From Xanthobacteraceae bacterium (GTDB lineage: Bacteria; Pseudomonadota; Alphaproteobacteria; Rhizobiales; Xanthobacteraceae): a stretch of 64,000 nt of DNA. The notes beneath the pieces are model-generated. The model saw only the letters and a list, made by a program, of their open reading frames with translations. It had not been told where the DNA came from and made no database searches. The DNA is taken from NCBI GenBank assembly GCA_019635585.1, contig JAHBZE010000001.1:1364001-1428000 (forward strand), read 5' to 3'. Of the stretch, positions 1-64,000 are shown in pieces (positions within the stretch are counted from its first letter, which is position 1; the number at the start of each line of letters is the position of its first letter). The translations under genes and the position numbers were made by a program.

Positions 1-102
1 CCGGGCGATGCTTCCGCGGTCTTCGACGCGGTCGTCGCGCAAAACGGTACCCGGAACGGACTATCGACCGGTACTCCCGCGGCGGCCCCGCCTGCGCGCT
101 GA
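1..102 (+). CDS. C-terminal end of an unidentified protein, cut by the window edge
   Basis: An open frame starts at base 1 and stops with TGA at 100-102, giving 33 residues rich in Ala, Pro, Gly and Thr. No domain is recognisable. It points the same way as the two TadE-like genes that follow, so it may be the last part of another Tad/Flp pilus protein such as a TadG-like protein. That is inference from position only, and the frame could also be a chance reading. Confidence 0.4.
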   Translation, partial: PGDASAVFDAVVAQNGTRNGLSTGTPAAAPPAR

Positions 103-224
103 AGCACCCGGCCTGATCGTTAACGACTGGTGAATTCTCCCCTCCGTCTTGGCAAAGGGGTGTTCAACCAATTTTCAAGCCATGACCGCTAGTAATACGG
201 AACGTTTTCCGCGCGAGCGCACTC

Positions 225-797
225 ATGTTCGGCATCGCATTTCATAGAGAGAAAGCCAGCGGCGTGAGCCGGGGTTTGCGCAAACTCGTCGTCCGGTTCG
301 GCCGGAAGAACGACGGTGCCGCGGCGGTCGAGTTCGCGATCGTAGTGGTGCCGTTCTTCGCACTCCTGTTTGCGATCATCGAACTCGCGTTGGTGTTCTG
401 GGCGGGCCAGGTGCTCGAGACCGCGGCGCACGATACCAGCCGTCTCATCATGACCGGCCAGGCGCAGACCCAGAGCTTCGATCAGACGCGCTTCAAACAG
501 GAACTCTGCGCGCGCGTGCTCGGGTTGTTCAGTTGCAACTCGTTCAAGATCGACGTGCGAACCTATGGCGCATTCGCCAGCGCCAACCTCGGTAAGCCCA
601 CCTACAAGCCGAACGGCCAGATCGACGACAGCGGCTTCACCTATCAAACCGGCGGTCCGGGCGACATCGTGGTGGTACGCGTGATGTACGAATGGCCGCT
701 GATCCTGCGCACCTTCGGCCTCGACCTCGCCGATACGCCAGCCGGCAAGCGGTTGCTGATGTCGGCGGTCGCCTTCCGCAACGAGCCCTACCAATGA
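225..797 (+). CDS. TadE-family pseudopilin-like protein
   Basis: A 190-residue protein with a short basic N-terminus (residues 1-30), then the type IV prepilin signature DGAAAVEF. Gly31 would be the -1 residue and Glu36 the +5 residue for prepilin peptidase. A hydrophobic helix runs from about 32 to 58, followed by a periplasmic domain. This matches the TadE/TadG class of minor pseudopilins of the Tad (Flp pilus, tight adherence) system, which sit in the inner membrane and help pilus assembly. The stop overlaps the start of the next TadE-like gene (ATGA at 794-797), so the two are translationally coupled. The exact Tad role is not shown by sequence. Confidence 0.85.
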   Translation: MFGIAFHREKASGVSRGLRKLVVRFGRKNDGAAAVEFAIVVVPFFALLFAIIELALVFWAGQVLETAAHDTSRLIMTGQAQTQSFDQTRFKQELCARVLGLFSCNSFKIDVRTYGAFASANLGKPTYKPNGQIDDSGFTYQTGGPGDIVVVRVMYEWPLILRTFGLDLADTPAGKRLLMSAVAFRNEPYQ

Positions 798-1372
798 GCA
801 TGCTCGCGATTTCAGAAATAGCCGGCGCCCTGCGCGCCAGGATCGCGCGCTTCTCGCGCGACAAGCGCGGCGTCTCGGCGGTCGAGTTCGCGATCATCCT
901 CCCTTTCATGGCGATGCTCTATCTCGGTGGCACCGCGCTCACGCAAGGAATCATCGTCAAGCGCAAGGTCGTGCTGGTCGCGCATACCGTGGGCGATCTC
1001 GTCGCGCGCGACAACAACATCACTAACGCCGAAATCACATCGATCTTCGACGCGGCGAAGGCGGTGTTCGCACCTTATGCCTGGAACAGCAACCTTCTGA
1101 AGATCAAGGTATCGAGCATCAACATCGATGCTGCCGGCAACGCCAAGGTCGGCTGGAGCGATGCCTTTCAGGATACCGCGCGCCCGGTGAATTCCACGAT
1201 CACGCTTCCGGCCGGGCTCAATACCGCGAATACGTCGATCATCTGGGCGGAAGTCAGCTACAACTTCACGCCGCCGATCGGCACTGCCTTCACCGGCGGC
1301 ACGCTGACCTTGACGGACCAGCTCTACATCCGGCCGCGTCTGGTCACAACTGTTACGCGCTCGGCGAACTGA
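794..1372 (+). CDS. second TadE-family pseudopilin-like protein
   Basis: The start chosen is the ATG at 794, overlapping the previous stop by 4 bases; the frame is open further upstream but that part lies inside the first gene. The 192-residue product has a basic leader, a prepilin-type site RGVSAVEF (Gly26 at -1, Glu31 at +5), one membrane helix to about residue 52 and a periplasmic beta-rich domain. It is a TadE/TadG-like minor pseudopilin. Paired TadE-like genes are common at tad loci and probably act as a complex with TadG. The other tad genes (pilin, prepilin peptidase, ATPases) are not in this window. Confidence 0.83.
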   Translation: MSMLAISEIAGALRARIARFSRDKRGVSAVEFAIILPFMAMLYLGGTALTQGIIVKRKVVLVAHTVGDLVARDNNITNAEITSIFDAAKAVFAPYAWNSNLLKIKVSSINIDAAGNAKVGWSDAFQDTARPVNSTITLPAGLNTANTSIIWAEVSYNFTPPIGTAFTGGTLTLTDQLYIRPRLVTTVTRSAN

Positions 1373-1378
1373 CGCTTC

Positions 1379-2878
1379 TCAAATCTTCTGATTGTATTCG
1401 CCGACTTCCGGGTGTGCGCGGATCGCCGCGTCCACGGCTGCGAACATTTCCTTCATCCGCACTTCCGAGACCGGACTTTCGACCACGACCACCAGCTCGG
1501 GCTTATTCGAGGACGCCCGCACCAGACCCCAGGTGCCGTCTTCGACGGTGACGCGAACGCCGTTCACGGTCACGAGATCGCGGATCGGCTGCCCGGCGAC
1601 TTTCTCGCCCTTCGCCTTTGCCGCCTCAAAATGCTTCACGATCTGGTCGACGATGCCGTACTTCTTTTCGTCGTCGCAATGCGGCGACATGGTCGGCGAC
1701 TGCCAGGTGCGTGGCAGCGCGAGCCGCAGATCCGACATCTTCTTCCCCGGATTGCGGTCGAGCATTTCGCAAACCGCAATCGCCGACAGGAGGCCGTCGT
1801 CATAGCCGCGGCCGAACGGAGGCCCGAAGAAGAAGTGGCCCGACTTCTCGAAGCCTGCGACCGCTTTCAGTTCCGCCGAGCGGCGCTTGATATAGGAGTG
1901 GCCGGTCTTCCAGAAATCGACCTTCACGCCGTTTTGCTTCAGCACCGGATCGGTGAGCCAGAGGCCGGTCGATTTCACATCGACGATGAACTGGCCGCCC
2001 TTGCCGCCCGCCGAGATATCGCGCGCGAGCATGACGCCAACCTTGTCGGCGAAGATTTCCTCGCCGAGATCGTCGACCACGCCGCAACGGTCGCCGTCGC
2101 CATCGAAAGCGAGACCAACATCGGCTTTATGCGCGAGCACGGCATCACGCACCGCATGCAACATCTTCAGGTCTTCGGGATTCGGATTGTATTTCGGGAA
2201 GGTGTGGTCGAGTTCGGCGTCGAGCGGCACCACTTCGCAGCCGATGGCTTCCAGCACTTTCGGCGCAAACGCACCCGCGGTGCCGTTGCCGCAGGCTGCA
2301 ATCACTTTCAGCTTTCGCTTCAGCGTCGGGCGGTTCGCGAGATCGGCCATGTAGCGTTCCGCGAAGCCGGGGATGAACTTGAAGGAGCCGCCGTCTTTCG
2401 TTTTCGATTTTCCTTCGAGCACGATTTCCTTCAGCCGGCTCATTTCGTCGGGGCCGAAAGTGAGCGGTCGGGCGGCACCCATCTTCACGCCGGTCCAGCC
2501 ATTATCGTTATGCGACGCCGTCACCATCGCAACACAAGGGCAGTCGAGTTCGAATTGCGCGAAATAGGCCATCGGCGAAAGCGCGAGACCGACGTCATGG
2601 ACGCGCATGCCCCCTGCCATCAAACCTGAAGTCAGCGCCGCCTTCACCGACATCGAGTAGCCGCGGAAATCGTGGCCGACCACGATATCGGGCCTGACAC
2701 CGAGCTCATGAAACAGCGTCGCCATGCCGAGGCCCAGCGCCTGCACGCCGATCAGGTTGATCTCTTTTTCGAGGAGCCAGCGCGCGTCGTATTCGCGAAA
2801 GCCGGTCGGCTTCACGAGCGGGGTCGTCTCGTACTCATAGGTATTGGGCTTGATCGACGCTTTCGGCTTCAGAAACAT
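1379..2878 (-). CDS. phosphomannomutase / phosphoglucomutase
   Basis: A 499-residue member of the alpha-D-phosphohexomutase family, which interconverts hexose 1- and 6-phosphates for nucleotide-sugar and surface-polysaccharide synthesis in the cytoplasm. Visible signatures are the phosphoserine loop TASHNDNG with catalytic Ser122, the metal-binding loop DGDGDR at about 259-264, and the C-terminal phosphate-binding stretch RASSNKPELV. The length fits bacterial AlgC/ManB enzymes, which act on both mannose and glucose phosphates; the preferred sugar cannot be read from sequence. The gene ends 6 bases from the convergent TadE-like gene and is probably transcribed alone. Confidence 0.93.
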   Translation of the reverse strand: MFLKPKASIKPNTYEYETTPLVKPTGFREYDARWLLEKEINLIGVQALGLGMATLFHELGVRPDIVVGHDFRGYSMSVKAALTSGLMAGGMRVHDVGLALSPMAYFAQFELDCPCVAMVTASHNDNGWTGVKMGAARPLTFGPDEMSRLKEIVLEGKSKTKDGGSFKFIPGFAERYMADLANRPTLKRKLKVIAACGNGTAGAFAPKVLEAIGCEVVPLDAELDHTFPKYNPNPEDLKMLHAVRDAVLAHKADVGLAFDGDGDRCGVVDDLGEEIFADKVGVMLARDISAGGKGGQFIVDVKSTGLWLTDPVLKQNGVKVDFWKTGHSYIKRRSAELKAVAGFEKSGHFFFGPPFGRGYDDGLLSAIAVCEMLDRNPGKKMSDLRLALPRTWQSPTMSPHCDDEKKYGIVDQIVKHFEAAKAKGEKVAGQPIRDLVTVNGVRVTVEDGTWGLVRASSNKPELVVVVESPVSEVRMKEMFAAVDAAIRAHPEVGEYNQKI

Positions 2879-2954
2879 GGAAATTCCGTGCTGACAAAAA
2901 CCGGCGGGCGCCGGGCGAAAAGCGATCTAGCACGAAAGCGGGCGGAATTGAGTA

Positions 2955-3494
2955 TCAACGCTCGAGTTCAAGCACGTTCTTTTTGAACTCGAAGCGGGCG
3001 AGCCGCCGCAAAAAGCTCATGCCGAGCAGGTTTTGCGCAAGCGCCCCCTGATCCAGCACCATAGCGTCGACGTCGTGGATTTCGATGGAGCCGACGCGGA
3101 TCGAGCGCAGCCGGACACGCTTGGCGCGCGCCGAGCCGTTCGCGGTGCTGACCTGAATGTCGAAGCGATCGCTCGGGGTGATCAGGCCGAGCGAGCGGGC
3201 GTCTTCATAGCGGAGCGCAACCAGCGTCGCGCCGGTATCGACGATGGCGCGCAGGCGGCGGCCGTTGAAATCGACGTCCGAAACATAGTGACCCGAATAG
3301 TCGGCGCGGATGCGCACGTAACCGCCGGCGTTGTTGTCCTTCGCCGTCGGCTCGACGGAGACCGGCTCGGAGGAGCCCTGCTGAAACGCGACGAAGGCAT
3401 CGCGGCCACGGCGCAGCAAATCCTGCGCGACCTCCGGCGCATAGATCGAAAGCGCGATAAATCCCGCGACGACGAGAAAAAGAAAGCGAAACAT
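2955..3494 (-). CDS. retropepsin-like aspartic protease, TIGR02281 family
   Basis: 179 residues. An N-terminal hydrophobic helix (about 2-18) anchors the protein in the inner membrane. The C-terminal domain (about 60-179) is a single-lobe retropepsin fold with the catalytic motif VDTGAT (Asp86-Thr87-Gly88) and the second-half strand LGMSFL. One DTG per chain implies that a homodimer forms the active site. This matches the TIGR02281 clan AA protease family of alphaproteobacteria, whose substrates are unknown. It is a separate transcription unit between the mutase and hrpB, on the same strand as both. Confidence 0.85.
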   Translation of the reverse strand: MFRFLFLVVAGFIALSIYAPEVAQDLLRRGRDAFVAFQQGSSEPVSVEPTAKDNNAGGYVRIRADYSGHYVSDVDFNGRRLRAIVDTGATLVALRYEDARSLGLITPSDRFDIQVSTANGSARAKRVRLRSIRVGSIEIHDVDAMVLDQGALAQNLLGMSFLRRLARFEFKKNVLELER

Positions 3495-3593
3495 GAAGAG
3501 ACCCGTTTCGCGCGATTTTCGCGCGGGAGCGGTGTGAGGCTCGTTAACGCGGGAATTAAATGGTTACGATTGCGGCTTTTTCAGTAAAGCCGA

Positions 3594-6077
3594 TCAAGTG
3601 CCGCGCGGCTTCGCGCGCCGGGTCGGTGCGGCAGCGGCCGGGTCATCCGGCCAAACGTGCTTCGGATAGCGGCCGCGCATTTCCTTTTTTACATCTACCC
3701 ACGAGCCGCGCCAGAACGCGGGCAGGTCGCGCGTCACCTGAATCGGGCGGGCGGCGGGCGACAAGAGCGAAAGCACCAGCGGGATTTTTCCTCCCGCCAC
3801 GGAAGGATGCTTCGAGAGACCGAACAGCTCCTGCACCTTGACCGAAATCGTCGGGCCGGCTTCGGCGGCATAATCAATTGCGAGTTCGGACCCCGTCGGC
3901 GCGGTGAAACGGTCGGGCGCTTCTGTGTCGAGACGTCGCGACAGCTCATGCGGAAGCAGCGCATACAAGGCGTTCGAAACATCGCCCGCGGAGATTTCGT
4001 TGAGCGAGATTTTACCCGCGAGGAACGGCGCGAGCCAGCTCTCGATATTTTTTGCAAGCGCCTGCGGCGAGACGTCGGGCCATTCTTCACCTTCGGCCAC
4101 GCGCAGGAAGCGCACGCGCTCCAGCCAGCGCGTGGCGGCGGGAGAGAATGGCAGCGTCTCGATGCCGAGCGCGGCAACGCCTGCCGCGAGCGCGCGGGTG
4201 GTTTCGTCGCTCGCTTCAACCTTCAGCGGACGTTCGCTCAAAACCAGAGACATATACTTTCTTGCCGCGCGTCCGCGAACCGCGCGCACCTTCGGATCGA
4301 ACACCGCTTCTTCGGTCTGCACGATCTTGTCTGTGAAACGCGAGACGATTTCGGCTTCGGAAATTTTCGCGGCAAGAAGGATGCGGCCTTCCTGCGCCGC
4401 GCCCGCGATTTCGGCTACTGCCAGATAGTCCTCGCGTGCGAGTGCGCTGGTCTGCTCGAGCTTCGCGCCGCGTCCGTTCGCGAGTAGGAACGCACCGCTG
4501 CGTTCGCTGCGTGCCTTTGCGATGCGATCCGGATAGGCGAGCGCGAGCAGCCTGCCCGCCTGCACGGGCGGCGTTTCGCGGATTTTTCCGCCGGCGGATT
4601 CCGCCCAGCGGCGCGTAAGGTTACGCGCTTCCTCGCCGCGCCGGGATTTGTCGCGGCGAAATTCGGTAATACGGTGCGAAAGATCGGCGTCGTTGCCGCC
4701 AAGGCCGCGCTCGGAAACGACCGCCGCGATTTCGGCAGCGAGCAGCGCGTTGTCTTCCTCGCTCGCCGCGACGATCATCGCGGCGAGGCGCGGATGCAGC
4801 GGGAGCTTTGCGAGCTTTTTGCCGAGCGCCGTGATCGCGCCGCCCTCGTCGATCGCACCGAGTGACGCAAGCAATGATTTCGCTTCGTTGATCGCTGCGG
4901 GAGGAGGAGCGTCAAGCCATGCAAGCGTCGCCGGATCGTGCACGCCCCATTGCGCGAGATCGAGAACCAAGCCGGTCAGATCGGCTGCGAGGATTTCTGG
5001 CGTCGCGAAAGGCAGAAGGCTTCGCGTCTGCTCCTCGTCCCACAAGCGATAGCAAACACCTGGCTCGGTGCGGCCTGCGCGGCCACGGCGCTGGTCGGCG
5101 GACGCGCGCGAAACGCGCACGGTCTCAAGCCGCGTCAAACCGAGGTCAGGCTCAAAACGCGGCACGCGCGCAAGGCCGGAGTCGACCACGACGCGCACGC
5201 CTTTGATCGTGATCGAGGTTTCCGCGATCGAGGTCGCGAGCACGATCTTGCGGCGTCCCGCATGTGAAGGTTCGATCGCCTTGTCCTGCACGTCACTATC
5301 GAGCGCGCCGTAGAGCGGCACGATGTCGGTATTCCTGTCGCGGATACGCTCGGCAAGAAAATCCGCGGTGCGGCGGATTTCGCCGACGCCCGGAAGAAAC
5401 GCGAGGATCGAGCCGGCTTCGCTCGCGGCGACGCGCACCAGCGCATCCGCCATCTCTTGATGAACCGGTACGCGCGCATCGCGGCCGAGATACTTGGTTT
5501 CGACCGGATAAGCGCGGCCTTCGCTTTCTATCACCGTTGCTTCGCGGAGCAGTCTCGCCACCCGTGCGCCGTCGAGCGTCGCGGACATCACAAGTATCCG
5601 CATATCTTCGCGAAGCCCGCGTTGCGCATCGAGCGCGAGTGCAAGGCCGAGATCCGCGTCGAGCGAGCGCTCGTGAAATTCGTCGAAGACGACGGCGGCG
5701 ATGCCCTTCAACTCCGGGTCGTCGAGCACGAGCCGCGTGAAGATGCCTTCCGTAATCATTTCGATCCGCGTCCGGCCGCTCACTTTCGAGCCAAAGCGTA
5801 CGCGTAATCCCACCGTGTCACCAAGCCGCTCGCCGATGGACTGCGCCATGAACTGTGCGGCCGCGCGCGCCGCGATCCGACGCGGTTCCAGAACGAGAAT
5901 TTTTCCGCCTTTGACCCAAGGCTCGTTAAGAAGTGCAAGCGGGACGCGGGTGGTCTTGCCCGCACCCGGCTGCGCCACGAGCACGGCGGCGTTGCGCACA
6001 CGCAAGGCGTCTTTCAAAGCGGGCAACACTTCGTCGACCGGAAAGGCGCCGTTGCTCGGTTCTCGTGGTGAATTCAT
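3594..6077 (-). CDS. hrpB: ATP-dependent RNA helicase HrpB
   Basis: A DEAH-box helicase of 827 residues when started at the ATG at 6077. The frame is open 33 codons further, but that stretch does not resemble HrpB and the family length is about 820. Motifs in order: Walker A GAGKTT (Lys41), the DEAH-type box DEFHER (132-137), the SAT motif VMSATLDG, and motif VI QRRGRAGRT. The C-terminal HrpB-specific domain is complete. HrpB proteins are non-essential cytoplasmic helicases of poorly defined function; some literature links HrpA rather than HrpB to mRNA cleavage. The gene stands alone, divergent from the acyltransferase. Confidence 0.93.
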   Translation of the reverse strand: MNSPREPSNGAFPVDEVLPALKDALRVRNAAVLVAQPGAGKTTRVPLALLNEPWVKGGKILVLEPRRIAARAAAQFMAQSIGERLGDTVGLRVRFGSKVSGRTRIEMITEGIFTRLVLDDPELKGIAAVVFDEFHERSLDADLGLALALDAQRGLREDMRILVMSATLDGARVARLLREATVIESEGRAYPVETKYLGRDARVPVHQEMADALVRVAASEAGSILAFLPGVGEIRRTADFLAERIRDRNTDIVPLYGALDSDVQDKAIEPSHAGRRKIVLATSIAETSITIKGVRVVVDSGLARVPRFEPDLGLTRLETVRVSRASADQRRGRAGRTEPGVCYRLWDEEQTRSLLPFATPEILAADLTGLVLDLAQWGVHDPATLAWLDAPPPAAINEAKSLLASLGAIDEGGAITALGKKLAKLPLHPRLAAMIVAASEEDNALLAAEIAAVVSERGLGGNDADLSHRITEFRRDKSRRGEEARNLTRRWAESAGGKIRETPPVQAGRLLALAYPDRIAKARSERSGAFLLANGRGAKLEQTSALAREDYLAVAEIAGAAQEGRILLAAKISEAEIVSRFTDKIVQTEEAVFDPKVRAVRGRAARKYMSLVLSERPLKVEASDETTRALAAGVAALGIETLPFSPAATRWLERVRFLRVAEGEEWPDVSPQALAKNIESWLAPFLAGKISLNEISAGDVSNALYALLPHELSRRLDTEAPDRFTAPTGSELAIDYAAEAGPTISVKVQELFGLSKHPSVAGGKIPLVLSLLSPAARPIQVTRDLPAFWRGSWVDVKKEMRGRYPKHVWPDDPAAAAPTRRAKPRGT

Positions 6078-6230
6078 TCTTAATGCGTTCGCTAAAACTC
6101 TCGCGAAATAGCCGCTCTCCCCGGCAAGGGCAAATAGCGTGAAAAACGGCCCATCGCTTGCACCTGAATTTAACACGCGGCGGCTAGTGTCCCGAACGAG
6201 GACACCGCCGCCTTAGATGCGGAGACGGTG

Positions 6231-7268
6231 ATGAAAACGATGGCGACATACGAAAAGCCGCGGGTCGACTGGGTCGATTACGCCAAAGGCTTCTGCATCG
6301 TCATGGTGGTGATGATGCATTCGACGCTCGGCGTCGAAGCGGCAGCCGGCCACGAAAGCTGGATGCATTATTTCGTCGCCTTCGCGAAGCCGTTTCGCAT
6401 GCCTGATTTCTTCCTGATCTCCGGCCTGTTTCTCGCGCGCGTGATCGATCGCAACTGGCGCGACTATCTCGACAAGAAGGTCGTGCACTTCTTCTATTTC
6501 TACGTGCTCTGGGTCACGATCCAGTTTGTGTTCAAGGCGCCCGCGTTTCTTGCGAGCGGCGGCGTCGCCGGTGTCGTGCAGCAATATGCGCTCGCCTTCA
6601 TCGAGCCGTTCGGCACGCTCTGGTTCATCTACATGCTGCCGGTGTTCTTCGTAGTGACGAAGCTGACCCGGCGCGTTCCGCCGCTTGCGATTTTTGTGGT
6701 CGCCGCCGCGCTCGAAATCGCGCCGATCCATACCGGCTGGATTATGATCGACGAGTTCGCCGCGCGCTTCGTCTATTTCTTCCTGGGCTACTGGCTCGCA
6801 AATTATATCTTCGCGTTCGCAGCCGGTGTGCAGAGAGATCCATGGCTTGCGCTCGCAGGTCTCGGTGCCTGGGCGGTCGGCAACGACCTGCTGGTCATCA
6901 AGGGCTACAGCGAACTGCCCTTCGTTTCGCTCGGCCTCGGCTTCGTCGGTGCTGGCGCGGTGGTGACACTTGCGGCCCTGCTCGCCAAGGTGAACTGGCT
7001 TTCGCTCCTGCGCTACGCTGGCGAGAACTCGATCGTGGTCTATCTCGCCTTCTTCCTGCCGATGGCGGCGACGCGCGCGGTGCTGCTCAAGACCGGCATC
7101 GTCCCCGATCTCGGCACGGTCGCGCTGCTCGTGACGGCAATGGGCGTCGTAACGCCACTCCTGTTTCATGCAGCGATCCGCGGCACGCGATTCAACTTCC
7201 TTTTCTCGCGGCCCGCGGCATTCCACCTCGGCGCGCCGCGCAAGGCGCCGCTGCAGCCCGCCGAATAA
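6231..7268 (+). CDS. acyltransferase 3 family membrane protein
   Basis: The ATG at 6231 was chosen because GGAG at 6221-6224 sits 6 bases ahead; an in-frame GTG lies directly before it. The 345-residue product has about ten hydrophobic helices and opens with the family signature VDYAKGFCIVMVV followed by MMHST, whose His is the usual catalytic residue of acyltransferase 3 (OafA/NodX-type) proteins. Such enzymes move acetyl or succinyl groups across the inner membrane onto glycans. The substrate is not predictable. The gene lies divergent from hrpB and 97 bases ahead of polA. Confidence 0.88.
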   Translation: MKTMATYEKPRVDWVDYAKGFCIVMVVMMHSTLGVEAAAGHESWMHYFVAFAKPFRMPDFFLISGLFLARVIDRNWRDYLDKKVVHFFYFYVLWVTIQFVFKAPAFLASGGVAGVVQQYALAFIEPFGTLWFIYMLPVFFVVTKLTRRVPPLAIFVVAAALEIAPIHTGWIMIDEFAARFVYFFLGYWLANYIFAFAAGVQRDPWLALAGLGAWAVGNDLLVIKGYSELPFVSLGLGFVGAGAVVTLAALLAKVNWLSLLRYAGENSIVVYLAFFLPMAATRAVLLKTGIVPDLGTVALLVTAMGVVTPLLFHAAIRGTRFNFLFSRPAAFHLGAPRKAPLQPAE

Positions 7269-7365
7269 GGCCTTTTCAGGCGAGCAAACTGTCCCCATCT
7301 AAGGGGGCGGTTGCGCTTGCCGGGTCCGCCTCGCTTCGGCATCGTGGCCGCTTCCGCGAGGTTCC

Positions 7366-10320
7366 ATGTCCGAAATCCGTCCTCTCAAGAAGGGCGACCG
7401 CGTCTTCCTGATCGACGGTTCGTCTTTCATCTTCCGCGCCTATTTCGCGATGTTCAAAGCGGCGCAGTCGCGCGGCAAGGCGTTCACGCGTTCGGACGGC
7501 CTGCCGGTTGGCGCGATCATGACGTTCTCGTCGATGATGTGGAAACTGATGCGCGAAGGCATTGACGGCAAGAAGCCGACGCATGTCGGCTGCGTGTTCG
7601 ATGCGGCCGGCGACGGCTTCCGCAACGAAATCTATTCCGAATATAAAGCGAATCGTGAGGATCCGCCGGAAGACCTGATCCCGCAATTTCCGCTGATGCG
7701 CGATGCGGTCAAAGCCTTCGGCCTGAAGCCGATCGAAGAAAAAGGGTATGAGGCCGACGACCTGATCGCGGCCTATTCGCGCGAGGCGCGCGAGAAAGGC
7801 GCGGAAGTTCTCATCATCGCCGGCGACAAGGACTTGATGCAGCTCGTCCGCAAGGGCGTGACCATGTACGACCCGATGCCGGGCAACGAGCGCAAGATCG
7901 GCGAGAAGGAAGTCGAGGAAAAATTCGGCGTCGAGCCCGAGCGGGTGCCGGACGTGCAGGCGCTCTGCGGCGACTCGACCGACAACGTGCCGGGTGTTCC
8001 CGGAATCGGCATCAAGACCGCGGCGCTACTTATTCAGGAATACGGCGATCTCGAAACGCTCCTGAAGAACGCCGGAAAGATCAAGCAGGACAAGCGCCGC
8101 CAAACCCTGATCGATAACGCCGAGCTTGCGCGCGTCTCGAAGAAGCTCGTGCTTTTGGACGATCGCGCGCCCTTAAGGGTGCCGCTCGACCAGCTCGGCT
8201 TTGACGGCGGCGATCCGGCGAAAGTGGTTGCGTTCCTGAAGGCGATGGAATTCACGCGGCTCACGGAAAGCGTCGCGAAGGCTGCAGGCATCGATCCCTC
8301 AAGCGTCGAACCCGACCCGCTATTATCCGCGGGCGCATCGATCGCGAAGAGCGAGGAAGCGACCAAAGGCTCGCATGTCGCCGACGGCCAGAAGGGTCCG
8401 CTTGCCAGCGAACTCACGCCGCACGCTCTGTTCGCCCAGCGCGAAGCACGGCTGAAGAAAATCCCGTTCGACCACAAGAAATACGAGACCGTCACGACTG
8501 CAAAACAACTCGATAGCTGGATCGAAAAGGCGCGCGCGCAGGGCTATGTCGCGGTCGATACCGAGACGACTTCGCTCGATGCTATGCAGGCCGATCTTTG
8601 CGGTGTGTCGCTTTCGGTCGTGCCGGGCGAGGCCTGTTACATCCCGCTCGGCCATTGCGGCGCTGGCGAAGGCCTGTTCGACGACGGCATTCTTCCCGGT
8701 CAGCTTCCGCTCGCGGAGACCTGCGCGAAGCTGAAAACGATCCTCGAGGACGAGAGCATCCTCAAGATCGGCCAGAACATGAAGTACGACTCGCTGGTGC
8801 TGTCGCGGCAGAACATTCACGTCTCGCCCTATGACGACACCATGCTGATGTCCTATGCACTGGACGCCGGCCGCTCCGGCGGCGGGCACGGCATGGACAA
8901 TCTCGCGCTGAAATTCCTCGGCCATAAGCCGATCGCCTTCGAGGAAGTCGCCGGCAAAGGAAAAAGCGCGGTGAACTTCAATCGTGTCGCGATCGACCGC
9001 GCGACCGAATATGCCGCCGAAGACGCCGACGTCACGTTGCGGCTCTGGCTCTATCTGAAAGCGCGGCTCACCGCCGAAAGCATGAACAACGTCTATGAAA
9101 CGCTGGAACGGCCTTTGGTGCAGGTGCTCGCCGACATGGAAAGGCGCGGGATCGCCATCGACCGGCAGATGCTCTCGCGGCTTTCCGGCGACTTCGCGCA
9201 ATCGACCGCGCGGCTCGAGCACGAAATTTCGAAAATCGCTGGCGAGGAATTCAATCCCGGCAGTCCGAAGCAACTCGGCGACATCCTGTTCGGCAAGATG
9301 GGCCTGCCCGGCGGCACCAAGACCGCGACCGGCGCATGGTCCACGAGCGCGAAGGTGCTGGAAGACCTCGCCGAGGAAGGCCACGAACTGCCAAAGAAAA
9401 TTCTCGAATGGCGTCAGCTATCGAAGCTAAAATCGACCTATACCGACGCGTTGCCGGAATATGTGAACAAGGAAACCAACCGGGTTCACACTTCTTATGC
9501 TTTAGCGGCGACACCAACCGGCCGCCTCGCCTCTTCCGATCCTAACTTGCAGAACATCCCGGTCCGCACCGAGGAAGGCCGCAAGATCCGCAAGGCCTTC
9601 ATCGCGGAGAAAGGCAACCAGCTCGTCTCCGCCGATTATTCTCAGATCGAACTGCGCCTGCTCGCGGAAATCGGCAATGTGCCGCAACTGAAGAAAGCGT
9701 TCCGCGAGGGACTCGACATTCACGCGATGACGGCTTCCGAAATGTTCGGCGTGCCGGTGAAAGACATGCCCGGTGAAATCCGCCGCCGCGCCAAAGCGAT
9801 CAACTTCGGCATCATCTACGGCATCTCGGCTTTCGGGCTTGCGAACCAGCTCGGTATCGGCCGCGAGGAAGCGGGCGCCTATATCAAGAAATATTTCGAG
9901 CGCTTCCCCGGCATTCAGGACTACATGGAAGAAACCAAGAAGTTTGCGCGCATGAACGGCTACGTGACGACGCTGTTCGGCCGCAAGGTTCATTATCCGG
10001 GCATCAAGGACCAGAATCCGTCGGTGCGCGGCTTCAACGAGCGCGCGGCCATCAACGCGCGGCTGCAAGGCACCGCCGCCGATATCATCCGCCGCGCCAT
10101 GATCCGCATGGACGACGCGCTGGCGAAGGCGAAAGTGAATGCGAAGATGCTGCTGCAAGTCCACGACGAACTGATCTTCGAGGTTGCGGACAAGGACGTG
10201 AAGAAGACGCTGCCGGTCGTGACCAAGATCATGGAAGAAGCACCGCTCCCGGCGGTCGCGTTATCCATTCCTTTGTCGGTCGATGCGCGCGCGGCGAGCA
10301 ACTGGGAAGAGGCGCATTAA
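7366..10320 (+). CDS. polA: DNA polymerase I
   Basis: 984 residues with all three classical domains. The 5'-3' exonuclease (about 1-300) contains FDAAGDGFRNE and YEADDLIA. The 3'-5' proofreading domain (about 380-570) keeps the metal ligands in VAVDTETTSL, so proofreading looks intact. The family A polymerase (about 600-984) has motif A ADYSQIELRLLAEI, motif B RRRAKAINFGIIYG and motif C LQVHDELIFE. The enzyme fills gaps after Okazaki primer removal and in excision repair. GAGG lies 4 bases before the ATG. Nothing looks truncated. Confidence 0.97.
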   Translation: MSEIRPLKKGDRVFLIDGSSFIFRAYFAMFKAAQSRGKAFTRSDGLPVGAIMTFSSMMWKLMREGIDGKKPTHVGCVFDAAGDGFRNEIYSEYKANREDPPEDLIPQFPLMRDAVKAFGLKPIEEKGYEADDLIAAYSREAREKGAEVLIIAGDKDLMQLVRKGVTMYDPMPGNERKIGEKEVEEKFGVEPERVPDVQALCGDSTDNVPGVPGIGIKTAALLIQEYGDLETLLKNAGKIKQDKRRQTLIDNAELARVSKKLVLLDDRAPLRVPLDQLGFDGGDPAKVVAFLKAMEFTRLTESVAKAAGIDPSSVEPDPLLSAGASIAKSEEATKGSHVADGQKGPLASELTPHALFAQREARLKKIPFDHKKYETVTTAKQLDSWIEKARAQGYVAVDTETTSLDAMQADLCGVSLSVVPGEACYIPLGHCGAGEGLFDDGILPGQLPLAETCAKLKTILEDESILKIGQNMKYDSLVLSRQNIHVSPYDDTMLMSYALDAGRSGGGHGMDNLALKFLGHKPIAFEEVAGKGKSAVNFNRVAIDRATEYAAEDADVTLRLWLYLKARLTAESMNNVYETLERPLVQVLADMERRGIAIDRQMLSRLSGDFAQSTARLEHEISKIAGEEFNPGSPKQLGDILFGKMGLPGGTKTATGAWSTSAKVLEDLAEEGHELPKKILEWRQLSKLKSTYTDALPEYVNKETNRVHTSYALAATPTGRLASSDPNLQNIPVRTEEGRKIRKAFIAEKGNQLVSADYSQIELRLLAEIGNVPQLKKAFREGLDIHAMTASEMFGVPVKDMPGEIRRRAKAINFGIIYGISAFGLANQLGIGREEAGAYIKKYFERFPGIQDYMEETKKFARMNGYVTTLFGRKVHYPGIKDQNPSVRGFNERAAINARLQGTAADIIRRAMIRMDDALAKAKVNAKMLLQVHDELIFEVADKDVKKTLPVVTKIMEEAPLPAVALSIPLSVDARAASNWEEAH

Positions 10321-10338
10321 GCGTCTATCCTCACGGCT

Positions 10339-10968
10339 ATGAACGACGCGTTGTTTTCGTCGCTATGGGCATTCGCCCTTGCTTCCCTGATTGTTGAGCT
10401 GGTGCCGGGCCCGAACCAGACTTATCTCGCGGCGCTGACGCTCAACCGCGGTACACGCGCCGGCTTCGCCGCAGTGATCGGGATTGCGCTCGGGCTTGGG
10501 GCCTACGGCGTTGCCGCCTCCCTCGGCGTCGCAACCGTGATCAATGAATCGCCGTTTCTCTATCATCTGCTGCGCTGGGCCGGGGCGGTCTACTTTCTCT
10601 GGCTCGCGTGGGACACCTGGAAGGACGAGCCAGACGGAGAGGTCTCCGCGGCGCGCGTCGACTACGAATGGGAGTCCTTCCGTCGTGGGCTCGTGACGAA
10701 CCTTCTCAATCCGAAGGCCGCGATCTTTTATGTCAGCGTGCTGCCGGCATTCATTGTTCCCGGCGCGATGCCGGTTTTCGCGCAGACCGCGCTGATGTCG
10801 GCCCTTTACGTTTCCATCGCGACGGCAACGCATGTGGCGGTCGTGCTGCTCGCCGGGCGCCTTTACGTCTATCTGTCCGACGCGCGCTACCGCGTGCCGG
10901 TGCGGCGGGGAATTGCGATCGCGCTCGTGATTGTCGCGGCGTGGTTCTTGCTCAACACCGCTCGATGA
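10339..10968 (+). CDS. LysE/RhtB-family amino acid exporter
   Basis: 209 residues with five or six hydrophobic helices and the LysE-type N-terminal signature ELVPGPNQTYLAAL, then the conserved NLLNPKAAIFYVSVLPAF. Members export amino acids or related small molecules from the cytoplasm; the substrate here is unknown. It begins 18 bases after polA and may be co-transcribed with it. Its last 17 bases overlap the end of the convergent nitroreductase gene. Confidence 0.88.
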   Translation: MNDALFSSLWAFALASLIVELVPGPNQTYLAALTLNRGTRAGFAAVIGIALGLGAYGVAASLGVATVINESPFLYHLLRWAGAVYFLWLAWDTWKDEPDGEVSAARVDYEWESFRRGLVTNLLNPKAAIFYVSVLPAFIVPGAMPVFAQTALMSALYVSIATATHVAVVLLAGRLYVYLSDARYRVPVRRGIAIALVIVAAWFLLNTAR

Positions 10969-11629
10969 AGACGCTGACCTGTTCGAGTTTCTTCTTGGAG
11001 ATCACCGGCACGCGGCACGCTTCCGCCGGATAACCGGCAACGAGCAGCACATACGGTTTCTCGTTCGCCGGACGGCGGCAAATCTCGTTCAGAAATCCCA
11101 TCGGCGACGGCGTATGCGTGAGCGTAGCCAGCCCCGCATTATGAAGCGAGGCGATCAGAAAACCCATCGCAATGCCGACCGACTCCGGCACGTAATAGTG
11201 CTTCACATGCGAGCCGTCGGGCGCGACCGCATAGCGCTGGCCGAAAATCACGATCAGCCAGGGCGCCACTTCGAGAAACGGCTTGTGCTCGTCGGTGCCG
11301 AGAATGCTAAGCGCGTCGAGCCATTCGTCCGGCGTTTTGCCGCCCTTGTAGAATTCCCGCTCCTCCTCTTCGGCTGCCACGCGGATTTTCGATTTCGTGG
11401 CGGCGTCCGAGATGCAGACGAACGTCCAGGGCTGCTGGTTCGCGCCCGACGGCGCGGTTGCGGCCGTCATTACCGCTTCCTCGATGATCTGCCGTGGCAC
11501 CGGCTTGTCCGAGAAATCCCGTACCGTGCGGCGGCGCTTCATTAGCGCGCGAAAGTCGCCGGCACGCGCGAGCATTTCGGCCTCGCTTCGCGGCGTAAAA
11601 TCGAGGGGATGATAAAGAGGCGCGCTCAT
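10952..11629 (-). CDS. nitroreductase-family flavoprotein
   Basis: 225 residues with the FMN-binding motif RRTVRDFSDKPVP near the N-terminus and ATAPSGANQQPWTF at about 58-71, both typical of the nitroreductase fold. It also carries a long insertion containing HVKHYYVPESVGIAMG. These features place it near the BluB/iodotyrosine-deiodinase-like branch, which uses FMN and NAD(P)H to reduce or dehalogenate small molecules. It overlaps the end of the LysE gene tail to tail and is divergent from pyrE. Confidence 0.88.
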   Translation of the reverse strand: MSAPLYHPLDFTPRSEAEMLARAGDFRALMKRRRTVRDFSDKPVPRQIIEEAVMTAATAPSGANQQPWTFVCISDAATKSKIRVAAEEEEREFYKGGKTPDEWLDALSILGTDEHKPFLEVAPWLIVIFGQRYAVAPDGSHVKHYYVPESVGIAMGFLIASLHNAGLATLTHTPSPMGFLNEICRRPANEKPYVLLVAGYPAEACRVPVISKKKLEQVSVFIERC

Positions 11630-11668
11630 GTTCCGATCCGCTGTTGAAAACTGCCACCAAGATTGGCG

Positions 11669-12316
11669 ATGCCGGTCACCAATGATAGCAAGTCGGGACG
11701 CATTCCGCGCCCCGGACAGAACCCCGTGACCCAGACCCTTTCGCTACCGGATTCGAAAGCCGCCCGCGCGCGGCTGAAAGAGATCATCGCGGCGCGCTCC
11801 TTCGGGCGCGGCGAGATCACACTCGCCTCCGGCAGGAAGAGCGATTTCTACTTCAACCTGAAGCCGACGATGCTTGACCCCGAGGGCGCGGCGCTTCTCG
11901 CCCAGCTCGCGCTTCAAGCGCTCGCGGACGAGAAGCTCGACGCGCTCGGCGGGCTAGAGATGGGCGCAGTGCCGATCTCGGGCGCAGTCGCGGCCTTGAG
12001 CTGGATCACTGGAAAGCCGCTCCCCAACTTCTTCGTGCGCAAGAAGCCGAAGGAGCACGGCGCGAAGCTCTTGGTCGAAGGGCTGATTAAGGGCGAGAGC
12101 CTTGCCGGCAAGAACGTCGCCATCGTCGAGGACGTCACCACCACCGGCGAATCGGCGCTGAAGGCGGCGAACGCCGCGCAAGAATCCGGCGCCAAGGTCG
12201 GGCTGGTCTTGACCATCGTCGACCGGCAGGAAGGTGCGACCGAGACCTTCTCGAAGGCCGGACTTCGCTTCCGCGCGCTGTTTACCGCTGACGAATTCTT
12301 GAAGCAGCAGGCCTAG
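11669..12316 (+). CDS. pyrE: orotate phosphoribosyltransferase
   Basis: 215 residues from the ATG at 11669; an in-frame TTG two codons upstream is less likely. It shows the orotate-binding region [17 protein letters not shown] and the PRPP loop [15 protein letters not shown] typical of OPRT. It converts orotate and PRPP to OMP, the fifth step of pyrimidine synthesis, in the cytoplasm. The N-terminal 25 residues are extra compared with the E. coli enzyme, so an internal start is possible. Confidence 0.93.
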
Positions 12317-12418
12317 CCAAAAGTCGGCCCTTCGGGTGGAATAGGTCTGCAACTTTCCACCGGATCAGGCGTTTAGTCCGGCGGTCATGCGGGCGCGGTA
12401 AAAGCCCCCTCGCGTGCA

Positions 12419-13267
12419 ATGCTGGGAGGCTTGGGTACGGTGACGGCTCGTTCGGTAGTCCGTTTGGTCGTTGCGGCGCTTGGCGCCGGTACGCTTGCAA
12501 TTCTCTCCAGCCCGATTTCCGGCACGCCCGCGGAGGCGCAGGTTTACTACAGCATCTATGGCGGCTACCGGAACACGCCGCCCGCACCCTATCGAGACGA
12601 CCGCCCGCGCTCGAGCGGCAACCCGTTTTCCGATTTCTTTGGCGCGATCTTCGGCAACCGGCATGGCGACGAGGACGACGAAAGAAAGCCCGACGCCTTC
12701 GCCAATCATTGCGTGCGCACCTGCGACGGAAAATTCTTTCCGGTGAACCGCGGCGGCCGCAAGGATCTCTCACTCGATAAAATCTGCCACGCAATGTGCC
12801 CCTCCGCCGAAACCAAGGTGTTCAGCGGCCTCGGCATCGATCAATCGGTCGCGAATGACGGCCAGCGCTATACGGCGCTGCCGAACGCCTTCGCCTACCG
12901 CACCAAGATCGTCGAGAATTGCAGCTGCACCGGCAAGGATCCTTACGGCGTGGTCAATGTCGATCTCGACAACGACGTCACGCTGCAAGGCGGCGATATC
13001 GTCGTGCAGGAATCCGGGTTCAAAGTTTATCGGGGCCCTAAGGATTTCGTCGCGATCGAAAAAGCCGGCATGAGCCCTGCTTTCGTGAAGCAGTTACAAG
13101 CCATTAAAATTCTGCCGAACAATCCCTACGCGCGACAGGCGATGACCGTCACCGTGCGCCAGACGCCTTCGGACATGCCGGAGTTTCTGAGCAACCCGGC
13201 ATCGGAAATTCCGAACCCGAACGCAAATGCGCCGGCGGCCAACCAGCCACCGGCGCAAGCGAACTAG
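12419..13267 (+). CDS. DUF2865 secreted cysteine-containing protein
   Basis: 282 residues. A long signal peptide or anchor (about 8-40, ending SGTPAEAQ) leads to a region with an Arg/Asp/Glu-rich low-complexity patch (about 57-85) and then the DUF2865 core. The core holds paired cysteines in HCVRTCDG, CHAMCP and ENCSCTG, which could form disulfides in the periplasm. The C-terminus is Pro/Asn/Ala-rich. DUF2865 is largely restricted to Hyphomicrobiales and its function is unknown. The gene is 18 bases from the end of the convergent pckA. Confidence 0.8.
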   Translation: MLGGLGTVTARSVVRLVVAALGAGTLAILSSPISGTPAEAQVYYSIYGGYRNTPPAPYRDDRPRSSGNPFSDFFGAIFGNRHGDEDDERKPDAFANHCVRTCDGKFFPVNRGGRKDLSLDKICHAMCPSAETKVFSGLGIDQSVANDGQRYTALPNAFAYRTKIVENCSCTGKDPYGVVNVDLDNDVTLQGGDIVVQESGFKVYRGPKDFVAIEKAGMSPAFVKQLQAIKILPNNPYARQAMTVTVRQTPSDMPEFLSNPASEIPNPNANAPAANQPPAQAN

Positions 13268-13285
13268 CGAAAATTTCGAGCGGTA

Positions 13286-14905
<1,620 letters not shown>

Positions 14906-15191
14906 GAAACTTCCTCCCGTTCACCCCGCCGTTCGGCAGGGCTTCGATCACTTTGCTTTTGTCGAACAAGAGGGCGGCAAATGGGCGAAAATGCCCGCTA
15001 CCCAGCCACCGGCCCCCGGAAAGCGCGGGACCATAGTGAGCGGTTCCCGCGTTGTGAAGCCTTTATGTCATTGCAAAGAGCTGAAGTTCTCTTCAATCCC
15101 GATGAAGTTTCATTGCAGCGCGAAACACTGGAAGCCGGGATTACCGGCACCGACGAGTCACCCTATCCGCGCGCGCGGCAATTCAAGCACG
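14906..15191. other. intergenic region upstream of pckA
   Basis: 286 bases between the pckA start and the end of the HugZ-like gene, both on the minus strand. It holds the pckA ribosome binding site (close to 14906-14920) and presumably its promoter. I see no gene, clear terminator or long repeat. Short G/C-rich dyads occur, but none is followed by a T run. Confidence 0.5.
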
Positions 15192-15674
15192 CTAACCCTG
15201 CGGCCAGCTCATGGTGCCGCTACCAAGAAGTTCCTCCGCGGTCAGATCGGAGATCTTGCCGAAGGTCGCAACCAGATGACCGTGCTCGATCTGGAGCCGC
15301 CAGAACCCGAAGTCGGCGAAATCGGCGTATTTCGCGGCCTCCGGGTGCCGGGCCAGATAGCGCGTTTTCGCCGCGGCCTTCTCCACCTCGACCACCGTGC
15401 CGGTAACCGTCAGCCGGGCCGCGGTCATCGGGTCGAGCGCGTTGGGCTTTTCGGCCAACAGCAGGGAAACCCGAGGATCCTTCCGGATGTTGATGGTGTG
15501 CCGCGCGAGGTTGGAAAGGAGCATCACCGGCGCGCCGTCGGACATGGCGCTAACGCCCGCCAGCGACACATAGGGGTAGCCCTTCTCGCCCTTGGTCGCG
15601 AGGGAGCCGAAGAGCGCCTCGCGCAAAATGAACCGGCTCAAGGCTTTGGGAGACTGGAAGTCGTCCTGTGGCAT
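15192..15674 (-). CDS. HugZ-like pyridoxamine 5'-phosphate oxidase-fold protein
   Basis: 160 residues with a split-barrel flavin/heme-binding fold. Visible stretches are LFGSLATKGEKGYPYVSL near residue 22 and VSLLLAEKPNALDPMTAARL around 80, both characteristic of HugZ/heme-utilisation and PNPOx-like proteins. Family members bind FMN or heme; PNPOx activity is not implied. The gene sits between pckA and the divergent chvI, a position occupied by a similar gene in many Hyphomicrobiales. Confidence 0.8.
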   Translation of the reverse strand: MPQDDFQSPKALSRFILREALFGSLATKGEKGYPYVSLAGVSAMSDGAPVMLLSNLARHTINIRKDPRVSLLLAEKPNALDPMTAARLTVTGTVVEVEKAAAKTRYLARHPEAAKYADFADFGFWRLQIEHGHLVATFGKISDLTAEELLGSGTMSWPQG

Positions 15675-15711
15675 GCGGATTTCTGGAGAAATTGTAATAT
15701 TTCTAGGGGGT

Positions 15712-15785
15712 TACGTTTCGTCTGCCATAGTTTAGGTTGTAGCGGGCTACCGGGTCGCGCCGTCACATTTCGGCCTGCCATAATT
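15712..15785 (+). promoter_or_regulatory. imperfect direct repeat ahead of chvI
   Basis: Two related copies lie about 52 bases apart: TACGTTTCGTCTGCCATAG at 15712-15730 and CACATTTCGGCCTGCCATAA at 15764-15783. They differ by a one-base insertion and a few transitions. They lie between the divergent HugZ-like gene and chvI, in the place expected for autoregulatory sites. A ChvI binding role is inference. Confidence 0.4.
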
Positions 15786-15852
15786 GTTTGAACGGCCCCA
15801 TTCGTTTCAGTTCCACCGATTCCGGGGCCTTACGGTCCGGACAGGAGATTGC

Positions 15853-16554
15853 ATGCCGACCATCGCGCTTGTGGATGACGACCGCAACATTCTGACCTCC
15901 GTTTCGATCGCGCTCGAGGCCGAAGGCTATCGCATCCTCACCTTCACCGATGGTGCATCGGCAATCGAAGGATTCAAGTCGAGCCCCCCGGACCTCGCCA
16001 TTCTCGATATCAAGATGCCGCGCATGGACGGCATGGAGTTGCTCCGCCGCATCCGGCAGAAATCCGACCTGCCGGTGATCTTCCTCACCTCCAAGGATGA
16101 GGAAATCGACGAGTTGTTCGGCCTCAAGATGGGCGCCGACGATTTCATCCGCAAACCGTTCTCGCAGCGGCTCCTGGTCGAACGCGTGAAGGCGGTGCTT
16201 CGCCGCTTCATCCCGAAAGACCAGATGCCGCAAAAGGAAACCGACTCCGCGAAAGTGCTCGAGCGGGGCCAGCTCAAGATGGATCCGGAGCGCCACACCT
16301 GCACCTGGAAGGGCGATCCGGTCACGCTCACCGTCACCGAATTCCTGATCCTGCAGGCGCTCGCCCAGCGCCCGGGCGTCGTCAAAAGCCGCAACGCGCT
16401 AATGGACGCGGCTTACGACGATCAGGTCTATGTCGATGACCGCACGATCGACAGCCACATCAAGCGGCTGCGCAAGAAGTTCAAGGCGGTCGACGACGAT
16501 TTCGAAATGATCGAAACGTTGTACGGTGTCGGCTACCGTTTCAAGGAAGCCTGA
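15853..16554 (+). CDS. chvI: two-component response regulator ChvI
   Basis: The ATG at 15853 is preceded by AGGAG at 15843-15847; the open frame extends upstream but lacks receiver-domain sequence there. The 233-residue product has a receiver domain with acidic pocket DDD at 8-10, phospho-acceptor Asp52 in LDIKMP and a Lys in SKDEEID. An OmpR/PhoB winged helix follows from about 130, with the DNA-binding loop [16 protein letters not shown]. With ChvG it forms the acid/cell-envelope stress system (ExoS/ChvI, BvrS/BvrR) of Hyphomicrobiales. It starts the chvI-chvG-hprK operon. Confidence 0.95.
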
Positions 16555-16591
16555 ACGAAAGCGCGGGCATTGACCTGCGATCCGCTCGCCT

Positions 16592-18475
16592 ATGAAGGCA
16601 GACGTCGAAAAGCCCGCGCAGAACCGCTCCGAAGTTTCGGGCCGCCGGCGTTTGCGCTCTATCCTCGCGCGCATCGTCGATCCGCTTGGCCTGCGCTACT
16701 GGCTCGGCCTCGCGCAGCGTCCGGAAAATCAGGCCCGGCCTGAATCGCTGCTGCCGGAAAACGCGGGCTTCTTCCGCCGCATTGGAAGTTTTCTCGCGTT
16801 CCAGGCGTTCTCGTCGCTCCGCCGCCGCATCGTTCTGCTCAATCTCCTCGGCCTCGTCACGCTGGTCAGCGGCATTCTTTATCTCTCCGAATACCGTGCC
16901 GGGCTGATCGAGGCGCGCGTGCAGTCGCTTCTGACACAGGGTGAGATCATCGCCGCCGCGATCGCAAGCACGACCCGCGCAGACGCAAGCAACATTCCGA
17001 TCGATCCCGAGAAGCTTCTGGAGTTGCAGGCCGGCGAAAGTTATCTGCCGAGCGACGACCTTTCGGCGCTGGAATTTCCGATCAACCCCGAGACCGTGGC
17101 ACCGCTCCTGCGCCGGCTGATCACGCCGATCAATACGCGCGCGCGCATCTACGACCGCGACGGCGGCCTGCTGCTCGATTCACGCACGCTCAGCGTGACC
17201 GGAGAAATTCTCCGCTTCGACCTGCCCTCGCTGAACGAACAGCAGCCCCAGATCAACCCAATCCGCGCGTGGTGGCGCAGCGTGCGGCTCTATTTCCGCT
17301 CCGGCGGCCTGCCAATCTACAAGGAAATCGGCACCGCGAACGGCAAGGGCTACAGCGAAGTGGACACCGCGCTCACCGGGCAAAGCGACTCGGAAGTGCG
17401 CGTCAACGAGCGCGGCGAAGTCATCATCTCGGTCGCAATTCCCGTACAGCGCTTTCGCGGCGTGCTCGGCGTGTTGATGCTGCAAACGCAAGGCGGCGAA
17501 ATCGACAACGCGGTCGAAGCCGAGCGCCTTGTCATCGTGCGCGTGTTCCTGATCGCAGCCGCGGTCATGATCGTGCTTTCGTTCCTGCTTGCCGGCACCA
17601 TTGCAGGCCCGATGCGGCGGTTAGCTGAAGCCGCCGAACATGTGCGCCGACGCACGCGCTCGCGCGTCGAAATTCCCGACATGACCGCACGCGCCGACGA
17701 GATCGGGCACCTTTCTGGTGCGTTCCGCGACATGACCAATTCGCTCTATTCGCGCATCGAGGCGATCGAGAGCTTCGCCGCCGACGTCGCGCATGAGCTC
17801 AAGAATCCGTTGACCTCGCTGCGCTCGGCGGTCGAAACGCTGCCGCTCGCAAAAAACGAGGAATCGCGCGAACGGCTGCTCGCTGTCATCCAGCACGACA
17901 TCAAGCGTCTCGACCGCCTGATCTCCGACATCTCCGATGCGAGCCGGCTCGACGCCGATCTTCTGCGTCACGAGGCGGAGCCGGTGGACTTGCGAAAGCT
18001 GCTCACCGCGGTGTCCGACATTGCGAACGACGTGCCGCGCGAGGACGGCGTCTCCGTCGAAGTCCTCTTCGAACCGAAGAACGGGCAGTTCGCAATTCTC
18101 GGCAACGACTCGCGGCTTGGACAGGTGATCGACAACCTGGTCGAGAATGCGCGCTCGTTCTCGCCGCAGAACGGAAAAGTGCGCGTGCTCTGCAAGCGCA
18201 TCGGCAACGAAATCGAAATCGCGGTCGAAGACGAAGGTCCGGGCGTCAGGCCGGAAGCGCTGACGCGCATCTTCGAGCGCTTCTATACGGATCGTCCCGC
18301 GCATCGCTTCGGGCAGAATTCCGGTCTCGGCCTTTCGATCTCGAAGCAGATCGTGGAAGCCCATGGCGGTCGCATCTGGGCGGAAAACCGTCTCGCTGCG
18401 GCATCAAGTCCGGGTGACGCGCCGAAGATCGCGGGCGCCCGTTTCGTCATGCGGCTTCCGGCCGCGAAAGCCTGA
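16592..18475 (+). CDS. chvG: sensor histidine kinase ChvG
   Basis: 627 residues. Order: cytoplasmic N-terminus, transmembrane helix about 87-107, a periplasmic sensor region to about 310, a second helix about 312-333, HAMP, H-box ADVAHELKNPLTSLRS with phospho-accepting His401, then the N box NLVENARSF, G1 DEGPGVR and G2 GLGLSISKQI of the ATPase domain. It is the membrane partner of ChvI. In relatives the small periplasmic repressor ExoR binds this sensor; no exoR is in the window. The stop overlaps the hprK start by one base (TGATG). Confidence 0.95.
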   Translation: MKADVEKPAQNRSEVSGRRRLRSILARIVDPLGLRYWLGLAQRPENQARPESLLPENAGFFRRIGSFLAFQAFSSLRRRIVLLNLLGLVTLVSGILYLSEYRAGLIEARVQSLLTQGEIIAAAIASTTRADASNIPIDPEKLLELQAGESYLPSDDLSALEFPINPETVAPLLRRLITPINTRARIYDRDGGLLLDSRTLSVTGEILRFDLPSLNEQQPQINPIRAWWRSVRLYFRSGGLPIYKEIGTANGKGYSEVDTALTGQSDSEVRVNERGEVIISVAIPVQRFRGVLGVLMLQTQGGEIDNAVEAERLVIVRVFLIAAAVMIVLSFLLAGTIAGPMRRLAEAAEHVRRRTRSRVEIPDMTARADEIGHLSGAFRDMTNSLYSRIEAIESFAADVAHELKNPLTSLRSAVETLPLAKNEESRERLLAVIQHDIKRLDRLISDISDASRLDADLLRHEAEPVDLRKLLTAVSDIANDVPREDGVSVEVLFEPKNGQFAILGNDSRLGQVIDNLVENARSFSPQNGKVRVLCKRIGNEIEIAVEDEGPGVRPEALTRIFERFYTDRPAHRFGQNSGLGLSISKQIVEAHGGRIWAENRLAAASSPGDAPKIAGARFVMRLPAAKA

Positions 18476-18927
18476 TGCAAGGAAGCGGCAGCGAACACGC
18501 GACCGCGGTCCTCGCGGGTCCGCGCGCGGTTCTGATCCGCGGACCTGCCGGCTCGGGAAAATCACAGCTTGCCTGGTCGCTGCTCAAGGCCGCGGAACGC
18601 GGCGAAATCCCCTTCGCCCGGCTGGTCGCCGACGACCGCGTTGCACTTTCGGTGGTGAACGGCCGGCTGATCGCGTCGGCGCCGAAGCAGATCGAAGGCC
18701 TGATCGAATTGCGGGGCGCCGGCATCCGGCGCGTTCCATTCGAGCCATTTGCCGTCGTCGGGCTCGTGGTCGATCTCGCGGCGAGGGACGCCGAGCGGGT
18801 TCCGGCGGAAACCGCACTCCAAACCGCGCTCCTGGGCGTCACATTGCCGCGCGTTCCGGTCGCAGAAGGCAGTGAAGCATTGCCTTTGGTCCTGCGGATA
18901 CTAGCGGAATCGCCAGGACCGCGTTGA
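18475..18927 (+). CDS. hprK: short alpha-type HPr kinase/phosphorylase
   Basis: 150 residues, containing only the C-terminal catalytic half found in alphaproteobacterial HprK. The P-loop is GPAGSGKS with Lys29; the HprK-type region LVADDRVAL and the later GAGIRRVPFEP follow. It phosphorylates HPr on a serine, tying the nitrogen-type PTS to nutrient state. It overlaps chvG by one base, so translation is coupled to the sensor kinase, an arrangement conserved in rhizobia. Confidence 0.9.
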   Translation: MQGSGSEHATAVLAGPRAVLIRGPAGSGKSQLAWSLLKAAERGEIPFARLVADDRVALSVVNGRLIASAPKQIEGLIELRGAGIRRVPFEPFAVVGLVVDLAARDAERVPAETALQTALLGVTLPRVPVAEGSEALPLVLRILAESPGPR

Positions 18928-18960
18928 GCGCTTGCATTCCGCAATGCACGTAACCAATAT

Positions 18961-18998
18961 CCGGCCTCCCGCGTGCGTCGCGGAGGAGCCGGGTTTTT
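18961..18998 (+). terminator. likely intrinsic terminator after hprK
   Basis: A GC-rich stem opens with CCGGCCTCCCGCG and closes with CGCGGAGGAGCCGG, with one slipped base. A run of five T follows at 18994-18998. It separates chvI-chvG-hprK from the EIIA-HPr pair. Confidence 0.65.
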
Positions 18999-19025
18999 CC
19001 GTGTAACCTACCCCGGCGGAGCCTG

Positions 19026-19433
19026 ATGATCGGTCTCGTTCTCGTCACCCATGGCCGGCTTGCCGTCGAGTTCCGCTCGGCGCTCGAGCACGTTGTCGGC
19101 CCGCAAAAGCAGATCGAGACGGTCACGATCGGGCCGGACGACGACATCGAGCGTTGCCGCAAGCAGATCATCGACGCGGTGAAGAAGGTCGATAGCGGCC
19201 AGGGAGTCGCGATTCTGACCGACATGTTCGGCGGCACCCCCTCCAATCTCGCAATCTCGGTAATGAACACGCCGAACGTCGAGGTGGTCGCAGGCATCAA
19301 CCTGCCGATGCTGGTGAAGCTCGCGAAGGTCCGGGGCGACACGCCGCTCACGCAGGCCGTCGCGCATGCGCAGGACGCCGGCCGCAAATACATCAACATC
19401 GCAAGCCGCGTGCTTGCCGGTACGGGCAAATAA
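19026..19433 (+). CDS. PTS EIIA component, mannose type
   Basis: 135 residues with the EIIA-Man fold. The N-terminal VTHG holds His9, the phosphoryl acceptor, and VAILTDMFGGTPSNLAI near residue 60 is the family hallmark. It sits in front of HPr, with hprK upstream, and no sugar EIIB/EIIC is nearby. It therefore belongs to the regulatory, transport-free PTS of alphaproteobacteria, where it signals carbon and nitrogen status instead of importing sugar. It is often called manX in rhizobia. Confidence 0.92.
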   Translation: MIGLVLVTHGRLAVEFRSALEHVVGPQKQIETVTIGPDDDIERCRKQIIDAVKKVDSGQGVAILTDMFGGTPSNLAISVMNTPNVEVVAGINLPMLVKLAKVRGDTPLTQAVAHAQDAGRKYINIASRVLAGTGK

Positions 19434-19434
19434 C

Positions 19435-19767
19435 GTGGCGAATTCCGAACTGCCGCCGGAAGAGGACTGTAAGCCGAATGCGCCGGTAGCAGTTGGCGCA
19501 CTCTCGAAGGAATTACCGATCATCAACAAGCGCGGGCTGCATGCGCGCGCATCCGCCAAGTTCGTGCAGATGGCGGAAAAATACGACGCGAAGATCAAGG
19601 TCACCCGCTGCGGCGAGACCGTGAACGGCGACTCGATCATGGGGCTTCTGATGCTTGCCGCCGGTCCCGGCACCACCATTCAGGTGACCTGCGAGGGCGC
19701 GCAGGCGCGCGAAGCGCTCGACGCGCTCGAACAATTACTCGCGACGAAATTCGGCGAAGAAGAATAA
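19435..19767 (+). CDS. ptsH: phosphocarrier protein HPr
   Basis: Begins at a GTG at 19435, one base after the EIIA stop; no ATG is available before the conserved region. The 110-residue product has a 24-residue N-terminal extension compared with usual HPr, then NKRGLHARASAKF with active His36, and the regulatory serine region GETVNGDSIMGLLML, the target of HprK. It passes phosphate from EI (not in window) to EIIA proteins. It converges with the MFS gene, only 2 bases apart, with no terminator visible between them. Confidence 0.92.
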   Translation: MANSELPPEEDCKPNAPVAVGALSKELPIINKRGLHARASAKFVQMAEKYDAKIKVTRCGETVNGDSIMGLLMLAAGPGTTIQVTCEGAQAREALDALEQLLATKFGEEE

Positions 19768-19769
19768 CG

Positions 19770-20966
19770 CTAGACGCGCGCGTCGGCGGCGTCTCCGACG
19801 TGCCCTTTGCGTCCGGCGTGCCAGCCGACGAAGGCCTGCGCGCCCGCGCAGATCACGAGCATCCAGAGCGCCGCGATCCAGCCGTGCGCCCAATCGTGCA
19901 GCGCGCCGAACAGCACCGGCCCCGCGGCCGCGATGCCATAACCCACCGACTGTGCCATGCCGGATAGTGCCGCCGCCTGACGCGCATCCGCAGCGCGCAT
20001 CGCAAAGAACGCGAGCGCAAGCGGAAAGCAGAAGCCGAGGGCGATGCCGGAGATGATGACCCAGACGACGATAAACTGCGGCCACAGGATCATGCCGATA
20101 TAGCCCGCGAGCATCGCAGTGCTCCAGAATACACTTAATGCGCGCTGATCCCTGAAGCGGGCGACGATTGCCGGAAAAACGAGTCCAACCGGAATGCCGA
20201 GCGCCGGAAATAGCGCGGTGATCCAGCCGGCCGCCACCGGCGCGTAGCCTTGATCCTGCAGGATCGAAGAGAGCCAGCTCAGCACAGTATAGAAGCTCAT
20301 CGACTGCAGGCCCATGAACAGGGTCACGTTCCAACCAAGCTTCGAGCGCCACACACTCTGCTCCGCTTTCGCACCGGGCGAAGCCAGCGGCTTGGTTGCC
20401 TTCCTGAGCTCCGGCAACAAGATGAGCGCGGTGATAACCGCGGGGACAAACCAGACCGCGAGCGAGCCGCGCCAGCCGCCCGGGAGTATCTGCGCGAACG
20501 GCACCGCGACGCCGGATGAAAGCGAAGCGAAGCTCGCAAGCGTCGTCGCGTAGACGCTCGTCATCAGTCCGACCTTGTCCGGAAAGTCGCGCTTGATCAG
20601 CGCAGGCACCAGCACGTTGCCGACCGCAATCGCGGCGGCGAGCAGTATCGAGCCCGCATATAGCATGAACAGCGAAGGCACCGAGCGAAGCAGTGTGCCG
20701 GCCGCAAGCACGATGAGCGCGACGAAGATCGCGCGTTCCATGCCGAGCTTGCCGCCGATCGCAGCAGCCCAGGGCGACATGAAAGCGAATGCCGCAAGCG
20801 GGATCGAGGTGAGTACACCCGCGAGCACCGCTGAAAGACCGGTGTCGGTACGGATGAATTCGAGCAGCGGCCCAACGCCGGTGATCGCCGGACGCAGGTT
20901 GAGGGAAATCAGGAAGATCACCGCCACCAGCAGAAAGCGGCTGGCGGTCGCATGGGGGCTGTTCAA
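19770..20966 (-). CDS. CynX/NimT-type MFS transporter
   Basis: 398 residues with about twelve hydrophobic helices. Family marks are SLNLRPAITGVGPLLE in helix 1 and the loop region ALIKRDFPDKVGLMTSVY near 130-148. CynX/NimT (2-nitroimidazole/cyanate) members are proton-coupled inner-membrane transporters with poorly known substrates. No cyanase gene is nearby, so cyanate is not implied. It ends against ptsH. Confidence 0.85.
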   Translation of the reverse strand: MNSPHATASRFLLVAVIFLISLNLRPAITGVGPLLEFIRTDTGLSAVLAGVLTSIPLAAFAFMSPWAAAIGGKLGMERAIFVALIVLAAGTLLRSVPSLFMLYAGSILLAAAIAVGNVLVPALIKRDFPDKVGLMTSVYATTLASFASLSSGVAVPFAQILPGGWRGSLAVWFVPAVITALILLPELRKATKPLASPGAKAEQSVWRSKLGWNVTLFMGLQSMSFYTVLSWLSSILQDQGYAPVAAGWITALFPALGIPVGLVFPAIVARFRDQRALSVFWSTAMLAGYIGMILWPQFIVVWVIISGIALGFCFPLALAFFAMRAADARQAAALSGMAQSVGYGIAAAGPVLFGALHDWAHGWIAALWMLVICAGAQAFVGWHAGRKGHVGDAADARV

Positions 20967-21023
20967 GGAAGGGCCTTTCTACGCAGTTCGGCCGCGCTTA
21001 TAGCCGCTATTGACCCCCATAAA

Positions 21024-21047
21024 CGACATAAAGAAATCTTTATGTCG
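21024..21047. promoter_or_regulatory. perfect 11-bp inverted repeat operator ahead of ahcY
   Basis: The arm CGACATAAAGA is followed by AA and then its exact reverse complement, a 24-bp dyad. The A/T-rich ATAAAGA core stands out from the GC-rich surroundings. It is 100 bases before the ahcY ATG and also upstream of the divergent MFS gene. Shape and position fit the ArsR-family SAM- or SAH-responsive regulators (SahR/SamR types) known to control methionine-cycle genes in Proteobacteria. The regulator gene is not in the window. Confidence 0.7.
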
Positions 21048-21092
21048 CGGTTGCCCCTCCCCGCCGCGGCTGCTATAGCCACGCCCGAAATT

Positions 21093-21112
21093 GCGCAGGC
21101 GAGCCCCTGCGC
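21093..21112 (+). promoter_or_regulatory. 5'-leader hairpin of ahcY
   Basis: GCGCAGG at 21093-21099 pairs perfectly with CCTGCGC at 21106-21112 around a six-base loop. It lies 35 bases before the ahcY start. I could not match the leader to a known SAM or SAH riboswitch. Confidence 0.35.
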
Positions 21113-21147
21113 CAATCCCGTTTCACAAGCAACATCGAAGGATCGTC

Positions 21148-22569
21148 ATGACCGCTGCGTTGAAAGCCGTCGCCAAGGATTACATCGTAAAGGACATCGG
21201 CCTTGCCGATTTCGGCCGCAAGGAAATCTCCCTCGCCGAAACCGAAATGCCGGGCCTGATGGCGATCCGCGAGGAATACGCAAAGCAGCAGCCGCTCAAG
21301 GGCGCGAAGATCGCCGGCTCGCTTCACATGACGATCCAGACCGCGGTGCTGATCGAAACGCTAAAAGCACTCGGCGCCGACGTGCGCTGGGTTTCGTGCA
21401 ACATCTATTCGACGCAGGACCACGCCGCCGCCGCGATCGCAGCCGCCGGAATCCCGGTGTTCGCCATCAAGGGCGAGTCGCTGAAAGACTACTGGGACTA
21501 CACCGCAAAGCTGTTCGAGTGGCATGACGGCGGCGTGCCGAACATGATTCTCGACGACGGCGGCGACGCGACGCTGTTCGTACATCTCGGCGTGAAGGCC
21601 GAGGGCGGCGAAACCTCGTTCCTCGAAAAAGCGAACTCCGAAGAAGAAACGATCCTGTTCGCGCTCATCAAGCGCCTCCTGAAAGAAAAGCCGAAGGGCT
21701 GGTTCGGCGAGATCGCGAAGTCGGTGAAGGGCGTTTCGGAAGAGACCACCACCGGCGTGCATCGTCTCTATGAAATGCAGAAGGCGGGCACGCTGTTGTG
21801 GCCCGCGATCAACGTCAACGACTCGGTCACAAAATCGAAGTTCGACAATCTCTATGGCTGCCGCGAATCGCTGGTCGACGGCATCCGCCGCGGTACCGAC
21901 GTCATGATGTCGGGCAAGGTCGCGATGGTCGCGGGCTTCGGCGATGTCGGCAAGGGTTCGGCGGCTTCGCTCCGTCAGGCTGGCTGCCGTGTACTCGTCT
22001 CCGAAATCGATCCGATCTGCGCGCTGCAGGCGGCGATGGAAGGTTACGAAGTCACCACGATGGAAGACGCGGCACCGCGCGCCGACATCTTCTGCACCGC
22101 CACCGGCAACAAGGACGTGATTACGATCGAGCACATGCGCGCGATGAAGGACCGCGCCATCGTCTGCAACATCGGCCACTTCGACAACGAAATTCAGGTC
22201 GCTGGCCTGAAGAACCTGAAGTGGGACAACATCAAGCCGCAAGTCGACGAGATCACCTTCCCCGACGGCCACCGCATCATTCTCTTATCCGAAGGCCGCC
22301 TCGTGAACCTCGGCAACGCCATGGGCCACCCGAGCTTCGTGATGTCGGCGTCGTTCTCGAACCAGACGCTCGCGCAGATCGAACTCTGGGCGAACTCCGG
22401 CAAGTACGAGAAGAAGGTCTATACGCTCCCGAAGCGTCTCGACGAGGCGGTGGCACGGCTGCATCTCGACAAGATCGGCGTGAAGCTGACCAAGCTGCGC
22501 TCGGATCAGGCCGACTATATCGGCGTGCCGCAGGAAGGCCCGTTCAAGGCGGATCACTACCGCTACTGA
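21148..22569 (+). CDS. ahcY: adenosylhomocysteinase
   Basis: The ATG at 21148 follows GAAGGA at 21137-21142. The 473-residue product hydrolyses S-adenosylhomocysteine to adenosine and homocysteine in the cytoplasm, relieving product inhibition of methyltransferases. Visible features are the N-terminal [17 protein letters not shown], the NAD-binding loop [21 protein letters not shown], and the C-terminal KADHYRY with the conserved Lys and Tyr that close the cofactor pocket. The length is typical of the bacterial enzyme with the 40-residue insertion. Confidence 0.97.
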
Positions 22570-22617
22570 GTTCTCCGCCAACGGGTCGGCTTTCCGACTC
22601 CAATCGTTAACTTTCGT

Positions 22618-22655
22618 GATCGCCGGACGGGAAACCGTCCGGCGATTTCGTTTTT
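22618..22655 (+). terminator. intrinsic terminator of ahcY
   Basis: The stem ATCGCCGGACGG pairs exactly with CCGTCCGGCGAT across a GAAA tetraloop, then TTCGTTTTT. It starts about 50 bases after the ahcY stop. Confidence 0.9.
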
Positions 22656-22756
22656 CGCGGCAATTTCCGTCACAACTTCGCCGGTTTGGCGTAAGATATG
22701 AGTCGATAAGGGGCTGGCATCGAACTGAATCGCGCACTTGCGCGTTGGGCTGAAGA

Positions 22757-23557
22757 ATGTGCCGCTGGATTGCCTATCGGGGCGAAGAGACCGCGCTCGA
22801 GCGCTACGTCACCGCTCCTGACCACTCCCTCATCCATCAAAGCCTGCATGCGCTGGAGTCGGAAGGCTCCACCAACGGCGACGGCTTCGGCCTCGGCTGG
22901 TATTCGCCGCGCGCCACAGAGCCCGGCATTTATCGCGAGATACGTCCGGCCTGGTCCGACGACAACGTGCGCAATCTCTGCCGCCACATTCGCTCGAAAC
23001 TGTTCTTCGCGCATATCCGGGCAAGCACCGGCACCGCGACCACGCGGCCGAACTGCCACCCGTTTTCCTACGGCCCGTGGATGTTCATGCATAACGGCCA
23101 GATCGGCGAATGGCCGCTGATCCGCCGCCAAGTCGAAGCGTTGATCGACGATAAATTCTATCCCTGCCGCATCGGCACCACCGATTCCGAAGCGGTATTC
23201 CTCGCGATCCTGTCCGCCGGGCTCGAGAACGATCCGATCGGCGCAACCGCGCGTACCATGACGATCGTCACCGATCTCGTGAAGAAGAGCGGCACCGAGC
23301 GCCCGGTGCGCTTCACCGCGGCACTCTCCGACGGGCAGAACCTGTTCGCGTTTCGCTATGCCTCCGACGACACCGCGACCTCGCTTTATTATCGCGACAT
23401 CGGCGACGCGGCGCTGATCGTGTCGGAGCCCTTGGACATGGACCGCACCTTCTGGAATCCGGTGCCGGCCAATTCGCTGATTATCGCGAGCCAAGGCAAG
23501 AAACTCGCCGTGCAGCCGTTCGCGGTCGAGCCCCCGCAGCTTCGGGCTGTCGGCTAA
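22757..23557 (+). CDS. class II glutamine amidotransferase (YafJ-like)
   Basis: 266 residues. Met1-Cys2 gives the N-terminal nucleophile cysteine after Met removal. STNGDGFGLGWY, FFAHIRASTGT and WMFMHNGQIGEW are the Ntn-hydrolase glutaminase signatures. Only the glutaminase domain is present, with no attached synthetase. Related stand-alone proteins include YafJ and the EgtC hydrolase of ergothioneine synthesis; no other egt genes are nearby, so I do not assign that role. It shares 4 bases (CTAA) with the convergent GNAT gene. Confidence 0.85.
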   Translation: MCRWIAYRGEETALERYVTAPDHSLIHQSLHALESEGSTNGDGFGLGWYSPRATEPGIYREIRPAWSDDNVRNLCRHIRSKLFFAHIRASTGTATTRPNCHPFSYGPWMFMHNGQIGEWPLIRRQVEALIDDKFYPCRIGTTDSEAVFLAILSAGLENDPIGATARTMTIVTDLVKKSGTERPVRFTAALSDGQNLFAFRYASDDTATSLYYRDIGDAALIVSEPLDMDRTFWNPVPANSLIIASQGKKLAVQPFAVEPPQLRAVG

Positions 23558-24057
23558 AGCACCTTCTGCATCAGCACGAGATCGAGCGGACGTCCGAACT
23601 TCTCGCCGATGCCGGGCATGCGGCCGACTTCCGTAAACCCGAACTTCTCATGCAGCTTGATCGAGGGCGCGTTCGCGGCGTCGATCGCGCCGACCATATT
23701 GCGCTTGCCCATCTTTCTCGCTTCCGCGATCAGCGCTTCCATCAGCATCCGGCCCGCACCGTTGCCGCGCGAACCGCGTTCGACATAGATCGAATGCTCG
23801 ACGGTGACGCGGTAGCCGTCGTGCGGACGAAAATCGCCGAAGGTGCCGTAGCCGAGCACGCCGTCGGCTTCTGCGACCAGCACCGGAAAGCCCTTCCCGG
23901 TCCGCTCCAGAAGCCACGCCTTGCGGTCCTCCAGCGAACCGGCCGTTTCGTTCCAGATCGCGGTCGTGTTCTGAACCGCATCGGCATAGATCAAAAAAAT
24001 CGCCCGGAGGTCGGCTTCGGTCGCCGGGCGCACTTCGATGGTCGCTTTCATCATCAT
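23554..24057 (-). CDS. GNAT N-acetyltransferase, phosphinothricin-acetyltransferase-like
   Basis: 167 residues with the Pat/MnaT arrangement: IRPATEADL-like start (EVRPATEADLRAIFLIY), WNETAGSLEDRKAW, HSIYVERGSRGNGAGRML as the acetyl-CoA pyrophosphate loop (motif A), and LHEKFGFTEVGRM near the C-terminus. Such enzymes acetylate amino acids or analogues such as methionine sulfoximine. The natural substrate is not known. Three ATG codons run in a row at the start, so the precise start is uncertain by two residues. Confidence 0.88.
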   Translation of the reverse strand: MMMKATIEVRPATEADLRAIFLIYADAVQNTTAIWNETAGSLEDRKAWLLERTGKGFPVLVAEADGVLGYGTFGDFRPHDGYRVTVEHSIYVERGSRGNGAGRMLMEALIAEARKMGKRNMVGAIDAANAPSIKLHEKFGFTEVGRMPGIGEKFGRPLDLVLMQKVL

Positions 24058-24143
24058 GGCGCCAGTCTAGCCCAGATCCTTATGGGATGAGGCCATTTAA
24101 GCCCCTTTGCGCCGCCATGAGCAGGTGCTAACACCCGCGCGCC

Positions 24144-25952
24144 ATGCCCACACCCATCGAAAACATCCGCAATTTCTCGATCGTCGCGCATATCGACCAC
24201 GGGAAATCCACGCTCGCCGACCGCCTGATCCAGCTGACCGGCGCCATGGACGCGCGCGAGATGGCGGGCAAGGAGCAGGTGCTCGACAACATGGATATCG
24301 AGCGCGAGCGCGGCATCACGATCAAGGCGCAGACCGTACGCCTCAACTACAAGGCAAAGAACGGCCAGAATTACGTTCTGAACCTGATCGACACGCCGGG
24401 GCATGTCGACTTCGCTTACGAGGTGAACCGTTCGCTCGCGGCCTGCGAGGGCTCGCTGCTCGTGGTCGATGCGAGCCAAGGCGTCGAAGCGCAGACGCTC
24501 GCCAACGTCTATCAGGCGATCGACAACAATCACGAGATCGTGCCGGTCCTGAACAAGATCGACCTGCCCGCGGCCGAACCGGAAAAGGTGAAGGCGCAGA
24601 TCGAAGAAGTGATCGGCATCGACGCGTCGGGCGCGATCGGCATTTCGGCCAAGACCGGCGAAGGCGTGCCGGATGTTCTGGAAGCGATCGTCGAGAAATT
24701 GCCGGCGCCGAAGGGCGACCGCAACGCGCCGCTGAAGGCGCTCCTCGTCGATAGCTGGTACGATGCCTATCTCGGTGTCGTGGTGCTCGTGCGCATTATC
24801 GACGGCACCATGCGCAAGAATCAGCGCATCCGCATGATGGGCGCGCACGCCGCTTACGATCTGGACCGCGTCGGCGTCATCAATCCGAAGAAGACGGAAG
24901 TCGACGAACTCGGCCCCGGCGAAATCGGATTCTTCACGGCATCCATCAAGGAAGTCGCGGACACGCGCGTCGGCGACACCATTACCGACGACAGAAAACC
25001 CGTCGATACGCCGCTCGCGGGTTTCCGCCCGGCACAGCCGGTCGTGTTCTGCGGACTGTTCCCGGTGGACGCCGCCGACTTCGAAGCGTTGCGCGCGGCG
25101 ATGTCGAAGCTCAGACTCAACGACGCGAGCTTTTCATTTGAAATGGAAACGAGTGCCGCGCTCGGTTTCGGCTTCCGCTGCGGCTTCCTCGGGCTTCTGC
25201 ATCTCGAAATCATTCAGGAACGTTTGTCGCGCGAATTCGATCTCGAACTGATCGCAACCGCACCTTCGGTGATCTACGAAATCCGTCAGACCGACGGCAC
25301 GGTGATGGAGTTGCACAATCCGGTCGACATGCCGGATGTCGTGAAGATCGCTGAAATCTACGAGCCGTGGATCAGGGCGACGATTCTGACGCCCGACGAA
25401 TATCTCGGCTCGGTCATCAAGCTCTGCCAGGACCGGCGCGGAAACCAGAAGAACCTTTCTTATGTCGGCGCGCGCGCGATGGTCGAATACGAACTGCCGC
25501 TCAACGAAGTGGTGTTCGACTTCTACGACCGGCTGAAATCGATCTCGAAGGGCTATGCTTCGTTCGACTACAAGATGGACGACCGCCGCCCCGGCGATCT
25601 CGTGCGGCTATCGATTCTCGTCAACAACGAGCCGGTGGACGCGCTGGCGATGCTCGTCCACCGCACGCGCGCGGAAAGCCGCGGGCGGGCGATGTGCGAG
25701 AAGCTCAAAGAGCTGATCCCGCCGCACATGTTCCAGGTGCCGATTCAGGCCGCGATCGGCGGCAAGGTAATCGCGCGCGAAACCGTGCGCGCGTTGCGCA
25801 AGGACGTGACGGCGAAGTGCTACGGCGGCGACGCCACCCGCAAGCGCAAGCTCCTCGAGAAGCAGAAAGAGGGCAAAAAGAAAATGCGCCAATACGGTAA
25901 GGTCGACATTCCGCAGGAAGCCTTCATCGCGGCGTTGAAGGTGGATGGGTGA
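24144..25952 (+). CDS. lepA: elongation factor 4 (LepA)
   Basis: 602 residues, the full length of LepA. The GTPase domain has G1 [10 protein letters not shown]3 DTPGHVDF and G4 NKIDLP. It is followed by domain II, the EF-G-like domains III and V, and the LepA-specific C-terminal domain (from about 490; [17 protein letters not shown] and [19 protein letters not shown]). It binds the ribosome and back-translocates or helps initiation under stress. It is a single-gene unit, with a terminator about 130 bases after the stop. Confidence 0.97.
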
Positions 25953-26080
25953 AATTCGACATTGAGCGGTAGTTTTGCTTTTGGACACCTTGATTTTATC
26001 AATGCTTGACGCTCTTGAGGGGATAGATGTCCATCGACGCGGTCGCTTCATCTGAGCAAATATCAAACCGCGCCAACACA

Positions 26081-26108
26081 CACGCCCCGCAGTCGCGGGG
26101 CGTTTTGT
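26081..26108 (+). terminator. intrinsic terminator downstream of lepA
   Basis: CGCCCCGC at 26083-26090 pairs with GCGGGGCG at 26095-26102 over a four-base loop, followed by TTTTGTCTTT. A similar hairpin occurs at 27072. Confidence 0.8.
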
Positions 26109-26144
26109 CTTTCAGAATCTGTTGCCTACTGAACCGTCGGAATC

Positions 26145-26912
26145 TCAGCGGCCTGGCAGCGTTAGAACTCTGCCCGCGGGGACGCGCAGCCGCAGGTTTC
26201 CGCTCATGGAATTGACCTTCAGCGTCTTCAGTTGTGCTTCGCTCAGCTTCTCGCCGTTGATCGCCCGCACCTCCATGCTCTTGATGATGAGCACCGAAGT
26301 GCCCGTGTCGCTCTTATCGCGACCGATGTTGAAGCCGAACATGGTGCCGCCCGAAGGTGGGTGCCCAGCGAACTCGACGATCTTCCTTCCGTTGATGAAC
26401 ATCGTCGCCTGATTGCCCTTCACGACGACGCTCACCTCATTAGTCACGTTCTTGCCGATACGGATCGCATCCGACTTTCTTTCGGCAACCGGCCGGATGG
26501 TCTTCCCGTTCTGCACGCGGTTCACACCGTAGGTGCCCCAACCCGGCGTCGGATAGACATAGGTCCAGTAGCCGTTGTCGAAATCGGAGAACCAAAACGC
26601 CACGCCGAAATATGTCTCCCCCTTATCGGACGAGACATCGATCTGAAATGTGGCACAGACTTCATAATCAGTGAGAAGATCGGCCTGATTGAGTTGGCCG
26701 ACGGCCTTGCCGGGCATCAGCTTGTATACGAGCCCGGTCGGACCGAACGTGCGCCCGGGCTCATTGCTGTCGAAGTCCCAAGACGGCTGCATCTTTTCGA
26801 ATTTGTCCTCGAAAAGGATCTGCCCCGTTCCACATGCCGCCGCCGCGTTCGTGCCTGCGCAAAATATGGCGGCAAGCAAGACCACCTTAAATTTGGATTT
26901 CACATTTGACAT
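26145..26912 (-). CDS. secreted beta-sandwich protein (DUF1080/concanavalin-like), function unknown
   Basis: 255 residues with a clear signal peptide (KFKVVLLAAIFCAGTNAAAA, cleavage near residue 25). The mature part starts with CGTGQILFEDKFEKMQPSWD and continues with alternating strands such as TYFGVAFWFSDFDNGYWTY and GNQATMFINGRKIVEFAG. This is the pattern of 3-keto-disaccharide hydrolase/DUF1080 and LamG-type jelly-roll domains that bind or cleave glycans. No catalytic residue can be named. It is a single gene with palindromic repeats upstream. Confidence 0.65.
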   Translation of the reverse strand: MSNVKSKFKVVLLAAIFCAGTNAAAACGTGQILFEDKFEKMQPSWDFDSNEPGRTFGPTGLVYKLMPGKAVGQLNQADLLTDYEVCATFQIDVSSDKGETYFGVAFWFSDFDNGYWTYVYPTPGWGTYGVNRVQNGKTIRPVAERKSDAIRIGKNVTNEVSVVVKGNQATMFINGRKIVEFAGHPPSGGTMFGFNIGRDKSDTGTSVLIIKSMEVRAINGEKLSEAQLKTLKVNSMSGNLRLRVPAGRVLTLPGR

Positions 26913-27018
26913 GGCTCAACCCGTTCTGACCCGACCAAGCAGGAAGCAGCTTCTCCACCGGCGCGGCGAAATCAGTGCAATATGCGTTGCTTTGTTGCTG
27001 CGAATACCTCGCCTGGCT

Positions 27019-27032
27019 TTGACTTGCGTCAA
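27019..27032. promoter_or_regulatory. FNR/FixK-type dyad
   Basis: TTGACTTGCGTCAA has the TTGA-N6-TCAA form of Crp/Fnr-family oxygen regulators (Fnr, FixK) of alphaproteobacteria. It lies about 107 bases ahead of the minus-strand secreted protein gene, which would place a transcription start some 40 bases further downstream and leave a leader of about 70 bases. Function is inference. Confidence 0.45.
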
Positions 27033-27069
27033 GCTGCATGGGTCGCTGCACTCGGGCGGCATGCGTGAA

Positions 27070-27099
27070 AACGCCCCGCTTTCGCGGTGCGTTTTGTTT
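27070..27099 (+). terminator. terminator-like hairpin without an obvious upstream gene
   Basis: CGCCCCGC and GCGGTGCG pair with a single mismatch, followed by TTTTGTTTCA; an A run on the left side makes it usable on both strands. No coding frame ends nearby on the plus strand, which leaves room for a short untranslated transcript starting near the FNR-like box. Confidence 0.45.
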
Positions 27100-27123
27100 C
27101 ATGCGTATCCTGTGAAACACAAA

Positions 27124-27240
27124 ACTCCCTCTCCCCTTTGGGGAGAGGGTTGGGGTGAGGGGCTTCTGAACGAAACTGGAATCTCAGTACCCCCTCACCC
27201 GGCGCTACGCGCCGACCTCTCCCCAATGGGGAGAGGTTGC
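27124..27240. repeat. composite palindromic intergenic repeat
   Basis: Two hairpins flank the element: CCCTCTCCCC/GGGGAGAGGG at 27127-27149 and CCTCTCCCC/GGGGAGAGG at 27216-27236. Between them GGGGTGAGGGG (27152-27162) is complementary to CCCCTCACCC (27191-27200), and GGCGC/GCGCC forms a small hairpin at 27201-27213. The whole is one nested dyad of about 115 bp. Similar C/T-rich 'CCCTCTCCCC' elements are scattered in many proteobacterial genomes as extragenic palindromes. Confidence 0.75.
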
Positions 27241-27245
27241 TTTCT

Positions 27246-27641
27246 TCAAGCCCAATAGGTCGGCACGCCGTAGTGGCTGTAGATCTTCTGGCCCTGCACG
27301 GTGTCCCAGGAATATTCCTTGCCCGGGTCGAAGTGCGGCGCGGCCTTCAATTCGGCTTCGGTAATGTTCACCTCATAGCCGCCGAGTTTCGGGTTGTAGT
27401 CGAGCTTGGCCCAGGGCACCGGATAATGATCGTGGCCGAGGCCGAGGAAGCCGCCGAAGCTCATGACCGCATAGGCCACCTGCCCCGAATATTTGTCGAT
27501 CATGACGCGCTCGATCGAGCCGATCTTGGTTCCGTCCGAGCGATAGACATTGGTGCCTTCGACCCGGTCGCTCTCGATCAGGTCGTGGGTGAGTTTCGTG
27601 TGCGCGGTATCGGCCATCGCGCGTGGTGCTGCGGTTGCCAT
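27246..27641 (-). CDS. PRC-barrel domain protein
   Basis: The ATG at 27641 is preceded by GAGGAGG, a near-perfect ribosome site; the frame extends 52 codons upstream without similarity. The 131-residue product contains one PRC-barrel (about 20-100) with VEGTNVYRSDGTKIGSIERV and GQVAYAVMSFGGFLGLG. PRC-barrel proteins bind RNA, photosynthetic reaction centres or other partners. In Hyphomicrobiales small copies like this often respond to envelope or desiccation stress, but no role is proven. It has no signal peptide. Confidence 0.82.
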   Translation of the reverse strand: MATAAPRAMADTAHTKLTHDLIESDRVEGTNVYRSDGTKIGSIERVMIDKYSGQVAYAVMSFGGFLGLGHDHYPVPWAKLDYNPKLGGYEVNITEAELKAAPHFDPGKEYSWDTVQGQKIYSHYGVPTYWA

Positions 27642-27780
27642 TTGATCCTCCTCAAGGCGGTTTGCCCTCCGCTTGCGGAAATAACGAAGGAACGAAATCA
27701 TTGTTCCGTAAATCGAGGAACAAAGGGCATAAGCCAGCGTTCGCGCCAGACGGCGGACACAATCTTTTTGGGAGTCGAAC

Positions 27781-28104
27781 ATGCCTCGCGGAGACAAGTC
27801 GTCCTACACCGACAAGCAGAAGCGCAAGGCCGAGCACATCGAGGAAGGCTACGAAGACCGCGGCGTCTCGCACGGCGAAGCCGAGCGGCGCGCCTGGGCC
27901 ACCGTGAACAAGGAGAGCGGCGGCGGCAAGAAATCCGGTTCCGGCCGCGGCAAGAAGGAAAGCCATTCCTCTTCGCGCAAAGGCGGGCGCCTCGGCGGAC
28001 GCGCGGCGGCTTCGCGCTCGAAGGCCGCGAAATCGCGCTCGGCGAAAAAGGCGGCGAAGACCAGAGCACGCCGTAAATCGGCGAAGAAGCGCAAACGCGC
28101 GTAA
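27781..28104 (+). CDS. small basic protein with histone-H1-like tail ('plasmid stabilization protein' annotation family)
   Basis: 107 residues. The N-terminal half (MPRGDKSSYTDKQKRKAEHI ... SHGEAERRAWATVNKESGGG) resembles a small conserved family often labelled plasmid stabilization protein, although it is chromosomal here and no toxin partner is seen. The C-terminal half is almost only Lys, Arg, Ala, Ser and Gly (for example KAAKSRSAKKAAKTRARRKS), like a histone H1 tail, which suggests nucleic-acid binding. It is divergent from the PRC-barrel gene. The biochemical function is unknown. Confidence 0.75.
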   Translation: MPRGDKSSYTDKQKRKAEHIEEGYEDRGVSHGEAERRAWATVNKESGGGKKSGSGRGKKESHSSSRKGGRLGGRAAASRSKAAKSRSAKKAAKTRARRKSAKKRKRA

Positions 28105-28130
28105 AAAAAACGCCCCGCTTTGGCGGGGCG
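28103..28130 (-). terminator. intrinsic terminator of the L,D-transpeptidase gene (minus strand)
   Basis: CGCCCCGC (28111-28118) pairs with GCGGGGCG (28123-28130) over TTTG. The eight A residues at 28103-28110 become a U run for minus-strand transcripts, and the hairpin lies 23 bases past the minus-strand stop at 28153. It may also slow plus-strand transcription. Confidence 0.8.
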
Positions 28131-28152
28131 TTACTTGCGTTCTTCCGTAAAC

Positions 28153-28653
28153 TCAGCGCACCAGCGAGGTGCTCGAAACCCGCTGGTCGTTCCGCACGAC
28201 CACGACCTTGAGGCTTTGCGGTCCGCGCGCCTTCACCATCTCGAACAGGATCTTCGCGTTGTCGGGATGCAGCCGGGTGCAGCCCATCGAGGCGGTGCGC
28301 CCGAGCAGATGAATCGCCATCGTGCCGTGGATCGCGTAGTGGCCGTCATAGAAGATTGCCCAGGGCATCGGCGCGTTGTTGAACAGCCGCGAAACCGCGT
28401 GCTGGTTCATCGACTGCACCTTGAAGGTGCCGGCCGGCGTGATGGCGACGCCGTCGCGGCCGGTCGAAACCGGCCAGACATACTTCTCGACGCCATCGAC
28501 CACGACGCGCATTTCCTGCTTCGGCACATAGATCGTGACCTCGATGGTCGGTGCTTCGGCAGGTACCACAGCCTGCTGGTTGTGCTGCTGCGCGCCCGCA
28601 GGCGAGACGAAGAGCGCGGTCAGGAATGCCGCAGCGGCAAAAATCCGTTTCAT
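28153..28653 (-). CDS. L,D-transpeptidase (YkuD family)
   Basis: 166 residues with a signal peptide (about 1-21, AGAQ). The YkuD domain spans about 36-166 with HGTMAIHLLG and the catalytic motif SMGCTRLHP; Cys125 is the nucleophile and His109 the partner. These periplasmic enzymes make 3-3 cross-links in peptidoglycan or attach outer-membrane proteins to it, which is especially common in Hyphomicrobiales. A peptidoglycan endopeptidase (mepA) is divergent 170 bases away, suggesting a wall-remodelling pair. Confidence 0.92.
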   Translation of the reverse strand: MKRIFAAAAFLTALFVSPAGAQQHNQQAVVPAEAPTIEVTIYVPKQEMRVVVDGVEKYVWPVSTGRDGVAITPAGTFKVQSMNQHAVSRLFNNAPMPWAIFYDGHYAIHGTMAIHLLGRTASMGCTRLHPDNAKILFEMVKARGPQSLKVVVVRNDQRVSSTSLVR

Positions 28654-28823
28654 GGAAAGCCCCGTAAATATTCGATTCAGCCCGGTATATTTATCGAGGC
28701 GGGCGCGCGGTCGCGCAAGTGCGGCGGGGCCACACCGGAAGGATGTCGCGGTATTGTTACGCGGATCAGCCTTTCAAATGCTTATTTTTGGCGGCTAAAC
28801 AGCGGTTGAGGTAGGATTCGCAA

Positions 28824-29717
28824 ATGACCGTGATGCGCCGCTTCGCCCTCGCTGCTTCAACCTTCTCCGTTCTGGCCCTCGTCTGCGCCGGCGCCGCACA
28901 GGCACAGGCCCCCGCCCCCAATGCGCCGGCCAAGGAACTGTTCGGCAAGAAGGTCGATGCCGCGCCGCTGAAGGCGCGCTCGATCGGCTTCTATTCGAAG
29001 GGCTGTCTTGCGGGCGCGGTCGCCCTACCCGTGAACGGCCAGACCTGGCAGGTCATGCGGCTCTCGCGGAACCGCAACTGGGGCCACCCCGATCTCATTT
29101 CATTCCTCGAGCGCTTCGCAACCAAGGTGCCGAAGGTCGCGGGCTGGAAGGGAATCCTGGTCGGCGATCTCGCGCAACCGCGCGGCGGGCCGATGCTTAC
29201 CGGGCACGCCTCGCATCAGGTGGGGTTGGACGCCGACATCTGGCTGACGCCGATGCCGGAGCGCACGCTCGGCAACGACGAGCGCGAAACCTTCCCGCCG
29301 CAACTCATGGTCCGCGCCGACCGGCGCGATATCGATCCGAAGACATGGACGCCGGGACATGTGCAGGTAATCCGCGCCGCGGCGGAAGATCCGGAAGTCG
29401 AGCGGATTTTCGTGAACGCCGCGATCAAAAAAGCGCTCTGCCGTGAAGCGCCGCATGCCGCGTGGATGTCGAAGGTGCGGCCCTATTGGGGGCACGACTA
29501 CCACATGCATGTCCGGCTGCACTGTCCGAAGGATAGTCCGGACTGCAAGCCGCAAACCCCGCCCGGTCACGACGACGGCTGCGGCAAAGAACTGGACTGG
29601 TGGTTCCGCGACGCGATCATCAATCCGCCGCCGCCGAAGGAAAAACCGAAGCCGAAACGCCCGATCACGATGGCGGAGTTGCCGCCATCGTGCCGGGACG
29701 TATTGCTTGCGAAGTAG
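28824..29717 (+). CDS. mepA: penicillin-insensitive murein endopeptidase MepA
   Basis: 297 residues with signal peptide (about 1-28, ending AQAQA). The LAS-type zinc peptidase core shows GHASHQVGLDADIWL (His128, Asp135-137 region) and WGHDYHMHVRLHCP, which supply the metal and catalytic residues. It cleaves D-alanyl-meso-diaminopimelyl cross-links in the periplasm. Cysteines at several positions, for example in the CPKDSPDC stretch, match the disulfides of E. coli MepA. The C-terminus is extended by a Pro/Lys-rich tail. It converges with the Yip1 gene, 3 bases apart. Confidence 0.94.
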   Translation: MTVMRRFALAASTFSVLALVCAGAAQAQAPAPNAPAKELFGKKVDAAPLKARSIGFYSKGCLAGAVALPVNGQTWQVMRLSRNRNWGHPDLISFLERFATKVPKVAGWKGILVGDLAQPRGGPMLTGHASHQVGLDADIWLTPMPERTLGNDERETFPPQLMVRADRRDIDPKTWTPGHVQVIRAAAEDPEVERIFVNAAIKKALCREAPHAAWMSKVRPYWGHDYHMHVRLHCPKDSPDCKPQTPPGHDDGCGKELDWWFRDAIINPPPPKEKPKPKRPITMAELPPSCRDVLLAK

Positions 29718-29720
29718 CGC

Positions 29721-30293
29721 CTAGCGCAAGAGCAGGCCGGCGAAGGGCAGCAGCAACAAGCCGCCGATCACCGAAACGATCACGAGCGAAACCACGATCG
29801 CGCAGATCAAGGCGACGATGAAATAGCCCGTCACCTTATCCGACGGCGTGCGCATCATGACCGGCAGGCCAATATACATCGTGTATAGGCTGTAGATGCC
29901 GCCGAGCAGCGCAATGATGCCGCCGAGCACCGGAATGAATCCGAGGATGCCCGCAACCCACGACGCCGTGTAGGAATAAGCGGTCAGCTTCAGCGCGCTC
30001 GGCATGTGCTTCTCGCTGCTGAAGGTCGGCGCAAGCGCGTTGATGATGAAGGCGACGATATAAACCACGACGAGCGCCAGCACGAACTGAACGATCGCCA
30101 GCGGAATGATGTAGGCGAGCGGCAGGATGCCGGTGACTACTCCGCCGAGGATGGTCCCGATCAGCGGCAGCAGTGCGAGAATTGCGACATAAGTAAAGAC
30201 TTCCTTGGTGTCGCCGGCCTCGCCGTCGATCACCGGCCATTCGGCTTTCGGTTTGAGCAAAATATTTTTTACGCGATCGACAATGCCGGCCAT
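29721..30293 (-). CDS. Yip1-family membrane protein
   Basis: The ATG at 30293 is preceded by AGGAGG, so the much longer open frame upstream is not used. The 190-residue product starts with a cytoplasmic segment MAGIVDRVKNILLKPKAEWP (a common bacterial Yip1 opening) and has five membrane helices between about 35 and 190. Bacterial Yip1 proteins are inner-membrane proteins of unknown role. Confidence 0.86.
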   Translation of the reverse strand: MAGIVDRVKNILLKPKAEWPVIDGEAGDTKEVFTYVAILALLPLIGTILGGVVTGILPLAYIIPLAIVQFVLALVVVYIVAFIINALAPTFSSEKHMPSALKLTAYSYTASWVAGILGFIPVLGGIIALLGGIYSLYTMYIGLPVMMRTPSDKVTGYFIVALICAIVVSLVIVSVIGGLLLLPFAGLLLR

Positions 30294-30467
30294 TTTGAAC
30301 CTCCTGCCCCGATGCCTCGACCCCCGAGGCGATTCGACTTCGCGGCGGATATTCCCGCCGGGCACATATAAAGTCACGCGGAACGGGCCGCAGATCAACG
30401 GATTTCGTGGCGTCCCACCGGCCGATAACGGCTGAAATTTTCGTGAAATCCTCTTTATTTTAGAGCC

Positions 30468-31295
30468 ATGCGAAGCTTCCCGCCCCGCCGCATTGTCTGC
30501 CTGACGGAAGAGACCGTCGAAACGCTTTACCTCCTCGGCGAGGATGCCCGGATTGTAGGCGTTTCGGGCTACGCCGTGCGGCCGCCACAGGTGCGCCGGG
30601 AGAAGCCGCGGGTCGCGGCCTTCCTCTCCGCCGACGTGCCGAAAATCCTCGCGCTTAAGCCCGACCTCGTTCTCACCTTCTCCGATCTGCAGGCCGGGAT
30701 CGTCGCCGATCTCGTCAAGGCCGGCGTTGCGGTGCACGCTTTCAATCAGCGCGACGTCGAAGGCATCTTCGCAATGATCGAGACTTTGGGTGCGCTCACC
30801 GGCGCACCCGAAAAGGCGAGGTCGCTTTGCGCGAGCCTTCGCAGGCGGCTCGGCGAAGCGCAGGAAAGAAGCGCGCGGCTTACGCGAAAGCCCCGCGTCT
30901 ATTTCGAGGAGTGGGACGAGCCGATGATCTCCGGCATCGGCTGGGTGTCGGAGCTGATCGAGATCGCAGGCGGCATCGAAGCCTTTCCCGAACTGGCAGC
31001 GAAGAAATCCGCGCCCGAGCGCATCGTGACCTCCGAGCAGGTGATCGCCGCGCGTCCCGACATCATCATCGGCTCGTGGTGCGGAAAGAAGTTCGTACCA
31101 TCGCGGGTTTCGTCGCGGCCCGGCTTCGCTGCGATTCCGGCGGTACGCGACAACTTCCTGCGCGAGATCAAATCGACCCTCATTCTTCAGCCCGGGCCGA
31201 CGGCGCTCACCGACGGGCTCGCAGCAATCGAAGCCATCATCGCCGAATGGAAGGCATGGGCGGAGGGTAAACAAGCGCTTGCCGCTTCGACCTGA
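30468..31295 (+). CDS. BtuF-like periplasmic-binding-fold protein without a signal peptide
   Basis: 275 residues with the helical-backbone binding fold of cobalamin/siderophore-binding proteins (PF01497): RIVCLTEETVETLYLLG, KPDLVLTFSDLQAGIVADLV and VYFEEWDEPMISGIGWVSEL. The N-terminus MRSFPPRRIVCL is not a signal peptide and no upstream start adds one. No BtuC/BtuD genes are adjacent. It may bind a corrinoid or other cofactor in the cytoplasm, or be an orphan. Stand-alone copies like this are common in alphaproteobacteria, usually annotated cobalamin-binding protein. Confidence 0.8.
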   Translation: MRSFPPRRIVCLTEETVETLYLLGEDARIVGVSGYAVRPPQVRREKPRVAAFLSADVPKILALKPDLVLTFSDLQAGIVADLVKAGVAVHAFNQRDVEGIFAMIETLGALTGAPEKARSLCASLRRRLGEAQERSARLTRKPRVYFEEWDEPMISGIGWVSELIEIAGGIEAFPELAAKKSAPERIVTSEQVIAARPDIIIGSWCGKKFVPSRVSSRPGFAAIPAVRDNFLREIKSTLILQPGPTALTDGLAAIEAIIAEWKAWAEGKQALAAST

Positions 31296-31357
31296 GCGTT
31301 TTTGCGATTCCCCGCCGCATTTGTTTTAGTAAGCCCTCACAGAAAGAACCGTGCCCC

Positions 31358-34270
31358 GTGGCAACCAACAAGAATTTCTTAGGCGAACTTTTTCAGACCA
31401 TCTCCGACCGCGGACGGGAACTGCTCGCGCGTGCGCGCGGACGCGCGCGTCCTGCGGGAGAAACCCGCACCGAAAATCTGGTCGAACTTTGCGAACATCT
31501 TCTGTCCGGACGCGGCGAGGCGTCTGGCGTGGCGCTCGCCGCCGAAATTCTCGACGCCTATCGCGAACTGAAAACCGGCGAGCGCGTGGCCTTCTTCGAG
31601 GCACTCGCGCATCGCTTCGGCCCGGACCGCGAAAAGCTCAAGCAGGCGGCGGCGCAATATCTGAAAGCCGACAACGAAGAGGCAGAGGCCGCGCTTCACG
31701 AAGCGAGCGAGCCACGGCGGCAGGAAATCGTGCGCCGGCTCAATCTCGCGCCCGACGGCACCGAGACGCTGGTTGCCATGCGCGCGCATCTGATCGATGC
31801 GCTACAGCGCCGCTCCGATCTCGCGGCGGTGGATCGCGACTTCGTGCATCTGTTCGGCTCGTGGTTCAATCGCGGCTTCCTGGTGTTGCGGCGGATCGAC
31901 TGGTCTTCGCCCGCGATCGTGCTCGAAAAAATCATCCGCTACGAGGCGGTGCACGAGATTCGCGGCTGGGACGATCTGCGCGCCCGCATCGACCCGCCCG
32001 ACCGGCGCTGCTACGCCTTCTTCCATCCCGCTCTCGTCGACGAGCCGTTGATTTTCGTCGAGGTCGCGCTGACCAAGGAAATTCCGCGCGCGATCGAGCC
32101 GATCCTTGCGCGCGGACGAAAGCCGCTCGATCCGCGTGAAGCGATGACTGCCGTATTCTATTCCATTTCGAATACGCAACGCGGACTTGCCGGGGTTTCG
32201 TTCGGCAGCTTTCTGATCAAGCAGGTAGCGGAAGAAATTTCGCGTGAGTTTCCGAAGCTCGAAACCTTCGTGACGCTTTCGCCCGTGCCGGGCTTCGCGA
32301 AATGGCTCGCGCGCGAGCGCAAGAACGAGGCGTCCACCGCGATCCACGATTCCGATCGCGCCGCGCTCGCACTGCTCGACCAGCCCGGCTGGGAGCAGGA
32401 CGAAAACAACCGCAACATGCTCGCGGGTCCGCTCTCCGCGCTTGCCGCGCATTATTTTCTGCAGGCCAAGACGAGCTACGGGCGGCCGCTCGACCCAGTC
32501 GCACGGTTCCACCTTGGCAACGGCGCGATGCTCGCGCATATCCATGCCAATGCAGACCTGTCGCCACGCGGCATCGCACAATCGCACGGCGTCATGGTGA
32601 ACTACCGCTACGATCTCTCCGAGATCGAGAAGAACCACGAAGCCTATGCCGAAGCCGGTGAAGTCGTCGCCGGCAAGGAGGTCCGCAAACTCCTGCGGCC
32701 CTCGCAGACGCCGCGACCCGTAATCCAGAGACTGCCTGCAATGAATAACGCCAATTACCTCTTCTCCGCGCTCGAAGCCGCGATCCCCTCGCGCGAAAAG
32801 ACTTTAATCGAATTGCCGGACGGCAAGACTTTTTCCTATGGCGAGGTGTTCGATCTTGCCGCGAAAATCTCCTCGCACCTGATCCGGCTTGGCGTGGTGC
32901 CGGGCGACCGCGTCGCGGTGCAGGTCGAGAAGTCCTGGCAGAATCTCGCGCTCTATCTCGGCGTGGTGCGCGCGGGTGGCGTCTATCTGCCGCTGAACAC
33001 GGCCTACCCGCTCGCCGAACTCGAATATTTTCTGGGTGATGCCGAGCCGCGCGTCGTCGTCTGCAAGCCGGAAACCGAAAGCGGCATCCGGCCGCTAGCG
33101 CAAAAACTGAAGATTTCCGCGGTCGAAACGCTCGGCACGAGCGGCGACGGCTCGCTGCTCGCGAATGCCAAGGATGCGCCTGCTGCCGCACCGGTCGCGC
33201 GCGGAGCCAAGGACCTTGCTGCCATTCTTTATACGTCCGGCACCACCGGCCGCTCGAAGGGTGCGATGCTTTCGCACGACAATCTGCTTTCGAACGCAAA
33301 GACGCTGAAGGATTATTGGCGCTTCACCGCGGATGACGTGCTTCTGCACGCGTTGCCGATCTATCACACCCACGGCCTGTTCGTGGCGATGAACGTGGTG
33401 CTGCTTTCCGGCGCGTCGATGATCTTCTTCGCCAAGTTCGACGCCGAGGAAATGATCCGCCTGATGCCGAAGGCGACCTCGATGATGGGCGTACCGACCT
33501 TCTATGTACGCTTCGCCGATCATCCGAAGGTTACGAAAGATGCGACGAAACATATGCGTCTCTTCATCTCAGGTTCGGCACCATTGCTTGCCGAAACGCA
33601 TCGCGCGTTTTCCGAGAAGACGGGATACGCAATCCTCGAGCGCTACGGCATGACCGAAACCAACATGAATACGTCGAACCCCTATGACGGCGACCGGATT
33701 CCCGGCACGGTCGGCCTTCCGCTGCCGGGCGTCGAATTGCGTGTCGCAGACCCTGAAAGCGGCAAGGTGCTCGCGCAGGGCGAAATCGGCGTGATCGAAG
33801 TGAAAGGGCCGAACGTATTTCAGGGCTACTGGCGGATGCCGGAGAAAACCGCCGCCGAATTCCGCACGGACGGCTTCTTCATCACCGGCGACCTCGGCAA
33901 GATCGACGAGCGCGGCTATGTCCACATAGTCGGGCGCGGCAAGGACCTCGTGATTTCCGGCGGCTTCAACGTCTATCCGAAGGAAGTCGAGAGCGAGATC
34001 GATGCGATACCCGGCGTCGTGGAATCCGCAGTGATCGGCGTCGCGCATCCCGATCTCGGCGAAGGCGTCACAGCGGTCGTCGTGCGGGCAAAAGACGCTT
34101 CCGTGTCGGAAGCCGACATTCTAGGCGCGCTCGAAGGGCGGCTCGCCCGTTTCAAGCAGCCGAAGCGCGTGTTTTTCGTCGACGACCTGCCGCGCAACGC
34201 TATGGGCAAGGTGCAGAAAAACGTGCTCCGCGACACCTACGCCAAGACCTATTCGAAAAACGTTGCGTAG
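31358..34270 (+). CDS. malonyl-CoA decarboxylase / malonyl-CoA synthetase fusion (MatA-MatB)
   Basis: One uninterrupted 970-residue frame from the GTG at 31358. Residues 1 to about 445 are malonyl-CoA decarboxylase: helical N-domain, then the catalytic domain with SISNTQRGLAG (Ser269/Ser271 region) and the active-site His410 in QSHGVMVNYRY. A 15-20-residue linker leads to Met462 (MNNANYLFSALE), the usual start of MatB, and residues 462-970 are a complete AMP-forming ligase with P-loop YTSGTTGRSKG (625-635), YGMTETNMN, the GDLGKIDERGYV region and the Lys in RNAMGKVQK. Together they convert malonate to malonyl-CoA and then acetyl-CoA plus CO2. MatA and MatB are separate genes in Rhizobium. No ribosome site is visible before Met462, so a single polypeptide is expected. 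Confidence 0.92.
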   Translation: MATNKNFLGELFQTISDRGRELLARARGRARPAGETRTENLVELCEHLLSGRGEASGVALAAEILDAYRELKTGERVAFFEALAHRFGPDREKLKQAAAQYLKADNEEAEAALHEASEPRRQEIVRRLNLAPDGTETLVAMRAHLIDALQRRSDLAAVDRDFVHLFGSWFNRGFLVLRRIDWSSPAIVLEKIIRYEAVHEIRGWDDLRARIDPPDRRCYAFFHPALVDEPLIFVEVALTKEIPRAIEPILARGRKPLDPREAMTAVFYSISNTQRGLAGVSFGSFLIKQVAEEISREFPKLETFVTLSPVPGFAKWLARERKNEASTAIHDSDRAALALLDQPGWEQDENNRNMLAGPLSALAAHYFLQAKTSYGRPLDPVARFHLGNGAMLAHIHANADLSPRGIAQSHGVMVNYRYDLSEIEKNHEAYAEAGEVVAGKEVRKLLRPSQTPRPVIQRLPAMNNANYLFSALEAAIPSREKTLIELPDGKTFSYGEVFDLAAKISSHLIRLGVVPGDRVAVQVEKSWQNLALYLGVVRAGGVYLPLNTAYPLAELEYFLGDAEPRVVVCKPETESGIRPLAQKLKISAVETLGTSGDGSLLANAKDAPAAAPVARGAKDLAAILYTSGTTGRSKGAMLSHDNLLSNAKTLKDYWRFTADDVLLHALPIYHTHGLFVAMNVVLLSGASMIFFAKFDAEEMIRLMPKATSMMGVPTFYVRFADHPKVTKDATKHMRLFISGSAPLLAETHRAFSEKTGYAILERYGMTETNMNTSNPYDGDRIPGTVGLPLPGVELRVADPESGKVLAQGEIGVIEVKGPNVFQGYWRMPEKTAAEFRTDGFFITGDLGKIDERGYVHIVGRGKDLVISGGFNVYPKEVESEIDAIPGVVESAVIGVAHPDLGEGVTAVVVRAKDASVSEADILGALEGRLARFKQPKRVFFVDDLPRNAMGKVQKNVLRDTYAKTYSKNVA

Positions 34271-34287
34271 CGGCAGACAAGCCGCCG

Positions 34288-35607
34288 CTACATGTGCGAC
34301 GGCAGCCAGGTCGCAAGCGCCGGGAACGCGACGATAATCAGAAGCCGGATAATGTCGGTGATGATGAACGGCAGCACGCCGTAGAAGATCGTCGATATAC
34401 TGACGCGCTCGATCACGCTTTTTATCACGAAGATATTCATGCCGACCGGCGGGTGAATCAGTCCGAGTTCGACCGTCATCACGATGATGACGCCGAACCA
34501 GATCGGATCGAAGCCGAGCGACTGGATTACCGGGAAGATGATCGGCACCGTCAGGATGATCATCGCGAGTGCATCCATCAGGCAGCCAAGCACGAGATAC
34601 ATCAAGAGAATCAGGAACAGCACGCCGTAGGGACCGACGCCAAGCCCGGTGAGGAAAGCCGTCACCTTCTGCGGCGTCTGCGTGATCGTCAGGAAATAGC
34701 CGAACAGCATCGCGCCGATCAGAATCGTGAACACGGCGGCGGTGGTGCGCGTCGCCTCGAGCAGCGAACGCAAAATGTCGGCGCGCGAAAGCCGGCCGCG
34801 CGCAACGCCGATGATGAAGGCGCCGGCCGCACCCATACCGGCTGCTTCGGTCGCGGTGAATTTCGGAAGGAACGGCAGGCCGTAAAGCCCGCCGAGCACG
34901 AAGGCGAACAGCAACAGCGTAGCCCAGATGTGTTTCAGTGCTGCGAAACGCTCGCTCCAGGACGCGCGCGGACCGGCGGGCAGAAAATCCGGGCGCACAT
35001 AGCTGATGATCGTGATCGTCAGCATGTACATGGAGACGGCGAGAATGCCGGGAACGATGCCCGCGATGAACAGCTTGGCGATGTCCTGTTCGGTGATTAG
35101 ACCATAGACCGCGAGCACCGTGGACGGCGGGATCATGATGCCGAGCGTGCCGCCTGCCGCGATCACGCCCGTCGAAAACGAATCCGGATAGCCGAAGCGT
35201 TTCATCTCCGGATAGGCGACCTTGGAGAAGGTCGCGGCGGTCGCAACCGAGGAGCCGCAGATCGCGGCGAAGCCGCCGCAGGCCGCGATCGTCGCAATCC
35301 CTAAGCCCCCACGCAGGTGGCCTAGAAAGGAATTCGCCGCGCGAAAGAGTTCGCGGCTCATGCCGGAGGTGGTTGCGAAGGCTCCCATGAGAAGGAATAA
35401 CGGCACCACCGCGAAGTTCCAGTCGGTCACCGTGCGCATCGTGGTGTGGCCGACGATCTTGAGCGCGGGGCCGGCGGCAGTGAGGTAGCCGAAGCCCGCA
35501 ACGCCGACCAAGCCCATCGCCATGCCGATCGGCACACGAAGCAGCATCAGTGCAAACAGGATGACAAAGCCGGCGATGGCGACGCCATCGGGCCCAAGCA
35601 CAGGCAT
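34288..35607 (-). CDS. TRAP transporter large permease (DctM-type)
   Basis: 439 residues with about twelve hydrophobic helices and the DctM marks RVPIGMAMGLVG, VPLFLLMGAFATTSGMSREL and PPSTVLAVYGLI. It is the ion-coupled channel subunit of a TRAP carrier that uses the DctP protein encoded upstream. It follows the small subunit after 3 bases. It ends 17 bases from the convergent malonyl-CoA fusion gene. The malonate TRAP carrier MatPQM of Sinorhizobium is a precedent, so malonate is a reasonable but unproven substrate. Confidence 0.92.
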   Translation of the reverse strand: MPVLGPDGVAIAGFVILFALMLLRVPIGMAMGLVGVAGFGYLTAAGPALKIVGHTTMRTVTDWNFAVVPLFLLMGAFATTSGMSRELFRAANSFLGHLRGGLGIATIAACGGFAAICGSSVATAATFSKVAYPEMKRFGYPDSFSTGVIAAGGTLGIMIPPSTVLAVYGLITEQDIAKLFIAGIVPGILAVSMYMLTITIISYVRPDFLPAGPRASWSERFAALKHIWATLLLFAFVLGGLYGLPFLPKFTATEAAGMGAAGAFIIGVARGRLSRADILRSLLEATRTTAAVFTILIGAMLFGYFLTITQTPQKVTAFLTGLGVGPYGVLFLILLMYLVLGCLMDALAMIILTVPIIFPVIQSLGFDPIWFGVIIVMTVELGLIHPPVGMNIFVIKSVIERVSISTIFYGVLPFIITDIIRLLIIVAFPALATWLPSHM

Positions 35608-35610
35608 CTC

Positions 35611-36126
35611 TTACTCCGCAGTATTCATGGCGTCGGGCGGCGGCGCGATCAGATTCGGATGGAAGATGAGGCGATAGGTTCGTACCGCGATCAGCAGTAC
35701 CGCCGCCGCATCGCCGAGCCAGGCGAGTAGAAAGAACGGCCAATGCGGGATACGCAGGCCGAAGGTCTGCACGTTCGCAGCATAGGTCGTCGTCACCTTA
35801 TCGAACAGAGTGTAGGTCTGCACGGCAACGACGAACAGGAGCACCAGTGTCGCGAAGACGTCGATCACGCGCTGCCAGTTCTTGCTCACGTTGGCCCAGA
35901 TCAGATCGACGGTGATGTGCGTGCCGCGATAGGAGGTCGCGGCGATCCCCCAGAAAATCAGAATGCCAAGCAGCAACTGGCCGAATTCGTAACCGTCGGG
36001 AAGATCTATCGAGAACAGATTTCGCAGCATCACCGAGGCGAAGACGAGCAGCGCCACGACGCCGATGAAGATCGCAGCGACCCACTCGATCCCGTCGATG
36101 AAACGGTCCATCGCGTTGCGTTTCAA
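35611..36126 (-). CDS. TRAP transporter small permease (DctQ-type)
   Basis: About 171 residues with four membrane helices and the DctQ motifs DGIEWVAAIFIGVVALLVF and GYEFGQLLLGILIFWGI. The frame begins at a TTG at 36126 preceded by GGGGGA; the ATG at 36111 is the alternative and would give 166 residues. It associates with the large permease in the inner membrane. A terminator-like hairpin separates it from the binding protein gene. Confidence 0.9.
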   Translation of the reverse strand: MKRNAMDRFIDGIEWVAAIFIGVVALLVFASVMLRNLFSIDLPDGYEFGQLLLGILIFWGIAATSYRGTHITVDLIWANVSKNWQRVIDVFATLVLLFVVAVQTYTLFDKVTTTYAANVQTFGLRIPHWPFFLLAWLGDAAAVLLIAVRTYRLIFHPNLIAPPPDAMNTAE

Positions 36127-36148
36127 GAAATCCCCCGGGCGAACTTTG

Positions 36149-36180
36149 GAAAAACGGCGGCGGAAAAATCCGCCGCCGTT
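36149..36180 (-). terminator. attenuator-like hairpin between the TRAP binding protein and permease genes
   Basis: Read on the minus strand, AACGGCGGCGG pairs exactly with CCGCCGCCGTT across ATTTTT, followed by TTTTCC. It lies 18 bases past the binding-protein stop and would let that gene be expressed above the two permeases. Confidence 0.75.
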
Positions 36181-36198
36181 CGATCAGATGACGGCGTT

Positions 36199-37221
36199 TC
36201 AGTACGCCGCCTTATACTTCGCGAGCGATTCCTTCAGCTCTTTCATCGCGGTTGCCGGATCGACGCCAGCCTTGGTAACGCCTTCGGCCCAGGCCTTTTC
36301 GAGCGGCTCGGCGGCCTTGCGCCACTGCGCAAGCTGGTCGGCGGAGATCGAATAGACCTCATGGCCGGCGGCAGCTTTCAGCTTGGCGCGGCCGCCGAAC
36401 TCATAGTCGGCCCAGGGGCCGGCAACTTTCAGCGCCCATTCGGTCGAGCAGTGATCGTCGATGATCTTCTTCTGATTCGCCGACATCTGCTCATAGACCG
36501 CCTTGTTCATGACCCACGCAAAGGTCGTGGCGTAAAGCGGAACATCCATATGGTACTTCGTGACGCTGTCGATTTTGAACAGAAGGATCGAACCCCAGGG
36601 GAACGTCACCGCGTCCGCGACGCCCTTCTCGAGGATGTCACGCACTTCCGGCGCCGAGGACTGCACGTTGGTGCCGCCGAGCAGAGTCACGAACTGGCCC
36701 ATGGTCGCGTGCGCAGGACGGATCTTCATGCCCTTGATGTCGCCCGGCACCATGACCTTCTTGTTCACGGAGTGGATTGCGCCGGGATCGTGCACGAAGG
36801 CGAGACAGAACTTGACGTCCTTCATCTCCTTCGCTGCGTACTTGCGATACCAGGCGTCGAGCGCCTGCGAGCCGCCTTTGCCGTTCGCAATCAGGAACGG
36901 CAGTTCGCCAGCGGCGATGACGGGAAAGCGGCCGGGCTGATAACCGGGATTGATATAGGTGACATCGGCAATGCCGTCGCGCGCCATATCATAGTGGTCG
37001 AACGCCTTGCCGAGCTGCTGAGCGGGAAATACCGAGAAGGTGATGGTGCCGTTCGACGCTTTCTGAATCGACGCACCCCACTCCTCCATCGCCTTCTGCA
37101 ACGGATGCGAAGGCGGAACCCAGTGGGACAATTTCAGGTGAAAGCTCTTCTCTTGTGCGACCGCGGAGCCAGCAATGCCGAAGGCAAGCAAGGCCCCGAG
37201 CGCACACGCGCGCAACTTCAT
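36199..37221 (-). CDS. TRAP transporter substrate-binding protein (DctP-type)
   Basis: 340 residues with signal peptide (MKLRACALGALLAFGIAGSA, cleaved near VAQ at about residue 22). GGGAGG lies before the ATG. The DctP fold shows LKLSHWVPPSHPLQKAMEEW, KGMKIRPAHATMG (the Arg that usually grips a carboxylate) and VADAVTFPWGSIL. It captures an organic acid in the periplasm and hands it to the DctQM permease. The ligand is uncertain: malonate is suggested by the facing MatAB fusion, but the divergent MarR-ior operon could equally mean an aryl-pyruvate or related acid. Confidence 0.92.
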   Translation of the reverse strand: MKLRACALGALLAFGIAGSAVAQEKSFHLKLSHWVPPSHPLQKAMEEWGASIQKASNGTITFSVFPAQQLGKAFDHYDMARDGIADVTYINPGYQPGRFPVIAAGELPFLIANGKGGSQALDAWYRKYAAKEMKDVKFCLAFVHDPGAIHSVNKKVMVPGDIKGMKIRPAHATMGQFVTLLGGTNVQSSAPEVRDILEKGVADAVTFPWGSILLFKIDSVTKYHMDVPLYATTFAWVMNKAVYEQMSANQKKIIDDHCSTEWALKVAGPWADYEFGGRAKLKAAAGHEVYSISADQLAQWRKAAEPLEKAWAEGVTKAGVDPATAMKELKESLAKYKAAY

Positions 37222-37517
37222 TGTAGTCCTCCCTTTTATGCTCCGGTTATTTTCTGGCGTTACCGGAATTGTCAGGCCGGTTTTTCCGGCCGCAGCTAGT
37301 TATGCCACAGAACTATTCGCTTTTCTCGTTCCCAGTTGCGATACAAACTGTTACCCCACGGCCACAGACCATCGCCGCGCGGCTGACTTTGCGATTGAGC
37401 CAAAGCGCCAAGGGCTTGTAAAGTAAATTAGTTGGGTACAAAACCAATTTAGGCTAGTACCTTTCAAGGACTTATTGAATTTCACCCGCGCCAACGGCCA
37501 ATCGGGAAGTTCTGGAC
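37222..37517. other. divergent promoter region between TRAP and MarR-ior operons
   Basis: 296 bases with no gene. It contains the binding-protein ribosome site near 37225-37235, an A/T-rich stretch at 37415-37470, and an imperfect dyad at 37425-37450. Promoters for both directions must lie here. Confidence 0.6.
37425..37450. promoter_or_regulatory. imperfect dyad, possible MarR operator
   Basis: TTGG at 37432-37435 and CCAA at 37444-37447 are the core of a wider A/T-flanked dyad (AAATTAG... and ...CCAATTT). It sits 70-90 bases before the MarR start, between divergent genes, as MarR operators usually do. The symmetry is weak. Confidence 0.3.
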
Positions 37518-38030
37518 ATGAAACAAGACGCACTCTCCCGCAGCGCGGAAACCGACAGCGCTTCGCAACGCAAAGGTGCCGCAAACGAAAACGTGGATTT
37601 CGGGCCGCTCGCAAACTGGGTCGGCTTTCATTTGCGCCTCGCGCAGACCGCGAGCTTTCAGGCCTTCGTCGCGGAAGCGCGGGAGATCGATCTCAGCCCC
37701 GGACGCTTCGCGACGTTGATGCTGATCGGGCGCAATCCCGGCATCAGTCAGACCGCGCTCGCGGTCGCCAACGGCCGGGACAAGTCGACGTTGACGCCGA
37801 TCCTCGAAGATCTCGAGCGGCGCGGATTCATCCTGCGCGAGAAACTGAAGACCGACCGGCGGAGTTATCAACTCACGCTGACCGACACAGGCAAGAAGAT
37901 GCTGGAGCAACTCACCGCCTGCGCGAAGCGGCACGACGACAATCTCGATCGCATCATCGGCGTAAAAGACCGCGCGAAGTTCATCAAGATTTTGCAGAAG
38001 ATCACCGCCGAAATCGGCCACGACGACTGA
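37518..38030 (+). CDS. MarR-family transcriptional regulator (ior locus)
   Basis: 170 residues: an N-terminal tail of about 30 residues, then the winged helix with NPGISQTALAVANGRDKSTLTPILEDLERRG split over the recognition region and the wing KTDRRSYQLTLTDTG. MarR proteins are dimeric repressors released by small aromatic or CoA ligands. It starts the MarR-iorA-iorB-mobA operon (17 bases to iorA) and diverges from the TRAP operon, so it probably controls one or both. Confidence 0.88.
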   Translation: MKQDALSRSAETDSASQRKGAANENVDFGPLANWVGFHLRLAQTASFQAFVAEAREIDLSPGRFATLMLIGRNPGISQTALAVANGRDKSTLTPILEDLERRGFILREKLKTDRRSYQLTLTDTGKKMLEQLTACAKRHDDNLDRIIGVKDRAKFIKILQKITAEIGHDD

Positions 38031-38047
38031 ACGGATGAAAGCTGACC

Positions 38048-40210
38048 ATGGCCGAAGTCTCGTTCCATAGCGAGATCAAGAGTCTCACGCTCAGTAGCGG
38101 CGACACCTTTCGCGGCGAAGGCATTCTCGCGGTCACGAAGGCGCTGCTGCAATCGGGCGTCGCTTATGTCGGCGGCTATCAGGGCGCACCGGTCAGTCAT
38201 CTGCTCGACGTGCTGGTGCAATCCGAAGACTTGCTTTCCGAACTCGGCGTACATCTGGAAACCTGCACCAACGAGGCGGCTGCGGCGGCAATGCTCGGCG
38301 CTTCGATCAATTATCCGCTGCGCGGCGCAGTGACGTGGAAATCCATCGTCGGCACCAATGTCGCGGCCGATGCGCTTTCCAATCTCGCATCCGCCGGTGT
38401 GATTGGCGGCGCGCTGATCGTGATCGGCGAAGACTATGGCGAGGGCGCGAGCGTCATTCAGGAACGCACGCATGCTTTCGCGCTGAAGTCGTCGCTGTGG
38501 CTGCTCGATCCCCGCCCCAACCTTCCGACCATCGTGCGTATGGTGGAAAAAGGCTTCGAGCTTTCGGAGGCGAGCAATACGCCGGTGATGCTCGAACTGC
38601 GCATCCGCGCCTGCCATGTCTATGGCTCGTTCGATGCCAAAGATAACGTTGCCGCGAAATTCTCCGCGAAGCACAAAATCCCTTCGCCCGCCGTGTTCGA
38701 ATACGACCGGCTGAGCCATCCGCCTGCGACTTTCGTGCAGGAAAAGCACAAGATGGAACAGCGCCTGCCCAAGGCGCAGAAATTCATCCTCGAGCACAAG
38801 CTCAACGAGGTTTTCGGCCCCGAGAACGGCGATACCGGCATCATCGTGCAGGGCGGGCTCTTCAACGTGCTGAACGGGCGGCTCGCGCTCGCAGGACTTT
38901 CTGATTCTTTCGGCAATATGAAAGTGCCGACGCTGGTACTGAACGTCACCCACCCGCTCGTGCCCGAACAGATCGTGAAATTCTGCGCAGGCAAGAAGTC
39001 GGTGCTGATCGTCGAGGAAGGCAATCCCGAGTTCATCGAGCAGGCGGTCGGCCAGATTCTCCGCAAAGCCGTTCTGAACACGAAAATCTTCGGCAAAGAC
39101 GTGCTGCCTTCGGCGGGCGAATATACTCCGCTTGTGATTGCACGCGGGCTCACGAAATTTCTTGAGGCAAACGGCAGCAAAGCTCCCGCGCTGACGGACT
39201 GGATCGCGCAGACGGACGCGCATCAAAAGGAAATCGACGGCGCACTCGGCAGTCCGCTGCCGCCGCGCCCACCGACCTTCTGTACCGGCTGCCCGGAGCG
39301 CCCAGTGTTCTCGGCGATGAAGCTATTAAAGCAGGAAATGGGTCCGGTGCATGTCGCCGCCGACATCGGTTGCCATGCGTTCGGTACCTTCGCGCCTTTC
39401 AGCCAAGGCAACTCCATTCTCGGCTACGGTATGTCGCTCGCATCCGCCGCGGCCGTTTCCGGCACGCAAAAGCAGCGACCGGTTTCGATCATGGGCGACG
39501 GCGGCTTCTGGCATAACGGCTTGCTTTCGGGTGTCGCGGGCGCGGTCTTCAATAAAGACGACTCCGTGCTCGTCATCATGAACAACGGCTATTCCAGCGC
39601 GACCGGCTTGCAGGACATTCCCTCGAGCGCGCCGGAAAAGGACGGCCGCGGCAACGGCTTAGAGATCGAAAGCACGCTGAAAAGTCTCGGGGTGCCGTGG
39701 GTGAAGCGGCAGCGCACTTACGGCGTCGAAGGCATGATGAATACGCTGCGCGATGCGCTGACTTCGGACAAAAAAGGTTTGAAGGTCGTGATCGCCGACG
39801 GCGAATGCCAGCTTGCGCGGCAACGCCGCGTGAAGCCGGCGTTTGCGCGGCTGAAGAACGAAGGCAAGCGCGTCGAGCGCACGCGCTTCTGGGTCGATCC
39901 GGACGTCTGTACCGGCGACCATTCCTGCATCCGCCTTTCCGGTTGTCCATCACTGACAATCAAGCCGAACGAAGACCCGTTGCGTCCTGACCCGATCGCG
40001 CACGTCAATAACGACTGCGTCGGCTGCGGGCTTTGCGGCGAAGTCGCGCATGCCGCGCAGCTTTGCCCATCGTTTGCCGAAATCAAGGTGATCGAAAATC
40101 CGAACATCCTCGACCGGCTCAAGCATCGCATCTCATCCGCGCTGATCCGGCTCATGGGCGGCAATTCGGGCGGCAGCGGCAAGGCGCCGATGCCGGTGCC
40201 TGCGGAATAG
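38048..40210 (+). CDS. iorA: indolepyruvate ferredoxin oxidoreductase, alpha subunit
   Basis: 720 residues, organised as in archaeal IorA. The pyrimidine-binding domain comes first (YVGGYQGAPVSHLLDVL), then the TPP domain with the Cys motif TFCTGCPERPVF near 414 and the Mg-TPP loop MGDGGFWHNGLLSGVAGA. A C-terminal ferredoxin-like segment follows with VCTGDHSCIRLSGC and NDCVGCGLCG. It oxidatively decarboxylates indolepyruvate and other aryl-pyruvates to the acyl-CoA with electrons going to ferredoxin. The substrate range in this organism is not known. Confidence 0.92.
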   Translation: MAEVSFHSEIKSLTLSSGDTFRGEGILAVTKALLQSGVAYVGGYQGAPVSHLLDVLVQSEDLLSELGVHLETCTNEAAAAAMLGASINYPLRGAVTWKSIVGTNVAADALSNLASAGVIGGALIVIGEDYGEGASVIQERTHAFALKSSLWLLDPRPNLPTIVRMVEKGFELSEASNTPVMLELRIRACHVYGSFDAKDNVAAKFSAKHKIPSPAVFEYDRLSHPPATFVQEKHKMEQRLPKAQKFILEHKLNEVFGPENGDTGIIVQGGLFNVLNGRLALAGLSDSFGNMKVPTLVLNVTHPLVPEQIVKFCAGKKSVLIVEEGNPEFIEQAVGQILRKAVLNTKIFGKDVLPSAGEYTPLVIARGLTKFLEANGSKAPALTDWIAQTDAHQKEIDGALGSPLPPRPPTFCTGCPERPVFSAMKLLKQEMGPVHVAADIGCHAFGTFAPFSQGNSILGYGMSLASAAAVSGTQKQRPVSIMGDGGFWHNGLLSGVAGAVFNKDDSVLVIMNNGYSSATGLQDIPSSAPEKDGRGNGLEIESTLKSLGVPWVKRQRTYGVEGMMNTLRDALTSDKKGLKVVIADGECQLARQRRVKPAFARLKNEGKRVERTRFWVDPDVCTGDHSCIRLSGCPSLTIKPNEDPLRPDPIAHVNNDCVGCGLCGEVAHAAQLCPSFAEIKVIENPNILDRLKHRISSALIRLMGGNSGGSGKAPMPVPAE

Positions 40211-40214
40211 CGCA

Positions 40215-41729
40215 ATGCAGGATGCTCGCCCGGTTCGTCTTTTAATTGCGGCCCTCGGCGGCGAAGGTGGCGGCGTGCTCGCCTCGTGGATTACAAATGC
40301 GGCAGTTGCTGCGGGTCATGTTGCGCAACGCACGTCCATTCCGGGCGTCGCGCAGCGTACCGGCGCCACCACGTATTATCTCGAGATCGTGCCGGACTCG
40401 GGCAACGGCGAAATGCCCGTGCTCGCGCTGAACCCGGCGCCGGGCGAAGTCGATGTGATGCTGGCCAGCGAGTTGCTGGAGACGACGCGCGCGGTGCAGG
40501 CAGGGTCCATCACGCCTTCGCGCACGCATCTGATCGCCTCCACGCATCGCGTCTTTACGGTCGAGGAAAAGTCGGCGATGGCCGACGGCCGTATCGATCC
40601 GCAGCGGATGCAGAGTGTCCTGCGGCAATTCTCCAAGAGCGCGCTACTTGCCGATCTCGCTGCGACCGCGCGCGGCGCGAACAGCCAGCTCAATGCGGTG
40701 ATGCTCGGCGCGCTTGCCGGCACGAAAGCCCTGCCGATTGCCGACGACTATTTCCGGGCGGCGATTCGCACCGAAGGCAAGGCGATCGACGCCAATCTTC
40801 GCGGCTTCGAGGCGGGGTACGCGCTGGCCGCGCAGGGGAACGCGGCGGAGGAAAGGTCCATGCCAGTGCTTCGCGCACCGCGCGCCGAGAACCAGATCGA
40901 GGCACGCGCGGTTCGCACTCTTCCCCGCGAAGCCGCGGAAATCGCGCTCGAGGGCGTGCGGCGGCTCACGGACTACCAAAACAAGTCCTACGCCGCACTT
41001 TATCTCGACCGGCTCGAGCGCTTCGCGAGAAAGCCGGAAGCGGACTCGAATTTCCTGCGCGAACTTGCACGATTGCTCGCCGTCCGCATGTCGTTCGAAG
41101 ACACGATCCGCGTCGCGCAGCTAAAAATCCGCGAAGGGCGGATCGAGCGGCTGCGCCGCGAATCCGGCACTAGCGAAGGCGCGCTCATCCGCGTCTCCGA
41201 ATTCATGAAACCAGGACCAGAAGAGATTTTCTCGATGCTGCCGCCCTCGCTCGCGCGGCGCATCCTGGCTTGGATCGAGAAGCGCGGCTGGAGCGAGCGT
41301 TCTATCAAGATGAAAGTCTCGACGACGAACGTGTTCGGCTTTCTCCGGTTGCGGCTGCTTTCGGGCCTGCGCTGGTGGCGCCCGCGCACGCTGCGCTTTG
41401 CAGAGGAAAATGCCTGGGCCGAGCGTTGGCTCGATCTTGCCGAGCGCACGCTTGTGCGCGACCCGGAAGCGGCGAAAGCCGTGGTTGCGACCGCCTCGCT
41501 CGTCAAAGGCTATGGCGAGACCATGAAGCGCGGATTGAAGAACTGGAATCTGCTCGCCGATTTCGTGATCGAACCGTTTCTGGAAGGCAAGCTGCCGCGC
41601 GAACAGTTCGCCGATGCGGTGACGCAAGGCCGGATCGCAGCGCTGAAGGATGCCGACGGCAAGCCGCTCGGCGCGCTCATCGAATCCTTGCGCGCGTTGC
41701 CGCGACAGCAGCAGATCGCGGCGGAATGA
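40215..41729 (+). CDS. iorB: indolepyruvate oxidoreductase subunit beta with C-terminal DUF6537-type domain
   Basis: 504 residues. The first 190 form the 2-oxoacid:acceptor oxidoreductase gamma fold (LLIAALGGEGGGVLASWI, IPGVAQRTGATTYYLEI), which is all that archaeal IorB contains. The remaining 300 residues match the helical domain usually fused to proteobacterial indolepyruvate oxidoreductases (DUF6537). It starts 4 bases after iorA and its stop overlaps the mobA start by 4 bases (ATGA), so the three are translationally linked. Confidence 0.9.
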   Translation: MQDARPVRLLIAALGGEGGGVLASWITNAAVAAGHVAQRTSIPGVAQRTGATTYYLEIVPDSGNGEMPVLALNPAPGEVDVMLASELLETTRAVQAGSITPSRTHLIASTHRVFTVEEKSAMADGRIDPQRMQSVLRQFSKSALLADLAATARGANSQLNAVMLGALAGTKALPIADDYFRAAIRTEGKAIDANLRGFEAGYALAAQGNAAEERSMPVLRAPRAENQIEARAVRTLPREAAEIALEGVRRLTDYQNKSYAALYLDRLERFARKPEADSNFLRELARLLAVRMSFEDTIRVAQLKIREGRIERLRRESGTSEGALIRVSEFMKPGPEEIFSMLPPSLARRILAWIEKRGWSERSIKMKVSTTNVFGFLRLRLLSGLRWWRPRTLRFAEENAWAERWLDLAERTLVRDPEAAKAVVATASLVKGYGETMKRGLKNWNLLADFVIEPFLEGKLPREQFADAVTQGRIAALKDADGKPLGALIESLRALPRQQQIAAE

Positions 41730-42349
41730 GCGCTGCGCCGATCTGCGGTGTCGTGCTCGCGGGCGGTCTCGCTTCGCGGTTGGGCGGCGGCGACAAGGCG
41801 CTGCTCGAAATCGGCGGCGAAACCATTCTCGACCGCGTGCTCGAACGCATCGCGCCTTTTTGCTCCGAAATCGTATTGAATGCGAACGGCGACGCGGCGC
41901 GCTTCGCCGCATTCGGCTTACCGGTCGTGGCCGATAGCGTGCCGGATTTCGCGGGGCCGCTCGCGGGCATTCTCGCAGGCATGGACTGGGCGCAGGCACA
42001 TCATCCCGAAATCGAATGGATCGCAAGCGTGCCAGGCGATTGTCCCTTTCTCCCGCACGATCTTGTGCCGCGCTTGCATGACGCAGCGCTCGCCGCAACG
42101 AAACCGGTTGCTTGCGCGATGTCTGGTGGACAGCGGCATCCGCTCGCCGCGGTGTGGCGTGTTTCGCTGCGCGACGATTTACGCCGCGCGCTCGACACCG
42201 GCGAGCGCAAAGTCGAGCTTTGGGCCGAACGTCATGGCGCAGTCTATGCGGAGTGGCCGGCCGAACCGGTCGACCCGTTCCTGAACGTGAACAGCCCGGA
42301 AGATTTGCTCGCGGCCGAAGAAATCGCCGACGCCGACCCGGAGTTCTAG
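41726..42349 (+). CDS. mobA: molybdenum cofactor guanylyltransferase
   Basis: 207 residues from the ATG at 41726 that overlaps the iorB stop; the upstream open frame belongs to iorB. The nucleotidyltransferase start VVLAGGLASRLGGGDKALLE is the MobA signature, followed by FAGPLAGILAGM and VPGDCPFLP. It adds GMP to molybdopterin to make MGD, needed by DMSO-reductase-type enzymes such as formate dehydrogenase. Its end shares 4 bases (CTAG) with convergent mobB. Confidence 0.95.
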   Translation: MSAAPICGVVLAGGLASRLGGGDKALLEIGGETILDRVLERIAPFCSEIVLNANGDAARFAAFGLPVVADSVPDFAGPLAGILAGMDWAQAHHPEIEWIASVPGDCPFLPHDLVPRLHDAALAATKPVACAMSGGQRHPLAAVWRVSLRDDLRRALDTGERKVELWAERHGAVYAEWPAEPVDPFLNVNSPEDLLAAEEIADADPEF

Positions 42350-42873
42350 GCGCGCTCGCGCATCGGCTTCAGGCGCTCGGCGGGCATCGCTTCCACTGTC
42401 ATCACGTCCGCGATCTTTTCGATATCGCTAATCGGAATCACCGGCACTTTCGCTGCCGGCACCTCGGCGTTCGAGGTAATCGCGACGATGTAGTCGTCGT
42501 CGGGATGAAGAAGCGGCTTGCCGACTTCGGGCCGGTAAATCTCGAGCTTGGGATGGCGATGCCGCTTGAAGCCTTCGACGATCAAAAGATCGACCGGTGT
42601 CAGCATCGGAATGATGTCGGCAAGATCGGGTTCGGCCTCGTCGCGCAGTTCGTGCACCAATGCCCAACGGACGCCCGACGCGACGAATACCTCGGTCGCC
42701 CCTGCCTCGCGATGGCGATGCGAATCCTTGCCCGGCAGGTCGATGTCGAAGCCCTTATGCGCGTGCTTGACGGTGGAGACCCTCAAGCCCCGCGAGCGGA
42801 AAACCGGGATGAGCTGGGTGACCAGCGTGGTCTTTCCCGCTCCGCTCCATCCTGCAAGGCCGATAATGCGCAT
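42346..42873 (-). CDS. mobB: molybdopterin-guanine dinucleotide biosynthesis protein MobB
   Basis: 175 residues from the ATG at 42873 (MRIIGLAGWSGAGKTTLVTQ), which starts directly at the P-loop strand as in other MobB; the frame continues 27 codons upstream without similarity. The GTP-binding loop is GWSGAGKTTL, with STVKHAHKGFDID and VDLLIVEGFKRHRHPKLE further on. It assists MobA and is not strictly essential in E. coli. mobA and mobB face each other and overlap at their stops, instead of forming the usual mobAB operon. Confidence 0.94.
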   Translation of the reverse strand: MRIIGLAGWSGAGKTTLVTQLIPVFRSRGLRVSTVKHAHKGFDIDLPGKDSHRHREAGATEVFVASGVRWALVHELRDEAEPDLADIIPMLTPVDLLIVEGFKRHRHPKLEIYRPEVGKPLLHPDDDYIVAITSNAEVPAAKVPVIPISDIEKIADVMTVEAMPAERLKPMRERA

Positions 42874-42977
42874 CCGCAATCTATAGCAGGTGGCACGAAC
42901 ATCGGGTAAAGGGCCTCTTGACGCCGCCATATAGTGCGTCAGTGTCTCCGGCAATTCATCCTTTCAGGGTTTGCCTC

Positions 42978-43820
42978 ATGCGTCGCCGGTTTTGTGCTTC
43001 CCTTTTCTGTGCACTGTTCGCGTTCTCCGCCCCGGTCATGGCCGAAGCGCCTTACGACGGGCCGATCTTCGACGCGCATCTGCATTACAACTGGGAGCCG
43101 AAGCCGCACTACAATCTCGAAGAAGTGTTCGCGCTTTTGAAGCGCAACAACGTCAAAGGCATCCTCGCCACCAGCCGCCCGAATACCGGCACGGTCGCGC
43201 TGATGGAAGCGAAGCAGAACGAGATCTGGGTCGTCCCTTTCATCCGCCAATACAAAACGCGCGCGGACATCCCGACTTGGTTCAAAGACGATACGATCTT
43301 CGAGATGACGCAGGAGGAATTCAAGCGCGGCTATTATCGCGGCGTCGGCGAGTTTCACATCTACGGCAAGGCGGCGGCGACCGAGGGTGCTGCGAAACTC
43401 GTGCGCTTCGCGGTCGAGAACGATCTCTTTATTCACGCGCATTGCGATGTCGAAGCGCTCGAGCTGCTTTACTCACACGACAAGCGCGCACGGATCATCT
43501 GGGCGCATACCGGCTTTTCGACGCCCGCAGTCGAGGTGAAGGCGCTGCTTGCGAAATATCCGTCGCTGATGGGAGAGCTTTCGTTTCGCGGCGGTATCAC
43601 CGAAAGCGATGGCAAGCTGACGGACGACTGGCGCGAGCTTTTCGTCCAGCATTCGGACCGCTTCCTGCTCGGCTCCGATACCTGGATCACGCCGCGCTGG
43701 CTGCAATATGATGCGTTGATGACGAATTACCGCGCATGGCTCGGCCAGTTGCCGAAAGAGCACGCGCGGCGTATCGCTTTCGGAAACGCGGAACGTCTGT
43801 TTCGCTCCGAAAAGAAATAG
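42978..43820 (+). CDS. exported amidohydrolase-family protein
   Basis: 280 residues from the ATG at 42978 that opens a signal peptide (MRRRFCASLFCALFAFSAPV, cleavage near MAEA). The mature protein has the metal-ligand motif IFDAHLHYNW, then IHAHCDVEALELL, IIWAHTGFS and LLGSDTW, the His and Asp positions of the amidohydrolase TIM barrel. It is probably a periplasmic metal-dependent hydrolase or decarboxylase of small acids. No substrate is evident. It is followed after 15 bases by a DapA-like gene. Confidence 0.82.
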   Translation: MRRRFCASLFCALFAFSAPVMAEAPYDGPIFDAHLHYNWEPKPHYNLEEVFALLKRNNVKGILATSRPNTGTVALMEAKQNEIWVVPFIRQYKTRADIPTWFKDDTIFEMTQEEFKRGYYRGVGEFHIYGKAAATEGAAKLVRFAVENDLFIHAHCDVEALELLYSHDKRARIIWAHTGFSTPAVEVKALLAKYPSLMGELSFRGGITESDGKLTDDWRELFVQHSDRFLLGSDTWITPRWLQYDALMTNYRAWLGQLPKEHARRIAFGNAERLFRSEKK

Positions 43821-43835
43821 AAGAAAGACCCCAGA

Positions 43836-44720
43836 ATGACTGCAGCAACCGGTATCTGGCCGCCGGCGGCGACGCCGTTTCGCGAAGACCTTTCGATCGA
43901 CACGGAGCGTTATGTCGCTTTCTGCCACGAACTCTTGCGCGACGGCGCGCACGGGCTTGCGGTGCTCGGCACGACCAGCGAAGCGAACTCCCTCGATTTC
44001 GAGGAGCGCAAAAGCGTTCTCGAGAAGCTTGCGGCGTCTGGAATTAATCCGGCGCAGTTGCTGCCCGGCACCGGCGCGGCCTCCTTCGGCGACGCGGTGA
44101 AGCTCACGAAACACGCGGCGGAACTCGGCGTGAAAGGATCGCTGCTTCTTCCCCCATTCTATTACAAAGGTGTTTCCGACGAAGGGCTGTTCGAATTCGT
44201 TTCGGAAGTCATTGCTCGTGTGAACAACAAGCGCCTGCGGCTTTATCTCTACAATTTCCCGCAGCAGACCGGCCTCGTATGGTCGTCGGAACTGATCGCG
44301 AAACTGCGCGGCGCGTTTCCGGAAACCGTCGTCGGTATCAAGGACTCCTCAGGCGACGCAAAGTACCTCGACACGCTGCTCGAGAAATTTCCGGGCTTCG
44401 CGATTTTCCCTTCATCCGAGTCGCTGATGGTCGATGCGCTCGGCAAGGGCGCCGCGGGCTGCATCTCGGCGACGGCGAATACGCATGTGAAGGAAATCCG
44501 CGCGCTGTTCGATGGCTGGCAGTCCTCCAAAGCCGACGCGATGAATAAACGCGCGAGCGCAGTCCGCGCGCTGATCGCCTCCTATCCGCTGATCGCCGCC
44601 GTGAAGGCGACGCTTGCCGATCAGCACAAGCATAAGGGCTGGCACCGGCTGCGTCCGCCGTTGACGGCGCTCACCGAACGGCAGGCATCAGAATTGCGCA
44701 ACAAGCTGGCCGCACTTTAA
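43836..44720 (+). CDS. dihydrodipicolinate synthase-family lyase
   Basis: 294 residues with the class I aldolase barrel of DapA/NanA: GLAVLGTTSEANSLDFEER (carboxylate-binding region with Thr-Thr/Ser), LYLYNFPQQTG with the proton-relay Tyr, and the Schiff-base Lys in VVGIKDSSGD. True DapA is usually encoded elsewhere with other markers, and the neighbours here are catabolic. This is more likely a lyase for a keto-acid of a degradation pathway; the substrate is unknown. Confidence 0.86.
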   Translation: MTAATGIWPPAATPFREDLSIDTERYVAFCHELLRDGAHGLAVLGTTSEANSLDFEERKSVLEKLAASGINPAQLLPGTGAASFGDAVKLTKHAAELGVKGSLLLPPFYYKGVSDEGLFEFVSEVIARVNNKRLRLYLYNFPQQTGLVWSSELIAKLRGAFPETVVGIKDSSGDAKYLDTLLEKFPGFAIFPSSESLMVDALGKGAAGCISATANTHVKEIRALFDGWQSSKADAMNKRASAVRALIASYPLIAAVKATLADQHKHKGWHRLRPPLTALTERQASELRNKLAAL

Positions 44721-44857
44721 ACCGCGGCGGACGGGTGGGCGGCGGCGTGGGCGAACCAATGTCTGCGCGATTCGGCCCTGCCGCGGCGCATATTTGCGCG
44801 AGGCTAAACTTGAGCTAGAACCGCCGTGAGAGAAGATTGTAATAGGACATAACTACC

Positions 44858-45961
44858 ATGCAGAGGACAACGCCCCCGTTCCGCGCCGATCAGGTCGGCA
44901 GCATCCTGCGCACCGCGCCGCTCAAGGAAGCGCGCGCCAAGCGCGAAAAAGGCGAGATCGACGACGCCGCGCTGAAAGCGGTCGAAGACGCCGAGATCGT
45001 CAAGATCATCAAGAAGCAGGAAGAGGTGGGATTAAAGAGCATCACCGACGGCGAATTTCGCCGCTCGTGGTGGCACTTTGACTTTTTGAAGAAGCTCGAC
45101 GGCGTCGAAGGCTATCAGGCGTCGCAGGGTATTCAGTTCGCGGGCGTGCAGACGCGTGCGGAAAGCGTGCGTATCGTCGGCAAGATCGGCTTCTCGACGC
45201 ACCCGATGATCGAACACTTCAAGTTTCTGAAAGCAAACACCAAAGAAACAGCGAAGATGACGATTCCCGCGCCGTCGGTGCTGCACTTCCGCGGCGGCCG
45301 CAAGGGCATCAACGAAAAGATCTATCCGGATCTCGACCAGTTCTTCCACGATCTGGGTGCGGCCTATAACAAGGCGGTGAAGGCGTTCTATGACGCCGGC
45401 TGCCGCTATCTGCAGCTCGACGACACCGTGTGGGCCTATCTCTGCTCGGCGAAGGAATTGCAGGGTGCGAAAGACCGCGGCGACGAGCCCGAGAAATTGC
45501 CCATGTGGTACGCGCGCACGATCAACCAGGCGCTCGCGAACAAGCCTGCCGACATGACGATCACAACCCATGTCTGCCGCGGCAACTTCCGTTCGACCTG
45601 GGTTTCCGAGGGCGGCTATGAGCCGGTCGCGGAGCGTCTGTTCCAGGAAGTAAACTACGACGGCTACTTCCTCGAATACGACAACGACCGCTCGGGCGGT
45701 TTCGAGCCGCTGCGCTTCGTGCCGAAGGGGAAGAAGCAGATCGTGCTCGGCCTCGTCACCTCGAAGTCGGGCGAACTGGAAAATACCGACACCATCAAGA
45801 AGCGGATCGACGAAGCGACCAAGTATGTCGCGCTCGACCAGCTTTGCCTCTCTCCGCAATGCGGCTTCGCTTCGACCGAGGAAGGCAACGTGCTTTCCGA
45901 GGACGAACAGTGGGCCAAGCTCAAAATGATCGTGGGCGTGTCCAAGGACGTCTGGAAATAA
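44858..45961 (+). CDS. MetE-like cobalamin-independent methionine synthase family protein (YxjG type)
   Basis: 367 residues, equivalent to the C-terminal half of MetE only. Marks: FRADQVGSILRTAPLKEAR, SITDGEFRRSWWHFDF, and the zinc ligands in THVCRGNF and SPQCGFAST. Short MetE homologues of this kind (YxjG/YxjH type) use methyl donors other than methyl-THF-triglutamate or act on other thiols; the substrate here is unknown. A terminator follows immediately, so it ends its transcription unit. Confidence 0.85.
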   Translation: MQRTTPPFRADQVGSILRTAPLKEARAKREKGEIDDAALKAVEDAEIVKIIKKQEEVGLKSITDGEFRRSWWHFDFLKKLDGVEGYQASQGIQFAGVQTRAESVRIVGKIGFSTHPMIEHFKFLKANTKETAKMTIPAPSVLHFRGGRKGINEKIYPDLDQFFHDLGAAYNKAVKAFYDAGCRYLQLDDTVWAYLCSAKELQGAKDRGDEPEKLPMWYARTINQALANKPADMTITTHVCRGNFRSTWVSEGGYEPVAERLFQEVNYDGYFLEYDNDRSGGFEPLRFVPKGKKQIVLGLVTSKSGELENTDTIKKRIDEATKYVALDQLCLSPQCGFASTEEGNVLSEDEQWAKLKMIVGVSKDVWK

Positions 45962-45967
45962 CGGAAA

Positions 45968-45994
45968 GGGCGGCGTAAACGCCGCCCTCTTCAT
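45968..45994 (+). terminator. intrinsic terminator after the MetE-like gene
   Basis: GGGCGGCG pairs exactly with CGCCGCCC around TAAA, then TCTTCATT. It begins 7 bases past the stop and separates the MetE-like gene from the MarR gene. Confidence 0.75.
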
Positions 45995-46008
45995 TCCGGG
46001 GAATCGTC

Positions 46009-46521
46009 ATGGCGAACGGCAAGGCAACGAAACCGAAGGAGCGCGACGACGCGCGGCTCGCCGATCATCTCGATCTCGGCGAGTTGCCTTCGCTTTCGGG
46101 CTACATGCTGCGCCGCGCGCAGTTCGCGGCCTTCAACGATTTCCTGCGCTTCTTCGACGACCTCGGCGTGCGGCCGGTGCAATATGCGGTGCTCAACGTA
46201 ATCGACCGCAATCCGGGGCTGAAGCAAAGCCAAGTGTCCGAGGCTCTCGGCATCAAGCGCGCGAACCTCGTCGCCATTCTCGACGCGCTGGAGCGCCGCC
46301 AGCTTGCGAAACGCGAAGCGGTCGCAACCGACCGGCGCTCTTACGCGTTACGGCTTACCGACAAGGGCAGCGCCCTGATGCGGGAATTGCGTGCGCGCTC
46401 GGAAGCACATGAAAAGCGCCTCGCCGCCGTGATCGGCGAAGACGGTAGGCAGCAACTGCTGAAGCTCCTGCACGGCGTGATCGAGGCGGTCGGCCCGGGC
46501 AGCGAAGACGAAGAAGACTAA
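46009..46521 (+). CDS. MarR-family regulator of the acyl-CoA operon
   Basis: 170 residues with the MarR fold: YMLRRAQFAAFNDFLRFFDD dimer helix, NPGLKQSQVSEALGIKRANL recognition region, and the wing ATDRRSYALRLTDKGS. It faces the five-gene acyl-CoA operon and overlaps its last gene by 4 bases (CTAA). MarR proteins in phenylpropanoid loci (CouR/FerR type) are released by the hydroxycinnamoyl-CoA ester; the dyad at 51741-51755 is a candidate operator. Confidence 0.87.
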   Translation: MANGKATKPKERDDARLADHLDLGELPSLSGYMLRRAQFAAFNDFLRFFDDLGVRPVQYAVLNVIDRNPGLKQSQVSEALGIKRANLVAILDALERRQLAKREAVATDRRSYALRLTDKGSALMRELRARSEAHEKRLAAVIGEDGRQQLLKLLHGVIEAVGPGSEDEED

Positions 46522-46955
46522 ACTTCGACCGTCTTCTTGCCACGCAGCTTGTTCGCGACCTCGTCCGGAATCGGCTTCGACTTGATCCGCGCCGGATCGT
46601 CGGGATGGGTGCCGACCCAGACGCGCTTTTCATGCGCCTCGATCGCGAGCTTGTCGCCTTTCCAGACCTTGTGCGAAATCTCGAAGCTCGACGTGCCGAG
46701 TTCGGAGATCGTCGACTCGATCACGATGTCGTCGCCGAACTTCGACGGGATGAAGAACTTTGCGCCGGTGTCGATCATCGGGAAGCCGACGAAATCGTAT
46801 TTCTTCGTCATCTGGTATTTGGTGTAGCCGGTCGCTGCCTCGAGCAACATCGCAGTTGAGTGATCGAACATCGCGAAATAGCGCGGGTAATAGACGATGC
46901 CTGCGGGGTCGCAGTCACCCCATTCGATGCGGACCGTGCGGCGATTGACGAACAT
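46518..46955 (-). CDS. 4-hydroxybenzoyl-CoA thioesterase-type hotdog protein
   Basis: 145 residues with the hotdog fold and the 4HBT active-site segment EWGDCDPAGIVYYPRYF, containing the Asp used for thioester hydrolysis. It would release the free benzoate from its CoA ester. Its ATG overlaps the SDR stop (TAATG), so it is the translationally coupled last gene of the operon. The substrate is inferred from the neighbouring ligase, hydratase, dehydrogenase and thiolase. Confidence 0.88.
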   Translation of the reverse strand: MFVNRRTVRIEWGDCDPAGIVYYPRYFAMFDHSTAMLLEAATGYTKYQMTKKYDFVGFPMIDTGAKFFIPSKFGDDIVIESTISELGTSSFEISHKVWKGDKLAIEAHEKRVWVGTHPDDPARIKSKPIPDEVANKLRGKKTVEV

Positions 46956-47716
46956 TATTTGGGCGCCATACGGAGCGAACCATCGATGCGGACCACTTCG
47001 CCGTTGAGATACGTATTGCGGACCATTTCCATCGCCAGCGACGCATATTGCTCGGGCTTGCCGAGCAGCTTCGGGAACGGCACCGAAGCCGCAAGACTGC
47101 GCTGCACTTCTTCGGAGAGACCGAGCAGCATCGGAGTGAGGAAGATACCGGGCGCGATCGCGAGTACGCGAATGCCGAACTGCGCGAGCTCGCGCGCTGC
47201 CGGAAGCGTAAGGCCGACGATGCCGCCTTTCGACGCCGCATAAGCCGCTTGCCCGATCTGGCCTTCATAGGCCGCGACCGAGGCGGTCGAAATGCAGACG
47301 CCGCGTTCACCGTCGGCAAGCGCTTCGGCGTTCTGCAAGTCGGCCGCGAACAGGCGCAGCACGTTGAAGGAGCCGATCAGGTTGACTCGGATGATACGGT
47401 CGAAATCGGCGAGCGGCTGCGGGCCGTCCTTGCCGAGGATTTTCTTCGGCGTGCCGATGCCGGCGCAATTGATGAGCACGCGGGCGACGCCGTGCTTCTC
47501 GCGCGCTTCCTTCACCGCCGCGATCGCGCTATCGGAATCCGAAACATCGCACTTGATCGCAATGCCGCCGATCTTCGCGGCATGCGCTTTCGCAGCGTCG
47601 ATATTCACGTCGAGCAGCGCGACCTTCGCGCCGGCCGCCGCGAGCGCAGACGCGGTCGCAGCACCCAATCCCGAACCGCCGCCCGTGACCAGTGCGGCAT
47701 GACCTTTTACGTCCAT
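46955..47716 (-). CDS. short-chain 3-hydroxyacyl-CoA dehydrogenase-like SDR
   Basis: 253 residues with the Rossmann loop TGGGSGLGAA (NAD-type, with Asp38-like LLDVN after strand 2), NCAGIG, the active-site Ser in STASVAAYEGQ and the catalytic YAASKGG. It closely resembles type 10 hydroxyacyl-CoA dehydrogenases (HSD17B10). In this operon it would oxidise the 3-hydroxyacyl-CoA made by the hydratase. It follows the thiolase stop by one base. Confidence 0.9.
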   Translation of the reverse strand: MDVKGHAALVTGGGSGLGAATASALAAAGAKVALLDVNIDAAKAHAAKIGGIAIKCDVSDSDSAIAAVKEAREKHGVARVLINCAGIGTPKKILGKDGPQPLADFDRIIRVNLIGSFNVLRLFAADLQNAEALADGERGVCISTASVAAYEGQIGQAAYAASKGGIVGLTLPAARELAQFGIRVLAIAPGIFLTPMLLGLSEEVQRSLAASVPFPKLLGKPEQYASLAMEMVRNTYLNGEVVRIDGSLRMAPK

Positions 47717-47717
47717 A

Positions 47718-48971
47718 TCAATGTTTCCGTGCGTTCATGTTTTCGACGAGCAACGCGATGCCCTGCCCGCCGCCAATGCAAGCGGATGCAATGCCATAAC
47801 GCAAGCCCGCGCGCGACAGCTCGCGCGAGACCGTGACCGCGAGACGCACGCCGGTCGCGCCCAGCGGGTGACCGATCGCGATCGCACCGCCATTCACGTT
47901 CAGCTTGTTCTCGTCGAGGCCGAGTTCGCGCGCGCAAGCCATGACCTGCGCGCCGAAGGCCTCATTGATCTCGAAGCGATCGATGTCGGAGAGCTTCAGC
48001 CCCGCCTTTTCGAGCACCGCCTTGATCGCGGGCACGGGGCCGATGCCCATGATTTCCGGCGGGCAGCCCACCGCGGCACCCGCGACGACGCGAGAGAGCG
48101 GCGTCTTTCCCTTCTTCTTTGCGTAATCGCCGGAAGCCACGAGTGCTGCCGCCGCGCCATCGACAACGGCGGACGAATTCCCGCCAGTCTGCACGCCGCC
48201 GAAAGCCGGACGGATTTTCGCAAGCGTCTCGAGCGGCGACGGACGAATATGCGTGTCGTCCTTCAGTTCCTCGATCTTGCTGGGCAGCTTGATGCCACGC
48301 GCGTTATAGCCTTCGCGCTCAAACTTCTCGGTCTTCACCGGCGTAATCTCTCCGGCGAGGAAGCCGCTCTTTTGTGCTGCGACCGCGCGCTCGAAAGAAC
48401 GCGCGGCGTAAGCATCCACTTCGGGTCGCGTGATCTGATATTTCTGCGCGAGATTTTCGGCGGTGTCGCCCATGGTCACGCTCGCGGCGGGATCGAGCAG
48501 CGCTTCCCAGAGAAAATCCTTGAACTCGACCTGGCCCATACGGAAGCCGTTCCGCGAAGTGTAGCTCGCCACCGGATTGCGGCTCATCGATTCCGCGCCG
48601 ACGCAAAGCGCGAGATCGACGCCGCGATGCGTGATCGCGTCCGCCGCCTGCATGATGACTTCGATGCCGGTGCCACAGACGCGCTGGACCATGTGCGCGG
48701 GCACCTCGATCGGCACGCCGGAATAAAGCCCGACATGGCGCGGCAGCATGTAGGCGTCGAAGCTCGCCTGCGCCATGTTTCCGGTGACGACGATGCCGAC
48801 GTCTTCCGGCGAGAGCTGCGTTTTCACAAATGCCTCACGCGCGGCCTTGATGCCGAGATCAATCGGCGAAACTTGCGAGAGCGCGCCGGTGTAATCGGCA
48901 AACGGCGTGCGGATACCATCGACGATCCAGACATCGTTCCAGCTTGCCGCGAGCGGTTTCGGGTTCGCCAT
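47718..48971 (-). CDS. thiolase (acetyl-CoA acyltransferase)
   Basis: 417 residues from the ATG at 48971 with AAGGAA ahead; a GTG two codons upstream is less likely. Catalytic residues are Cys99 in VCGTG, His in AIGHPLGATG and the second Cys in SACIGGGQG, so it is a complete condensing/cleaving enzyme. It would cleave the 3-ketoacyl-CoA to acetyl-CoA and the shortened acyl-CoA. It follows the ligase gene by 2 bases and precedes the SDR by 1 base. Confidence 0.93.
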   Translation of the reverse strand: MANPKPLAASWNDVWIVDGIRTPFADYTGALSQVSPIDLGIKAAREAFVKTQLSPEDVGIVVTGNMAQASFDAYMLPRHVGLYSGVPIEVPAHMVQRVCGTGIEVIMQAADAITHRGVDLALCVGAESMSRNPVASYTSRNGFRMGQVEFKDFLWEALLDPAASVTMGDTAENLAQKYQITRPEVDAYAARSFERAVAAQKSGFLAGEITPVKTEKFEREGYNARGIKLPSKIEELKDDTHIRPSPLETLAKIRPAFGGVQTGGNSSAVVDGAAAALVASGDYAKKKGKTPLSRVVAGAAVGCPPEIMGIGPVPAIKAVLEKAGLKLSDIDRFEINEAFGAQVMACARELGLDENKLNVNGGAIAIGHPLGATGVRLAVTVSRELSRAGLRYGIASACIGGGQGIALLVENMNARKH

Positions 48972-48973
48972 CT

Positions 48974-50857
48974 TCACTTTCCTTCCGCAACGATGACCCG
49001 CGCCGAAGGCGGGTTTGCATAGAGTTCTTTAACAAGATCGGCACGGCGGCCAAGCACCGCGCGCTGGTTGATCGAGCCTTTGTCGGTCATTTCGCCGGCG
49101 TCCATCGAGGGCGGTTCGTCCATCAATAGAATACGCGCAAGCCGGTTCGAGCTGCCGGTGCTCTCTCGCTGAAACGCGGCGAGCCGCCCGCGCACCTTTG
49201 CGCGCACAGCTTCGGACGCGAGTACTTCCGCGTCGGAAAGATTTTTTTCGAGCTCGGGATGCAACGCACGGATCGCTGGCATGTCGGGAATGCCGAGCGC
49301 CGTGACGTCATTTTCGTTTTCGCCGGCAAGCACCACGTCGCGCATGTAAGGCTGGAAGCGGTTGATGATCTGCGTGCGCAAAGGCCCGACGCTGACCCAG
49401 GTGCCGGTCGAAAGCTTGAAATCCTCGGTCAGGCGGCCGTCGAACAGAAGCCCCTTTCGCGGCTCGTTCGGATCTTCGAATTTCAGCGCATCGCCGAGCC
49501 GATAGAAGCCTTCCTCGTCGAAGGCTTTCGCGGTCAGTTCAGGCTGGCGCCAGTAGCCCGGCGTGATGTTCGGGCCTTTCAGCCGCGCTTCGAGTTTTCC
49601 CTGCGTGGGAACGAGTTTCAATACGATGCCCGGCGCGGGCAGCCCCATGTTGGTCGAATAATCGCTGTCCCACATACGGCCGAGCGCCATAGGCGCGGTT
49701 TCGGTCGAACCGAGGCCAGTCAGAAACGGGATGCGCTCGCCGCAGGTTTCGACAGCGAGCTCCTTCATCGCATCAAATACCGGCTGCGAGAGCGCGGCAC
49801 CCGCGAACCAGAGCACTTTCAGTTTACTGAAAAAGTTTTCGCGCAGTTCGCGGTCCGCGCGCAGGAACGGAATCAGCGCTTCGTACCCCTTGGGAACGGT
49901 GAAGTACCAAGTAGGCGCAACATCACGGAGATTACGCACCGTCAGTTCGATTGCGCCCGGCGCGGGCTTGCCTTCGTCTACATAGAACGTGCCTCCGTTA
50001 TAGAGCACGAGATAGACGTCGTGATTGCCGCCGGCGGTGTGATGCCACGGCGCCCAGTCGAGCACGACCGGAGGCTCGTCCTGCACGAATTGTAGCGAGG
50101 AGCGCAGCATGACCTGGTTCGAACAGAGCATGCGCTGGGTATTGATGACGCCCTTCGGCACGCCGGTCGAGCCGGATGTGAACAGGAATTTCGCGATGGT
50201 ATCCGGGCCAATGTTCCGGTGCGCGTCGTCGATTGCCGAAGTCGGTGCGGTGCGTGCGAGATCGGAAAGCAAGGTCGTCTTGCGGTGTTTAAGCGGATTT
50301 TTCGCGACCACCACTTCGATATCGGCGGGCACTACCGTTTCGATCGCTTTTTCGAACGGCGCGCCGTCCGCGACGAATACGAGGCCCGGCGTCAGCAGCT
50401 TGAAGATGTCGCGCAGCTTTCCGTAGTCGGTGGAAATCAGCGAATAGGCCGGCGAAATCGGCGCGTAAGCGATGCCCGCATAAAGCGCGCCGAGCGAAAG
50501 CATCTGGTGATCGACGCCGTTGCCGGAAAGAATGACCAGCGGCCGCTCCGCCGAGAGATTGCGCGACAACAGCGCTTCGCCGTAACTGCGCGCAAGCGAA
50601 AGCGCCTCGGCGTAAGTGACCTTGCGCCAGCCTCCGCGCTCGTCGCGCTCGGCCATGAAGACGCGATCAGGCGTTTCCTTCGCCCAATGTTCGAGGCGCT
50701 CGGTGATCTTTTCGGGAAAAGCATCGAGCTCGTCCCGGCACGTCATCAGGATCGTGCCGTCCGCGCGCCGCTCGATGTTCGGCTCGAGCCGGCTCAGGCG
50801 AACCTTGCGAACCGGAATTTCAGCGGCGGAATTTTCCCGCCGCGCCGTATTGGACAT
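48974..50857 (-). CDS. feruloyl-CoA synthetase-like acyl-CoA ligase
   Basis: 627 residues from the ATG at 50857, preceded by GGGAG. The longer open frame runs back into the hydratase gene and is not used. AMP-forming motifs are the P-loop LFTSGSTGVPKG, GLGSTETAP and the DGRLTEDFKLSTGTW region. The length and the last motif fit feruloyl-CoA synthetases, which activate ferulate, p-coumarate or caffeate with CoA and ATP. Related aryl-propanoate ligases look alike, so the exact acid is uncertain. Confidence 0.85.
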   Translation of the reverse strand: MSNTARRENSAAEIPVRKVRLSRLEPNIERRADGTILMTCRDELDAFPEKITERLEHWAKETPDRVFMAERDERGGWRKVTYAEALSLARSYGEALLSRNLSAERPLVILSGNGVDHQMLSLGALYAGIAYAPISPAYSLISTDYGKLRDIFKLLTPGLVFVADGAPFEKAIETVVPADIEVVVAKNPLKHRKTTLLSDLARTAPTSAIDDAHRNIGPDTIAKFLFTSGSTGVPKGVINTQRMLCSNQVMLRSSLQFVQDEPPVVLDWAPWHHTAGGNHDVYLVLYNGGTFYVDEGKPAPGAIELTVRNLRDVAPTWYFTVPKGYEALIPFLRADRELRENFFSKLKVLWFAGAALSQPVFDAMKELAVETCGERIPFLTGLGSTETAPMALGRMWDSDYSTNMGLPAPGIVLKLVPTQGKLEARLKGPNITPGYWRQPELTAKAFDEEGFYRLGDALKFEDPNEPRKGLLFDGRLTEDFKLSTGTWVSVGPLRTQIINRFQPYMRDVVLAGENENDVTALGIPDMPAIRALHPELEKNLSDAEVLASEAVRAKVRGRLAAFQRESTGSSNRLARILLMDEPPSMDAGEMTDKGSINQRAVLGRRADLVKELYANPPSARVIVAEGK

Positions 50858-50912
50858 CCCGCTCTCCCGAACTTCGAACCGCTTTCCGGCTTCTTCGTTC
50901 TCGATTTCGATT

Positions 50913-51719
50913 TCAGCGAACGACTTTCGGTCCGCGCTTCTCGAGAAAATCCCGCAGCCGCTTCTTCGCTTCATCGTCCGAAGACGCGACCGAGGAAATG
51001 ATCGACTCGACCACATAGCCCCCCGCGGTATCGAACTCGGCGATGCGCGGCAGCACGTTGGTGATCGCAAAATTAGTAAGCGGCGCGTTCTCGGCGATGC
51101 GTTTTGCGAGCGCGATGCCTTTCGCAAGGCCCTCGCCGTTCTCGACCAGATAATTCGAAATGCCCATCTGCTGGCCGTCGTCGGCGCCGAAGATGCGGCC
51201 GGTCAACATCATGTCCATCATCTTCGCCGTGCCGATCAGGCGCGGGATGCGAACCGAACCGCCACCGCCGACATAAATGCCGCGGCTGCCTTCGGGCAGC
51301 GCGTAATAAGCGGATTTCTCCGCGACGCGGATATGCGTCGCGCAAGCCAACTCAAGACCGCCGCCAACCACCGCGCCATGCAACACGGACACCACCGGCG
51401 CGCGGCCGAACTCGATGCGTTCGAAAGCGTAATGCCAGCCGCGCGAGTGATGATAGCCCTCGGTGAAATCAGTTTCGGTCAGAGACGATAGATCGAGGCC
51501 AGCCGAGAAGTGCTCGCCTTCGCCGTGCAGCACGACCGCTTTCACGTCCGAAGGCAGGTCGATGAAGAAGTTTTCGAGCCCGCGCACGATTTCGTTGTTC
51601 AGCGCATTGCGCTTGTCAGGGCGCGCGAGTTTCAGGATCGCGATATCGCCGTCGAATTCGGCGGTGAGCGACGACGGCAGGCTTTGCGCGAGCCGGCTTT
51701 TGGCGGAAGTGGCGGGCAT
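50913..51719 (-). CDS. enoyl-CoA hydratase/isomerase family protein
   Basis: 268 residues from the ATG at 51719, with GGGAG 5 bases ahead; the frame extends 25 codons upstream across the operator. The crotonase fold has the oxyanion-hole region EHFSAGLDLSSL and GAVVGGGLELA, and both catalytic glutamates are present (GGGLELA and ALPEGSRG). It can therefore hydrate an enoyl-CoA. It is the first gene of the five-gene operon. Whether it is a plain hydratase or the hydratase/lyase (Ech) of ferulate breakdown is not decided by motifs; the thiolase and dehydrogenase next door favour plain beta-oxidation. Confidence 0.87.
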   Translation of the reverse strand: MPATSAKSRLAQSLPSSLTAEFDGDIAILKLARPDKRNALNNEIVRGLENFFIDLPSDVKAVVLHGEGEHFSAGLDLSSLTETDFTEGYHHSRGWHYAFERIEFGRAPVVSVLHGAVVGGGLELACATHIRVAEKSAYYALPEGSRGIYVGGGGSVRIPRLIGTAKMMDMMLTGRIFGADDGQQMGISNYLVENGEGLAKGIALAKRIAENAPLTNFAITNVLPRIAEFDTAGGYVVESIISSVASSDDEAKKRLRDFLEKRGPKVVR

Positions 51720-51740
51720 TTCGGCTCCCAGGAGATTATT

Positions 51741-51755
51741 GTTATATAATATAAC
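51741..51755. promoter_or_regulatory. A/T-rich dyad upstream of the acyl-CoA operon
   Basis: GTTATA and TATAAC form a perfect dyad around TAA, 22 bases upstream of the hydratase ATG, overlapping the likely -10 region for minus-strand transcription. It fits the size of a MarR operator. Linking it to the MarR gene at 46009 is inference. Confidence 0.5.
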
Positions 51756-51819
51756 TTTCTTGACCTGCCGCAAGCGGTCGCTTTTCTCAAACAATCACAG
51801 TAGCTTACGCTTCCGTCGC

Positions 51820-52272
51820 CTAAAGCACCTCGAACAAGTCGAGCTTCACTTTCATTTTCTCGCGGCTACCGACGGCAATACAGAGCACGCGGTTGAGCCA
51901 GTCCGCCTTGGGATCGCCGGTCTCGAAGCGCACGCAGGTCCGGAAATAATACTGGTCGCGCGGGACGGCTTCGCCCTTCGCGAGCCGCGCGATCACATCA
52001 GGCGGGCCATGACGCAAGCCGGCGCTGGTCACCAGCACGAAGCCGCCGCCGTCGATCTGAACCGTGTACTTCGCGAAGATGTCGGCCGCGCCATCGGCGC
52101 GAATGATCTGCCAGTCGGCACCGCCGGGGAGGATTTTTCCGCTCATGCGCGGGCCGGAAACCTTGCCACCGATGATATTAATGACGCGCCGCTCGCCGTA
52201 GGGCGTATTGCCGAAGAGTTGCGGCGCCTCGAGATCGGCTTCGATCTGCATGATCGGATCTTTCGACAGCAT
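51820..52272 (-). CDS. DUF3237 domain protein
   Basis: About 150 residues. The ATG at 52272 is 7 bases from GGAG; the ATG at 52278 is only 1 base from it and is less likely. The DUF3237 barrel covers the whole protein (EADLEAPQLFGNTPYGERRV, GPRMSGKILPGGADWQII, YYFRTCVRFETGDPKADWLN). The biochemical role of this small family is unknown; I infer from its place, 100 bases upstream of the hydratase on the same strand, that it acts with the CoA operon. Confidence 0.85.
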   Translation of the reverse strand: MLSKDPIMQIEADLEAPQLFGNTPYGERRVINIIGGKVSGPRMSGKILPGGADWQIIRADGAADIFAKYTVQIDGGGFVLVTSAGLRHGPPDVIARLAKGEAVPRDQYYFRTCVRFETGDPKADWLNRVLCIAVGSREKMKVKLDLFEVL

Positions 52273-52572
52273 CGGCATTCTCCAAATTCGTTCTCATCAT
52301 TTCGATCGTGACCGGATTACTCGCGTACTCACCAGTCGCACTTGCGACTCAATCGCGAATGAAACTTTTCAATAGGCGCACTCTATTGTTTCCGTCGAAT
52401 CGATTCAAAAATTCGCACGTGCGGCACGATCATTCGCGCAGTGCATCAACGATTTCAGCGACTTCCGTGGAATAATGTATGCACAATTCACTGGACTCCG
52501 TGGAAGTTCGGATTAGCCTTCGCCCATCCCAACCCGACGTTAGATCGCGTGGGACTGTCTAGGGAGGACGGG
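52273..52572. other. divergent intergenic region before the tct operon
   Basis: About 300 bases, less GC-rich than the surroundings. It holds the DUF3237 promoter side, two copies of a TCCGTGGAA element (52464-52472 and 52497-52505) spaced 33 bases, and between them TGTATGCACA at 52476-52485. The frame of the binding protein is open back to 52441 but not coding by similarity. Confidence 0.55.
52476..52485. promoter_or_regulatory. candidate GntR-FCD operator half of the tct promoter
   Basis: TGTATGCACA is a TGT/ACA dyad with a similar core to TGTATTACA ahead of the gntR gene at 55815. It lies midway between the two TCCGTGGAA repeats, about 90 bases before tctC. Confidence 0.35.
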
Positions 52573-53577
52573 ATGATTCAATCGAAATCGACTTCTTTCT
52601 ACGTAGCAGCCGCGGCGCTCGGCGTTGCGCTTAGTGGCACTCCGGCACTTGCACAATGGGAGCCGCAGCGCCCCGTTGAAATCATCGTACCCGCCGGCAC
52701 CGGCGGCGGCGCGGACCAGATGGCTCGCGCGATTCAGGGCATCGTCGCCAAGCATAATCTGATGAAGCAGCCCCTCGTCGTCATCAACAAGGCGGGCGGC
52801 GCCGGCGGCGAAGGCTTCCTCGACGTGAAGGACTCGAAGGGCAATCCGCACAAGCTCGTCATCACGCTTTCGAACCTGTTCACTACGCCGCTTGCGACCG
52901 ACATTCCGTTCAATTGGAAAGACCTGACGCCGGTCGCGATGCTCGCGCTCGACGAATTCGTGCTCTGGGTCAACGCTGAAAAGCCCTACAAGAACGTGAA
53001 AGATTTCCTCGACGCGGCGAAGAAGGGCGGCTTCAAGATGGCCGGCACCGGTTCGCGACAGGAAGACCAGATCATCACGGTCGCGATCGAAAAGGCCGCG
53101 GGCGTCAAGTTCACATATGTGCCTTATCGCGGCGGCGGCGAAGTCGCTGTGCAGCTCGTGGGCAATCACGTCGATTCGACCGTGAACAACCCGATCGAGG
53201 CGGTCGCGCACTGGCGTGGCGGCAAGCTGAAGCCACTCTGCGTGTTCGACGGCAAGCCATTACCGTATAACGACAAGATCGCGGGCGACAAGCCGTGGAG
53301 CTCGATCCCGACCTGCAAGTCGCAGGGTCTGGACGTCGAATACGTGATGCTGCGCGGCTTCTTCATGCCCGCCGGCGTTACCCCGGATCAGGTCAAGTTC
53401 TATGTCGACCTGTTCCGCAAGGTCCGTGAAACCCAGGAATGGAAGGACCTGATGTCGAACGGCGCCTTCAACACCACGTTCATGATCGGCGACGAATACA
53501 AGGCCTGGGTGGCGAAAGAAGAAAAGCGCCACTACGAGCTGATGAAAGACGCAGGCTTCCTCGCCAAGAAGAGCTGA
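52573..53577 (+). CDS. tripartite tricarboxylate transporter binding protein (TctC/Bug family)
   Basis: 334 residues from the ATG at 52573, with GGGAGG 5 bases ahead. The signal peptide covers about 1-28 (ends TPALAQ). The Bug fold shows VEIIVPAGTGGGADQMARAI, YVPYRGGGEVAVQLVG and GFFMPAGVTPDQVKFY. It captures a carboxylate in the periplasm for the TctBA permease. Position at the head of the oxalate genes suggests oxalate as ligand, which would be unusual for this family; citrate and other di- or tricarboxylates are the known cases. Confidence 0.9.
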   Translation: MIQSKSTSFYVAAAALGVALSGTPALAQWEPQRPVEIIVPAGTGGGADQMARAIQGIVAKHNLMKQPLVVINKAGGAGGEGFLDVKDSKGNPHKLVITLSNLFTTPLATDIPFNWKDLTPVAMLALDEFVLWVNAEKPYKNVKDFLDAAKKGGFKMAGTGSRQEDQIITVAIEKAAGVKFTYVPYRGGGEVAVQLVGNHVDSTVNNPIEAVAHWRGGKLKPLCVFDGKPLPYNDKIAGDKPWSSIPTCKSQGLDVEYVMLRGFFMPAGVTPDQVKFYVDLFRKVRETQEWKDLMSNGAFNTTFMIGDEYKAWVAKEEKRHYELMKDAGFLAKKS

Positions 53578-53585
53578 GTGCCTAA

Positions 53586-53620
53586 CGCCGGCGGGTCTTT
53601 CGATCCGCCGGCGGTTTTCT
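53586..53620 (+). terminator. intercistronic terminator after tctC
   Basis: CGCCGGCGG pairs exactly with CCGCCGGCG, followed by TTTTCTTCTT. It lies 8 bases past the stop and would hold the binding protein at a higher level than the permease, as with the TRAP operon. Confidence 0.75.
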
Positions 53621-53659
53621 TCTTCAATTTTCAAAATTCGCAACAACGGGAATGGCGTC

Positions 53660-54163
53660 ATGAGTGGCGATAGGAACAGTGCGGCCAAAGGACCCTCGCA
53701 GCGGTCGGTAGAAATCGGTCTCGCGCTGCTGATTTTGGTGTTCGGACTGATCATCATCGGCGGCGCGCTCAAGGCCGGTATCGGCTGGAGCTTCGACGGG
53801 CCGAAGGCGGGCTTCTTCCCGTTCTATGTCGGTCTTCTCGTGATCGCCGCCGCCCTGATCACGCTGTTCAACGAGTGGTCCAACAAAGAGACCAAGAAAA
53901 TCTTCGCGGAGTGGGACCAGCTCAAGCAGGTTCTCTCGGTCGCAGCACCGACACTGGTTTATGTCATCGCGATCGCGTTTCTCGGCATCTACGTCTCGTC
54001 CGCGATACTGATCGCTTATTTCATGACGGTGATTTCGAGCTTCAGCGTGGTTCGCACCGCGCTGGTCGCAATCCTCGTCCCGCTCATCACTTTCTTTGTA
54101 TTCGAGAAGTGGTTCCTGGTCGCGCTCCCGAAGGGGCCGCTCGAAACCTTCCTCGGCTACTAA
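53660..54163 (+). CDS. TctB-family small permease subunit
   Basis: 167 residues with four membrane helices (about 18-38, 50-70, 90-110, 125-148) and the TctB signature GPKAGFFPFYVGLLVI. It is the small membrane subunit of the tripartite carrier and forms an operon with the TctA gene 51 bases downstream. Confidence 0.88.
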   Translation: MSGDRNSAAKGPSQRSVEIGLALLILVFGLIIIGGALKAGIGWSFDGPKAGFFPFYVGLLVIAAALITLFNEWSNKETKKIFAEWDQLKQVLSVAAPTLVYVIAIAFLGIYVSSAILIAYFMTVISSFSVVRTALVAILVPLITFFVFEKWFLVALPKGPLETFLGY

Positions 54164-54214
54164 ACCCAACCTCGAACAACAACAGCGCTTCGCAGAAGAA
54201 TTAGAGAGTTCGTC

Positions 54215-55765
54215 ATGGAAGAGATCGGTAACCTGTTTCACGGCTTCGCGACGGTTTTGGCCTTCCGTGACATGAATATTTTCGGCGTCACGATGGCTAT
54301 TCCGTTCAACGTGATCCTGATGGTGATCGGCATCGTGCTCGGTATCATCATCGGCATCCTGCCGGGCCTCGGCGGCGCGAACGGCGTTGCGATCCTGCTG
54401 CCCCTCACTTTCTCGATGCAGCCGACCTCGGCGATTATTCTGTTGTCCTGCATCTACTGGGGCGCGCTGTTCGGCGGCGCAATCACATCCATTCTCTTCA
54501 ATATTCCCGGCGAACCGTGGTCCGTCGCAACAACCTTCGACGGCTATCCGATGGCGCAGCAGGGCCGCGCCGGCGAAGCGCTCACCGCCGCTTTCACCTC
54601 TTCCTTCGTGGGGGCGCTGTTCGCGATCATCCTGATTACGCTCTTGGCACCGCTGGTCGCGGGCTTTGCGCTGCGTTTCGGCGCGGCGGAGAAATTCGCG
54701 GTCTATTTCCTCGCCTTCTGTTCCTTCGTCGGCCTGTCGAAAGAGCCGCCGTTCAAGACGCTGGCCGCGATGATGATCGGCTTCGCGCTTGCGACCATCG
54801 GCACCGACCAGATCACCGGTCAGCTCCGCCTCACTTTCGGTTTCACCGAGTTGATCGCGGGCTTCGACTTCCTGATCGCCGTGATCGGACTCTTCGGCAT
54901 CGGCGAAATCCTCCTGACCATGGAAGAAGGTCTCAGCTTCAAGGGCCGCGACGCCAAGATGAACATGAAGGTCGTGGTGCAGACCTGGGGCAAGCTCGTT
55001 AAATACTGGTGGCTATCGCTGCGCTCCTGCATCATCGGCTGCTGGATGGGCATCACGCCTGCGGGCGCCACGCCGGCGTCCTTCATGAGCTATGGCATCG
55101 CCAAGCGCATTTCGAAGAACGGCAAGAACTTCGGCAACGGCGAGATCGAAGGCGTCGTCGCGCCCGAAACCGCCGCGCACGCGGCCGGCACCTCGGCGCT
55201 TCTCCCGATGCTCGCGCTCGGTGTGCCCGGTTCGCCGACGGCGGCCGTGTTGCTCGGCGGCCTGCTGATCTGGAATCTTCAGCCCGGTCCGATGCTGTTC
55301 GTCGAGAACAAGGAATTCGTCTGGGGCCTGATCGCCTCGATGTATCTCGGCAACGTCGTGGGCCTGATCATCGTGCTCACTTGCGTGCCGCTGCTCGCGT
55401 CGATCCTGCGCATTCCGTTCGGCATCATCGCGCCGGTCATTCTCGTGTTCTGCGCGATCGGCGCCTACACGGTCCACAACAACTTCTTCGATGTCATCAT
55501 GATGTATGTGTTCGGCATCCTCGGTTACGTGCTGAAGAAGTGCCAGTACCCGATGGCGCCGCTGGTGCTCGCGATGGTGCTCGGCGACCGCGCGGAAGAA
55601 GCCTTCCGTCAGGCGCTGATCACCTCCGAGGGAAGCTTTGGCGTCTTCTTCGAAAACGGTCTCGTCAGCACCATCATGACGCTCGGCCTGATCGCGCTGT
55701 TCTGGTCGGTCATTTCGGCAGGCATCAGCCGCATCCGCGGCTCGGCGCCGGCCACGGCTGCCTGA
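54215..55765 (+). CDS. TctA-family large permease subunit
   Basis: 516 residues with about eleven helices. The TctA hallmarks are GIVLGIIIGILPGLGGANGV, the second-half pseudo-repeat GEIEGVVAPETAAHAA and ALLPMLALGVPGSPTAAVL, where the two re-entrant loops form the substrate path. It is the channel subunit, driven by the ion gradient. A perfect 12-bp hairpin lies just after its stop. Confidence 0.93.
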   Translation: MEEIGNLFHGFATVLAFRDMNIFGVTMAIPFNVILMVIGIVLGIIIGILPGLGGANGVAILLPLTFSMQPTSAIILLSCIYWGALFGGAITSILFNIPGEPWSVATTFDGYPMAQQGRAGEALTAAFTSSFVGALFAIILITLLAPLVAGFALRFGAAEKFAVYFLAFCSFVGLSKEPPFKTLAAMMIGFALATIGTDQITGQLRLTFGFTELIAGFDFLIAVIGLFGIGEILLTMEEGLSFKGRDAKMNMKVVVQTWGKLVKYWWLSLRSCIIGCWMGITPAGATPASFMSYGIAKRISKNGKNFGNGEIEGVVAPETAAHAAGTSALLPMLALGVPGSPTAAVLLGGLLIWNLQPGPMLFVENKEFVWGLIASMYLGNVVGLIIVLTCVPLLASILRIPFGIIAPVILVFCAIGAYTVHNNFFDVIMMYVFGILGYVLKKCQYPMAPLVLAMVLGDRAEEAFRQALITSEGSFGVFFENGLVSTIMTLGLIALFWSVISAGISRIRGSAPATAA

Positions 55766-55777
55766 GAATTTAAGGGC

Positions 55778-55807
55778 GGGGAAGGCGACAAAGCAGTCGC
55801 CTTCCCC
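55778..55807 (+). terminator. strong hairpin ending the tct operon
   Basis: GGGGAAGGCGAC pairs perfectly with GTCGCCTTCCCC around AAAGCA. There is no good T run after it, so it may be a weak terminator or an RNA-stabilising end. Confidence 0.6.
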
Positions 55808-55814
55808 GTAATTA

Positions 55815-55823
55815 TGTATTACA
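55815..55823. promoter_or_regulatory. TGTA-N-TACA dyad, GntR-FCD operator type
   Basis: TGTATTACA is a perfect odd dyad of the form bound by FCD-class GntR regulators. It is 37 bases ahead of the gntR start, suggesting autoregulation. Confidence 0.5.
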
Positions 55824-55833
55824 GTAAAAATAT

Positions 55834-55848
55834 CATGCAGTTAGCATG
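55834..55848. promoter_or_regulatory. CATGC-N5-GCATG dyad before gntR
   Basis: CATGC and GCATG form a perfect dyad around AGTTA, ending 11 bases before the gntR ATG, where a bound protein or RNA hairpin would block translation or transcription. Confidence 0.4.
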
Positions 55849-55859
55849 TGGGTTAGAGT

Positions 55860-56585
55860 ATGAGCACACCATTCACCGGCGCGAGCGTCGCGCAGGAAGA
55901 AGCCGAGCGGATCACCGCCGAGCCGCTTGAAGGCACCGCGACCTTCAAGGACCGCGCCTATAACGCGCTGAAAGATGTTCTTTTGTCGCTCGATATTTAC
56001 GGGCGGCGCGGAGAAATCCGTCTCGACGAGCGCGCGCTGGCGCTGCAATTCGGCATCAGCCGCACGCCGGTGCGCGAAGCGATGGCACAGCTCGAGCGCG
56101 AAGGTTTCGTGCGCTCCGTTCCCCGCCGCGGCATCTACATCGTGCGCAAGACCAAGCGCGAAGTGGTCGAGCTGATCGAAGCCTGGGCCGCGCTCGAAAG
56201 CATGGCGGCGCGGCTGATCACGGAGAACTGCTCGGACGAGGAAATCTCGCACCTGCGCGAAATGTTCGCGAAGTTCGAGAACGGCAAGCTTCACGTGAAG
56301 TTGGATGAATATTCCGAGGTGAACATCCAGTTTCACCAGACCATCATCTCGATGAGCAAGAACGCGACACTAATCCGGCTCGCGGAAAATCTCTTCACGC
56401 ATATGCGGATGATCCGCCGCAAGACCATCGTGGAGAAAAACCGCGCCGACCGTTCGATCCACGATCACCTGAACATCATCGAAGCGATCGAGTCGCGCGA
56501 CACCAACCGCGCCGAGTCGCTCGTGCGCCAGCACGCGCTCGGCCTCGCCGATCACGTAGCCAAGAACGCCGATTATCTCGACTGA
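55860..56585 (+). CDS. GntR-family regulator, FCD subclass, of the oxalate locus
   Basis: 241 residues. An N-terminal winged helix (about 25-95) carries [20 protein letters not shown], the GntR recognition helix. The all-helical FCD ligand domain (about 105-235) has the usual metal- or acid-binding pattern around [14 protein letters not shown] and [16 protein letters not shown] regulators sense carboxylic acids. It lies between the carrier genes and oxc, only 28 bases before oxc, so it is probably the oxalate-responsive switch for both. Confidence 0.9.
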
Positions 56586-56613
56586 CCAAGATCAAGAATT
56601 TCTGGAGGACCAA

Positions 56614-58338
56614 ATGGCAGAAGCGGCATTGAAAGCGGCCGGGCCGGAAGAAGAACTGACCGACGGCTTCAATCTGATCATCGACGCGCTGAAACTGAAC
56701 GGCATCAAGAACATCTATGCCGTTCCGGGCATCCCGATCACCGACTTCCTGCGCATGTCGCAGGCAGCAGGTCTTCGCGTCCTCTCCTTCCGCCACGAGC
56801 AGAACGCGGGCTATGCCGCCTCGATCGCGGGCTGGTTGACCAAGCAGCCCGGCGTTTGCGTAACCGTCTCCGCCCCGGGCTTCCTGAACGGCCTGACCGC
56901 ACTCGCGCACGCGACCACCAACTGCTTCCCGATGATCATGATTTCGGGTTCGTCGGAACGCGAAGTCGTCGACCTGCAACAGGGCGACTACGAAGAAATG
57001 GATCAACTCGCGGTCGCGAAGACCATGTGCAAGGCGGCCTATCGCGTGCTGCACGCGCAGGACATCGGCATCGGCATCGCCCGCGCGATCCGCTCGGCGG
57101 TCTCGGGCCGCCCCGGCGGCGTTTATCTCGATCTGCCCGCGAAACTCTTCGGCCAGGTCATGGGCGCGGAGGCCGGCAAGAAGTCGCTGGTGAAAGTGAT
57201 CGACGCCGCGCCCGCGCAGATTCCCGGCGCGGATGCGATCAAACGCGCGCTCGACGTGATCAAGGGCGCAAAGAAGCCGCTCATCATTCTCGGCAAGGGC
57301 GCTGCCTACGCGCAGGCCGACGAAGCGATCAAGGACTTCGTCGAGAAGTCCGGCATCCCCTTCCTGCCGATGTCGATGGCCAAAGGTCTCCTGCCCGACA
57401 CGCATCCACAATGCGCGGGTGCCGCGCGTTCGCTGGTGCTGAAGGATTCCGACGTCGTCATCATGATGGGTGCGCGTCTCAACTGGCTGCTTTCGCACGG
57501 CAAGGGCAAGAACTGGGGCGACGCGCCGAAGAAATTCGTGCAGCTCGATATCGAGCCGAAGGAAATGGACTCGAACGTCGAGATCGTGGCGCCGGTCGTC
57601 GGCGATATGGGCTCCTGCGTCAATGCGATGCTTTCCGCCATGGGCAACAACTTCCCGAAGGGAAATGCCGACTGGATGGCGACCGTTGCCAAGAAGCGCG
57701 ACGAGAACGTCGCCAAAATGGCGCCGAAGCTCATGAACAACAACGTGCCGATGGATTACCACGGCGCGCTCGGCGTCATTAAGCAGGTGATCAAGGAACG
57801 CCCGGACACGATCTTGGTGAACGAGGGCGCGAACACGCTCGATCTCGCACGCGGCATCATCGACATCTACAAGCCGCGCAAGCGCATCGACGTCGGTACC
57901 TGGGGCATCATGGGTATCGGCATGGGCTATTCGGTCGCTGCCGCGGTCGAAACCGGCCACAAGGTGCTCGCGGTCGAAGGCGACTCGGCGTTCGGCTTCT
58001 CCGGCATGGAGACCGAAACCATCGCCCGCTACAAGCTCCCGGTCTGCATCGTCATCTTCAACAATGACGGCATCTATCGCGGCACCGACACGAACGCTGC
58101 CAGCAACGACCCCGCAACCACCGTGTTCGTGAAGGGCGCGCGCTACGACAAGATGATGGAGGGCTTCGGCGGCGTCGGGGTGAACGCCACTTCGCCCGAC
58201 GAACTGCGCCAGGCGATCAACGCGGCACTCGATAGCGGCAAGCCGACACTTATCAACGCGGTGATCGATCCGGCAGCGGGCTCCGAGTCCGGCCGCATCG
58301 GCAATCTCAACCCGCAAAGCGCACTCAAGAAAAAGTAA
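56614..58338 (+). CDS. oxc: oxalyl-CoA decarboxylase
   Basis: 574 residues, GGAGG before the ATG. TPP-dependent: the conserved Glu62 lies in [12 protein letters not shown], and the Mg-TPP loop is [19 protein letters not shown] ending near [24 protein letters not shown] near the start, together with the neighbouring frc gene, distinguishes it from acetolactate synthases. It decarboxylates oxalyl-CoA to formyl-CoA and CO2 in the cytoplasm. It is followed 17 bases later by frc, the partner CoA-transferase. Confidence 0.95.
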
Positions 58339-58355
58339 TTCGAGCGAGAACAGTC

Positions 58356-59759
58356 ATGGCAAAAGCGAAGAAGAAATCGAAACTTAAAGCCGTCAAGGCG
58401 AAGAAGCCGGCCGCGAAGAAAGCGGCGGCGAAGAAGTCGAACGGTCTCCCCTCGCCTTCGAAGAAGCCGTTCGGTCAGGCGGGACTCGCGCTCGACGGAG
58501 TGCGTATTCTCGACTTCACCCACGTTCAGTCCGGCCCGACCTGCACGCAGCTGCTCGCATGGTTCGGCGCGGACGTGATCAAGGTCGAGCGTCCGGGCGT
58601 CGGCGACATCACGCGCGGTCAGTTGGTCGACGTGAAGGGCGCGGACTCGCTCTACTTCACGATGCTCAACCACAACAAGCGCTCGATCACGATCGACTCG
58701 AAGCACAAGAAGGGCAAGGAGATCCTCGATCGCCTCATTAAAGAGTGCGACATCCTCGTCGAGAATTTCGCGCCCGGCGCACTCGACCGCATGGGCCTCA
58801 CCTGGGAGCACATCCACAAGCTGAACCCGCGCATGATCGTGGCGTCCGTGAAGGGCTTCGGCCCCGGCCCCTACGAAGACTGCAAGGTTTACGAGAACGT
58901 CGCGCAGTGCACCGGCGGCTCGGCTTCGACCACCGGCTTCCGTGACGGCCCGCCGCTCGTGACCGGCGCGCAGATCGGCGATAGCGGCACCGGCCTGCAT
59001 CTCGCGCTCGGCATCGTGACCGCGCTCTATCAGCGTCAACGCACCGGCCGCGGCCAGAAGGTGCTCTGCGCGATGCAGGACGGCGTTTTGAATCTCGCTC
59101 GCGTGAAACTGCGCGACCAGCAGCGCCTGAAACACGGACCGCTCACCGAATATTCGCAGTATGGCGAAGGCATTCCGTTCGGCGACGCGACGCCGCGCGC
59201 GGGCAATGACTCGGGCGGCGGCCAGCCTGGCCGTATTCTGAAGTGTAAGGGCGCGCCGCAGGATCCGAACGCCTACATCTACTTCATCACCCAGGCGCCG
59301 GTCTGGGAATCGATCTGCGACGTGATCGGCGAGCCGACCTGGAAGACCGATCCGGAGTTCTCGACGCCGAAGGCGCGGCTACCGAAGCTGAACGCGATCT
59401 TCGAGCGTATCGAGCGCTGGACCATGACCAAGACCAAGTTCGAGGCCATGGACATCCTCAACAAATACGACATTCCGTGCGGCCCGATCCTTTCGATGAA
59501 GGAACTCGCCGAAGACCAATCGCTGCGCAAGACCGGCACGGTGGTCGAGGTCGATCATCCGAAGCGCGGCAAGTACTTGTCGGTCGGCAATCCGATCAAG
59601 CTCTCCGACTCGATCTCCAAGGTGAAGCGCTCGCCGCTCCTCGGCGAACACACCGATGAAATCCTGAAAGATGTGCTCGGTTACTCCGCCAAGGAAATCG
59701 GCGACATCAAGGTGTCGGGCGCCATCACCGCGCCGGAGAAAAAAGAGAAAGCGGCCTAA
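58356..59759 (+). CDS. frc: formyl-CoA:oxalate CoA-transferase with lysine-rich N-terminal tail
   Basis: 467 residues, about 40 more than the family norm near 428. The extra part is a disordered N-terminal tail (residues 1-40) made mainly of Lys and Ala ([15 protein letters not shown]). The class III CoA-transferase core follows with [17 protein letters not shown], catalytic Asp209 in [12 protein letters not shown] and the glycine loop DSGGGQPGR. It passes CoA from formyl-CoA to oxalate, releasing formate and making oxalyl-CoA for Oxc. A strong terminator ends the unit after this gene. Confidence 0.93.
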
Positions 59760-59770
59760 AGACGAAATCA

Positions 59771-59798
59771 CCCCGCCCCCGAACGGGGCGGGGTTTTT
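59771..59798 (+). terminator. intrinsic terminator after frc
   Basis: CCCCGCCCC pairs exactly with GGGGCGGGG over a five-base loop, then TTTTT. It separates oxc-frc from the formyltransferase gene. Confidence 0.92.
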
Positions 59799-59827
59799 AA
59801 ATAGAAAATTCGAGGGGAGATCAGACG

Positions 59828-60754
59828 ATGCGTATCGTCGTGCATGGCCAGCAGGCCTTCGGCAAAGCCGTTCTCGAAGCGCTCTTGAAGCGCGGTGAAA
59901 ATGTTGTCGGCGTTTACGTCGCGCCGGAAAAAGAAGGCCAGAAGGCCGATCCGCTGAAGGAAGCCGCGCTCGCTGCCAAGCTGCCGGTGTTTCAGCCGGA
60001 CTCATATAAAAAGCCGGAAGTCTGGGAACATTTTAAATCCCTGAAGCCCGATCTTCAGGTCATGGCTTTCGTGACGTTGTTCGTGCCGAAAGAGTTCCTC
60101 AACATCCCGACGCACGGCTCGATCCAGTATCACCCGTCGCTTCTCCCTCTGTATCGTGGCGCATCGGCGATCAACTGGCCGATCATCAAGGGCGAAAAGG
60201 AAACCGGACTTTCGATTTTCTGGCCGGATAACGGCTTGGATACCGGCGACATTCTGATCCAGAAGAAAACGCCGATCTCCGGCAAGGACACGCTCGGCAC
60301 CGTCTATTTCGACCGCCTGTTTCCGATGGGCGTCGATGCGATGATGGAATCGGTTGATCTCGTCAAAGCCGGCAAAGCGCCGCGCGTGAAACAGGATCAC
60401 TCAAAGGCGACCTACGAGGGCCTCTGCCGCGCGGACAACGCGCATATCGATTTCGGCAAACCGTGGGAGCAGATCGATCGGCTGATCCGCGGCTGCAATC
60501 CCGCGCCCGCCGCCTGGGCTACGATCAACGGCACGAAACTGAAAATCCTCGAAGCCACGCCGTTGCCCGCGCGCGATCCGAAAGGCATCGGCGGCAAGCT
60601 CGGTGAAGTCGTGCTGGTCGAAAGCGACGGCGTCACCGTCGTTTGCGCCGACGGCCGTTTCAAACTCACGCGCGTGCAGGCCGATGGGCCGAAGGTGGGC
60701 GCGGGCGAGTGGGCCGCGAGCGCCAAGATCGAAAAAGGCGCGCGCTTTTCCTAA
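59828..60754 (+). CDS. stand-alone formyl-transferase/10-formyl-THF hydrolase-like protein
   Basis: 308 residues with two domains: a formyltransferase Rossmann domain (1 to about 200) and an Fmt-type C-terminal barrel (about 210-308). Segments such as GASAINWPIIKGEK, SIFWPDNGLDTGDIL, and ATYEGLCRADNAHID match the hydrolase domain of 10-formyl-THF dehydrogenase (ALDH1L1) better than tRNA formyltransferases. His102 and Asp138 of the active site are present, but the usual Asn two residues before His is Gln100 (SIQYHPSLLP). The aldehyde-dehydrogenase half of ALDH1L1 is absent. It is likely a 10-formyl-THF hydrolase or a formyl-group transferase linking formyl-CoA and folate; not proven. Confidence 0.8.
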   Translation: MRIVVHGQQAFGKAVLEALLKRGENVVGVYVAPEKEGQKADPLKEAALAAKLPVFQPDSYKKPEVWEHFKSLKPDLQVMAFVTLFVPKEFLNIPTHGSIQYHPSLLPLYRGASAINWPIIKGEKETGLSIFWPDNGLDTGDILIQKKTPISGKDTLGTVYFDRLFPMGVDAMMESVDLVKAGKAPRVKQDHSKATYEGLCRADNAHIDFGKPWEQIDRLIRGCNPAPAAWATINGTKLKILEATPLPARDPKGIGGKLGEVVLVESDGVTVVCADGRFKLTRVQADGPKVGAGEWAASAKIEKGARFS

Positions 60755-60802
60755 CGATTTTCACTAGCTTCCCGAAACTCATCCAGTCACGGATCAAGTC
60801 AC

Positions 60803-62500
60803 ATGCCTGCTTCACAACACCAGAATCCGAAATCGGATATCGAAATCGCACAGGCCGCGAAAATGCGGCCGATCATGGACATCGCGAAAGAGCGTCTCGG
60901 CATCGACCCGAAGAATCTCGAACCCTACGGCCACTACAAGGCCAAGGTCTCGATGGACTACATCAAGTCGCTTGCGAGCAAGAAGGACGGGAAGCTCATT
61001 CTCGTTACCGCGATTTCGCCGACGCCGGCGGGCGAAGGCAAGACAACGACGACCGTGGGCCTCACCGATGCACTCAACCACATCGGTAAGAAGGCGATGT
61101 GTGCGCTGCGCGAGCCTTCGCTCGGCCCCTGCTTCGGCGTGAAGGGCGGTGCCGCCGGCGGCGGTTACGCGCAGGTCGTGCCGATGGAAGACATCAACCT
61201 GCACTTTACCGGCGACTTCCATGCGATCACGTCCGCGCATAACCTGCTCTCCGCGCTGATCGACAACCACATCTATTGGGGTAACCCGACCGGGATGGAC
61301 TCGCGCCGCGTCGCCTGGCGCCGCGTCCTCGACATGAACGACCGCGCGCTGCGCGAAATCGTCTGCTCGCTCGGCGGAGTTGCGAACGGTTACCCGCGCG
61401 AAGCCGGCTTCGACATCACGGTCGCGTCCGAAGTTATGGCGATCTTCTGCCTCGCAAAGGACCTCAACGACCTGAAGACGCGGCTCGGCAACATCATCGT
61501 GGGCTACACCCGCGAGCGCAAACCGATCCGCGCCAGCGAGATGAAAGCCCACGGCGCGATGACCGCGCTTTTGAAGGATGCGATCGCGCCAAACTTAGTC
61601 CAGACGCTCGAAGGCACGCCCGCCTTCATCCACGGCGGCCCGTTCGCGAATATCGCGCACGGCTGCAACTCGGTTTCGGCGACGACCTCGGCGCTCAAGC
61701 TCGCCGACTATGTCGTGACCGAAGCCGGCTTCGGCGCCGATCTCGGGGCAGAAAAATTCCTCGACATCAAGTGCCGCAAAGCGGGCTTGAAGCCCGATTG
61801 CGTCGTGATTGTCGCAACCATCCGCGCGCTCAAGATGCATGGCGGCGTGAAGAAGGACGACCTGAAGAAGGAAAACCTCGCCGCGCTGGAAGCCGGCATG
61901 TCGAATCTTCAGCGTCATATCGAGAACATCAAGAAGTTCGGACTTCCCGCCGTCGTCTCGATCAACCGTTTCTCGGCCGATACCGATGCGGAAATTGCGA
62001 TGGTGAAAGAGAAGTGCAAGGCGCTCGGCGTCGAAGCGCTGATGGCCGATCACTGGGCCGAAGGCGGCGCGGGTGCTGCCGATGTCGCGAAAGCCGTCGT
62101 CAAGGTTTGCGACGAAGGCAAGGCGAACCTGAAACTCCTCTATCCCGACGAGATGCCCCTGTTCGACAAGATCCGCACGATCGCCAAGGAAATCTACCGC
62201 GCGGACGATGCCACCGCCGACAAGTCGGTGAAGGATCAACTCAAGGCGTGGGAAGAAATGGGCTTCGGCAAGCTCCCCGTCTGTATCGCGAAGACGCAGT
62301 ATTCGTTCTCGACCAACCCGGACGCGAAGGGCGCGCCGACCGGCTTCAACATTCCGGTCCGCGAGGTCCGTCTCTCCGCGGGTGCCGAGTTCATCGTCGC
62401 AATCTGCGGTGAGATCATGACCATGCCGGGCCTGCCGAAGGTGCCGTCGGCAGACAGCATCGACGTCAATGCCGAAGGCCGGATCGTCGGTCTGTTTTAA
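60803..62500 (+). CDS. fhs: formate--tetrahydrofolate ligase
   Basis: 565 residues with N-terminal [20 protein letters not shown] loop [20 protein letters not shown], and [20 protein letters not shown], the folate and formyl-phosphate region of Fhs. It ligates formate to THF using ATP to give 10-formyl-THF. Here it would channel formate from oxalate breakdown into C1 metabolism. It is 48 bases after the formyltransferase, so the pair may be one unit. A terminator follows. Confidence 0.96.
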
Positions 62501-62537
62501 CGGAATAACGAAGGGACTTCCCGTCCCCTTTAAACTT

Positions 62538-62567
62538 GAAGCCGCCCCGAGGGGCGGCTTCTTTTTT
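62538..62567 (+). terminator. intrinsic terminator of fhs
   Basis: GAAGCCGCCCC pairs exactly with GGGGCGGCTTC over a two-base turn, so the loop must open slightly; TTTTTT follows. Its T run is shared with the stop of the convergent OmpA-like gene. Confidence 0.88.
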
Positions 62568-62976
62568 ATACGATCGTCACTTCCACACGCCGATTTTGCG
62601 GCTCTTTTATATTCGGCCCGGTTCTTACCAGCGGCATCGAGATGCCGTTGGTAACGACATTGAAGCGCACCTTCGCAAGCGAGGGCTTACGCAGAAAATA
62701 TTTGAGCACTTCGTTGCCGCGGGCATAGGAAATCCGCTCGGGCGAGGTTTCGGCGGTGTCGGCGTTGCCGGCAAGGGTCACGCGCGCACTCGGCAAAATT
62801 TCCCGTGCAAGCGCTTCGACGATCTGAGAGGCGGAGGGCGAAAGCTCCACGCTCTCGAAATCGAAAAAGATGTTGAACGGACGCGACTGAATCGACGCAA
62901 ATGCGGGAGATACGGCCGCCAGGCTACAGGCAGCGGCAAATTGCAGAACGCTTCGGCGGTTGGGGGGAAACTGCAT
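62566..62976 (-). CDS. small OmpA-like domain protein with a Tat-like signal
   Basis: 136 residues. The N-terminus NRRSVLQFAAACSLAAVSPA resembles a twin-arginine signal (RR followed by a hydrophobic stretch, cleavage near FASI). The rest is a compact OmpA C-terminal peptidoglycan-binding-like domain: FFDFESVELSPSASQIVEAL, VTLAGNADTAETSPERISYA and EPQNRRVEVTIV. Such proteins usually contact peptidoglycan in the periplasm. It converges with fhs and has no obvious functional partner. Confidence 0.75.
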   Translation of the reverse strand: MQFPPNRRSVLQFAAACSLAAVSPAFASIQSRPFNIFFDFESVELSPSASQIVEALAREILPSARVTLAGNADTAETSPERISYARGNEVLKYFLRKPSLAKVRFNVVTNGISMPLVRTGPNIKEPQNRRVEVTIV

Positions 62977-63028
62977 GATCCACCTCTTCTGCTCTCGACG
63001 CGTGCGATGCAGCAGGAGGCGGGACAGA

Positions 63029-63952
63029 CTAGGAGCCGCTCTCTATGTGCTCGCGCACCTCGGCGCTCAGATCGGAGCCGATTCGCTTGGCTTCCGCAAC
63101 GAGCGCTGCGGTAAGCGGGGTCATCGGCTCACGCTGCGGCACCACGAGACCGACGGTATGGACAGCCTCCGGCTCTATAATCGGGATCGCGCGAATTGTT
63201 TCCGTGAGACCGAGCGTTTCCGCGAGTTTTTCCGGCATCACGCTCGCCCATTTCCCGGTGCGGACATGGGCGAACAGGACGATCATGGAATTGGATTCCA
63301 GCATTGGCCGCGGCTCGCCGCCGGCCGCGCGCAACAGTCCTTCGATGATGCGCCGGTTCTGCATGTCGGGGGTCAGCAGGCAAAGCGGCACGCGGGCAAC
63401 CTCCGCCCAGGTGACGCTATCGCGATTGCCGAGCGTGGCTTCGGAAGAGGTCAGCAGGCAATAGCGCTCGCGATAAAGCGGCACCATGCTGACGCGGCCC
63501 AAAGGTTCGTTGTCGAGATAGGTAATGCCGGCGTCGATTTCGAGATTTTCCAGCGCGGTGAGAATCTGAATCGAGGTCATCGAGAAGATAGTGAATCGGA
63601 CTTCCGGATGGCGCAGGCGATAGGGCGTCGTCAGTTCGGCGACCATGGCGAGCGCGGTCGGGATCGCGGCGATACGCAGCTGCCCTGCGAGACCGGATTT
63701 CAGTGCGCGCATTTCCTCATGCAGCGTGCGGCTGTCGGCGAGAATGCGGCGCGCCCAATCGAGCGTGCGCTCGCCCTCCGGCGTGAAGCCGATAAAGCGC
63801 GAACCGCGCTGCACGAGAAGCACGCCGAGCTGGGCTTCGAGCTGCTTGATGCCTGCCGACAGCGTCGGTTGCGTTACGCCACAGGCTTCCGCCGCACGGC
63901 CAAAATGGCGCTCGCGCGCCAGCGCCATCAGATATTCGAGCTTGTCTATCAA
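63029..63952 (-). CDS. LysR-family transcriptional regulator
   Basis: 307 residues from a TTG at 63952 with GGGAAGG 7 bases ahead. The N-terminal winged helix has HFGRAAEACGVTQPTLSAGI, the LysR recognition helix, and a periplasmic-binding-like effector domain follows (LRIAAIPTALAMVAELTTPY ... VPLCLLTPDMQNRRIIEG). The HFGRAAEACGVTQPTLSAGI form resembles the LysR regulator often found divergent from formate dehydrogenase (fds) genes in alphaproteobacteria. The divergent neighbour is beyond the window edge, so this is inference. Confidence 0.87.
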   Translation of the reverse strand: MIDKLEYLMALARERHFGRAAEACGVTQPTLSAGIKQLEAQLGVLLVQRGSRFIGFTPEGERTLDWARRILADSRTLHEEMRALKSGLAGQLRIAAIPTALAMVAELTTPYRLRHPEVRFTIFSMTSIQILTALENLEIDAGITYLDNEPLGRVSMVPLYRERYCLLTSSEATLGNRDSVTWAEVARVPLCLLTPDMQNRRIIEGLLRAAGGEPRPMLESNSMIVLFAHVRTGKWASVMPEKLAETLGLTETIRAIPIIEPEAVHTVGLVVPQREPMTPLTAALVAEAKRIGSDLSAEVREHIESGS

Positions 63953-64000
63953 GGCGTTACCTTCCCTTTCAGGGAGCGTAGCGCATCAATAGATTTTTTC

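Follow-up and report, generated by a model that had tools for sequence, protein, structure and literature searches.

The fused gene and its neighbours

The window (the whole 64,000-nucleotide stretch of Xanthobacteraceae DNA that was analysed) carries on its forward strand a single 970-residue reading frame in which a complete malonyl-CoA decarboxylase (MatA, or MCD) precedes a likewise complete malonyl-CoA synthetase (MatB). An earlier note on this DNA had claimed this arrangement, and it was borne out by the open reading frame (ORF), Pfam and NCBIfam. The features of the locus, in window positions, are as follows.

31358..34270, + strand: gene for the MCD-MatB fusion, 970 aa, from a GTG start at 31358 to a stop codon at 34268-34270
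31616..31867, + strand: MCD_N helical domain (PF17408), residues 87-170, Pfam match
31874..32614, + strand: MCD catalytic domain (PF05292), GNAT-like, residues 173-419, Pfam match and fold match to 4ksa
32279..32281, + strand: predicted catalytic Ser308 (TLSPVPGF), homologue of R. palustris Ser312 by alignment
32510..32512, + strand: predicted catalytic His385 (FHLGNGA), homologue of R. palustris His389 by alignment
32699..32752, + strand: linker, residues 448-465, probable former MatA tail and MatB start, disordered in the model
32741..32744, + strand: ATGA, probable former matB start codon (Met462) overlapping an out-of-frame TGA
32810..33832, + strand: AMP-binding domain of MatB (PF00501), residues 485-825, P-loop 625-635
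33983..34210, + strand: AMP-binding_C domain (PF13193), residues 876-951, with Lys951
34288..37221, - strand: convergent genes of a DctM-DctQ-DctP TRAP transporter, DctP at 36199-37221, with a possible role in malonate uptake

All four Pfam domains scored above their cut-offs, the two MCD domains with 348.5 and 103.3 bits (PF05292 and PF17408, respectively), and the MatB half matched the NCBIfam model NF005702, malonyl-CoA synthase, with 844.4 bits, where the cut-off is 558. The motif YTSGTTGRSKG at residue 625 and the Met at residue 462, both reported earlier, were confirmed in the translation. The nearest solved structures, by sequence and by fold, were the MatB and MCD of R. palustris. Among the matches listed, the genome of the window had one MCD match.

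TRAP genes adjoin the fused gene in three of the eight genomes of the genus (G000, G007, G005) and were not found in the 2.1-12.6 kb of downstream sequence seen in the remaining five (G006, G002, G003, G004, G001). A DctM homologue (35-41%) was observed near the split loci L041, L042, L043 and L097, with little flank seen at L091. The accessible part of one account of mat operons (PMC5237526) describes matABC of Rhizobium leguminosarum bv. trifolii and matPQMAB of Sinorhizobium meliloti, and by analogy with matPQM of the latter the TRAP transporter of the window may take up malonate. Farther along, positions 37518-41729 hold a gene for a MarR-type regulator, then IorA- and IorB-like indolepyruvate ferredoxin oxidoreductase genes.

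Catalytic residues

In the accessible part of Froese et al., the catalytic residues of R. palustris MCD are given as Ser312/His389 (PMC3701320). Their homologues in the fused protein, Ser308 and His385, were kept in all 40 MCD rows of our alignment (A1). The earlier note had named His410 (QSHGVMVN) as catalytic, a claim that did not hold: homology to the published residues points to a Ser308/His385 dyad, while column 410 contained His in only 24 of the 40 rows, the aligned human residue being Cys. Within the MatB half, both the P-loop (625-635) and Lys951 are present. The checked P-loop columns were identical in 40 of 40 MatB rows, column 633 alone being variable, and Lys951, which we take to be the C-terminal catalytic Lys of this enzyme class, was likewise found in all 40.

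Conservation of the join within the genus

MatA and MatB were observed in one ORF in six of the eight genomes of the genus (G000, G007, G006, G002, G005, G003). The fused ORF was full in five of these, and in G003 it was seen from residue 226, where the contig starts, to the end. In G004 a contig end cuts the match, so that it is seen only from residue 495 on and the junction is hidden. The last genome (G001, one contig) has MatB (82%) directly after the upstream gene common to the genus, with no MCD match among the matches listed.

Pairwise dN/dS within the genus was 0.07-0.19 for the MCD half (222 MCD codons used in pairs with G003) and 0.05-0.11 for the MatB half; for the linker, pairwise dN was 0.05-0.64, and some pairs gave no defined dS. 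By these measures both halves are under purifying selection, with a linker that drifts in its letters and keeps its length. The linker measured 18 residues in all six fused genes, with three invariant columns of the 18 (Arg453, Arg458 and Met462). The ATGA was also kept in six of six, and its TGA, out of frame here, serves as the matA stop in several of the split relatives.

Distribution and repeated origin

The earlier statement that matA and matB are usually separate genes agrees with our survey of 79 named loci: 46 had both genes in separate frames and five, all of this genus, were fused, while the other 28 had MatB without MatA in the stretch seen (one of them truncated where its contig ends). 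A search of the order (397 genomes) gave stop-free full-length matches, among the matches listed, in at least G000, G716, G691 and G727; G555 (family f34) gave a partial match and is nevertheless fused. Searches of the class (385 genomes) and phylum (398 genomes), which overlap with each other and with that of the order, gave no further stop-free full-length match beyond the window's own among matches below 1e-170, a threshold at which more distant fusions could be missed. Beyond the genus of the window, fused proteins with MCD and then AMP-binding were found in the genus f35/g165 (three genomes) and in G555. Three of the four g165 genomes were fused (G691, G716, G727) and the fourth was without a match under 1e-100. 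In the genus of G555 two of eight genomes had a match, with G555 fused and G617 split. These last two loci (L188/L231), fused in one case and split by TAA then ATG in the other, may represent a very recent fusion. We scanned eight further fused proteins (four of this genus, without G003, three of g165, and G555), and all contained the four Pfam domains in unchanged order.

The fused rows of this genus (five), g165 (three) and G555 (one) were placed apart in quick-method trees of both halves, with 70 rows for MatA and 71 for MatB. Grouping all nine fused rows together was rejected by the AU test (p-AU 7e-6 for MatA, 8e-63 for MatB), as was the smaller grouping of this genus and g165 (p 0.0028 for MatA, 0.0148 for MatB). 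Judged by these trees, the MCD-MatB fusion arose separately at least two times and probably three, the G555 group being one genome. The join is rare and is not unique to the organism of the window. The open-licence papers listed in our literature searches included none that describes a natural fusion of MCD with MatB, which does not imply its absence from print.

Several candidates were rejected. Methylobacterium, Roseibium, Pseudomonas, Salinicola, Halomonas and others had appeared as fusions by match span and proved to have two genes in one frame, separated by a stop. In split relatives such as L055-L083 the stop that parts matA from matB within the frame is TGA, TAG or TAA; one-frame pairs of this type are favoured by the scan from which these loci came. 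Sixteen loci with a long ORF around MatB (13 plus L040, L162 and L182), picked from listings and not comprising every long frame, included none with MatA and MatB in one ORF. At L040 (G016) MatA and MatB lie on the same strand about 1.2 kb apart.

Formation of the fusion

Six split loci of the Xanthobacteraceae group (L041, L042, L043, L050, L091, L097) have the matA stop and matB start overlapping as ATGA. Counted by eye, the distance from a shared Arg codon to the ATGA is 24 nt in six of six fused genes versus 17 nt in the six split relatives, a net difference of +7 that shifts the frame by one; the homology of the Arg codon is our own reading of the alignment output. We infer that the ancestor of most of the genus had an adjacent matA-matB pair, its matA stop probably overlapping the matB start as ATGA, and that a slight net shift of frame in the tail of matA would have let translation run beyond the matA stop into matB. 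The ancestral ATGA junction stays an inferred one because other split loci of the same family (L025, L031, L197-L201) are without the overlap. A plain 2-base deletion at the junction was considered and dropped in view of the net +7 from the shared Arg codon, although its effect on the frame would be equal. Set side by side, the fused and split loci illustrate at the level of single bases how two overlapping genes can turn into one.

In the MatB tree G001 was sister to the five fused rows, and therefore either the fusion followed that split or G001 lost its MCD half. When matched to G001, the fused protein aligns from residue 456 onwards, six residues ahead of Met462, a weak hint towards loss. 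With G001 lacking MCD, the malonate pathway is dispensable in the genus. The G001 locus (L039/L216) would itself be a natural loss of the decarboxylase half in a genus-mate.

Proposed function and alternative readings

We think it likely, from the sequence comparisons, that the gene encodes a tethered bifunctional enzyme taking malonate to acetyl-CoA, derived from an adjacent matA-matB pair, with 1:1 production as its likely gain. The C-terminal MatB half would convert malonate, ATP and CoA to malonyl-CoA, and the N-terminal MCD half would convert this to acetyl-CoA and CO2. Malonyl-CoA is a building block of fatty acids, and a malonate-burning bacterium therefore makes a metabolite that it also needs. 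The structural model of the monomer (71-row alignment; mean pLDDT 86.5, pTM 0.55) comprised two well-folded halves on a disordered tether, with residues 451-463 below a pLDDT of 50 and no fixed interface predicted between the domains. Given a short flexible tether, the likely gain of the fusion would be 1:1 production and nearness, not a closed channel.

Adjacent matA-matB pairs with one in-frame stop were common among the loci seen, and a sequencing or assembly error removing such a stop is what the earlier note had feared. That fear is effectively excluded and the probability of an artefact is negligible: the uninterrupted junction occurs in six separately assembled genomes, which refutes an artefact for the genus, the linker is constant in length while its letters and codons differ, and both halves are fully open. 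For G555, a single genome, an artefact is possible. The fusion in the window is thus a genuine, well-kept and selected join of known enzymes, without new chemistry. Whether it yields one product or two turns on Met462, from which internal initiation could release free MatB beside the full fusion and supply extra malonyl-CoA for biosynthesis. Conservation of Met462 and the ATGA in the six fused genes of the genus would fit such a second product, as would the retention of only MatB at the G001 locus. However, Met462 is one of three invariant linker columns and so stands out but not alone, and the earlier observation that it has no visible ribosome site was upheld by anti-SD scoring, with no signal above background (-2.9 kcal/mol, or -5.0 in the G002 gene, where 59 in-frame ATGs inside four genes of the window averaged -2.35 kcal/mol with an sd of 2.23). 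The test is a weak one, since the starts of twelve real or presumed genes in the window spanned -10.0 to +1.7; the split matB starts of relatives scored -1.7 to -6.6. In those relatives matB may need the matA stop for re-initiation, and the fused gene has no in-frame stop there. The Met is also absent in three of three g165 fusions, so that one chain is the only simple reading there. We consider a second product very unlikely in the window.

A modest explanation of the join is co-production with fixed stoichiometry, and the bold one is channelling, in which malonyl-CoA made at the MatB site would reach the MCD site without entering the fatty-acid pool. Several points would favour a channel: a single chain holds consecutive reactions, fusion occurred on more than one occasion with MCD always first, and linker length is fixed in the genus. 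The MCD-MatB order is, however, the gene order of split operons and hence uninformative, and the private passage of malonyl-CoA suggested in the earlier note found no support in the disordered linker, the pTM of 0.55 and the lack of a predicted domain interface, all from a model of the monomer only. Natural CM-CDT fusions are also known that, in the part of the report available, have neither structural nor kinetic channelling (PMC10520331). Channelling is accordingly, in our estimate, quite unlikely. R. palustris MCD is described as a tetramer in solution in the accessible part of PMC3701320, and by analogy a tetramer of the fusion protein, with four MatB domains attached, is plausible. On this basis one could propose that Hyphomicrobiales repeatedly select the fusion, the chain on the MCD tetramer shielding malonyl-CoA from fatty-acid synthesis through proximity channelling, with the split sister species as controls; we regard this broader proposal as unlikely.

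The tethered enzyme producing both activities 1:1 remains our preferred reading, with the activity of the fused chain, the mutational path and the benefit of fusion as its conditional parts. Domain content, catalytic residues, conservation and selection all support a single chain with both enzymes. A maker and a destroyer of malonyl-CoA have been fused in at least two lineages with close split relatives, which gives matched natural pairs. Such pairs let one ask what is gained by fusing consecutive enzymes, whether stoichiometry, nearness or channelling.

Comparison with known systems

The chemistry of both steps is already known, and the join in one chain is what differs. The natural CM-CDT fusions resemble MCD-MatB as a rare join of two consecutive enzymes in few bacteria; unlike MCD-MatB they belong to another pathway and are exported, and in the part of the report available channelling was tested in them and none was found (PMC10520331). 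The g165 fusions share the architecture and Pfam domain order of the window's protein, but their linkers have 12-15 residues and no internal Met, against 18 residues with Met462 in the genus of the window. The MCD half aligned over its whole length to R. palustris MCD (4ksa; Foldseek identity 56-59%) and the MatB half, also over its whole length, to R. palustris MatB (4fuq/4fut; Foldseek identity 66%), an identity that suggests that the MatB half is malonate-specific. In R. palustris the two are separate proteins with separate entries, whereas in the window they are one chain. The mat operons of R. leguminosarum and S. meliloti, as far as they are covered in the accessible part of PMC5237526, share with the window both enzymes and the MatA-MatB order, and in the window TRAP genes lie near; there the enzymes are encoded by two separate genes, while the window joins them in one chain.
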